Shown piece by piece: positions 1 to 40,685 of a DNA stretch of 40,685 nt (the stretch's first letter is position 1; the number at the start of each line of letters is the position of its first letter). This DNA comes from Candidatus Micrarchaeum sp. Lineage in GTDB: Archaea > Micrarchaeota > Micrarchaeia > CABMEP01. The stretch lies in the NCBI GenBank assembly GCA_020723065.1, contig DYJP01000007.1, forward strand, positions 1 to 40,685. The letters run 5' to 3'. A program made the position numbers and the translations under genes. The notes under the pieces were generated by a model that was not told the DNA's origin, made no database searches, and saw only the letters and a program-made list of their open reading frames with translations.

Positions 1-2
1 CG

Positions 3-2744
3 TTCACTCCGAAGCCGAAGGATCCGCTCATGGGAAGCACAAAGACTGAAAGATACGTACCAGGAGTATTTCCAATCATAAGTATGGGCGCATGCCTGCC
101 ACTTTTCTTGGTGATTGGGCTTCTAATCTCCGCAATGTTTGCAGCAGGAAAGAACCCGTTCGGACTTTTTGATTTTTCAAGGGTTGCATTCAAGGCGCCA
201 GGGGCGCCAAGGGGAAAAATGACAACTAGAGTTAAGGGAACACTCTTAAGCATACTGGCCACTGCAGCCCACACAGGAACAACAGTGGTAATGAAATCGC
301 TTAGCCATAAATATGTAATAAAGCCTGTTGGCGAGGCTATGATCAAAAGTGCCGAAACTTTAGCGAAAATGGCCAAATCAGAAAAGAAAGGTGTTGGGGC
401 TGCTTTTGTAAAATTTATTGCGGGCGGCACCAGCAAAGCACTGAAATTCAGTGGAAGGGTAGCAATGACAGGCACTTCAAGAAGATTGACCCAACAGGAA
501 ATGAAAATGCTCGAGGATGCCAAACAAGCTTCAGGACAGAAAGCAATAAGCGAGAAGGAAGCAGAGAAGATACTTTTAGGAAAAGAAGGAAGTGGCCAGG
601 TAATCAAAGGACCGCTTGGCGAATTTCGGATAGTTGAGGCGCTTCCAACGAGAACTGCCTTTAGAAGCGCGCTTACAACATTTAACAAAGCACTTGGAAA
701 TGCAATTGCAAGTTACGGAGTAAGACCATGGTCTCTTTCCTATGCTTACCCGCCGCAGATTAATAGGCCGTCAGAGGAAAAGATGTCAGAGGAGGAGATA
801 GAAAGCACCAAGAAAAAAATTAAAGAGGTATATGGCGTCGAATTAGACGCCAAAGACATAGACGTATACGGCCTTACCGATAGCGGAAAGGACAAAATTT
901 TGGAGAGTTTGGGGTTCACTAAGGGAGGGTTGATGGGATTATTATCAAATTTGGCTGAAAAATTGAAAACAGCGGAGAAACCAGAAGATGTGAAGGACGA
1001 AATAAAAAGCGTGACGAAAGCCCTTACAGAAAAAATGAGCTCAAAAGACAACACACCAAAAGAGAATAGCAAGCTAAACAAGATGATAAAACAACTGTCC
1101 GAAACAAATATGAGAGACCTAAAAAACAATGTAAAATCAATTTATGCTGAAGAAAAGCAAAATTTAAGAAACAGAATAAGCTATTCCGGCGCACTAGTCA
1201 AAATTGACAAAAAAGATCTAATCTATTCTGACGTTCTGAACGGCCCAACATACTATAAAAACTATGGCCTAGATGAAATGAAAGCACGAGCTGGAGAATT
1301 CAGCCTATTAGCGCAAGCACATGGCATGTCTTTTGACGAAATACGAACCGCTTTTGAAACAGAAAATCCGAAGCTCATTAAAAAGATTTTCGAACAAGCG
1401 AGAAAAAATCCAGACGCGTTTACCGCCTTCAACTACATAACAAAGAATGCACAAATGGGCCTGGTAATGCGATTCTTGGACAAGATGGAATTCAAAGATG
1501 AAAAAGGAAAGATCATAACAAGTCCGGATAAAAAAATGGATGCGTTTCTTAAAACAGATTACGGTCGAATCGAAAACAATGAAATTTTAACAAAAGCTGT
1601 TATAGACACAAAGATGACAGAATGGGGCGCGAACCTGCCTTCCAATCTTAAAAATGCGCACCGAATTTTATATGGAACGGAAGTATCAATGGAAACGGCA
1701 AACGTGGCAGTTCTTGGAATTGTAAATGACGGAATGCGGATGCAGCAGGAAAGAATCAACGACGCAGAAACGGAATTAAACAGAATAAAGGAAGAAAATC
1801 TAGGTGCGACGCCCGGTTCACTGGGAGAATATAAAATAAAGAAGCAGAAAAAAGTAGTCGAAAAACATAAATCTGATTTAGATACGATTGAAAAGGGAGT
1901 AAGCGAGATAGTGAATGACATAGACCTTCTTAAAACCATGAAGGATATGCATGACTATGGCGTGGCAAATGGAATGGCTAATATATCGGCACCAGACCAG
2001 ATTTCGCTTCAAAACATAGAAAGTATCAAAAACGCATCAGCTATTCTCGACAGTACAGACTCTGCAAACCGCGTTAATTCTGCCAACCTATATACCGAAA
2101 GGAAAATTGATGACCTTACACTACACATCAGCAATCTAACAAACTCATTACCGCCGATTCCGTATCAACTCAGCGAAATAGATAAGAGGATAGTTGGCAC
2201 AATAAAGAATTTTGATTCATGGAAGAGCGGATATGAAATAATTCCTTCAAATAGCGTTAAGGAGATATCGGAAAAGGACTCTGGTCTCCAATTAAGCATA
2301 TTAGGTAAACAAATTGAAAGTACGATCAGATATATCGAGTATGAAAGAAAACAAAATCCCATAGAATCGAAAGAGGAGGAAGAAAGATATAACACATATA
2401 TAACCGAGTTAACAAAGATTAACGGTGAAATAAATGATGCCAAAGCAAGAATAAATGGAGAAATGAAAACACACATCAATAATAACAGAGACAATCCTTT
2501 CGCATCAATTATAGATGGAATAGGATTTAATAACTTTGATGAACGGGGAGTTGATCCAGAGGTGTTGCGAAGGGAACTCATCGCCAACAAGACGAATGAC
2601 GCTAACAGCATAGTCTATTATTATACTGAGGAAAGAAAATATCAAGATGAAAAGAAAAACGATGAAGAAACGTGGACTGCTAAGTTTTATGGTCTTGATA
2701 AAAGGAAAAAAGTAGTCAATGTTAGAATCGAGCAAAAAAAATAG
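3..2744 (+). CDS. Large membrane-anchored coiled-coil/charged protein, 5' truncated at window edge
   Basis: ORF 30..2744; the frame stays open upstream of the annotated ATG to the window edge (FTPKPKDPL-MGSTKTER...), one strong hydrophobic segment (VFPIISMGACLPLFLVIGLLISAMFAA), then a long charged helical region. No family recognised. Confidence 0.75.
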   Translation, partial: FTPKPKDPLMGSTKTERYVPGVFPIISMGACLPLFLVIGLLISAMFAAGKNPFGLFDFSRVAFKAPGAPRGKMTTRVKGTLLSILATAAHTGTTVVMKSLSHKYVIKPVGEAMIKSAETLAKMAKSEKKGVGAAFVKFIAGGTSKALKFSGRVAMTGTSRRLTQQEMKMLEDAKQASGQKAISEKEAEKILLGKEGSGQVIKGPLGEFRIVEALPTRTAFRSALTTFNKALGNAIASYGVRPWSLSYAYPPQINRPSEEKMSEEEIESTKKKIKEVYGVELDAKDIDVYGLTDSGKDKILESLGFTKGGLMGLLSNLAEKLKTAEKPEDVKDEIKSVTKALTEKMSSKDNTPKENSKLNKMIKQLSETNMRDLKNNVKSIYAEEKQNLRNRISYSGALVKIDKKDLIYSDVLNGPTYYKNYGLDEMKARAGEFSLLAQAHGMSFDEIRTAFETENPKLIKKIFEQARKNPDAFTAFNYITKNAQMGLVMRFLDKMEFKDEKGKIITSPDKKMDAFLKTDYGRIENNEILTKAVIDTKMTEWGANLPSNLKNAHRILYGTEVSMETANVAVLGIVNDGMRMQQERINDAETELNRIKEENLGATPGSLGEYKIKKQKKVVEKHKSDLDTIEKGVSEIVNDIDLLKTMKDMHDYGVANGMANISAPDQISLQNIESIKNASAILDSTDSANRVNSANLYTERKIDDLTLHISNLTNSLPPIPYQLSEIDKRIVGTIKNFDSWKSGYEIIPSNSVKEISEKDSGLQLSILGKQIESTIRYIEYERKQNPIESKEEEERYNTYITELTKINGEINDAKARINGEMKTHINNNRDNPFASIIDGIGFNNFDERGVDPEVLRRELIANKTNDANSIVYYYTEERKYQDEKKNDEETWTAKFYGLDKRKKVVNVRIEQKK

Positions 2745-2770
2745 TAGTCAGTGTTGGAATCGAGCAAAAA
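2712..2770 (+). repeat. Imperfect tandem duplication, 27-bp match at 32-bp spacing
   Basis: 2712-2738 gtagtcaatgttagaatcgagcaaaaa vs 2744-2770 gtagtcagtgttggaatcgagcaaaaa (25/27 identical); spacing 32 bp is not a multiple of 3; A8 run at 2734-2741 lies between. Confidence 0.85.
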
Positions 2771-3076
2771 GAAGACAAGCGGGGTGGAACCGAAGGAAGG
2801 GAGCCGCCAAAGTAGCCTGTTACACCACCAGTTACAACGCCAGAAGAACCCAAAAAACTGCCGCCGCTCCCAGCAGAAAGGCCGAAACCAATAAAGCTGG
2901 TATTCGGACCTTCGTTGGAAACAAAGTCGGAATACGAAGTAAAAACCCAGATGAACAGCTCAGGAGAAACATTCAAGCCTTCGCAAAAGAAGGAAGAGAA
3001 GTCAAAGGCAAGCAAAGTAGTTGAATCTTACAAGGAAGAAGTAAAGACGATTTGGGAATGGCAAAGTCGAAAGTAA
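2741..3076 (+). pseudogene. Frame-displaced C-terminal tail of the upstream 904-aa ORF (Pro/Lys-rich)
   Basis: Frame starting at 2741 reads I-VVSVGIEQKEDKRGGTEGREPPK*PVTPPVTTPEEPKKLPPLPAERPKPIKLVFGPSLETKSEYEVKTQMNSSGETFKPSQKKEEKSKASKVVESYKEEVKTIWEWQSRK* with a single internal UAG at 2813-2815. Confidence 0.5.
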
Positions 3077-3131
3077 AGGGCGAGAAGGAGAAAGGGAAAG
3101 AAAAGTAGAAAGATACTGCACCTGTAGTAGA

Positions 3132-4062
3132 TTATTTGAATTTCTTTGAAAGGTCGTAGTATTTGTTTGCATTCTTAATGTCGCCATCAGCATTGTATAA
3201 TTTTCCAATGCTGTCATAAACCAAAGAGTCGCTGACTTCGGCTGATCGTTTTCTGTCCAGTGATTTCTTATAAAAGGAACTGCCATCTTATAGCCTTTCT
3301 TGCCATAATAGGCAATCCAAGACCGAAATAAATATCCCCGTTGTTTTTGTCAATTAGAAGCGATTTATAATATACGTCTATCGACTTAGCATACTGGCCT
3401 GTTTTTTGAGTATGCCACGCCTAAATTGTATAATATTTCCGAATCCTTCGGATTGAATTTTAATGTATTTTCATATGAATCGATTGCCTTGCTGTACTCA
3501 TTATTGTGCATGAAGTATGAGCCAACAGATAGATAAGCTGAAGATAGCAGCATCTCTGTTCCGCCGATCTGATGTATCGGGTAGAACTTGCTTAAGTCCT
3601 GTCTGTAGAACATGCTTTCTCCTTCTTCCACTGTGGTTTCAAAACCGTATTTGTCGCCAAGGATAAGCACATGGCCTTTTGTTTTCACGACGTTGAACTT
3701 AAAATTTAGCTTCGAAAGTACATTTCCAAAAAGCACGGTCGAACCATAGCAGTTTAGAAAGGGGGTTTCTTCATCAAACCCCTTCAAAAGAACGACCCCT
3801 TTTTCATAACGAATATTTGCGTTTGAATACGCAACGCTTGAAATGTTCAGAAAAACTTCCCGTTCATCTTTAAGGTTTGGAACTTCATCACGCACGATAC
3901 CCGCAATAGTTTCAACGTAGTCATCGTATTTTTTCCTAAGTTCGATTACTTTTTCCTTCGGAAACTGGAGCGCAGATTTTCTAGGTTGAATACCTTGTCA
4001 ACAGTCAAACTGATTTTCTCCTGCTCTTTCTTGGTTTGATTCTCCATGTACATCGAATCCAT
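3132..4062 (-). pseudogene. TPR-repeat protein gene interrupted by about four frameshifts
   Basis: ORF 3386..3895 ends ...IDSYENTLKFNPKDSEILYNLGVAYSKNRPVC*; switching frames near 3402-3407, ~3311-3318 and ~3259-3265 continues KTGQYAKSIDVYYKSLLIDKNNGDIYFGLGL/AYYGKKGYKMAVPFIRN/SLDRKRSAEVSDSLVYDSIGKLYNADGDIKNANKYYDLSKKFK*; an N-terminal shift near ~3970 joins MDSMYMENQTKKEQEKISLTVDKVFNLENL to ALQFPKEKVIELRKKYDDYVETIAGIVRDEVPNLKDE. Confidence 0.8.
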
Positions 4063-4156
4063 CTCAACTTAACAGATGACTGCGTAAAAGTTTAAAATAA
4101 TTTCTATTAGGTCAAAATTCACTGATTCAATCAAAAAAAGCAAAAATGAAGAGGAT

Positions 4157-4435
4157 TTATCTCTTTTTCTGTGCCTTCTGCAAAATCTCCAATGCCTTCC
4201 TTATTGCAAGTTTGACTTCTCTTTCAGTCTTGCATCCAGTGCAAATGATCTTTCCATTCTTGAAAAGCAACAAGGATGACTTCGGCTCCTTTAACTTGAG
4301 GATTGCACCGGGAAACTGCTCAGGCTCATACTCAATGTCCGAAACCTTTCTTCCAAGAGAATAAAGATCGAGCTCGATTCCGAGATTTGCGGAAGCGACT
4401 ATATTCTCGATATTGAATTTAACGTCTTTTACCAT
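4157..4435 (-). CDS. tbp: TATA-box-binding protein, single repeat only (~92 aa)
   Basis: MVKDVKFNIENIVASANLGIELDLYSLGRKVSDIEYEPEQFPGAILKLKEPKSSLLLFKNGKIICTGCKTEREVKLAIRKALEILQKAQKKR matches the TBP repeat (NIVAS..L, YEPEQFPG, KEPK..LLLF..GKI.CTG.K); stops after one repeat, no second repeat in any frame nearby. Confidence 0.9.
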   Translation of the reverse strand: MVKDVKFNIENIVASANLGIELDLYSLGRKVSDIEYEPEQFPGAILKLKEPKSSLLLFKNGKIICTGCKTEREVKLAIRKALEILQKAQKKR

Positions 4436-4444
4436 AAAAAACAC

Positions 4445-4491
4445 CTTGCACCGCTTTAAAAAGCCTTAAGGCGGTATTTATATAGTGCAAG
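4445..4491. promoter_or_regulatory. Inverted repeat enclosing the TBP TATA-like box and leader region
   Basis: CTTGCAC (4445-4451) ... GTGCAAG (4485-4491), nested CCGC (4451-4454)/GCGG (4471-4474) and palindrome GCCTTAAGGC (4463-4472); TATA-like TATTTATATA at 4475-4484 (minus strand TATATAAATA). Confidence 0.5.
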
Positions 4492-4640
4492 AAAAGTATT
4501 TAAATACTAATATAAACATATATATGTTAGAAAAAACCACGGATGCATATTTTTAAACATATCTTGATATAATATAGTATCTAGTTATGCATTATATGCA
4601 AATAACCTAGAGTAGATTATAAATTGGAAATCGTGATAAT

Positions 4641-4925
4641 ATGGTAAAAGCATCAAAAGGAAGAATGCACAGGAGAAGCAGAGTGCTTGGAAGAAACACA
4701 AGAAAGAAAGACGTCACAGTAGTCGAAAAGATAAAGACTCTGGAAGTTGGCACTAAAGTGCAGCTTGTTCCGAACGCAAAATTCGAAGACTTCCCCCACC
4801 CAAGATACGCTGGCAGAGTGGGCAAGGTCATCAGAAAGCAGGGCAACGCATATGTGGTGGAGCTCCAGGACGGCGGAGTCAAGAAGAAGTTCATCACTAC
4901 AGCGATTCACCTGAAATCATGCTGA
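4641..4925 (+). CDS. rpl21e: 50S ribosomal protein L21e
   Basis: MVKASKGRMHRRSRVLGRNTRKK...HPRYAGRVGKVIRKQGNAYVVELQDGGVKKKFITTAIHLK; followed by rpoF as in many archaea. Confidence 0.95.
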   Translation: MVKASKGRMHRRSRVLGRNTRKKDVTVVEKIKTLEVGTKVQLVPNAKFEDFPHPRYAGRVGKVIRKQGNAYVVELQDGGVKKKFITTAIHLKSC

Positions 4926-4951
4926 TTCTTTAACTAATACAAGTGGTCAAA

Positions 4952-5293
4952 ATGATAGGCAAAAAGACACTAGATGTAAGGGAAGTTACCTTGACGGAAG
5001 TCAAGGAGATTCTTGAAATGCCTAGCGACATTGAGATGGGATTCGAGCAAGCCAAAACTATGGAATACTCCAAGAAAATGGCTAAGCTGGACAAGGAAAC
5101 TGCAGAAGAAATGATCAAAGAACTCATGTCTGAAATCCCAAAGCTCAACAGGGGCAAAGCAGTAAAGATAGTGGACCTAATGCCCGTCAAGAAGGAAGAG
5201 ATCGACCAAATCTTCGTAAGGGAAACCTATTCCTTGAACGACGAAGAAGCCGCAAAGGTAATCGAGATCGTAAAGAAGTATAACAAAGCATAG
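4952..5293 (+). CDS. rpoF: DNA-directed RNA polymerase subunit F (Rpb4-like)
   Basis: Sequence pattern (LTEVKEIL...KLDKETAEEMIKELMSEIPKLNRGKAVKIVDLMPVKKEEIDQIFVRE) and position between rpl21e and DUF655. Confidence 0.93.
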   Translation: MIGKKTLDVREVTLTEVKEILEMPSDIEMGFEQAKTMEYSKKMAKLDKETAEEMIKELMSEIPKLNRGKAVKIVDLMPVKKEEIDQIFVRETYSLNDEEAAKVIEIVKKYNKA

Positions 5294-5307
5294 GACAAGG
5301 TATTCTT

Positions 5308-5880
5308 ATGGAAGACTACGGATTTGTATTGGACTATTTGCCATCGGGTAAACCCACCGACATAAGGCGAGAGCCTGTCGCTTACCTAGTTGGAGAAAGG
5401 TTCTTTACCCTTCTGGAAGTCACCTTAAAGAGAAACGTGGAGGTCCCCATCCAATCAAAGCTCTATATCGGAAAGGAGCTTTCGATGAGAAAGGAAGTGG
5501 AAAGAATCAAAGGAAGGATTGACTACAATCAGCTCACTTCCGGAGCAAAGAACGAGCTCAAAACGATAATCAAAATAATCATAAAAGAAAGGGAATCCGA
5601 ATTCATAAAATTCATAAACAAATGCGGACCAGTAACGATAAGGCAGCATCAACTTGAACTTCTTCCGGGAATAGGAAAGAAGCACCTTAACGATATAATA
5701 AGGGAGAGGGAATCCAAGCAGTTCGAGAGCCTGGATGACCTAGCGAAGAGGGTGCCGCACCTTACGAACCCGATGGACATAATCAGCGAAAGAATAATCA
5801 AGGAGCTCAGCGGAACAGAGAGATACTACTTGTTCACCAAACCGCCAACGCCATCAGGATTTGAGTTTAAGAAATATTAA
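5308..5880 (+). CDS. DUF655 family protein (helix-hairpin-helix, RNA-binding-like)
   Basis: MEDYGFVLDYLPSGKPTDIRREPVAYLVGERFFTLLEV..., LELLPGIGKKHLNDII HhH; conserved rpoF-DUF655-ksgA order. Confidence 0.9.
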   Translation: MEDYGFVLDYLPSGKPTDIRREPVAYLVGERFFTLLEVTLKRNVEVPIQSKLYIGKELSMRKEVERIKGRIDYNQLTSGAKNELKTIIKIIIKERESEFIKFINKCGPVTIRQHQLELLPGIGKKHLNDIIRERESKQFESLDDLAKRVPHLTNPMDIISERIIKELSGTERYYLFTKPPTPSGFEFKKY

Positions 5881-5930
5881 ATTCCTTTGCAAACAACTCT
5901 TTATCAGAAAGATGAACAATCGTGGTTACT

Positions 5931-6557
5931 ATGAGGAAGATTCAGATAAGAAAACCAAGATACAATCCGAAAAGCGATTTCGGAATGAACGGAAGAAAGG
6001 ATATCATCATCACAATACAGAAAATGCTTAGAGCACTAGCAAAGCCTGAAAAAGCGGTAGAAGATTCTCCCGAAATCAAGCAAACGCTAACACACTCTTT
6101 CCTTATGCTTGCAGCGATAGAACTACTTCTCATACTCATAACTGGATTCAGAGTATTTGATCTGACAACGGTGATCATGTTCGGGCTACTTGGAGCACTC
6201 CTTTATGCGGTGATCGTGCCTACTGGAGTCTTAGTCATTAGCGCAATGCTTTGGATGTTCAGCGCACTTATGGGAGCTAAGCAAAATTTCGAGTCACAGA
6301 CGAACTCATTCATACTTTTCTTAACACCAATATTCATAATTGCAAGCGTTATCTCTGTAATTCTCATGAACTTTGCAAACGTAGGGATGGTTATAAACCT
6401 CATACTGATACTTTATGCACTTTATGGGGTAGAATTGATAGTTAAGAAAATAACTGAGCTACCAACTTGGAAGGTGGTGGTTTCAATAATCCTATCTATT
6501 ATAATTTCATTCATTCTTATCCTGGTTACGCAGACAATGGGTGTCAGCACGAACTGA
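5931..6557 (+). CDS. Multi-pass membrane protein (Yip1-like in general character)
   Basis: Several hydrophobic segments (ELLLILITGFRVF, GLLGALLYAVIVPTGVLVISAMLWMF, FLTPIFIIASVISVILM, VVVSIILSIIISFILIL). Confidence 0.6.
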   Translation: MRKIQIRKPRYNPKSDFGMNGRKDIIITIQKMLRALAKPEKAVEDSPEIKQTLTHSFLMLAAIELLLILITGFRVFDLTTVIMFGLLGALLYAVIVPTGVLVISAMLWMFSALMGAKQNFESQTNSFILFLTPIFIIASVISVILMNFANVGMVINLILILYALYGVELIVKKITELPTWKVVVSIILSIIISFILILVTQTMGVSTN

Positions 6558-6569
6558 AAATGATTGGCA

Positions 6570-7346
6570 ATGTACAACAAAAGAAAGCATTTCGGACAGC
6601 ACATGCTGACAGACGAAAGAGTCCTAAATTACGAGAAAGAAATGCTTCAGCCGGAAGGGAAGATAATTCTGGAAATTGGTGGGGGCACAGGAAACCTCAG
6701 CAAGAGACTGGCTGAAGAAGCCAAGCACCTGATAATAGTGGAAAAGGATCGGGACATGACTGGAACGCTCGATGCCTTATTAGGAGACAAAAAAAACGTA
6801 ACCATACTCGAGGAAGACGCCCTTAATCTGAGCGAAAAGGACGTCCTATTTGCATCAAAGCAGAAAAGGATCGACCAAATAATAAGCAACGTTCCGTATT
6901 CAATATCCTCTCCGCTTCTCTTCAAACTCAGGAATTTCAATTTTGAAAAGGCGATACTCTGCCTCCAGAAGGAATTCGTGGATAGGATGGTGGGCCTGCC
7001 CGGAACCAAGGACTGGTCAAGACTCAGCGTGATGACACAGCTCTATTTCAAGCCAGTTTATTTAAAGAAGGTTGGTAAGGAGTCTTTCTCGCCACAACCG
7101 GAAGTGGATTCTGCAATCGTCATGCTATTCAAAAAAGATGAAAGGACAGATGAAAAGAGGGACAAGTTCATAGAGCACTTGTTTTCTCACAAGAAGAATA
7201 CGCTCCACGCAGCGTCAAAGGCGAAGGAGATGAGAGAAACATATCCCAACCTTGAAAAAACAGTAGCAGACATGAAAATGGAAAAAAGAAGAATATTCAC
7301 CCTCACAATAGAGGAAATACAGGAAATCTACTCAAAAATAAAATAG
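6570..7346 (+). CDS. ksgA: rRNA adenine N6-dimethyltransferase KsgA/Dim1
   Basis: KHFGQHML, ILEIGGGTGNLS (motif I), NVPYSISSPLLFKL (NLPY-like motif IV), QKEFVDRM; operon context. Confidence 0.93.
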   Translation: MYNKRKHFGQHMLTDERVLNYEKEMLQPEGKIILEIGGGTGNLSKRLAEEAKHLIIVEKDRDMTGTLDALLGDKKNVTILEEDALNLSEKDVLFASKQKRIDQIISNVPYSISSPLLFKLRNFNFEKAILCLQKEFVDRMVGLPGTKDWSRLSVMTQLYFKPVYLKKVGKESFSPQPEVDSAIVMLFKKDERTDEKRDKFIEHLFSHKKNTLHAASKAKEMRETYPNLEKTVADMKMEKRRIFTLTIEEIQEIYSKIK

Positions 7347-7356
7347 AAAAGACTAG

Positions 7357-8889
7357 TTACTTAATCTGCAGAAGCATTCCCTTGACTTTCTCCGGCCCGA
7401 TTGCAAAGATAAGCTTGCCCAACTTGGGCCCTCTTTCTTTTCCGAGCAAGGAGGAGTAAAGATTCTTGAATACTGTGGAGGGAGGAATGTTCAACTCCTT
7501 TGCGGTTTCAAACACGAGATTATGTATGTCTATCTCATTCATCTGACCTGAAAGCTTGCTTGCAAATTCAAACACCCCAGTGGTATCAGATGGCTTGGAC
7601 GACTTTATTACGAATGAATATTCTTCCGGAGCGTAGCCCCCTTCAATCCATGCTTCAATGTATTTAGAAAGATAAGATACTCCTTCTGCATCATTTAAAA
7701 TTTCTCCAACTTTGCTCCAATCCTTGTAGATTTGGTAATTCAGTAATATATCCAGGAACCTCGCTTTCCACTTTTTCTTTCCAGACAAAACGAATGCAGC
7801 GTGCTTCTTTTCGCCAGCACGGTCGGTGTTGGAAATATCGATGTTGCTAACGGACTCGTAATCCTCGTAAAGCTTTATAAGTGAATTACCTGTCGGATCG
7901 AAATCCTTGTTTTCATCTATATCTGCTCTTAATAAGAAATACTTAACTATTTCCGGCGGCACGAGCTTCAGCAAATCCGAGGCACCCATACCCACTCCTT
8001 TCGATTTGGAGTATTTTGCACCTCTAAGAAGGAAAAAACCGTGCTTCCATCCGATTGGAGGATCTTTCTTAAAAATCTCTTTAAAGACCATAACTAGTGT
8101 GTCCCAAGACCCTCCCTTTGTATGATGATCCATTCCTGCTCCTTCCGCACTGGTTCCGAATGAATCCATCCATGCCGGCCAATGAAGCCTCCAAGTTATC
8201 TTGTATTTGTGGTCGGAAATCTTATTATGGCCCTTGTAGCCGCAGCCCTTAGTGTACTTCACATCCCTTGTACAACTATAGGTATAAGATTCATCGTCAA
8301 AATCAGTAACAACCGTGGTGGCGATCTTTCCGCATTTCTCGCAAATTGGCATAATCGGGCTCCAATCCGGAGGAAGTTCCCTATTCGATGATTCCGCCAC
8401 TATCTTCTTTGCAAGCTCAAATTCTTTAAGGAACAGCTTCGCATAACTATCGAAGCGCCCCGAAGCATACTCCTCGCTCATGCGTATGATTTTGGGAGAA
8501 ATTCCAAAAAGATTCATAATATCTTTCATTTCAATAAGAAAATAATCTCCAAACGATTTGGTTGTTCCGGTCGGGTCTGGAACGTGCGCGAGCGGCTTGC
8601 CTAGATGGGGGGTGAGCTCTTCACTATATTTTTCAAGCAGCGCAGGAACAGAATCGAATGCATCAAGATCATCTGATATGAAATAATTGGAAACATCTTT
8701 ACCAGATGAGGTAATCCTTGAACCAATCGCAACAGGATAGTAAGCCTCGCAAAGAGTACCTAAGTGGACCGGACCACTGAGAGTAATCCCAGATGTAATC
8801 ACATACGGCGGTTTTTTCTCATTGATTATTTTTCTTGCCCAGATATCTGTCCAATGATCTGCTTCTTTAACTGAATTTGCGTCCACCAT
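7357..8889 (-). CDS. lysK: Class I lysyl-tRNA synthetase
   Basis: HLGT motif in GPVHLGTLCEAYYPVAIG, KYSKSKG signature, C-x2-C (CEKCGK), GMDHHTKGGSWDT. Confidence 0.93.
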   Translation of the reverse strand: MVDANSVKEADHWTDIWARKIINEKKPPYVITSGITLSGPVHLGTLCEAYYPVAIGSRITSSGKDVSNYFISDDLDAFDSVPALLEKYSEELTPHLGKPLAHVPDPTGTTKSFGDYFLIEMKDIMNLFGISPKIIRMSEEYASGRFDSYAKLFLKEFELAKKIVAESSNRELPPDWSPIMPICEKCGKIATTVVTDFDDESYTYSCTRDVKYTKGCGYKGHNKISDHKYKITWRLHWPAWMDSFGTSAEGAGMDHHTKGGSWDTLVMVFKEIFKKDPPIGWKHGFFLLRGAKYSKSKGVGMGASDLLKLVPPEIVKYFLLRADIDENKDFDPTGNSLIKLYEDYESVSNIDISNTDRAGEKKHAAFVLSGKKKWKARFLDILLNYQIYKDWSKVGEILNDAEGVSYLSKYIEAWIEGGYAPEEYSFVIKSSKPSDTTGVFEFASKLSGQMNEIDIHNLVFETAKELNIPPSTVFKNLYSSLLGKERGPKLGKLIFAIGPEKVKGMLLQIK

Positions 8890-8977
8890 AATACCACTGA
8901 TTAAACTTTTGCCAACTAGTAAATATAGTTATATTATAACGAATAAGTATTTAAAAATAGACATGCAAGAGGATAGT

Positions 8978-10075
8978 ATGGAACTAAAGATCTGTAGAAA
9001 ATGCTGGAAAAGAAATGGAATAGCAAAGCCGAAAGCCGATTTAATTTCAAAAGAAGAGGAATGTCCGCTCTGCCTCGGCTCTTTTTTGAGAATAGAGGAA
9101 ATAAGCCGAATGATAAAGTCTGAACTGGATTCTACGCCTGAAATAAGCAGCTTCAGTATAGGAACCAAGATTCCGAAGGAAAGCGAAAACATAGAGGAAA
9201 GAATTTGGGAAGACATAGACATAAGAAATGCAAAAAGCATCAAGGCGGAACTGAACACCGAAATAGGCAGATGGATAGAAAAAAATTCAAGATACAGATT
9301 CAGCCTGGACCCGGATGTAAGAATAATTTACGATTCAAAAAAGAACTCTGTGGAGAAGCAGATAACTTCACTTTATATTTATGGATACTACAACAAGCTA
9401 CAGAGAATGATAAGGCAAACGAAGAGGGCGGACTCTGAAGATGAGTCTGTAGAGGGGCTGATAGAAGGCCCGATAATCGAAAGCATCGGCGGTATTAAAG
9501 CTGTACTTCATGGATCCGGCAGGGAAGACATAGATGTCCTAATGCTTGGAGAAGGCAGGCCTTTCGTGCTTGAAGTGATTGCACCAGGAAAAAGAAGGAT
9601 AAGTCGGACCCTTCTGAAAAGGATTGAGAATAAAATAAATGTTCAGAACAAAGGTAAAATTGCTGTTAAATTGAAGAAATTGTGTAAAAAAGAGCTTATT
9701 GCAATAATAAAAAGAGCAAAGTTCGACAAAGAATACGAAGCAATCATAGAGCTAGACAAACCGATAACAAAAGAAGAAATGAAAAAGATCCCAAGCAAGA
9801 TCCTTCTTATGCAAAGAACGCCCATCCGAGTCGCAAATAGAAGAGCGGATCTGATAAGAAAAAGAAAGATAAAAAGCATAAAGATGATATGGATAGACAA
9901 TAGGCATTTCAAGGCAAACATACTATCTCAGTCCGGAACCTATATAAAAGAATTCATCAGCGGAGACAATGGAAGGACTAATCCGAGTGTATCCTCTATC
10001 CTGGGAAGGAAAGCCTTCTGCAAAGAGTTAAATGTCTTAAGGATACATAGTGAATGGCTGGACGATTTCTGGTAA
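8978..10075 (+). CDS. pus10: tRNA pseudouridine synthase Pus10
   Basis: N-terminal CRKCWKRNG/CPLC Zn motif and HGSGREDIDVLMLGEGRPFVLEVIAP catalytic region. Confidence 0.92.
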   Translation: MELKICRKCWKRNGIAKPKADLISKEEECPLCLGSFLRIEEISRMIKSELDSTPEISSFSIGTKIPKESENIEERIWEDIDIRNAKSIKAELNTEIGRWIEKNSRYRFSLDPDVRIIYDSKKNSVEKQITSLYIYGYYNKLQRMIRQTKRADSEDESVEGLIEGPIIESIGGIKAVLHGSGREDIDVLMLGEGRPFVLEVIAPGKRRISRTLLKRIENKINVQNKGKIAVKLKKLCKKELIAIIKRAKFDKEYEAIIELDKPITKEEMKKIPSKILLMQRTPIRVANRRADLIRKRKIKSIKMIWIDNRHFKANILSQSGTYIKEFISGDNGRTNPSVSSILGRKAFCKELNVLRIHSEWLDDFW

Positions 10076-10104
10076 ATGTAATAGCCTGAAATATAGGTGA
10101 AAAA

Positions 10105-10905
10105 ATGTTGGAAATTTTGAGAATACTGATTGCACTGCTCGGAACAAGCTTGACGGCATACTATGATATATACAACAAGAAGAACGTCCCGGACGTGGTT
10201 CTGTTCGGATTTCTTGCGATAGCGCTCATGGTGAATTTGGTAGATCCGACGTACTTCATGAAACACATAGTAGTTGCCGGACTGATAACTGCAATATTCT
10301 ATCTTATGTATAGGATTGGACAGCTTGGCGGTGCAGATGTCATAGTTCTTGCAGCAATATATTCTGCATTGCCTGTATTTCCTCTTTCAGAGGATGTGAT
10401 GTTCCCCTCAATTTTAGTTATTGTTTCAATAGCCACTGTACTTGCTTCGTTATGGATACTTTTCAAGCATTTGCCAGGGCTCCTGAGAAGAACGTTCAAA
10501 GGCAAGATCAAATTTAATCTATATCAAATGATACAGGTTGTGTTGCTAGTATTTGCGCTTGCCACCATGATCTATCTGTTCACAACATTCCCGTACATTT
10601 CTTCACTAGTAATGGCACTTATCCTACTCTTGTTCCTGGAGGCAATCTTATTCATACTATACAAGGACGAAATATCCAAATCCATGATAGTATGGACCAA
10701 AAAAGTGGAGCCGGAAGACGTGATAGCAATAGAACTCGTCAAGCCGGAACTGATAAAGAAATACAATCTTAACCGACTGATAAGCGCGCAGCAGGCAAGA
10801 GTGATGAACAAGTTGAAAGAGCAATGGCCTGTGCTGGACATGCCAATGTTCCTTCCGTTCATATTGATTGGCCTTATCGCATACATCATGATGGGGCTGG
10901 CGTAA
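10105..10905 (+). CDS. Type IV prepilin/preflagellin peptidase (A24 family)
   Basis: TM-embedded YYDIYNKKNVPD and GQLGGADVIVLAAI (GxGD-type) aspartate motifs; polytopic. Confidence 0.85.
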   Translation: MLEILRILIALLGTSLTAYYDIYNKKNVPDVVLFGFLAIALMVNLVDPTYFMKHIVVAGLITAIFYLMYRIGQLGGADVIVLAAIYSALPVFPLSEDVMFPSILVIVSIATVLASLWILFKHLPGLLRRTFKGKIKFNLYQMIQVVLLVFALATMIYLFTTFPYISSLVMALILLLFLEAILFILYKDEISKSMIVWTKKVEPEDVIAIELVKPELIKKYNLNRLISAQQARVMNKLKEQWPVLDMPMFLPFILIGLIAYIMMGLA

Positions 10906-10916
10906 GGGAGGATAAC

Positions 10917-11696
10917 ATGCATGTAATCTATTCCACACAAGACGTGGCAGGCTGCCTTATCGCTAAAAACCTAACCAAAATAAATAATGAAAGGTTCGTA
11001 GAAGGCAAAACGATAACGAAGACAGACGAATCCCTTTTAAACTCCGAGAAAATAGTTAACGCAATAAAGACGGATTTCCTGATTTTCGCAAGCAAGCACA
11101 AAAGCGAAAGCGGAAAGCCGTCTCTAACAGTGCACGTTCCAGGAAACTGGTCTTCTGCCCAGATGGGCGGAAAGGACAGACAGATCTCCTGGAACGACCC
11201 CATAAAGATGAAAGGCCTGATTTGCACCCTTTCAAGAATAGCATCTGAAAAAGGAATGAAAAAGGAAACTGAGATAACGCTGGAAGTGGATCATCACGGT
11301 CCTCTTTCTCGTACTCCGTGCGCATTCATAGAAGTCGGAAGCACCATGAATGAATGGAAAAACGAAAGATACTCAATTGCTGTCGCTGAAGCGATAGCGT
11401 ATTATGAAGAAACACTTCCTGAGCTTGAAGTCAAGAAGATTGCGGTTGGCGTGGGCGGCGGGCATTACTGCCCTGCGTTCAACAAACACGAAATAGAGGG
11501 AAATGTTGCATTCGCACATATAGTCCCGAATTACGCAGCGCCTGTCCTGGAATACGAAACTTTCATACAATCGTTTGAAAGAACAACGAAGGAAGTTGAA
11601 ACTGTTCTGATAGACTGGAAGGGCCTCAGGCAGCAGGAAAGAGCCAAGATAATCTCCTATTGCGAAAAGTACGGAAAAGAATGGGAAAGAGTGTAA
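10917..11696 (+). CDS. dtdA: D-aminoacyl-tRNA deacylase (archaeal type)
   Basis: VHVPGNW, EVDHHGPLSRTPCAFIEVGST, GVGGGHYCP signatures of archaeal DtdA. Confidence 0.92.
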   Translation: MHVIYSTQDVAGCLIAKNLTKINNERFVEGKTITKTDESLLNSEKIVNAIKTDFLIFASKHKSESGKPSLTVHVPGNWSSAQMGGKDRQISWNDPIKMKGLICTLSRIASEKGMKKETEITLEVDHHGPLSRTPCAFIEVGSTMNEWKNERYSIAVAEAIAYYEETLPELEVKKIAVGVGGGHYCPAFNKHEIEGNVAFAHIVPNYAAPVLEYETFIQSFERTTKEVETVLIDWKGLRQQERAKIISYCEKYGKEWERV

Positions 11697-11708
11697 GAGA
11701 GTGAAAAC

Positions 11709-12590
11709 ATGGAATTCCAACAGTTTGTCAATGATTATTTCATAAATCCGATAGTTGAGCACAGCGGCTACAACATGATAAACACGCTCTTCTATGCGGC
11801 CATTGCCATGGTTGCCGCCTATCTTATTTTCAAGAAGTTCAAGAAGCAGTTCACCAAGGAATTCATACTTTACACCGTCCCTTTCATACTCCTAGGCTCA
11901 ACCATAAGAGTAATAACCGATTCGATTGATTCTGGGATAGCGCAGCAGCATTCATCCGCTCTGTTCGGATTGATCGGCGCGATAGTGAACAGCGGAATAT
12001 ATGACTATGGTTTCCTCACCGTAACTCCGGGAATCTACATCCTTATCGGTTCGTTTACCCTACTTTCATTGGTTTTCAGCAACGCGCTCAGAAAGCCAAA
12101 ACTTTATCCTACGATCGGGCTTGCATTGTGGATTCCGCATTTCATAATGGTACTTTCAATGATAAACGAAGCAAGCTTTGCGCTTCTCATAGTTGTACTT
12201 TCAGCCGCACTCTTGGCATTCTCGCATGTGATTCTGAAAAAATACAAAATCAGCGGAATCGCAAGTAGGCTTGCGGTCGGAGCGCACATACTTGACGGAA
12301 CCTCAAGCTTCGTTGCGATAGAGATTTTCAACAGAGTTTCACCACAATGCGTGCAAAATGGATTCTGCTATTTTGGCCAGCACGTCGTGGAAAGGTTCTT
12401 CGGCGAGATCATGGTCTACGGGACTGCACTCTACCTTATGGTCAAGGTGCTGTTCGCAATCCTGGCATCTGTCATAATTGAAAGGGAATCCGAAGGCGAA
12501 AACGAGAAATATTTTATTTACCTCTTGATTATTATATTTGGGCTCGCGCCTGGAATAAGAAATTTCCTTAGACTGGCAATTGGAGCCTGA
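11709..12590 (+). CDS. DUF63 family polytopic membrane protein
   Basis: GSTIRVITDSID, TVTPGIYILIG, AHILDGTSSFVAIEIF patterns; multiple TM segments. Confidence 0.8.
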   Translation: MEFQQFVNDYFINPIVEHSGYNMINTLFYAAIAMVAAYLIFKKFKKQFTKEFILYTVPFILLGSTIRVITDSIDSGIAQQHSSALFGLIGAIVNSGIYDYGFLTVTPGIYILIGSFTLLSLVFSNALRKPKLYPTIGLALWIPHFIMVLSMINEASFALLIVVLSAALLAFSHVILKKYKISGIASRLAVGAHILDGTSSFVAIEIFNRVSPQCVQNGFCYFGQHVVERFFGEIMVYGTALYLMVKVLFAILASVIIERESEGENEKYFIYLLIIIFGLAPGIRNFLRLAIGA

Positions 12591-12600
12591 CTATGGTGAA

Positions 12601-13572
12601 ATGATGATTCATCTGAAAAAATATTCTCTTGCTTTAGGAATAACATTTTTTACCCTTGCATTTGTATTCAGCTCTGGTTGTCTAGAATTCGGAGAGGAAA
12701 AAGAAGTGAACAAAACAATCGTATTAAATGAAAACAAGACAACCCAGGTTTTCGAAACAATAATAAATAATATAACAGAAGAGACTGAGAAAATTTTAGA
12801 CTTGGAGCCGGAAGGCAGGATCAACCTCACAGTCAAGATATATTCAAATTTCGAAGTCGCTGAAATCAAAGGGCTCAGGTCATTAGAGCTAGAATTAGCT
12901 GGAATAAGCATAGAATCTGACAACGAAATACGTCTTATAAACGCTACCACGATAGATTTAAAGGAAACCAAAACAAAGCTCACCATGGCTACCATTGAAG
13001 TTCCACTTTCTAACTATCGTGCAATTGACGTGTCGTTGACAAAGGCAACTGGAACTTTCGAGCTCAGCAGCACCATACCTGGGATACTTTCTCAAATACA
13101 GGAAAAGGACTTAATAATAAAATCAGAAAAAAGAACCATTCCCCTCAATCAGCAGATAAACGAAAGCGCGCACATAACAATAAGATTCAATGTGGCCAAT
13201 ATTTCGTTCAGCAAGCCAACTTTCGAAAACACGTTTACAACAATTGAGATTGTAACCTATCCTTCCTGCAACACCAACTGCAATTCCCAATGCACTCAGG
13301 AAGGCAGCTTCGAAAGCTGCTACAGCAGCTGCGTACAGAACGGCAACATAGCCTGCAACGGAAAGGCAGTTGATCTCTGCAATATGAGATGCAACTGCCC
13401 TAATAGCGACTGCACTTATGCGAAAGATGAAGAATGCAGGTCCGCATGCATAGATGAAGAACAGGATCCGAATACAGAGTGCAAAGTCAATGTTATCTCA
13501 AGCTGCCCAATAGTATGCAAAGAAAAAGCAGAGTACCTTACCTGTATGAAAAATTGCAACCTGAGATGCTAA
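12601..13572 (+). CDS. Predicted lipoprotein with Cys-rich C-terminal domain
   Basis: Lipobox-like LAFVFSSGCLE; C-terminal CNTNCNSQCTQEGSFESCYSSC...CNMRCNCPNSDC...SCPIVCKEKAEYLTCMKNCNLRC. Confidence 0.75.
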   Translation: MMIHLKKYSLALGITFFTLAFVFSSGCLEFGEEKEVNKTIVLNENKTTQVFETIINNITEETEKILDLEPEGRINLTVKIYSNFEVAEIKGLRSLELELAGISIESDNEIRLINATTIDLKETKTKLTMATIEVPLSNYRAIDVSLTKATGTFELSSTIPGILSQIQEKDLIIKSEKRTIPLNQQINESAHITIRFNVANISFSKPTFENTFTTIEIVTYPSCNTNCNSQCTQEGSFESCYSSCVQNGNIACNGKAVDLCNMRCNCPNSDCTYAKDEECRSACIDEEQDPNTECKVNVISSCPIVCKEKAEYLTCMKNCNLRC

Positions 13573-13626
13573 CACTATCTTAGAAAAAGGATAGATTTTT
13601 TAATTCTCTCAGCTCTATTTTACCAT

Positions 13627-14259
13627 ATGGCAACAGATGAATTCAAGCCAGTAGTAAAAGAACAGGAATTCGTTGAAAGAAGAAACGAGTTAAATATACT
13701 CAATGACAAGATTAAACTACTAGAACTGATAATAGACAGATACAGATCCACAATAGAGCAAAGCGAAACAAAGACGATAGCAGATATCAAGGCACTTATC
13801 AATCCAAGCGATGAAACGGTCAAAAGAATAGTATCTGAAATCACTGAAGAGTTCAAGCCGTATATATACGAGCAAAATTTCCTTGCAGCATCTAAGAAAG
13901 CACACGAATATGTAAGGAAGATACGAACTATAAAGACTCCGATCGACTTCTGGCTCATGCCAAAAGATGTTGTAAAGCTGAGAGCAGGAGATCCTATGGA
14001 CAAGGCTGTGCTCTTATGCTCTATCCTCATGGGACTGGACAATTATGATGTTTTTGTGATAGTAGGAGTCAATGATGGAACCAAGGTTGTCGTGACTTTC
14101 AAGCACAACGAAATCTGGTATCTTATGGACCCAATAAGCAACGGAATGATAAGCGGGAAGAAAGAAGACATAATCGAACAGTGGCTGGGAGACGAAGACA
14201 ATATTTATGAGTTTAACAACGTGCACTACAATCAGATAAAGGAGAGTGAACGTGAATGA
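13627..14259 (+). CDS. Transglutaminase-like-fold protein, apparently without catalytic Cys/His
   Basis: FWLMPKDVVKLRAGDPMDKAVLLCSILMGLDNYDVFVIVGVNDGTKVVVTFKHNEIWYLMDP resembles the transglutaminase-like core. Confidence 0.55.
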   Translation: MATDEFKPVVKEQEFVERRNELNILNDKIKLLELIIDRYRSTIEQSETKTIADIKALINPSDETVKRIVSEITEEFKPYIYEQNFLAASKKAHEYVRKIRTIKTPIDFWLMPKDVVKLRAGDPMDKAVLLCSILMGLDNYDVFVIVGVNDGTKVVVTFKHNEIWYLMDPISNGMISGKKEDIIEQWLGDEDNIYEFNNVHYNQIKESERE

Positions 14260-14912
14260 TAGAGGTAAGAGTAAACAAGAACTACCTTTTTTCGCTTTGG
14301 ATAAAGGCATTTCTGGTGTTGTTCATATTTTGGGGAATGGTCTACCTTATACTCATACTACTCAATTCGATAAGCCTCCAGATTGAAATCTCTTCTGGAC
14401 AGGATAACTCTTTGATTATTTTCACACTGTTTAACATAACATTTGGGCTAGCAGCCATTGGCGCATTTGTATATTACAGCCTATTAAAGAACTCTAGTAT
14501 GATCAGACTGGAAGAAGATGGAATTAAAATTATCGAAGGAATCATCAAAAGAAAAGAAACCCTTATTCCGTACAAAGAAATCAAGAATGCACACTGCGAC
14601 GAGGATTCTCTCTCAATAGTGGACAATTTTCTCAAGATTTCCATAGTGAAGATCCATGCCTCGGAAACGGTGAGCATGGTGGGAATCTCAAACGGAACTG
14701 ACTTGGTGAACGAGATAAACCACATGGCAGAGCTCAACAAGGAAATCAAGTCTGACCCGATAACAATTCTCATGGAAGAGGTCAAGTCACTTAAAAATGA
14801 GATAGCAGATTTAAAGGAAAAGATACAGAAAGTAAAAGAGCAGAAGAAGCCGGAAACGATTGAAAAAAAGAAGAAGTTCAAGATCGGTCCGTTTAACGAA
14901 ATAATCAACTGA
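14256..14912 (+). CDS. Membrane protein with bacterial PH-like (bPH2/DUF304-type) region and C-terminal coiled coil
   Basis: Two N-terminal TM helices, then MIRLEEDGIKIIEGIIKRKETLIPYKEIKNAHCDEDSLSIVDNFLKISIVKIHA, coiled coil VKSLKNEIADLKEKIQKV; 4-bp overlap with preceding ORF. Confidence 0.6.
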   Translation: MIEVRVNKNYLFSLWIKAFLVLFIFWGMVYLILILLNSISLQIEISSGQDNSLIIFTLFNITFGLAAIGAFVYYSLLKNSSMIRLEEDGIKIIEGIIKRKETLIPYKEIKNAHCDEDSLSIVDNFLKISIVKIHASETVSMVGISNGTDLVNEINHMAELNKEIKSDPITILMEEVKSLKNEIADLKEKIQKVKEQKKPETIEKKKKFKIGPFNEIIN

Positions 14913-14981
14913 ACTCTTCCAGATAGATTTATATTCAGAAAATGCGCTTATTCTACAATATTCAAATATACTAGTGGTAGT

Positions 14982-15899
14982 ATGGAAGAGTCATCTATTA
15001 AAAGAAAATTCAAGGCCCATGCAAAGGTGAACCTATTTCTTGCCGTCGGAAAGACTGACAGAAGGGGATATCACATTATTAACACTGTTTTTCAACCACT
15101 CGATCTTGCAGACAAGATAATCGTGGAAAAAAGGATGGATAATGGAATAATCCTCACCAGCAACAGAAAAATCCCGCTTAATGAAAAGAACAGCGCGTAC
15201 AAAGCAATAAACATGATGTGCCAGGAGGCGAAAAAGACCCTGGAGGAAGCAAGGCTCCATATACACATCGAAAAGCATATACCATTATCCAGCGGACTTG
15301 GTGGAAGCGCAGTTGACGCGGCCCCTGTGCTAAGAGACCTTAATGAAAGATGGAACATCGGAAAGACCGATAATGAATTGGAAGCTATAGCATCTATGAT
15401 CGGAGCGGACGTTCCGCAGGCGCTTCACAAAGACACAACCTACGCTGAAAGATATGGTGACCAAATACTCGCCCACTATTCATTGCCAAAAAGATATCTG
15501 TGCATCTACGTTCCAAAGGAATACATGTCAGAGTACAAAACAAAAACTGCCGCCCTTTACAGCATGATAGATTTAGAAAGAAATGAAGAAAGGGACAAGG
15601 CCGTCATGGTAAAGAAATGTCTTATGAAAAAAGCGCTAGAAAATAAAGACTGGAATACAATAGGAAGGCTCATGCACAACGATTTTGAATTCGTAGCATT
15701 CAAGAAGTATCCTTTTTTAAGAAAGGTAAAGGAACTCTATATGAAAAACGGAGCGCACGGCGCCCTGCTTGCCGGATCCGGCGGAGCTGTATTCGGAGTG
15801 TTTGAAACGCCCGAGGAATCACTAAGGGCCTCCAACGTGATAAGTTCAAGCATAGTAAGAAGCGAATCCGGCCAGATAATACTCACGGAAACAATTTAG
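14982..15899 (+). CDS. ispE: GHMP kinase, IspE-like (4-diphosphocytidyl-2-C-methyl-D-erythritol kinase)
   Basis: AKVNLFLAVGKTDRRGYHIINTVFQPLDLADKI, IPLSSGLGGSAVDAAPVLRDLNERW, IGADVPQAL, AGSGGAVFGVFE match IspE landmarks. Confidence 0.82.
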   Translation: MEESSIKRKFKAHAKVNLFLAVGKTDRRGYHIINTVFQPLDLADKIIVEKRMDNGIILTSNRKIPLNEKNSAYKAINMMCQEAKKTLEEARLHIHIEKHIPLSSGLGGSAVDAAPVLRDLNERWNIGKTDNELEAIASMIGADVPQALHKDTTYAERYGDQILAHYSLPKRYLCIYVPKEYMSEYKTKTAALYSMIDLERNEERDKAVMVKKCLMKKALENKDWNTIGRLMHNDFEFVAFKKYPFLRKVKELYMKNGAHGALLAGSGGAVFGVFETPEESLRASNVISSSIVRSESGQIILTETI

Positions 15900-15942
15900 G
15901 ATAGGGCTTTGAAAAAAATATAAAAAGAGAAAGTAAAAAGGA

Positions 15943-16488
15943 TTAGAACTTGACTACCGGGGCCTGCCTTGCTCCTTCCTCGGCCTTGAAATACTCTTTT
16001 TTCTTGAATCCGAATAAAACGGCGACTATATTGTTCGGTACAGTCTGAATTGCCCTGTTCAAGAGGAGGACGTTGTCGTTGTAGAGCTGCCTAGAATAAG
16101 CAAGCTTGTTCTCTGTATCTAAAAGGTCCTCCTGGAGCCTGAGGAAGTTCTCACTTGCCTTGAGATTCGGGTAGTTTTCTGCAACTGCGAACAGAGTCTT
16201 GAGAGCGCCAGAAAGCATGTTGTCTGCCTGGGCGGCCTCTTTCGGAGTCTTAGCACTCATCAGCGCTGCTCTCGCATTTGTGATGTTCTCCAATGTTTCC
16301 TTCTCGTGCTTCATGTAGCCTTTCACTGTATTTACAAGATTCGGAATGAGGTCCGATCTCCTCTTCAACTGCACGTCAACCTGCGCCCATGCGTTCTCGA
16401 CATTGTTCTTAAGAACAATAAGGTTGTTGTACAGAAGAACGAAGACGATCGCTAATAGCACCAGAATCCCGATAACTATTTCTATCAA
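15943..16488 (-). CDS. lemA: LemA family protein
   Basis: N-terminal TM then [55 protein letters not shown]...[22 protein letters not shown]. Confidence 0.95.
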
Positions 16489-16516
16489 AGGATCACCTTC
16501 TTAACATTAATGTAAA

Positions 16517-16687
16517 TTAAGACTTATAGACAACCAGTGGAATGACATCCTTCTCGAACTCAAGTCTTGCTATCTGGGAAGGCTCGAAAATAGCTGCCGG
16601 AAGCTCTATCACTGGGGGCGCGCCCATTGAAAGTTGGAGCGCTCTTGCGCCTATTATTCTTGCTTTTTCAAACTTAGTGTAATCCAT
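16517..16687 (-). CDS. rpoK: DNA-directed RNA polymerase subunit K (Rpb6-like), 56 aa, absent from the ORF track
   Basis: Own translation: MDYTKFEKARIIGARALQLSMGAPPVIELPAAIFEPSQIARLEFEKDVIPLVVYKS*; T.FE.ARI.GARALQ.SMGAP and A..EF....IPL.V are RpoK hallmarks. Confidence 0.93.
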   Translation of the reverse strand: MDYTKFEKARIIGARALQLSMGAPPVIELPAAIFEPSQIARLEFEKDVIPLVVYKS

Positions 16688-16784
16688 CCTATCAACCTAG
16701 ATTGAGCATATGATTAGATCAGTATATGTAATCTGTATCATATCTTTTTAAAGTTATATATTGCCTAAGAAGTTTGAAGAAAAA

Positions 16785-17708
16785 TTACCTTGATCTTCTC
16801 TTTGCTTTGCGCTTGGAAGCCTTTTCCGAAAGCTTGATCTTGGCTTTATTTGAAGATGGCCTAATTTTCTTGGAAGAAACCTTAAGTTTCTTTGAGGTAA
16901 TCTTGATTTTCTTTGAAAATTTAAACTTCATCGGCTTAACATGCTTTTGCTTTACCTTGAACATGTTCTTTGCAAGCTTTGCCTTCTTAGCTTGTTTAGC
17001 CTTTCTCAATGCGACTTTTTTAGCTTTTACATCTTTGGAATCCGCAATCGCCTGAATCATAGTTTGCTCTGCAATCTGCGCCCGCATGGCCTTGAGATGT
17101 TCTTCCTCTATCTTGCGCATCTCTTCAAACTTCTTGATGTCCTCTATAAGTATTGAGTGCTTCTCCCTAAGGTCCTTCAACTCGTCCTGATACGCCTCCT
17201 TTTCCTCTATCTCTTTTTCTATAAGCTTGTGCTCGCAATGCGGACATCTGAATGAAAGATCCATTGCCAGATCGAATTGGATAAGGTTGGTCTTTGAGCA
17301 ATTTGGACAATAGTAGAGAAGATCAGTGTTCATCTTCTCCACTTTTTGGTCAAGCTCATCTATCTTGGAGTTTATCTGTATCTGAATCACAGACAGCACG
17401 TTGGAGACATCTATCTTCCAGAGGTATGAGAACCATCCGGTGTCTCTATCTTTTATCCTCTTATATTCTGCAAGCTTGTAATTGTAAAGTTTATTTAAAA
17501 TTGCTCTCACTTCTGCAACCTTAAGCTTGCATCTGGCTGCGATGGCGTCGTCTGTCATCTCTTCCATTGCAGCCTTTATTACCTTCACGGAGTTTTCTCC
17601 AAAATTAACTGAAAAATAGTCAGTCACAAGAGGGTTGGCTAAAAGCTCATTCTCAAGCTTGAGTTGGCTCTCCAGCTTTTGACCCTCTAATTTAATTTCT
17701 TGATCCAT
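16785..17708 (-). CDS. tfe: Transcription factor E (TFIIE-alpha-like) with long basic C-terminal extension
   Basis: Winged-helix region (MTDDAIAARCKLKVAEVRAILNKLYNYKLAEYKRIKDRDTGWFSYLWKI), zinc ribbon YYCPNCSKTN...FRCPHCEHKL, coiled coil, then ~80-aa Lys-rich tail. Confidence 0.88.
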   Translation of the reverse strand: MDQEIKLEGQKLESQLKLENELLANPLVTDYFSVNFGENSVKVIKAAMEEMTDDAIAARCKLKVAEVRAILNKLYNYKLAEYKRIKDRDTGWFSYLWKIDVSNVLSVIQIQINSKIDELDQKVEKMNTDLLYYCPNCSKTNLIQFDLAMDLSFRCPHCEHKLIEKEIEEKEAYQDELKDLREKHSILIEDIKKFEEMRKIEEEHLKAMRAQIAEQTMIQAIADSKDVKAKKVALRKAKQAKKAKLAKNMFKVKQKHVKPMKFKFSKKIKITSKKLKVSSKKIRPSSNKAKIKLSEKASKRKAKRRSR

Positions 17709-17873
17709 TCAATCGTGCCTCACTATATTCTATATTTTGTTATTTAAATGCTTTTCTAAAATTTTAATCTGATATAAAAACATTGTGTTTTTTCGGCACT
17801 GTAAAAATCATTTATACTAACATAAAATTTTTAAAAAAAAATAACTAAATCAAAAAATGTAAAATTATATTTC

Positions 17874-18542
17874 CTATACTTTTTTATGACATAACCACCA
17901 GTCATAACATTCAATTTCACCTGCCTTTGCTTTCTCTAACCTTTCTTTTGCTGTCTTAATATCTGTAGCTGGTGGGACAATCACATGGTCTTTTACTATT
18001 TCGTTATTAGGCCAGTTAGCAGGCATTGCAACATTGCTTTTATCGGCAATTTGTATTGCTTCTACGATTCGTAAAATCTCATCAATATTTCTTCCTAATT
18101 CTTGTGGATAATAAAGGATAACTCTTATTTTTGCTTTATCATCAACCACAAAAACAGCCCTTACCGTGTTTGTTCCTTTTCCTGGATGAATCAAACCAAG
18201 AGTTTCAGCGAAGGCACCAGTATCGGCAATTATAGGAAATTGAATATCAACTTGAAGTTTTTCATTTATCCATTCCTCCCATTTAATGTGAGAAAAAACC
18301 TGATCAACACTCAATCCTATTAATTCACAATTCAATTCCTTAAACTTCTTGTATCTATTCTGGAAGGCAACGAATTCTGTTGTACATACTGGAGTGAAAT
18401 CCGCAGGATGACTGAAAAGAATGAACCATTTTCCTGCAAATGCTTTTGGTAATTCCATTACCCCGTGTGTTGTTTGCACTTTCATATTTGGAAAATTATC
18501 TCCAAGAAGTGGAATGCTTTGCTTTTGTTGTATATTCTCCAT
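17874..18542 (-). CDS. Peroxiredoxin (Prx6/1-Cys-type family)
   Basis: [20 protein letters not shown] active site, [49 protein letters not shown]. Confidence 0.95.
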
Positions 18543-18686
18543 ATTTTCACCTCAATTTGTTAAACTTTTTTATATTATATTATTATATTATACTTTTAAA
18601 TTGTATTAGTTTAAGGATCTATAGAATTCTTATTGCCATTATCTTCATAAATTCCTTGAAAATATTCTACAAGCGCCTATTTCTTT

Positions 18687-19442
18687 TCAGTTTGATTTAT
18701 AATTCATTAATATTTTATCTGCAGCTTTCTTCCTTCCGAAAATGCTCTCAAACTTTCCACGCTCCACTATAAGGGCATGAAATTCATTGAAAACAGCAAC
18801 CCTGTCCTTTTCATTTCGAAATGCTCTGTGCACAATCATTTGCAAATGGTCGTATTCGCTGTTTTTCTTCAGCTGTTTCGGATCATAAAATTTGAATTTG
18901 TGGAACAATCGCTTGGTATAAAGATCTACCACGAAGATCGGCTTCCTGTATGCATAAAGAAGGATGGAATCCGCAGTCTCCGGACCGACTCCGTTTACCT
19001 TGAGGAGCTCGTCTCTTACTTTTTTAATTTCCTTTTGAGAATCTCCAGATTTAGATATTTTGCCATCCTTTTCAAGGAACCACCTGGAAATATTCTTCAA
19101 CTTCTTAGCCTTCTGGTTATAGTATCCTGCGGGAACTATCTTCTTTGCAATTGTTTTTTCATCTGCAGAAATTATTTTTTCAGCAGACAATAATCCCGCC
19201 GAATGCAGTGCGGACAACGCCTTCTCAACGTTTCTCCAGGAAGTGTTCTGAGTGAGAATTGCCCCCGCAACCATTTCGAACCTTTGCTCCCGCGTTTTAG
19301 GATAATCGTAAATTCCTTTGTGATATCCTCTTGAATCGAAACCCTTCGCTCCCGCTTTCGATAATATCGGCCACCATCCCTGCGGCCCGTACCCCTCAAG
19401 CAGGATAAGGCGCATTTCTCTGATCCTTGACGAAATGGACAT
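18687..19442 (-). CDS. HhH-GPD DNA glycosylase, endonuclease III-related, no C-terminal FeS cysteines
   Basis: AILTQNTSWRNVEKAL, VNGVGPETADSILLYAYRKPIFVVDLYTKR (HhH + Asp); C-terminus FESIFGRKKAADKILMNYKSN has no Cys. Confidence 0.85.
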   Translation of the reverse strand: MSISSRIREMRLILLEGYGPQGWWPILSKAGAKGFDSRGYHKGIYDYPKTREQRFEMVAGAILTQNTSWRNVEKALSALHSAGLLSAEKIISADEKTIAKKIVPAGYYNQKAKKLKNISRWFLEKDGKISKSGDSQKEIKKVRDELLKVNGVGPETADSILLYAYRKPIFVVDLYTKRLFHKFKFYDPKQLKKNSEYDHLQMIVHRAFRNEKDRVAVFNEFHALIVERGKFESIFGRKKAADKILMNYKSN

Positions 19443-19466
19443 AATCTCACTAATGAATAGAAAAGA

Positions 19467-20186
19467 CTACATTGTGACTTTTTTCTTGAATAGAGATCTT
19501 AGGAACTTCATTATCTCTTTCTTCTCCTTCTTGGTCTTGACAAGCCCCAGTCTCTTGAGAATTAAGACGACCCTTCCGACCGCAAACCTCGGGGTGGAAC
19601 CGTTTCTTATCTCCCTTTCGATAAGCTTCTTTGCGATGTCCCTGATCGGCTCTATCATTCCTTTCCTTCTTGCCTCATCAAGGAGATTCTTTATCTGCTC
19701 TCTCTCCTTCTTTATCCTTTCCTGTATCTTTTCCTTTTCTTCCTTTCTCTTCAGCTCCTCTTTCTTCGCTTCCTTTGCGATAGCCTTGGCTTTCTCTGCT
19801 TTTTGAGTCTCCCTCATCCTCTCTTCTTCTCTTCTTATCGATTGATCGTGCTTCTGGAGCTCGTCTGCGATCCTCTCTCTCTCCTTCTCCGCCTCTTTCT
19901 TCCTTTCGTCTTCTACAAGCTTTACCGCCAGAGTCTCCTTTACTACTGGTTCGTGCTTTTCGGATGCGAGAGTTCCCTTGATGTGAACCTTCATATACCC
20001 TATTTCAGTAAGTGGCTTGGCTTCTCCGAATGACATCCCGGACATACCGCTCTTCTCCATCATGTCCTTCTTAACCTCTGAAGCGTGATGCACTTCTTCC
20101 TTTGACTGCTGCTCCTTACTCTTTCTCTCGCGCTCGCGCATCTTCTCTTCCTTCTCCTCTTCTTCCCTGTAAACAGACTGCGGCAT
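19467..20186 (-). CDS. Highly charged coiled-coil protein of unknown function
   Basis: 239-aa ORF rich in E/K/R (KEEEEKEEKMRERERKSKEQQ..., EELKRKEEKEKIQERIKKEREQIK). Confidence 0.65.
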   Translation of the reverse strand: MPQSVYREEEEKEEKMRERERKSKEQQSKEEVHHASEVKKDMMEKSGMSGMSFGEAKPLTEIGYMKVHIKGTLASEKHEPVVKETLAVKLVEDERKKEAEKERERIADELQKHDQSIRREEERMRETQKAEKAKAIAKEAKKEELKRKEEKEKIQERIKKEREQIKNLLDEARRKGMIEPIRDIAKKLIEREIRNGSTPRFAVGRVVLILKRLGLVKTKKEKKEIMKFLRSLFKKKVTM

Positions 20187-20270
20187 CAGTAATATAATAA
20201 AAGAAGCTCTTTTATCCTTTTTGATAGAGCCTTAGCTAAATACGAAGATTGTAAAAGCAGAAATGATTAT

Positions 20271-20668
20271 TCAGACCTTCCTGGTCTTTACCCATTCAAT
20301 TGTTCGCTTGAGGCCTTCGTCGAGATTGACTTTCGGTTCGAATCCCAACCCTATCCTTGCCCTGCTTATGTCCAAATATATATGCCTTACTTCTCCGTTT
20401 ATTGCGGGCATGTGCTTTGCTTTAGCCTTTGTGGAAAGGGTCTTCTCCAGACTTCTGACTATGTCGTTTACCGACGTGGGTTTTCCTGTGCCAATGTTGA
20501 ATTCCATTTCGCTAGTGCTCTTTTCCATGGCTAGAATGTTTGCCTTCACCACGTCCTCGACATAAACGAAATCTCTCGTCTGGTCTCCGTCGTCATTTAT
20601 TAGGATTTCCTGCTCGGAGAGCGAGATTCGATCCTATGAATCCAGCTCCGCCAGTAACAAGTATTATC
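20271..20668 (-). pseudogene. NAD-dependent epimerase (GalE-like SDR) with internal deletion
   Basis: N-terminal MIILVTGGAGFIGSNL (from 20668) joined within ~10 bp, out of frame, to SEQEILINDDGDQTRDFVYVEDVVKANILAME...FNIGTGKPTSVNDIVRSLEKTL...ISRARIGLGFEPKVNLDEGLKRTIEWVKTRKV. Confidence 0.8.
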
Positions 20669-20706
20669 ATAAAATCAATTAGAACCATAAAATTTAAAAT
20701 TAAGAG

Positions 20707-20781
20707 CGGGCCCGATGGGATTTGAACCCATGACATTTCGGTTAAGAGCCGAACGCTCTGGCCAAACTGAGCTACGGGCCC
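20707..20781 (-). tRNA. tRNA-Lys(CTT)
   Basis: GGGCCCG/CGGGCCC acceptor, GCTC/GAGC D-stem, TTCGG-CTCTTAA-CCGAA anticodon arm, T arm TGGGTTCAAATCCCA; no intron. Confidence 0.93.
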
Positions 20782-20943
20782 ATGTGAAATTTAAATTACA
20801 CAATGAATGTACACAATGAATGCTAATAAATACAAAATAATAAATAAAAAGATTCGCTTTTTTTTCAATTATACGAAATGAGGGTAAGAAAAATTAATAA
20901 AGAAAGAAACAGATAGGTAACCACAATCTATTGAAGTGAAGGC

Positions 20944-21621
20944 ATGGACGAAATAATAAACTTTGACAAATTAATCGACAAATACCTCTACAGAGACATC
21001 CGCCAAAGGACACCGGGAAAATATTATCCTTCTGAAATCGGCCAATGCCTCAGAAAAGCATGGTTCAATATAAAAATGCCTAAACCGGTTGAGCCGGAAG
21101 TCACCAAGATATTCGAAGCTGGAAATCTATTCCATGCATTCATCGTAGAGGTACTGAAGAGCGAGAAGAATCCAGAGATAGAACTTGTTGCAGACGAAAT
21201 GCCATTGAAATACAAGATAGATGAATTTGAAATAAGCGGAAGAATAGATGACATAATACAGCTGAAATATAACGGAGAAAAGATTCTGATTGAGGTCAAG
21301 TCAACCAAATCCCTTGACTTCCTGAAGGAACCTTCAGAAGCATATATTATGCAGATACAGTTCTACATGCACGTCACAGGGATAAAGAAAGGCGCGATAC
21401 TCTATGTGGAAAAGAACACACTGAAAAGCAAAGCATTCTTCATGGATTACGATCCGAAAATCGCAGAAATGACAATAAACAGATTCAGGGAATTGCATAA
21501 ATCGGTCACAGGAAATGTAATGCCCGAACCGGAAGCGAAACTTATCTACAAAAAAAGGTGGATGTGTAACTTCTGCCCCTATAAGAAGGAATGCGACGGA
21601 ATAGAGCAAGGACAAGAATAA
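20944..21621 (+). CDS. Cas4/RecB-like PD-(D/E)XK nuclease with FeS-type cysteines (solo)
   Basis: GQCLRKAWF, GNLFHAFIV, ISGRIDDII, ILIEVKSTKS, AYIMQIQFYM, C-terminal CNFCPYKKEC. Confidence 0.88.
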   Translation: MDEIINFDKLIDKYLYRDIRQRTPGKYYPSEIGQCLRKAWFNIKMPKPVEPEVTKIFEAGNLFHAFIVEVLKSEKNPEIELVADEMPLKYKIDEFEISGRIDDIIQLKYNGEKILIEVKSTKSLDFLKEPSEAYIMQIQFYMHVTGIKKGAILYVEKNTLKSKAFFMDYDPKIAEMTINRFRELHKSVTGNVMPEPEAKLIYKKRWMCNFCPYKKECDGIEQGQE

Positions 21622-21641
21622 TACAAGTAGCGGTGAAAATC

Positions 21642-22118
21642 ATGGAAGAGAACAAAAAAGAAAAAAATACGAGACCAGTGAGACCAGCCACAGTTGACAT
21701 ATTCGTGATAAAAGATGGAAACGTTCTTTTGATAAAGCGGGCAAGTGAACCTTTCAAGGGCGAATGGATGCTTCCTGGTGGATTTATAGAGATAGATGAA
21801 GATGCGGCAACTGCTGCGAAAAGAGAAGCGAAGGAAGAGACAGGTATTGACGTAGAACTCATAGGTATAATAGGAGTTTATTCTGATCCTGCGAGAGATA
21901 GTAGAGGAACTGTAAGCATAGCATATCTTGCAATCCCACTGAATGACACATTAAAAACGCAAGAAAACGAAACAAGTGAAGTAAAGTGGTATCCGATAGA
22001 TAAACTTCCAAAACTAGGCTGCGATCACGAAAAAATCGTGGCAGATGCGATGTCATACCTAAATCAAGACAGCTGTGGCGGAAATTGCGATGGAAATTGT
22101 CAAGAATGCGGGGAATGA
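21642..22118 (+). CDS. NUDIX hydrolase with Cys-rich C-terminal tail
   Basis: Nudix box GGFIEIDEDAATAAKREAKEETGI; terminus CGGNCDGNCQECGE. Confidence 0.92.
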   Translation: MEENKKEKNTRPVRPATVDIFVIKDGNVLLIKRASEPFKGEWMLPGGFIEIDEDAATAAKREAKEETGIDVELIGIIGVYSDPARDSRGTVSIAYLAIPLNDTLKTQENETSEVKWYPIDKLPKLGCDHEKIVADAMSYLNQDSCGGNCDGNCQECGE

Positions 22119-22602
22119 ACGCTCTTAAAACGATCAATAAAAATATGCATATTTCCAATTTTAAAGGAAATAAATTTCCGCTCATTAATATTAAAGAAGA
22201 AAGTTCAGATTGGCAGAATTGATTTAAATATATGATTTTCAAAAATTCAATAATTATACCGACTAAAAGCTCTTTTACTTCTAATATGGTAAATGAGTCG
22301 AAGCACAGGGAAACCGCAATATTTAATTTTTTATTAAATTCTTTTTCTAATATCTATCGCTTGTCACCATTTTATTTTTTTTTTATTAACACAGACAAAA
22401 AATACAGAAATAATATTTAAATCCGATATCGACCAGCATAATCAGCACGTATCGATTACGACATTGATGGGACGAAAGGATTAAATATCTTATAAGAAAT
22501 AGTAATACACTACAGCCGCTAATTCAATTAAGTTAGAAACATAGAGAAAATCATCTTTTATGAGATTCTATATAGTTCTAATAACTGAGTTATCCATTAA
22601 GC

Positions 22603-22714
22603 GGGCCGGTAGCTCAGCCAGGTCAGAGCGACAGTCTTATATGGCGCGTTCTGATATATCTCAGAACTGGTTTAGGATAACTGTAGGTCCGGAGTTCAAA
22701 TCTCCGCCGGCCCA
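22603..22714 (+). tRNA. tRNA-Ile(TAT) with 37-nt intron (22642-22678)
   Basis: GGGCCGG/CCGGCCC acceptor, GCTC/GAGC, ACAGT/ACTGT anticodon stem, spliced loop CTTATAA (anticodon 22638-22640), T arm CGGAG-TTCAAAT-CTCCG; BHB-compatible CTTA/TAGG central helix and GTTCTG/CAGAAC intron hairpin. Confidence 0.88.
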
Positions 22715-22754
22715 TTTCTGATAATAGAAATGAAGGAATCAATTAGGTATCTGT

Positions 22755-23060
22755 ATGAAACGGAAAGAGTTGATTCTTGAACGAATGAACCAGCTGCTGG
22801 AACTGGCTGAAAAAAATATAAAGGATAAACCGGAAAGAACCAAAAGATACGTTGGCCTGGCCCGAAAGCTTTCCTCTCGATACAGGATAGCGATTCCGGA
22901 AAGATTTAAAAAAAGGATATGCAAATCATGTAATATAATGTGGATTCCTGGCTACAACGCCAAAGTCCAACTAAACAAACGCTCTAAGGTAGTCGAATAC
23001 AAATGTGAATGCGGCGCTTTAAGGCGTTTCGGTTATACTAAAAAGAGGGATGACAGATGA
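22755..23060 (+). CDS. rnp4: Ribonuclease P protein component 4 (Rpp21-like)
   Basis: ERMNQLLELAEKN...RTKRYVGLARKLSSRYRI.IPERFKKRICKSCNIMWIPG...YKCECGALRRFGYTKK. Confidence 0.92.
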   Translation: MKRKELILERMNQLLELAEKNIKDKPERTKRYVGLARKLSSRYRIAIPERFKKRICKSCNIMWIPGYNAKVQLNKRSKVVEYKCECGALRRFGYTKKRDDR

Positions 23061-23473
23061 TTACAGCGTTAGATGTTGAAACAAATAAGCTGCTCAAGGC
23101 AGTTGCAGAAAAGCTCAAGGACGATAATTTAGTTTCACCGCCAGAATGGGTCGAATTCGTAAAGACTGGTCCACACAAGGAAAGAGCGCCGCAGGACGAA
23201 AAGTTCTGGTATGTAAGGTGCGCAGCGATTCTCAGGGCACTTTATCTTGACGGTCCGCTCGGAGTAAGCACTCTAAGAGAAAAATTCGGAGGAAAGCCAG
23301 GAAGCAAGAGCGGAAGAATGCACGCCAAAAAGGCGGGCGGATCCCTTATAAGGAAACCTCTCCAACAGCTCGAAAAGGCAGGCCTCATTACAAAGGACAA
23401 GAAAGGAAGACACATCTCTAAGAAAGGAATCTCACTCCTTAATAGTGTCGCCAAGCAGGTAGCAAAGAAATAA
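23057..23473 (+). CDS. rps19e: 30S ribosomal protein S19e
   Basis: PPEWVEFVKTGPHKERAPQDEKFWYVRCAAILRALYLDGPLGVSTLREKFGGK. Confidence 0.95.
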   Translation: MITALDVETNKLLKAVAEKLKDDNLVSPPEWVEFVKTGPHKERAPQDEKFWYVRCAAILRALYLDGPLGVSTLREKFGGKPGSKSGRMHAKKAGGSLIRKPLQQLEKAGLITKDKKGRHISKKGISLLNSVAKQVAKK

Positions 23474-23485
23474 GCGGGTGAAAAA

Positions 23486-23773
23486 GTGAACCCAGAGGAA
23501 ACTGCAAAAATCCAGGAAATCCAGAAAGCTCAAGAAGCCGAGATACAGCTGAAAAAAATCCTAGCCGTAGTACTGGACCAGACCGCATACGACAGGATCA
23601 TGAATGTAAGAATCTCCAACAAGGAGCTGTATTTCACAGTTGCCAATGCCCTGATACATTATTATAAAAAAACGCAGAAACGAATAACTGAAAAAGAACT
23701 TATAACAATAATAAACATGAATCTGGCTGCAACAAAACAGCCCGAAACTAAAATTCATATAAGGAGGAAGTAA
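23486..23773 (+). CDS. PDCD5/TFAR19 family DNA-binding protein
   Basis: LDQTAYDRIMNVRISNKELYFTVANALI...TEKELITIINM; position between rps19e and rpl39e. Confidence 0.9.
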   Translation: MNPEETAKIQEIQKAQEAEIQLKKILAVVLDQTAYDRIMNVRISNKELYFTVANALIHYYKKTQKRITEKELITIINMNLAATKQPETKIHIRRK

Positions 23774-23774
23774 T

Positions 23775-23942
23775 ATGGGAAGCATTAAAAGCAAGCAGAA
23801 GAAGGCGCGCCTATCCAAGGCAGCAAAGAGCTCCAAGCCGGTCCCAATATTCGTAAGATTAAGAACAGGAAGAAGGGTGTCAACTACACCGGCAAGAAGA
23901 CACTGGAGAAGCCAAAAACTAAAATCAAGAGAGAAGGAGTAA
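23775..23942 (+). CDS. rpl39e: 50S ribosomal protein L39e (55 aa, below ORF-track cutoff)
   Basis: Own translation: MGSIKSKQKKARLSKAAKSSKPVPIFVRLRTGRRVSTTPARRHWRSQKLKSREKE*; KPVPIFVRLRT and RRHWRSQKLK are L39e hallmarks. Confidence 0.93.
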   Translation: MGSIKSKQKKARLSKAAKSSKPVPIFVRLRTGRRVSTTPARRHWRSQKLKSREKE

Positions 23943-23977
23943 GATTGCTCTTTTGAAGATTGTAAAAGGTAGAGATT

Positions 23978-24334
23978 ATGGAAAAAATAATGATTGCAAA
24001 CTTGAAGAAGACCTACGAGAAGCCCAGAACCAAGAGAAGAAGGGTGGTCGTCCAGGTCCTTAAGGAGATCGCCGCGCGACACGCAAAGAGCGAGTACTAC
24101 AACGTTAAGGTTGATAATTCTGTCATGAAGGAGATATACAAACACGGAGGAACCTCTCCGCTTAAGAAGGTCAAGATCAAGATTACGAAGGATGACAAAA
24201 CTGGTATAGTCCTTGTGACACTGGCGGAAGCTCCTATCAAGAAGGAAAAGAAGCCGAAAGTGAAGAAAGAAATCAAAAAGGAGGCACCGAAGAAAGAGGA
24301 AAAGAATAAATCAACCGAAGAGAAGAAGCAATAA
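23978..24334 (+). CDS. rpl31e: 50S ribosomal protein L31e with Lys/Glu-rich C-terminal tail
   Basis: Position after rpl39e; PRTKRRRVVVQVLKEIAARHAKSEYYNVKVDNSVMKEIYKHG; charged tail KKEKKPKVKKEIKKEAPKKEEKNKSTEEKKQ. Confidence 0.9.
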   Translation: MEKIMIANLKKTYEKPRTKRRRVVVQVLKEIAARHAKSEYYNVKVDNSVMKEIYKHGGTSPLKKVKIKITKDDKTGIVLVTLAEAPIKKEKKPKVKKEIKKEAPKKEEKNKSTEEKKQ

Positions 24335-24343
24335 GTGAGAAAG

Positions 24344-25033
24344 ATGGTTGATAAGTTCTGCAAGTTCGCTTTCTACGGCAATGCTTTCATAGGTTTATTC
24401 CTCAGAAGTAACAACGAAATCACTCTTTCCCCGGTAAGCAAGCCAGAGAAGTTCTCAAGAATACCCGAGCTTCTTGAAACTATGGATATACCAATGGTGC
24501 TTGCTGACAGCCCCCTTCTGGGACTCTATTCTGTCATGAATGACAACGGAATATTGTTGTCCAAAATAGTAGAGGATTCTGAGATGGAGAACCTCAAGAG
24601 GAAGCTCAAGGAGAACAGAATTGACTTGAACGTTGATAAAATAGACAATAATTTCACTGCAATCGGCAACAATATAGTGGTCAACAACACGATTGCGCTG
24701 ATAAATCCAGCGATGAACGACAAAAAGGCGGAGAAAAAAATAAAAGACACACTCGATGTCGAAGTAGTTCCTTTCTCCATAAGCGGATATAACACAATCG
24801 GAAGCGTGCTTTTCATGAATAACAACGGGTTCGTCATACACCCGCACGTCAGCCCAGAAGAGCTCCAGAATATAAAGAATACCTTGGGACTTGAAGGAGG
24901 AGTTGCGACCGCAAATAGCGGAATCCCGTTCGTGCCACTTTGCATACTGGCGAATGACACTTCGATAGTTTTCGGGGAGAAAACCACTGGATTCGAGCAG
25001 CAGAGAATACTTGATGCACTCGGATTTGAATAG
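24344..25033 (+). CDS. eif6: Translation initiation factor 6 (aIF6)
   Basis: GNAFIGLFLRSNN..., IPMVLADSPLLGLYSVMNDNGIL, NNNGFVIHPHVSPEEL; operon position. Confidence 0.93.
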   Translation: MVDKFCKFAFYGNAFIGLFLRSNNEITLSPVSKPEKFSRIPELLETMDIPMVLADSPLLGLYSVMNDNGILLSKIVEDSEMENLKRKLKENRIDLNVDKIDNNFTAIGNNIVVNNTIALINPAMNDKKAEKKIKDTLDVEVVPFSISGYNTIGSVLFMNNNGFVIHPHVSPEELQNIKNTLGLEGGVATANSGIPFVPLCILANDTSIVFGEKTTGFEQQRILDALGFE

Positions 25034-25058
25034 AAAAAAAATCATAATTCGTGATAAT

Positions 25059-25442
25059 ATGGATGCAAAATCGCAAAAAGACATACAAGAACCAATTCAA
25101 AAAGAAAAAATTGAAGAAAAAATAGACTACGAAACATTCTCAAAAGTAAACCTTCGGACCGCCACAGTTCTTGAGGCGGAAAGGATTCCAAATTCAGACA
25201 AACTGCTGAAAATGACAATCGATGTCGGATATGAAAAAAGGCAACTTGTGGCGGGTATAGCGTCCTCGTATTCTCCCGAAGAGATGATAGGAAAGCAGAT
25301 AATAATCGTGGCAAACCTCCAGCCAAGAAAAATAAGAGGGATTGAATCGAACGGGATGCTTCTTGCGGTGCAAGGATCAGACGAAAAGATAGTACTTATA
25401 GCGCCGGAAACAAAAGGCGAGAACGGACTGAGGGTCCAGTAA
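25059..25442 (+). CDS. tRNA-binding (EMAP/CsaA/MetRS C-terminal-like) OB-fold domain protein
   Basis: IDYETFSKVNLRTATVLEAERIPNSDKLLKMTIDVGYEKRQLVAGIASSYSPEEMIGKQIIIVANLQPRKIRGIESNGMLLA. Confidence 0.9.
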   Translation: MDAKSQKDIQEPIQKEKIEEKIDYETFSKVNLRTATVLEAERIPNSDKLLKMTIDVGYEKRQLVAGIASSYSPEEMIGKQIIIVANLQPRKIRGIESNGMLLAVQGSDEKIVLIAPETKGENGLRVQ

Positions 25443-25525
25443 TAAATATTATTATAGTTATGCGTATATATTAGGTGCATATGGCTAAATGCCTGTTTTA
25501 ATAAAAAATGATTATAGGTGAGCGT

Positions 25526-25702
25526 ATGAAATTCAAAATGCAGGGAACAATGAAGATAAACAAAAAAGAACAGAAGTTCTCCAAGATAATAGAGGCGGAA
25601 AATGAAAAAATGGCATTGCAGAAACTCTATTCTTTGATAGGCAATTCTCATGGATTGACAAGAAGAAACATAAAGATTGAAAAGACAAATAAGATGCAGT
25701 AA
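25526..25702 (+). CDS. rplX: 50S ribosomal protein LX/L18Ae
   Basis: KFKMQGTMKINKKEQKFSKIIEAENEKMALQKLYSLIGNSHGLTRRNIKIEK. Confidence 0.88.
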   Translation: MKFKMQGTMKINKKEQKFSKIIEAENEKMALQKLYSLIGNSHGLTRRNIKIEKTNKMQ

Positions 25703-25723
25703 TTGCATAATCAAGGTGTTCTA

Positions 25724-26143
25724 ATGGCTGAATTACAAGAACAGTTCGAAATGCTCGCTGCAGAGGCATCCTATCACCAGCATTATGCAAAGGAGATAGA
25801 GAACCAGATGAAGGCGATAGCGCAAGTGGAATCAGAAATGGACAGGACTATTCAGGCGCTCAAGAACGCAAAGGACGACAACACCAGCCTGTTCAACATC
25901 GGCTCCGGAGTATTCATAAAAGGACAACTAAAGGATACAAATAAGTTGCTTTTGAATGTCGGCGCAAACGTATTCGTGGAAAGCAGCACCCAGGACTCCA
26001 TCGCATTCCTCACTGAAAAGAAGAAAGAGCTTGAAGACGCGAAGAACGACCTGATCAAAAGCATGGAAGCTATTTCAAACAGACTCAAGGAAATTGACAT
26101 CGAGGCAAGGAGACTGATGAAGGAGCAGGCTCCCGAACAGTGA
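25724..26143 (+). CDS. pfdA: Prefoldin alpha subunit
   Basis: Coiled-coil ends flanking GSGVFIKGQLKDTNKLLLNVGANVFVE; between rplX and ftsY. Confidence 0.92.
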   Translation: MAELQEQFEMLAAEASYHQHYAKEIENQMKAIAQVESEMDRTIQALKNAKDDNTSLFNIGSGVFIKGQLKDTNKLLLNVGANVFVESSTQDSIAFLTEKKKELEDAKNDLIKSMEAISNRLKEIDIEARRLMKEQAPEQ

Positions 26144-27549
26144 AAAACATGTTTGATCTGCTGAAAAAGAAGATTACCGGATTAGTAGGAAACATAACCA
26201 AAACGATTTCTAAAGAAGAACGGCCCGCCACAACTGAAGAAAGCAAGTCGGCGCCTTCCATAACCGAACAGATCCAACACAAGCCAGAACCCCAAATTCC
26301 AATTTTAGAAAGACCTGAACCGCGAATTCAGGAACCGAAACATGAACTAAAAGAGGTTCCCAAGCCGATAATAGAGAAGAAGGAGCTGGAAGAACTTGAC
26401 ATCATTTTAGAGAAGAAACATCCTACTGAAGCTCAGAAAAATAAAGAACGGGTTCAAACTTCAGCTGAAAAGACAAAAACGAATACAGAGACTGAAAGGA
26501 AAGAAAAGACGCCAGAATCGATCAACCGAAAATCTGCCGAACAGAAACAAGACATCGCAAAAAAGCTGGAAAAGGAAACTGATGAAAACTTGCCGCGGAA
26601 GCCAGAACCCGAACTATTCGGAATCCAAAGGAAAGAAGAGCTGAAGGAAGCAAACATAAAAGTCAAGCCAAGCTTCTTCACTAAAGTCAAATCATTCATA
26701 TCTCCAGAAGTAATAATAAACGAAAAGGACATTTCGTCCGCAATGGAAGACTTCGAACTTCAGCTGCTAATTGCAGATGTAGCATTACCGGTTGCTGAAG
26801 AGATAATCTCTGAACTCAAGAGGAAGCTGATAGGTAAAACAGTCAAATCAAACGAAATCGAATCATACATCAAGAAATCGCTTTACGAATCAATATCAGA
26901 TGTCATAAAGCAGGACAGACTTAACTTAATAGATGAGATAAGCAAATCGAAAAGTCCGTACAAAATACTTTTCATAGGACCGAACGGAGCTGGAAAGACA
27001 ACCACAATTGCCAAGGTGGCCCACTATCTTAAAAAGAACGGGAAGAGCTGCGTAATATCTGCTTCAGATACGTTCAGGGCAGCCGCAATAGAGCAAACAA
27101 TAGAGCATGCAAAAAAGCTTGGTATACCTTTCATAAAACATGATTACGGTTCCGACCCTGCCGCAGTTGCTTTTGATGCAGTGAAGTATGCAGAAGCAAA
27201 GAACATAGATGTCGTGCTTATAGATAGCGCCGGAAGACAGGAAACTAACCGCAACTTGATAGAGCAGCTGAAAAAGATAGAAAGAGTAACCTCTCCGAAC
27301 CTTAAAATTTTTGTTGGAGAAGGAATAACTGGAAATGCGCTTCTAGGGCAAGTTTCAGAATTCAACAATGCGATAAAGCTCAATGGAGTAATACTCACAA
27401 AACTGGACGTAGACGCCAAAGGCGGAACAGTGATATCTGTAAAAAAAGCGACAGGAGTTCCCCTCATCTTCATAGGAGTAGGCCAAGAATACGACGATCT
27501 CCTTCCCTTTGACGAAAAGTACATAATAAACAGAATAATGTCAGCCTAA
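26140..27549 (+). CDS. ftsY: Signal recognition particle receptor FtsY
   Basis: GPNGAGKTTTIAKVAHYL, SASDTFRAAAIEQ, LIDSAGRQETNRNLIEQLKKI, LTKLDVDAKGG; long charged N-terminal linker. Confidence 0.95.
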   Translation: MKNMFDLLKKKITGLVGNITKTISKEERPATTEESKSAPSITEQIQHKPEPQIPILERPEPRIQEPKHELKEVPKPIIEKKELEELDIILEKKHPTEAQKNKERVQTSAEKTKTNTETERKEKTPESINRKSAEQKQDIAKKLEKETDENLPRKPEPELFGIQRKEELKEANIKVKPSFFTKVKSFISPEVIINEKDISSAMEDFELQLLIADVALPVAEEIISELKRKLIGKTVKSNEIESYIKKSLYESISDVIKQDRLNLIDEISKSKSPYKILFIGPNGAGKTTTIAKVAHYLKKNGKSCVISASDTFRAAAIEQTIEHAKKLGIPFIKHDYGSDPAAVAFDAVKYAEAKNIDVVLIDSAGRQETNRNLIEQLKKIERVTSPNLKIFVGEGITGNALLGQVSEFNNAIKLNGVILTKLDVDAKGGTVISVKKATGVPLIFIGVGQEYDDLLPFDEKYIINRIMSA

Positions 27550-27560
27550 TTTTTCAATGA

Positions 27561-28943
27561 TTACTGGGTATAACAGGTCCAGAGGCCGCCTGGGCAGCAA
27601 ACTCCACTTCCGCTTATATTTTGGCAACTATAACCACAGCAGCAATCTGAAGAAGTGTTGCATGAACCAGCAATCCCTATACATTGCCCTTCTGGCAATC
27701 TTAGATCCACGCATTTTATCTCGTTTACGCATCCATCACTGCATATGATCTCATCAGCACAAGCTCCGACTGTTCCAGTATATTGGCAATCTACAAAATT
27801 AGAAGGAACACAAAGCCCGTTAAGGCACTGCTGGCCGGAAACGCAGTTGACTCCCTCACAGGGATCCACACAGTTCCCGTTAGTACATATCTGGCCAAGA
27901 GGGCAGGTAACATCAAAACATTGGTCCACGCAGTTACCATTGAGACATTTTTGACCCACTGGGCAGTTCATTCCTTCACAAAGATCAATGCAAGCCCCAC
28001 CAACGCAGCTGAGATTGCCTGTGCAGACAACATCTGCGCACGGATCGTTCTCGCACTGACCAGCGATACATATTTGGCCCGAAGGACAGACCATATCCGC
28101 GCACGGGTCTAACTCGCACTGGCCGTTCAAGCAAACCTGGCCATCCGGACAGACTACACCCTCGCAAAGATTAATGCATTGGCCGTCTTTGCACACAAAG
28201 CCAGTCGGACAGGTCACATTAATGCACAAATCTTCTATACACACGCCATCTTGGCAAACCTGGCCATCTGGACAAATTATGTTTGCGCACGCATCTCCAT
28301 AGCAGAAACCGGATGGAGTAACGCAACACGAATCATTCCAATATGTATCTGGGGGGCAGCAGCCGGTCGAATCGCACCCACCGACAAACGGCAGAGTACA
28401 AGCAGACAAGGAAGTATTAAGCAAGCAACTGGTTATGCAGACTCCCTTCTCATTTACACAACATTTCTGGGTGTCATTCCATCCAATCGAACCAAACGGA
28501 CAGCAACCAGTCGAATCGCACGCGTCCAACCCCTTTGTACAGCCTCCTATCCTCAAAGGATCTATCGAACATAGCATGGCACATTGATTAATAAAGGAGC
28601 CTTCTGTGTAAACGCAGCAATCCCGCGCCTCACTCCATGAAGTGTGCGGAGGGCATTCTGGAATTGCCGAACAGTTACAGGTATTTATGTTGCAGCAGCC
28701 GCTTGGGCAATTTGAAGTCTGGGGGCAATAAAGGCTACATGGAGCCGAACCTTCAGGACATGGACAGCTTCCATCGGGCAGGCAACAGCTTCCAAGACAA
28801 TTTGAACACGAAAACAAGCCCTCAGGACATTCTGGAAGTGGACATATTACGTGAAAATGACACAGGAGTGCAAGCAAAAGAAGAAGAATTGCAGCACCGA
28901 ATATCTCCATTCCGGAATCTCTTTTGCGCTCTTCTGCCATCAC
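27561..28943 (-). CDS. Membrane-anchored Cys-rich repeat surface protein
   Basis: TM (MEIFGAAILLLLLALLCHFHV) then tandem units C-x-x-V-x-CPxGQxCxxGxCxxDPC (about 20-25 aa each). Confidence 0.8.
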   Translation of the reverse strand: MMAEERKRDSGMEIFGAAILLLLLALLCHFHVICPLPECPEGLFSCSNCLGSCCLPDGSCPCPEGSAPCSLYCPQTSNCPSGCCNINTCNCSAIPECPPHTSWSEARDCCVYTEGSFINQCAMLCSIDPLRIGGCTKGLDACDSTGCCPFGSIGWNDTQKCCVNEKGVCITSCLLNTSLSACTLPFVGGCDSTGCCPPDTYWNDSCCVTPSGFCYGDACANIICPDGQVCQDGVCIEDLCINVTCPTGFVCKDGQCINLCEGVVCPDGQVCLNGQCELDPCADMVCPSGQICIAGQCENDPCADVVCTGNLSCVGGACIDLCEGMNCPVGQKCLNGNCVDQCFDVTCPLGQICTNGNCVDPCEGVNCVSGQQCLNGLCVPSNFVDCQYTGTVGACADEIICSDGCVNEIKCVDLRLPEGQCIGIAGSCNTSSDCCCGYSCQNISGSGVCCPGGLWTCYTQ

Positions 28944-28994
28944 ACCACTAAATGCAAAACATCAATAAAAATGAAAATAAAAAAAGAAAAAAAC

Positions 28995-29369
28995 TCAGAG
29001 GTCCTTCGAAAGGTCTATTTCTATTATGACCTCTTCTACTTCTGTCTTCTGCTTTTCCAGCAGCTTCTTGATTCTCTCGATCCTCTTCTGCTGGTAGGCG
29101 ATCATCTTGTATTTCTTGACTGCCTTATTGAAATGCTCTGTCGAAAGCGTGAAAACTTCTTCCTTGTCCATCTCAGAAGCAATGTCCTTCAAAATTTCCC
29201 CCAAGAATTCGTTGGCTGCAATCTTGACCTCGGCCCTTATCTGGTGCTCCTTAGTCATGTTCTCTTTCATTATTCTTACTACTCTCGCGGTTGGGAACGG
29301 CAACTTCTCATCGTCTTCCATAGGAAGATCTCCTTCCTCTACCGGCTGATTTATCTCTTCATCTGCCAT
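28995..29369 (-). CDS. Histone-fold protein with acidic N-terminal tail and C-terminal coiled extension
   Basis: EDDEKLPFPTARVVRIMKENMTKEHQIRAEVKIAANEFLGEILKDIASEMDKEEVFTLSTEHFNKAVKKYK resembles the archaeal histone/NF-Y-type fold (LP.A.V.RI.K, A...A..EFL..I...A, ...L...H...A.K). Confidence 0.65.
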   Translation of the reverse strand: MADEEINQPVEEGDLPMEDDEKLPFPTARVVRIMKENMTKEHQIRAEVKIAANEFLGEILKDIASEMDKEEVFTLSTEHFNKAVKKYKMIAYQQKRIERIKKLLEKQKTEVEEVIIEIDLSKDL

Positions 29370-29465
29370 AAATAACACCGAATATATTTAGTAGAGAAAT
29401 TTATAAAGCTTAATTCGCAGTAATAAATGGAAATGTAAAGGAACTGAAAAACAAGCGGTGTGCAC

Positions 29466-29972
29466 ATGGCATATCTTGTAAAGAACAGAATTTTTGAAGA
29501 TGACCCGAATCTGGCAAGAATACTCAAGGAAAGGGGTTTTGGAAAAGACTATGAAGGAAAAACCCTCCTTTCACCTGTAGAAGCGCTTTACCTTTTGGAA
29601 AACAAAAGAATAATGATAACGCAGAACCGGAAAGAAATGAAATTCAAGGAACTCATTTCGACATTGGGAAATAGCGATAATGACCTGGACCTGAAATATA
29701 TAGTTTACAAGGACCTTAGAAGCAAAGGTTACGTGGTAAGAACTGGCTTTAAGTTCGGAGCTTGCTTCAGAGTCTACGAAAAAGGCATAAGGGTCGGCGA
29801 GGGGCGCTCTCACATGCTGGTATACCCTGTACCTGAAGAGAAGAAAACCAGCATAGCAGAGATAAGAAGTATGATACGCCTCTCACATTCAGTCAAGAAA
29901 AGCATGCTTTTCGCAGTTGTAGATGGAGAAGGCGAAGTCACCTATATAAAAATGAATATGGCTGGACTTTAA
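29466..29972 (+). CDS. endA: tRNA-splicing endonuclease
   Basis: YIVYKDLRSKGYVVRTGFKFGACFRVYEKG...EGRSHMLVYPV...RLSHSVKKSMLFAVVDGEGEVTYI (Tyr/His/Lys catalytic landmarks). Confidence 0.93.
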   Translation: MAYLVKNRIFEDDPNLARILKERGFGKDYEGKTLLSPVEALYLLENKRIMITQNRKEMKFKELISTLGNSDNDLDLKYIVYKDLRSKGYVVRTGFKFGACFRVYEKGIRVGEGRSHMLVYPVPEEKKTSIAEIRSMIRLSHSVKKSMLFAVVDGEGEVTYIKMNMAGL

Positions 29973-30051
29973 TGTCAGAAGGAGCAACTAAAGATTTTTA
30001 ATTGTTATATGCATATAATTAGCACTATTGATTCTTTACGAAGGTGAAAAT

Positions 30052-30219
30052 ATGTCAAAACCTGAAAACGATCCGAAGAAGAAACCGAGAAATAAGGAAG
30101 ACGATCTCGGAGAAGAAGAGGAACTCGAAGACGAAGAGGAACTCGAAGACGAAGAGGAACTCGACGAGGAATGGACCGGAGACGAGGAAGATGAGGATTT
30201 CGAGGACGAGGAATACTGA
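30052..30219 (+). CDS. Small, extremely acidic protein (Asp/Glu-rich)
   Basis: MSKPENDPKKKPRNKEDDLGEEEELEDEEELEDEEELDEEWTGDEEDEDFEDEEY. Confidence 0.65.
   Translation: MSKPENDPKKKPRNKEDDLGEEEELEDEEELEDEEELDEEWTGDEEDEDFEDEEY
30115..30168 (+). repeat. 18-bp tandem repeat x3 (EEELED units)
   Basis: gaagaggaactcgaagac at 30115-30132 and 30133-30150, gaagaggaactcgacgag at 30151-30168. Confidence 0.9.
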
Positions 30220-30229
30220 TTTCTATTTT

Positions 30230-33200
30230 TTAGTCTAATTTTATTTTTTCAATTTTTCTAGGCTCTTTCGGTGAATCTTTTTTAGTAAATGCATATGTGA
30301 CAACCGCTAACACGCAGAGTAATATTCCAATATAAATGAACGTCGGATCAAAAAGATTTAATCTGTTTTCTCCTGTAGAAAGCATCTCGGACTGTATGTA
30401 ATTGCTTAAAAGCATGGAATCAAGATACATTCCGTTGTTGTAAGCGGTTTTTGCTGAAGAGAACATCGGCTGCAGCTCTGTTATCTTCTGCTTTTCTTCC
30501 GCTGTTCCGCTCTTCATCTTTTCATCAAATAATACAGAAATGTCCTTTATCAGCTCATTGGAACTTTCCCTATATCGTGAAGTGAAATTAGATAGATAAT
30601 CAATGTTGAATGTTATGTTATTGGTAATTTCCGACATTTCTTCAAATTCCTCAAAGTTTTCAAGCATCTCTTCTGTATTGTATTCCTTAAGTTTGAAATA
30701 AATTGCGCTTAATTCCTCTACGGCAGAATCGGTTTCATTCATTCTGGCCACCAGCTGGTTGACTGAATTAGGAATAGACTGGATCGGGTTATTTTTACTC
30801 ACGGAAAAAGTACTGAACAATCCTGATTTCTGCTTCTTCCAGGAATCAATCGCTCCCTTTGCGGAATTCAAATTTAAGGAGAAATACACTGCTGCAGATC
30901 GGGAAGAGTTTTCAACTTGATCGCGTATCTCATCCAAACTGATTGAGGCCCCATTAAGTCCAGTCAGCGCTGAATAGTAGTCGTTTGAAGCTGTTGCGGG
31001 AGCGACCACGGACAGCTCCTGCTTTATCTGTTCGATTTCTTCCAGGATAGCACTCACATCAGTAAACCTACTTAAGGAGAAGATAATGTTCTGCATGTCA
31101 AAAAGCTCATCTGTAAGCTTTTTCTCCTTGCTGTACAGCACATTATCAATCTTGTTTGAAGAAACCATCGACTCCAGATCTTTGATTATTTCTTTTGCAC
31201 TGGAGATGTCTCCAGAATTGAGTCGATTTCTGGCGTCCTTGACCTTGCTGTCATATTCTGCTATCTGCTTTGAGATTTCCACAGAGACTCCTGCCAACGA
31301 AAGATTAGATGAAATAGAATATATCTCCGCGGACTTGTTCTTCAGCTGAGAGATTTGAGCGGAAATCTTATCCAATCGCTCGGTCAACGAATTATTCTCT
31401 ATCTTCTTGTTGACGGCGAGCGTTATTGTTTTCCTAGCCTTCTCAAGGGAATCGATTGCAGTATTGTAGTTGCCGGTGCTTGCCTTATATTGTGCATCCC
31501 TAATAAAATTGGAGACATCGACAGATTCATAATAAGAGGAATTCTGGATGTCCGCTTTCAGGTTAGAGTAATAGCTTGCAAGATCATTCGCCCTATACTG
31601 GACAGTGTAGTTGATGTATTCAGACGAAAGAAGAGGAATGATCCATTTGGCATAGTACCTGTCTCCATATTTATACGAAGAATAGTTATCCGGAACCTCT
31701 CCGGAGATTTCCGTAACCCTTATGCTTAAGGGATCTATCTCATTTACATAGCCCAGAAGTTGGAGAGTGTAGTCCACATTTTCATAATCTTCATAGTTGC
31801 TCTTTAGATGCAGGATGTAGCGAATGTAACCGTCCTCCTCTGTGAAGTTACTGGAAAGGAAGGAAATCGGCTCGTTTCTTACGCAGGTAGCCTCGACTAC
31901 AGACCTTCCCACCTTTGCTCCAGATATTAGAATTGAAAGATTCGAAAGAGACCTAACTATCTGTGATTTGCCGTTCATATAGACTGCGCAAGAATCTGCA
32001 TTGTATCCGTCTGAGAGTAACAAACTGTCAGTATCAAAATTCGAATCTATATAGTAGGTGATCTTCTCAACGAGCCTTGTATCGGAAAGAGAAATCCTTT
32101 TCACTGATTTCGAGGACAGAACAGCCGGCTTGATATTTGTCTTTATTGTTATATAGTATGTCGTATTCTCGGAGATATTTGAAATATAAAGCAAGATGCC
32201 GGTTCCATTCTTTGTTGCATAAACTCCGGAAGGAGTAGAATGCACTATGCTATTAACTGCGAACGGGATATTTTTAACTGAAATTATCACTGGCTTCGAG
32301 CTTGTCAATGCAAGGTCGTTCTTCACTTCAAGATAAGATGTTACATTCACGTACGAATCTACGGCCGGAACAGAATCGAATGAATTGGTGAAATAGTACC
32401 TATTGGAAAGATAGTCTCCAATGATTTCGCTTGACTTCCTTTCAAGATCACTAAGGATGCTTTCATATGCTGACTTTATCTTGAAATAGCTTCCCAACGT
32501 TTTTGACGGAACAAAGTCACCTCCGGAGAAATACGTTTCCTGGACGCCGAGTCTTGAATTCATCTCCGAAACGTAATCTGAAACGTCCACGTATTTGCTC
32601 AAACTGTCCAGGAGCCTGTAAAGCCTCAACCTCACGTTCTTAAGTTTGGAATACTGAGATTCGGCCCTTGAATATATCGCACTTTCCGCATCGTTGACTG
32701 CTGAAATCGATTCATCTATGAATGTGATATTTGAAATTTCAAGCGAAAGTATGGATTTCTTTGAATCCATAAGCTTCTCTTCGGAAGTAACATCTATCCC
32801 GTCCAACTTTGCTTTTTGAATGACAAGATTAAGCTCCTGAAGAGAAGTATTCAGGGCCTTTAATTTTTCTGATTTAACGTCCCACGCCTTTGCTGCGATT
32901 GTTTCATTGATCTCGTCGAGAAGAACGCAAGCAGAATAAAGGTCCGATATTCTCGCTCCTTTCGTAGTTTCGAACGGATTATAATTGTCATAAATCTCAA
33001 GAGCACGGTTATATTTCTGAGTTACGGAATCAAGCACTGATGCGGTGGAAGTGTCCCAGACGCTGTAGCTTTCTATCTTTGCGTGGGTCTCGTTAAGCTT
33101 CTGCACCACCTTTGATTCTAATAAAGAAAGAACCTCTGAGACTTTCAGCTCAATTCTTTCCGAAAGGTTGAGAGAGTATTCGGAAATGAAAATCGAAGAG

Positions 33201-34456
33201 GAAAGAAATTCCATTCCTTTCGCATAATAGAATTCTGTTTTGTCTCGCACACCAGTTTCTGCCTGCGAGATAAGCATTTCTGCTCCAACCTTCGATCCAG
33301 ATCCATGAAGGATTGACTCCAGCTCTGCTATAGCATTCGAAGGTATTTGGCTGACGTCAGACTCAAGAATAGTTGTCTGAGAATCATTTGAAACATATGC
33401 AATCAAAGAAGAACTGACAAGATCATAGCCGTTGTCACGCATATAGTCAAGCTTTGAATCTGCCTCTTCGTACTTCATCTTCGATATTGAAAGTAAGGAA
33501 TGATAGTTGGACTTAAGTTTGGCCCGCTCAGACAAAGTCTGCCTATAAAGATCAAGCATACTGCTAAATGCGGAAAAATATTCTTTGGAATGCATTATTC
33601 CCATCTCACAATTTGAGAATATGCGGGAATCGTTGCCAAGTTCAGAGCTCTTTTTCTGAACATAAAGATAGCTGTAGGATTCTCTTTGGGGATCCAGCCT
33701 GCCCGACTTGTAGTCACTTATCAGAGACCTTATCCTTTCGTCATAGAATGAAGAAGCGCTTGAAGAGTAATTCTGATAGCCCGCCCCTTCATAGTAAAGC
33801 GAATCTGCCTGCTCCTGAACTGCTGAGAAAAGCAGGTTCATAGATCTCGCCCCATTGCTGTATGTGCTTTCCTGGGAAGAGAAATAATTGTCCACACTGA
33901 TCAGCACGTCCACCCATAAATCTCCGAACAACATGTCTATTATCTGATCTTTGAAGATGTCATTGCATGACTCAATATAAGTCGGAAATAAAAGCACCGA
34001 ATTAATCCTGTTTATGGTACAATTGAAAGAAGAAAGGAATATGTTGAACCATCTGTTCTTCAGATTTTGAAGATGCCTGTCGCTTGAAATCATTAAATCG
34101 TATGAGTCCTTTAAAGAACCTGAAATCTCTTCTGAACTCATCTGGATGTTTGATGAGATGTAATCACTGGATTCTATACAGAAGTCATACACGAACGCCC
34201 CACATTTACCTTCATAGTCTTCAGGAATTGAACTGCATCCTGCAAAAGGAAACTTCTCACTTATCGGATATATGCTCCTAAGCGAGTCGTTCTCACTCAC
34301 CATCATCCTATATCCCTGGTCCAAAGGAAATGGCACTGAAGAAGCGAATGAAAATGAATAAATTGAAATTAGTATGAATGCTATCAGCATTAGACCGTGG
34401 TCGGCCAAAAAATCGCGATACGAGATTATCTTGTTCTCGCCATCTTTGAAACCCAT
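30230..34456 (-). CDS. Giant (1408 aa) surface protein: N-terminal TM/signal, extracellular coiled-coil region, C-terminal TM anchor
   Basis: Hydrophobic LMLIAFILISIYSFSFASS near N-terminus, FIYIGILLCVLAVVTYAFTKKD near C-terminus followed by basic tail; long helical Ser/Asp/Glu-rich middle. Confidence 0.8.
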   Translation of the reverse strand: MGFKDGENKIISYRDFLADHGLMLIAFILISIYSFSFASSVPFPLDQGYRMMVSENDSLRSIYPISEKFPFAGCSSIPEDYEGKCGAFVYDFCIESSDYISSNIQMSSEEISGSLKDSYDLMISSDRHLQNLKNRWFNIFLSSFNCTINRINSVLLFPTYIESCNDIFKDQIIDMLFGDLWVDVLISVDNYFSSQESTYSNGARSMNLLFSAVQEQADSLYYEGAGYQNYSSSASSFYDERIRSLISDYKSGRLDPQRESYSYLYVQKKSSELGNDSRIFSNCEMGIMHSKEYFSAFSSMLDLYRQTLSERAKLKSNYHSLLSISKMKYEEADSKLDYMRDNGYDLVSSSLIAYVSNDSQTTILESDVSQIPSNAIAELESILHGSGSKVGAEMLISQAETGVRDKTEFYYAKGMEFLSSSIFISEYSLNLSERIELKVSEVLSLLESKVVQKLNETHAKIESYSVWDTSTASVLDSVTQKYNRALEIYDNYNPFETTKGARISDLYSACVLLDEINETIAAKAWDVKSEKLKALNTSLQELNLVIQKAKLDGIDVTSEEKLMDSKKSILSLEISNITFIDESISAVNDAESAIYSRAESQYSKLKNVRLRLYRLLDSLSKYVDVSDYVSEMNSRLGVQETYFSGGDFVPSKTLGSYFKIKSAYESILSDLERKSSEIIGDYLSNRYYFTNSFDSVPAVDSYVNVTSYLEVKNDLALTSSKPVIISVKNIPFAVNSIVHSTPSGVYATKNGTGILLYISNISENTTYYITIKTNIKPAVLSSKSVKRISLSDTRLVEKITYYIDSNFDTDSLLLSDGYNADSCAVYMNGKSQIVRSLSNLSILISGAKVGRSVVEATCVRNEPISFLSSNFTEEDGYIRYILHLKSNYEDYENVDYTLQLLGYVNEIDPLSIRVTEISGEVPDNYSSYKYGDRYYAKWIIPLLSSEYINYTVQYRANDLASYYSNLKADIQNSSYYESVDVSNFIRDAQYKASTGNYNTAIDSLEKARKTITLAVNKKIENNSLTERLDKISAQISQLKNKSAEIYSISSNLSLAGVSVEISKQIAEYDSKVKDARNRLNSGDISSAKEIIKDLESMVSSNKIDNVLYSKEKKLTDELFDMQNIIFSLSRFTDVSAILEEIEQIKQELSVVAPATASNDYYSALTGLNGASISLDEIRDQVENSSRSAAVYFSLNLNSAKGAIDSWKKQKSGLFSTFSVSKNNPIQSIPNSVNQLVARMNETDSAVEELSAIYFKLKEYNTEEMLENFEEFEEMSEITNNITFNIDYLSNFTSRYRESSNELIKDISVLFDEKMKSGTAEEKQKITELQPMFSSAKTAYNNGMYLDSMLLSNYIQSEMLSTGENRLNLFDPTFIYIGILLCVLAVVTYAFTKKDSPKEPRKIEKIKLD

Positions 34457-34512
34457 AATAAAAACTACAATATTACGTATTTAAACTTAACTGAAAGTAA
34501 ATATCCTGAAAA

Positions 34513-34617
34513 TGTGGGGAGTGGGATTTGAACCCACGTAGCCGCTAAGGCACAGGATTTCCTTCCTGTACCTAGGTCTTAAGTCCTGCGCATTTGACCT
34601 GACTCTGCCATCCCCAC
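34513..34617 (-). tRNA. tRNA-Leu(TAA) with 19-nt intron (34559-34577)
   Basis: GTGGGGA/TCCCCAC acceptor, CAGGA-CTTAAG|intron|A-TCCTG anticodon arm, type II variable arm GCC-TTAGC-GGC, T arm GTGGG-TTCAAAT-CCCAC. Confidence 0.87.
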
Positions 34618-34837
34618 AGAAAACGAAAGACTAAATAAAGCACTGTAAAACTACAAGATAATAAGGAAGATAAGTATAAAAAATATGCGCAAACAGATGA
34701 GAAAATAGAGAAAAAAACAAAATAAGCAAAAGGATAAAGATTTTAAACATATTATAACAAAGATAATAGAGGCACTGTGAGATTAGTTCAAGATAGGTTT
34801 TTAAATCTCACATATAAAAACATAGTAAGGTGGACAA

Positions 34838-35092
34838 ATGGTAAAACTTCTATTAGCGCGCCAGTTGGCAGGCAGAAAATTAATAACAAATGACGGTGAA
34901 GAGATAGGACGACTCGTTGACATCTTAATCAACGAAAAGAACGGCAAGCTCGAAACACTTGTAGTTGAACCGAACCCAGACAACCTTGTAATGAGAAAGA
35001 CAAAGAAGGAAGAGGGTATGGTCTACATACCGTACACTGCGATCTTGGCAGCATCCGATTACGTAATTGTCGACAAGAAGAGCTTCGCATAA
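34838..35092 (+). CDS. PRC-barrel domain protein (CdpB-like)
   Basis: LLLARQLAGRKLITNDGEEIGRLVDILINEKNGKLETLVVEP...YIPYTAILAASDYVIVDKK. Confidence 0.88.
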   Translation: MVKLLLARQLAGRKLITNDGEEIGRLVDILINEKNGKLETLVVEPNPDNLVMRKTKKEEGMVYIPYTAILAASDYVIVDKKSFA

Positions 35093-35179
35093 TCTCTTAA
35101 TTTTCTTTATTTTTTTGTTTCTGATTTTTTGTTTATCTCGAGCTTAGGACCACTGTTTCTTAAAAAAAGAGATCCAGCC

Positions 35180-36430
35180 TTAAATTTCATCCTTAACGTC
35201 AAGCTCGACAACCTTCCCATCGTTCCATACTTTGTATTTCGCACTCTTGCCCGGCGGCACCGGAATCCCGTACTGGCCCGCCCCGCCCGGAACATATCTG
35301 AATCTATTTTCCCTGAAAAGACTTATCAGTTCGGCCACTTTCTTGTCTTTCTTATCAATTTCTGAAATTGGAACTTTAAGCAATACTTTAATTTCTGTAC
35401 CGAATTCATTCACAAGATCCCGCCATACGCTCTGCACTTTCTGAGAATATGGATTTTTCACTTCATAAGCGATAGAGATTATTTCTGAAAGTGGAATGAT
35501 GTGGATGCAATCCGGCCTATGATCTGGATGAATGGTTTCCCTTCCGCCCGAAAGCTCCTGAATCCGTTCAACCACTCCTTTCTTTATTGTCTTCTTGCAG
35601 ACCGGGCACCTGTGCTTGAATAAATTATAATATTCTAATGAAAAGAACGTAAGGCAGCCCATGCACCTTGTGCGATGGTATTTCCCTTCTTTTGGATTGA
35701 GCTTGACATTGAGAACTGGCTTTCTTCCATTGGTTCTTTTTATAGCTTTTTCAAGTTCAGCAAAAGTTAATTCTTCCATAAGAAATGAAGTGAACTCCCT
35801 GCCCATCTTATTCGGCCAAGGGCTGTGCGCATCACTGTTGCTGAGGAAAGTAAGATTAGAGATCTCTTCGATGCGGTCAGCAAGATCAGTATCTGCGGAC
35901 AACCCGAGTTCAATGAAGTATATCTTGTCCGAATAATCGCCATAGCATTCCTTTAATGAATCAAATTCCTTGTATAGAGAAGTCCAAGGTGTGAACGCAT
36001 GTGAAGGACCGATCAAAGCTCCCGCTTCTGTGGCTATTTCCGCTATGCTCTCTCCATTAAGATGTATCTTAGGCCTTCCTTCTGTGTCGAGGTCCTTACA
36101 GTACTTTGAAAGAGCTTCCCTGACTTCCTCGACCTTGCTCATTGAAGGGAAAAGAAGTATGTGGTGGACCCTGTTTTCATCCTCCACTTCGGTCTGCAAT
36201 ACGAATCTTGTTCCGGATTCGTGAAGGAAAATACCTTCGTCTGAATCGCTCTGCTTGAGCTGTTCCCTTACGATCTTAATCCATCTTCCGTTAAGGATGT
36301 CTGCCGTCCCCAACATGTCAAGACCTTTCAATTTTGCCTGCTCTCCCATGGTGGAAGGAAGCATGTCATTGGAAACTGCTCCGGAATATTTGCCGTGCAG
36401 ATGAAGATCAGCGTTAACTTGCCTAAGCAT
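35180..36430 (-). CDS. PHP-domain protein with internal zinc ribbon (COG1379-like)
   Basis: NADLHLHGKYSGAVS, LGTADIL, LQTEVEDENRVHHILLFPS, GPSHAFTPW, LSNSDAHSPWPNKMGREF; CMGC...CPVC ribbon. Confidence 0.88.
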   Translation of the reverse strand: MLRQVNADLHLHGKYSGAVSNDMLPSTMGEQAKLKGLDMLGTADILNGRWIKIVREQLKQSDSDEGIFLHESGTRFVLQTEVEDENRVHHILLFPSMSKVEEVREALSKYCKDLDTEGRPKIHLNGESIAEIATEAGALIGPSHAFTPWTSLYKEFDSLKECYGDYSDKIYFIELGLSADTDLADRIEEISNLTFLSNSDAHSPWPNKMGREFTSFLMEELTFAELEKAIKRTNGRKPVLNVKLNPKEGKYHRTRCMGCLTFFSLEYYNLFKHRCPVCKKTIKKGVVERIQELSGGRETIHPDHRPDCIHIIPLSEIISIAYEVKNPYSQKVQSVWRDLVNEFGTEIKVLLKVPISEIDKKDKKVAELISLFRENRFRYVPGGAGQYGIPVPPGKSAKYKVWNDGKVVELDVKDEI

Positions 36431-36540
36431 AACAACAACACCTAGATAATAACTCTCAAAAGAAATAAGAGCGTATCTCAAAGGTATATTTAAATAGATA
36501 TTCCCTAAAATATCAGACATTGATAATATTCGGTGTATTA

Positions 36541-38373
36541 ATGGAAATAAAAAAAACAAAAACTAGATCTGTATACCCCGGGCTGTTTATTCTCTTAACA
36601 TTAATGATTTTAGTGCTCTCATCCGGATGCGTCCAAAAGAAAATCTATCCTTCTGAAAAAGAAATTATAAAAAACGAAAGGCTCTCGGACCTTGATAACG
36701 ACGGAATACCTGATGAGCAGATCTACACCTTCGAGGCCAAGTCAATAGACTCAGTAAACATAACTAGGGAAATACTTGTCCACAAGAACCTTGGCAACAA
36801 TGTAACCGTAAGGCTCAATATAATAACCAAGGCGTCGGACAAGATAACTGATATTACAGTAAGGGAAACGATACCGACCGCTCTTGCACTTAACATAGAG
36901 AAGCTCACTTTCACGCCCAAGTACAGCGAACTGCTGAGGGCGGAACCGCCGATAACGGTCAGCTGGGCATTCACCTTCTCCGGAAGAGAGAACATAGGAA
37001 AGACTATCGAATATAATGTCATGGTCTTCCAGGAAATAGACAAGACATGGATAGAGAAGTATGTGCAGTCACCATACATAGAAGTGAACACCATAGACCC
37101 TGAAAACGTTCCGTTCTTTGTTTCAATCTCCAAGATAGGAGAAGGGGTGTATGGAGTTCTCAAATCGAACCTTGACTTCTATATTGCAACCTCGATCTAT
37201 GCTTCGCTTATATTCATCATGATACTCATATACCTGGAATTGCTCGCACTCTTCGGAGCATATGTCGTCAGCCTTGTCAAGAAGACCCCTCTCATGAGCG
37301 AAGTATACAACTTCATAGGCCATGGAAGGAAGGACAACACAGTCTGGGCGATAACCGGAATAGCGATGATAGTGATAGGTGTTGCGATAATATTCTTTAC
37401 GAAGGAAGCTGCCGGAAGCGCAGACCTTGAGACTTTAGTAAGGCTCGGATCCAATGTTCCCAAACTCATAGGTGGCTTTGCGATAGCGATCGGAATGATC
37501 TCTATATACTACTCGATAGTGGACATCCTGAAGGGATCGGTCTTCGGCGAAAGGTACTACATGTCCGCACTTGACATGGCAAAGGAACGGATAAGACAGA
37601 CTATCTCGCTTGTGGACGAGCTTGAAAACAATATAATGCACGCGGTGGAGAACAAGATAGACACTGAAACAGAGGAGATAGTCGCGCAGGTGGAGAGAAA
37701 GCGCATGGAAAGATACATGGTGGACATAAACCAGGAAAACGCAGATCAGTATCTTCCACAGATAGTCAAGTCTATGTCAGACGTGCAGGGCGCGATAGAT
37801 AGCATCTCAGGGAAAGGAGAGGTTCTGGAAAACTGGCCTTCCTGGAGAAGGAACATAGACGAGCTCCTAAAGACTAATGACAAAGTGGACATAAGCATGC
37901 TTGCAGACATTCCTGGAAGATGGAGGAAATGGGCCCTTACAAGGTACATGTCTGAGCACATAGGGGAATCCCTCACTATAGAGGAGGGCGCCCTCAAGAG
38001 AATCAAAACCGCGATAATAGACAAGAGCGAAGTCAACCAAGTGCTAAACACCCTCATGAGTGGAGGAAAGGTGGAGGGGGTGGCGACCGTAAGAAAGGAC
38101 GGGCTTCTTGTCGCGTCCATGCTTCCGAAAGAGATAGATCAGAACCTAATAGCGGCTGTGACCGCAAGGATGATAGCCAATTCAGACATGGCATCCCTGG
38201 AGCTTGAAAAGGGCAAGGCTAACTTCATAATACTCAAGGGAGTGGACGGAGACGCCATCATATACGCAGGAAGGACCATAATACTCGTGTCTCTGGTCAA
38301 GAAGGGCGAGACCATAGGCTTCATAGTCTCTGAAATGGCAAAGGCAATCGAAAAACTTGACGCCCTGATCTGA
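36541..38373 (+). CDS. Lipobox-bearing transmembrane protein with DxDxDG Ca-type loop and C-terminal Roadblock/LC7-like domain
   Basis: LVLSSGCVQ; LSDLDNDGIPDEQ; several TM segments; C-terminal SEVNQVLNTLMSGGKVEGVATVRKDGLLVASMLPKEIDQNLIAAVTARMIANSDMASLELEKGKANFIILKGVDGDAIIYAGRTIILVSLVKKG. Confidence 0.78.
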   Translation: MEIKKTKTRSVYPGLFILLTLMILVLSSGCVQKKIYPSEKEIIKNERLSDLDNDGIPDEQIYTFEAKSIDSVNITREILVHKNLGNNVTVRLNIITKASDKITDITVRETIPTALALNIEKLTFTPKYSELLRAEPPITVSWAFTFSGRENIGKTIEYNVMVFQEIDKTWIEKYVQSPYIEVNTIDPENVPFFVSISKIGEGVYGVLKSNLDFYIATSIYASLIFIMILIYLELLALFGAYVVSLVKKTPLMSEVYNFIGHGRKDNTVWAITGIAMIVIGVAIIFFTKEAAGSADLETLVRLGSNVPKLIGGFAIAIGMISIYYSIVDILKGSVFGERYYMSALDMAKERIRQTISLVDELENNIMHAVENKIDTETEEIVAQVERKRMERYMVDINQENADQYLPQIVKSMSDVQGAIDSISGKGEVLENWPSWRRNIDELLKTNDKVDISMLADIPGRWRKWALTRYMSEHIGESLTIEEGALKRIKTAIIDKSEVNQVLNTLMSGGKVEGVATVRKDGLLVASMLPKEIDQNLIAAVTARMIANSDMASLELEKGKANFIILKGVDGDAIIYAGRTIILVSLVKKGETIGFIVSEMAKAIEKLDALI

Positions 38374-38487
38374 TAGGCTTATTTTACATACCAATCCTAG
38401 AAAGGATTAGCTCTGCCTTGGTTTAACGCGCAGAAGAAAAAACAGTGAAACTGAACTCATTGTCTTGAAGATTAGAAGCGCTACTGA

Positions 38488-39621
38488 TCAGATTATGAAT
38501 GTGAATATAAAGGTCAAAAACACGAACAGAAGGAAATTGTCACTCACCTTGAGATCTATGCTTTCTATCAATGCGGCCAGGAAAAGAAATGGAAAGAAAC
38601 TGACTCCTAAAATAAAAAGCACTGGAAGCGTTGAAAGGATAAATGCTGCAAAGGAGACTATGTTTTTGTTCTTGAAAAATGACTTTTTCTTCGGAGTGAA
38701 AAACGAGAAAGCTGCGGAAGCTACGTCCCCTATTGTGACTATGTAAAGTCCAGCCATTATCTGGCCTATGTCCTGACTGAATCCTATCAGGATCATGCTG
38801 CCGAGCACGAATAGTATCGCTCCTTCTCCGATAAAGGAATCCCTTACGCTTATAAAATGAAGAAGGTCGTAAAGAATGGTGATCTTCTTCTTGAAAGAGT
38901 CCATGTGTACCATCAGCAGCAAAACCACCAGTATTGCAAAAAGAACAATCAAGGATATAAGGATGGGATAATCTGAGAAGGCGTAGGACATCATTACTGC
39001 GAACATGACAAATAGCCCGAAAAACAGATGGGAGAACGCCCTGAAAAGATTACTGGATTTGGATGCGATAGTCTTGTTTTCCTTGCTTAAGGCAGACCTG
39101 ACTACAAAAAAGCCTGAAATTCCAACTGTAGTGGCAACCAATATGTCAAGAAGGTAGTGCAGCCCCAAGTACATCCTTGAAAATGCAACAAGACCGTAAA
39201 ACAGCAAGGATGAAAAGAATAACGGGGTTCCCATGGTGAAAGGAATCAGGACTGCCGCTGAAGCGGTGTGGGTGCTCGGAAACGATGAAGACTCCGGACA
39301 CTCTATCTTGTCTCCATTGCTGAAGCCTGCGTTGCAAGGCCTATCCTGAGGATAAACAAGCTTGACAAACTGTACTGACGCGATGACAAGCATCAAGGAT
39401 AAAATAGCTATGAACGCCCTCTTCTTCAGCTCATCCGAATATACTATCTTTCTTAATGAGTTCAGGAATCTGCCCTTATACTTGAAATAAGACAGAAAAT
39501 AAACAGACAAAATGAAGAGGAATGCGATTGGGATTGTGAACAAATCAAGAAACAAACTCATGAATGTCAAGAGCCCGTTTTGGAGAGAAAAAAGCCAGAC
39601 AGATAATGGATCAGAAATCAT
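38488..39621 (-). CDS. PAP2-superfamily membrane phosphatase
   Basis: KLVYPQDRPC, SSFPSTHTASAAVLIPF, SRMYLGLHYLLDILV; start moved to 39621 (MISDPL) because the longer ORF runs into a tRNA. Confidence 0.87.
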   Translation of the reverse strand: MISDPLSVWLFSLQNGLLTFMSLFLDLFTIPIAFLFILSVYFLSYFKYKGRFLNSLRKIVYSDELKKRAFIAILSLMLVIASVQFVKLVYPQDRPCNAGFSNGDKIECPESSSFPSTHTASAAVLIPFTMGTPLFFSSLLFYGLVAFSRMYLGLHYLLDILVATTVGISGFFVVRSALSKENKTIASKSSNLFRAFSHLFFGLFVMFAVMMSYAFSDYPILISLIVLFAILVVLLLMVHMDSFKKKITILYDLLHFISVRDSFIGEGAILFVLGSMILIGFSQDIGQIMAGLYIVTIGDVASAAFSFFTPKKKSFFKNKNIVSFAAFILSTLPVLFILGVSFFPFLFLAALIESIDLKVSDNFLLFVFLTFIFTFII

Positions 39622-39656
39622 TAGACCACGTATGAATCGTAGAACGATGAATGCAA

Positions 39657-39775
39657 TGCCAGAGGAGAGATTTGAACACTCGACCTCCAGATTTCCTAAT
39701 TTCACAGTTCCGCTTGCGCGGGGCCTTGAGTGAAACTTATGAGTCTGGCGCTCTAACCAACTGAGCTACTCTGGC
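39657..39775 (-). tRNA. Elongator tRNA-Met(CAT) with 45-nt intron (39693-39737)
   Basis: GCCAGAG/CTCTGGC acceptor, GCTC/GAGC, CCAGA-CTCATA|intron|A-TCTGG; intron ends form GTTTCAC/GTGAAAT helix with internal CCGC-GCAA-GCGG hairpin. Confidence 0.87.
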
Positions 39776-39889
39776 GTGATATGCTAAACTTACAAGGTTA
39801 TCAGAAGTATATATAGATTACAGTTGAATATTTAAAAGGTTTAATAAATAGATAGAAAGGAATATAAAACAGAAATGTGTGTTAAGACA

Positions 39890-40411
39890 ATGCATGAATC
39901 CCTGAAAAAGGCGAAACCTGTATTCTGCGGGATTGACCTGGCCGCAAGAGAACACAACCCCACTGGCGTGATATGCATAGACTGGAATGAGAAATCCCTT
40001 GAGGAAGGGCTTCTTTTCGACAACGACAATATCCACAAATTCATTAAAAGAAACAAGCCGACCATTATTGCGATAGACGCTCCGCTTTCGCTTCCGACAG
40101 CTGGAAACACGAGAGAAGAGGACAGAAAGCTGTTGAAGATGGGCTTCAGAATATTTCCATTTTTCCAATCCATGAAAGAGCTTGCCGCCAGAGGTATTTC
40201 CTTCTCGAAAATTTATGACAAAAGCATAACAATCATCGAGGTATGCCCATCCATTTCTGCAAAGATACTGGGAATCCAAAGGGAGAAGAACAAAGTGAGA
40301 AGGCACCTTGAGGACGCAAAGATCGCGGCAAGGACCGCGATAATGTTCTACGAAGGCAAATGCGAACTGGTGGGTGGAAGGTTCTACATCCCAAGAAAAA
40401 CGGAAGTGTGA
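39890..40411 (+). CDS. DUF429 family protein (RNase H-like fold)
   Basis: FCGIDLAAREHNPTGVICID, IIAIDAPLSLP, FPFFQSMKELAARG, IIEVCPSISAKILGI. Confidence 0.8.
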   Translation: MHESLKKAKPVFCGIDLAAREHNPTGVICIDWNEKSLEEGLLFDNDNIHKFIKRNKPTIIAIDAPLSLPTAGNTREEDRKLLKMGFRIFPFFQSMKELAARGISFSKIYDKSITIIEVCPSISAKILGIQREKNKVRRHLEDAKIAARTAIMFYEGKCELVGGRFYIPRKTEV

Positions 40412-40455
40412 AAGCCAAACGAAAGTATTAAAATTATATTATAAAAAATGATAGC

Positions 40456-40685
40456 ATGGTAAAGGAAATACTGTTTCCGAAAAATCTGGAGCCGTCCGAA
40501 AGCGTTCCGATAGTTCTTGAAGGGATATTCGGGGGGACCGCCGCCGGGCTGGGAATGATGACCATAGGGGCATTCTTTTCTCCTGAAGTGAGCACCGCTC
40601 TGGTCAGCGCATCTGCAGTGGCAACTGGCTTCGCGACAACCTGGATACTCCAGGACAAATCAAGGCAAAAGATGGAAATGGCCAA
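40456..40685 (+). CDS. Partial membrane protein, truncated at right window edge
   Basis: MVKEILFPKNLEPSESVPIVLEGIFGGTAAGLGMMTIGAFFSPEVSTALVSASAVATGFATTWILQDKSRQKMEMAK..., open to the edge. Confidence 0.65.
   Translation, partial: MVKEILFPKNLEPSESVPIVLEGIFGGTAAGLGMMTIGAFFSPEVSTALVSASAVATGFATTWILQDKSRQKMEMA

Follow-up and report, generated by a model that had tools for sequence, protein, structure and literature searches.

A one-lobe TATA-binding protein is the only TBP found in a Candidatus Micrarchaeum genome and probably acts as a homodimer

In the textbook view, the TATA-binding protein (TBP) is everywhere a saddle of two lobes and goes back to one ancient duplication of a homodimer. The minus-strand open reading frame at positions 4157-4444 of the window (the whole stretch of 40,685 nt that was analysed) raises the question of whether a single TBP lobe can be a complete protein and, if so, how half a saddle would serve an organism as its TBP. 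The existence of one-lobe archaeal TBPs is already on record: Ravarani et al. 2020 mention them, citing Brindefalk et al. 2013 (PMC7221094); in the text available to us, the mention is confined to a single sentence of the methods, which gives neither species nor distribution and nothing on mechanism or promoters. Apart from that sentence, no study of one-lobe TBPs was found in the open-access literature, nor any paper there that names the clade or reports what is described below: a single lobe serving as the only TBP, genomes with two such genes, re-duplication and the promoters.

The gene stops at 4157 and has two possible starts, of which ATG 4435 is likelier than GTG 4444. Translation from ATG 4435 gives a protein of 92 aa, MVKDVKFNIENIVASANLGIELDLYSLGRKVSDIEYEPEQFPGAILKLKEPKSSLLLFKNGKIICTGCKTEREVKLAIRKALEILQKAQKKR. 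The gene and its divergent neighbour are arranged as follows:

4157..4435, minus strand: one-lobe TATA-binding protein, 92 aa; TBP lobe at residues 6-88
4307..4333, minus strand: codons of EYEPEQFPG, residues 35-43, with the DNA-bending Phe41 and with Glu37/Glu39, the TFB-contact signature L3.2/L3.4
4244..4273, minus strand: codons of LLLFKNGKII, residues 55-64, including the second DNA-bending phenylalanine, Phe58
4641..4925, plus strand: ribosomal protein L21e (PF01157), divergent neighbour of the one-lobe TBP gene

L21e is the first gene in a run L21e-rpoF-DUF655-(Yip1)-ksgA (PF01157, then PF03874, PF04919, PF04893 and PF00398). Elsewhere in the window, a 617-aa protein at 36520-38373 has a Roadblock/LC7 domain near its C-terminus as its sole Pfam match, and two large ORFs, at 30-2744 (904 aa) and 30230-34456 (1408 aa), are without any Pfam match.

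The ORF at 4157-4435 encodes one complete TBP lobe. Pfam TBP PF00352, itself a one-lobe model, matches once and at almost full model length (residues 9-90 of 95, model positions 1-84 of 85, 101.9 bits against a cut-off of 22.9, E 1.7e-29), which confirms the single-repeat TBP that an earlier note had read from the sequence at 4157-4444. NCBIfam models of full-length TBP cover only a single lobe in their alignments, and all fall far short of their cut-offs (the best with 89.6 bits against 270). In a PDB search, the best matches were both lobes of the M. jannaschii, S. acidocaldarius and P. woesei TBPs (2z8u, 1mp9 and 1ais), and an AlphaFold2 model (single chain, 7-sequence alignment, pLDDT 85) fits a single lobe of M. 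jannaschii TBP with a TM-score of 0.83 and an rmsd of 0.8 Å over 79 columns. With these canonical two-lobe proteins the 92-aa protein thus shares lobe sequence and fold, and it also shares the DNA-bending phenylalanine pair (Phe41 and Phe58) and the acidic TFB-contact pair of the C-lobe stirrup (Glu37 at L3.2 and Glu39 at L3.4); its genome, like theirs, has TATA/BRE promoters and a full-length TFB. It differs in having one lobe instead of two tandem lobes per chain (~180 aa), so that a saddle needs a dimer, in which the two stirrups would not differ from each other. We file the protein as a one-lobe TBP variant and not as a canonical TBP, since a check for two lobes found only one.

A single TBP-type lobe that binds nucleic acid also occurs as the N-domain of bacterial RNase HIII. 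That lobe, however, is fused to a nuclease, is far more remote in sequence (rnhC model, 12.7 bits) and is not a transcription factor, whereas the 92-aa protein is free-standing; its ORF holds nothing else, and in particular no catalytic domain of the RNase HIII or glycosylase type, as befits a single-lobe archaeal TBP. Nearest to the one-lobe proteins in sequence are the lobes of two-lobe TBPs in five families of Micrarchaeota (f3, f8, f11, f12 and f15); these differ in carrying two tandem lobes, which are 58-82% identical to each other, compared with 42-54% in the three solved archaeal TBPs.

The residues on which TBP function turns are conserved among the one-lobe proteins. Phe41 and Phe58 are present in 104/104 one-lobe sequences and the minor-groove Asn is invariant in the same set; Glu37 is found in 104/104 and Glu39 in 103/104, the sole exception being a Glu-to-Asp change. 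L3.2 and L3.4 are defined as signature positions for TFB binding in PMC7221094, and their placement on the EPE of YEPEQF is our own mapping. The TFB of the same genome is a single, ordinary protein of full length; it has both cyclin repeats, and its core can be aligned with P. woesei TFB from end to end. A BRE-TATA motif is present as well.

Is the lobe the whole of the TBP complement, or has a second lobe been lost from view? The assembly of Candidatus Micrarchaeum sp. comprises 651,815 bases in 22 contigs and is 92.4% complete. A whole-genome TBP search returned one match only, the one-lobe gene, and since an unfiltered six-frame HMM scan of 647 kb gave nothing better than E ~0.8 beyond it, there is no second TBP, lobe or remnant in the scanned sequence, either near the gene or elsewhere. 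The earlier note's claim that no second repeat lies up- or downstream in any frame is therefore borne out, and a two-repeat TBP elsewhere in the genome, which it had named as the finding that would speak against it, did not appear in these six frames. The gene is the sole TBP in the assembly; a second one-lobe gene could still lie in the unassembled part. The note's other proviso was that ~270 bp might be missing from the locus. Such a local assembly deletion is ruled out because a gene of the same length is found in the family relative (L026) and in dozens of relatives, near-complete and complete genomes among them. An assembly gap or a pseudogene, which a draft in 22 contigs might bring to mind, is thus barely conceivable: the frame is intact, the key residues are invariant, and a state kept so widely in an essential factor is not that of a broken gene.

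The one-lobe state extends well beyond this genome. We surveyed 60 relatives within Micrarchaeia, of which 57 had a TBP match; with classes counted by hand from the match table, one-lobe TBPs alone occur in 44/57 and a two-lobe protein in 13/57, and the family pattern is unchanged in a wider class sample, in which 281 of 296 genomes had a TBP match. The one-lobe genomes include three in a single contig (G034, G057 and G068) and one in 3 contigs (G010). Most one-lobe families carry a single gene, f6 has two or three copies, and twelve f4 genomes among the 60 relatives have two diverged one-lobe genes at distant loci. The complete genome of Ca. Micrarchaeum A_DKE (NZ_CP060530.1; L102) likewise carries a pair of separate one-lobe genes and lacks a two-lobe TBP. 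A second phylum-level group (19 genomes) is mostly one-lobe, and in a third group one genome (G301, grouped with AR10) stands out among mostly two-lobe relatives by a single gene of the one-lobe type. The earlier note dealt with one locus; its one-lobe reading holds there, but the trait is class-wide and not specific to the locus.

The survey also turned up several unusual TBP relatives. In f6, two or three near-identical one-lobe genes stand beside a slightly different one (L044, L045/L046, L043 and L047); in G027 (L044, G027:C62) two near-identical genes lie ~1 kb apart, and L045/L046 are in G017. The f4 pairs (L031/L032, L033/L034, L035/L036 and others) and that of NZ_CP060530.1 (L102) may each form an obligate heterodimer. 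A very divergent one-lobe relative (L048 1450-1764, G042:C12) has lost the EPEQFPG stirrup; a normal one-lobe TBP is also present in G042. In the second phylum-level group, G387 has a 726-aa open frame with four TBP-lobe matches (G387:C8:9538-10695) and also encodes a two-lobe TBP with a long Lys/Ala-rich tail (L186). Weak free-standing TBP-like frames of 95-99 aa are found in G302 (AR10, complete; G302:C1:420110-420310) and G004 (G004:C9:21028-21222), both of which have two-lobe TBPs. Finally, a two-lobe archaeal TBP lies on DAOWAC010000024.1 (L149), although that record is titled as a Chloroflexota bacterium; the contig has probably been mis-binned or mislabelled.

How, then, would one lobe do the work of a saddle? 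We consider it probable that the 92-aa protein is the general TATA-binding protein of the organism, reduced to one lobe, that it forms a homodimer saddle, and that TFB and the BRE set direction. The edge strand by which the two lobes of ordinary TBP are joined would serve as the contact between two copies, giving the usual ten-stranded saddle; this symmetric homodimer would bend the DNA by inserting a phenylalanine pair at either end of an 8-bp TATA box, and each of its own ends would present a stirrup for TFB. A single full-length TFB would then occupy one of these stirrups, and the direction would be picked by the contact that this TFB makes with the A-rich BRE, which lies upstream of the TATA box. 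Dimer formation and DNA binding are inferred here. In ordinary archaea, direction is already set by BRE-bound TFB (PMC7289017), and bending by M. jannaschii TBP requires both phenylalanine sets (PMC4041446); for these reasons, the loss of lobe asymmetry should be tolerable.

The promoters of the genome speak to the size of the DNA-binding unit. A de novo motif search of 315 upstream regions of long ORFs, with no TATA information supplied, found AAAnnTTTWWAAW, with an 8-bp core at ~-29 to -22 from the ATG and a log-likelihood of 232, whereas six dinucleotide-shuffled sets did not exceed 75; the promoter pattern is thus an 8-bp TTTWWAAW TATA box with an A-rich BRE upstream. Two lobes leave a footprint of a full 8 bp, so the box is most naturally read as the site of a dimer on DNA, and the homodimer that the earlier note had proposed gains support as probable; from a single lobe, recognition of no more than about half of the core would be expected. 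A monomer, with a single lobe on half a TATA box and TFB holding the rest, would have a parallel in those archaeal TBPs that bind stably only with TFB (PMC7289017). Nevertheless, we regard it as decidedly unlikely: both ends of the box are kept, the M. jannaschii protein does not bend DNA with one phenylalanine set, and the exposed inter-lobe edge would presumably need burying.

A heterodimer with a second, diverged one-lobe TBP, encoded in the unassembled part of this genome, is also unlikely. Two diverged genes at separate loci do exist in the twelve f4 genomes and in Ca. Micrarchaeum A_DKE, and in such lineages a heterodimer may do the same job. In f1, the family of the present genome, however, there is no second TBP match in this genome (92% complete) or in its family relative (82%), and f5, f9 and other families include near-complete genomes with exactly one one-lobe gene, such as G010 and the single-contig G068.

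Returning to the homodimer, one might look for its symmetry in the TATA box. The one-lobe G010 and the two-lobe G118 and G302 have the same core width and the same A-rich upstream element; the EM motif search gave no usable motif for G034, and among small tRNA sets a usable one only in G010. Extra palindromicity was not found in the one-lobe genomes, with asymmetry medians of 0.39 and 0.58 against 0.43 and 0.67 in the two-lobe ones. We therefore rejected TATA palindromicity as a mark of a symmetric TBP; as the box is not measurably more palindromic than that of two-lobe relatives, promoters alone do not reveal a symmetric protein. The earlier note had argued that a symmetric dimer would remove the intrinsic polarity of TBP and leave direction to TFB and the BRE. 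The role of TFB and the BRE stands, but it is less special than the note implied, being already the rule in ordinary archaea, and the TATA boxes add nothing to the claim.

Two candidate TATA boxes precede the one-lobe gene itself:

4455..4462, minus strand: candidate TATA box of the one-lobe TBP gene, TTTTTAAA, -27 to -20 from the ATG; tentative, read from the sequence
4477-4484: second TATA candidate of the one-lobe TBP gene, TATATAAA, read from the sequence

The gap between the TBP and L21e genes (window 4445-4528) also contains several palindromes, namely CTTGCAC...GTGCAAG around the TBP promoter, AGTATTTAAATACT and AACATATATATGTT, which might possibly mark an operator or divergent promoters.

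Where did the single lobe come from? The earlier note took it for a fusion of a repeat-1 front to a repeat-2 back. When scored on repeat-1 and repeat-2 profiles, each built from 25 two-lobe DPANN proteins, the protein resembles repeat 1 in its front half (+6.0 bits) as well as in its back half (+27.4 bits), and no breakpoint emerges (best gain 0, p = 1.0). A weak lean of the back half towards repeat 2 (-2.9 bits) is seen only with a profile in which Pyrococcus, Methanocaldococcus and Sulfolobus dominate, and a breakpoint is not significant there (p = 0.64) or against Micrarchaeal two-lobe proteins (p = 0.11). The chimera is thus highly improbable and the claim falls. Of the 104 one-lobe sequences, which are not independent of one another, 97 lean towards repeat 1; together with the missing breakpoint, this would fit a two-lobe ancestor that lost its second lobe. 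In the f4 two-gene genomes and in Ca. Micrarchaeum A_DKE, the B type is without the clear repeat-1 lean of the A type.

A different origin, which would leave the mechanism untouched, is that the one-lobe homodimer is a retained ancestral state and the duplication never occurred here. One-lobe forms in two phylum-level groups would agree with this, as would lobes 73-85% identical in some two-lobe proteins, as if recently duplicated. Even so, we find it rather unlikely, as the protein is repeat-1-like over its whole length and falls among DPANN lobes, not outside both repeats of other archaea.

If a lobe was lost, it may also have been regained. At least two of the two-lobe proteins in the second phylum, L186 and L187, look re-duplicated from one lobe, because their lobes are 83-85% identical and fall among one-lobe sequences. 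In a lobe tree of 106 sequences, which has only 80 columns and is weakly resolved with many open forks, one ancient repeat-1/repeat-2 split for all two-lobe proteins was rejected (p-AU 0.022), but not when L186 and L187 were left out (p-AU 0.157); neither a single duplication for the Micrarchaeal two-lobe set (AU 0.54) nor a single clade of all one-lobe sequences (AU 0.63) was rejected. In the TFB tree, the two-lobe families of Micrarchaeota are united in one clade (97/98) that lies among one-lobe families, which implies at least 3 changes, although long branches affect both the root and the placement of f5 and make the direction of change uncertain. This placement is consistent with a single return to two lobes at the base of that clade; alternatively, two lobes may have been retained there with several losses elsewhere, or the lobes may have been homogenised. 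Whether the whole class uses a symmetric TBP homodimer that arose by lobe loss, with two lobes regained by new tandem duplications in some descendants, is in our judgement evenly balanced.

The assumption that every TBP gene encodes a whole saddle is broken. A living clade with one lobe as sole TBP makes the supposed ancestral homodimer directly testable, and the natural series of one gene, two separate genes and a re-fused two-lobe gene offers a way to learn what lobe asymmetry is for. If the reading of loss and re-duplication is true, TBP architecture would be reversible, and the state before the duplication could be studied alive, also in cultured relatives such as Ca. Micrarchaeum, where the saddle may be a heterodimer.
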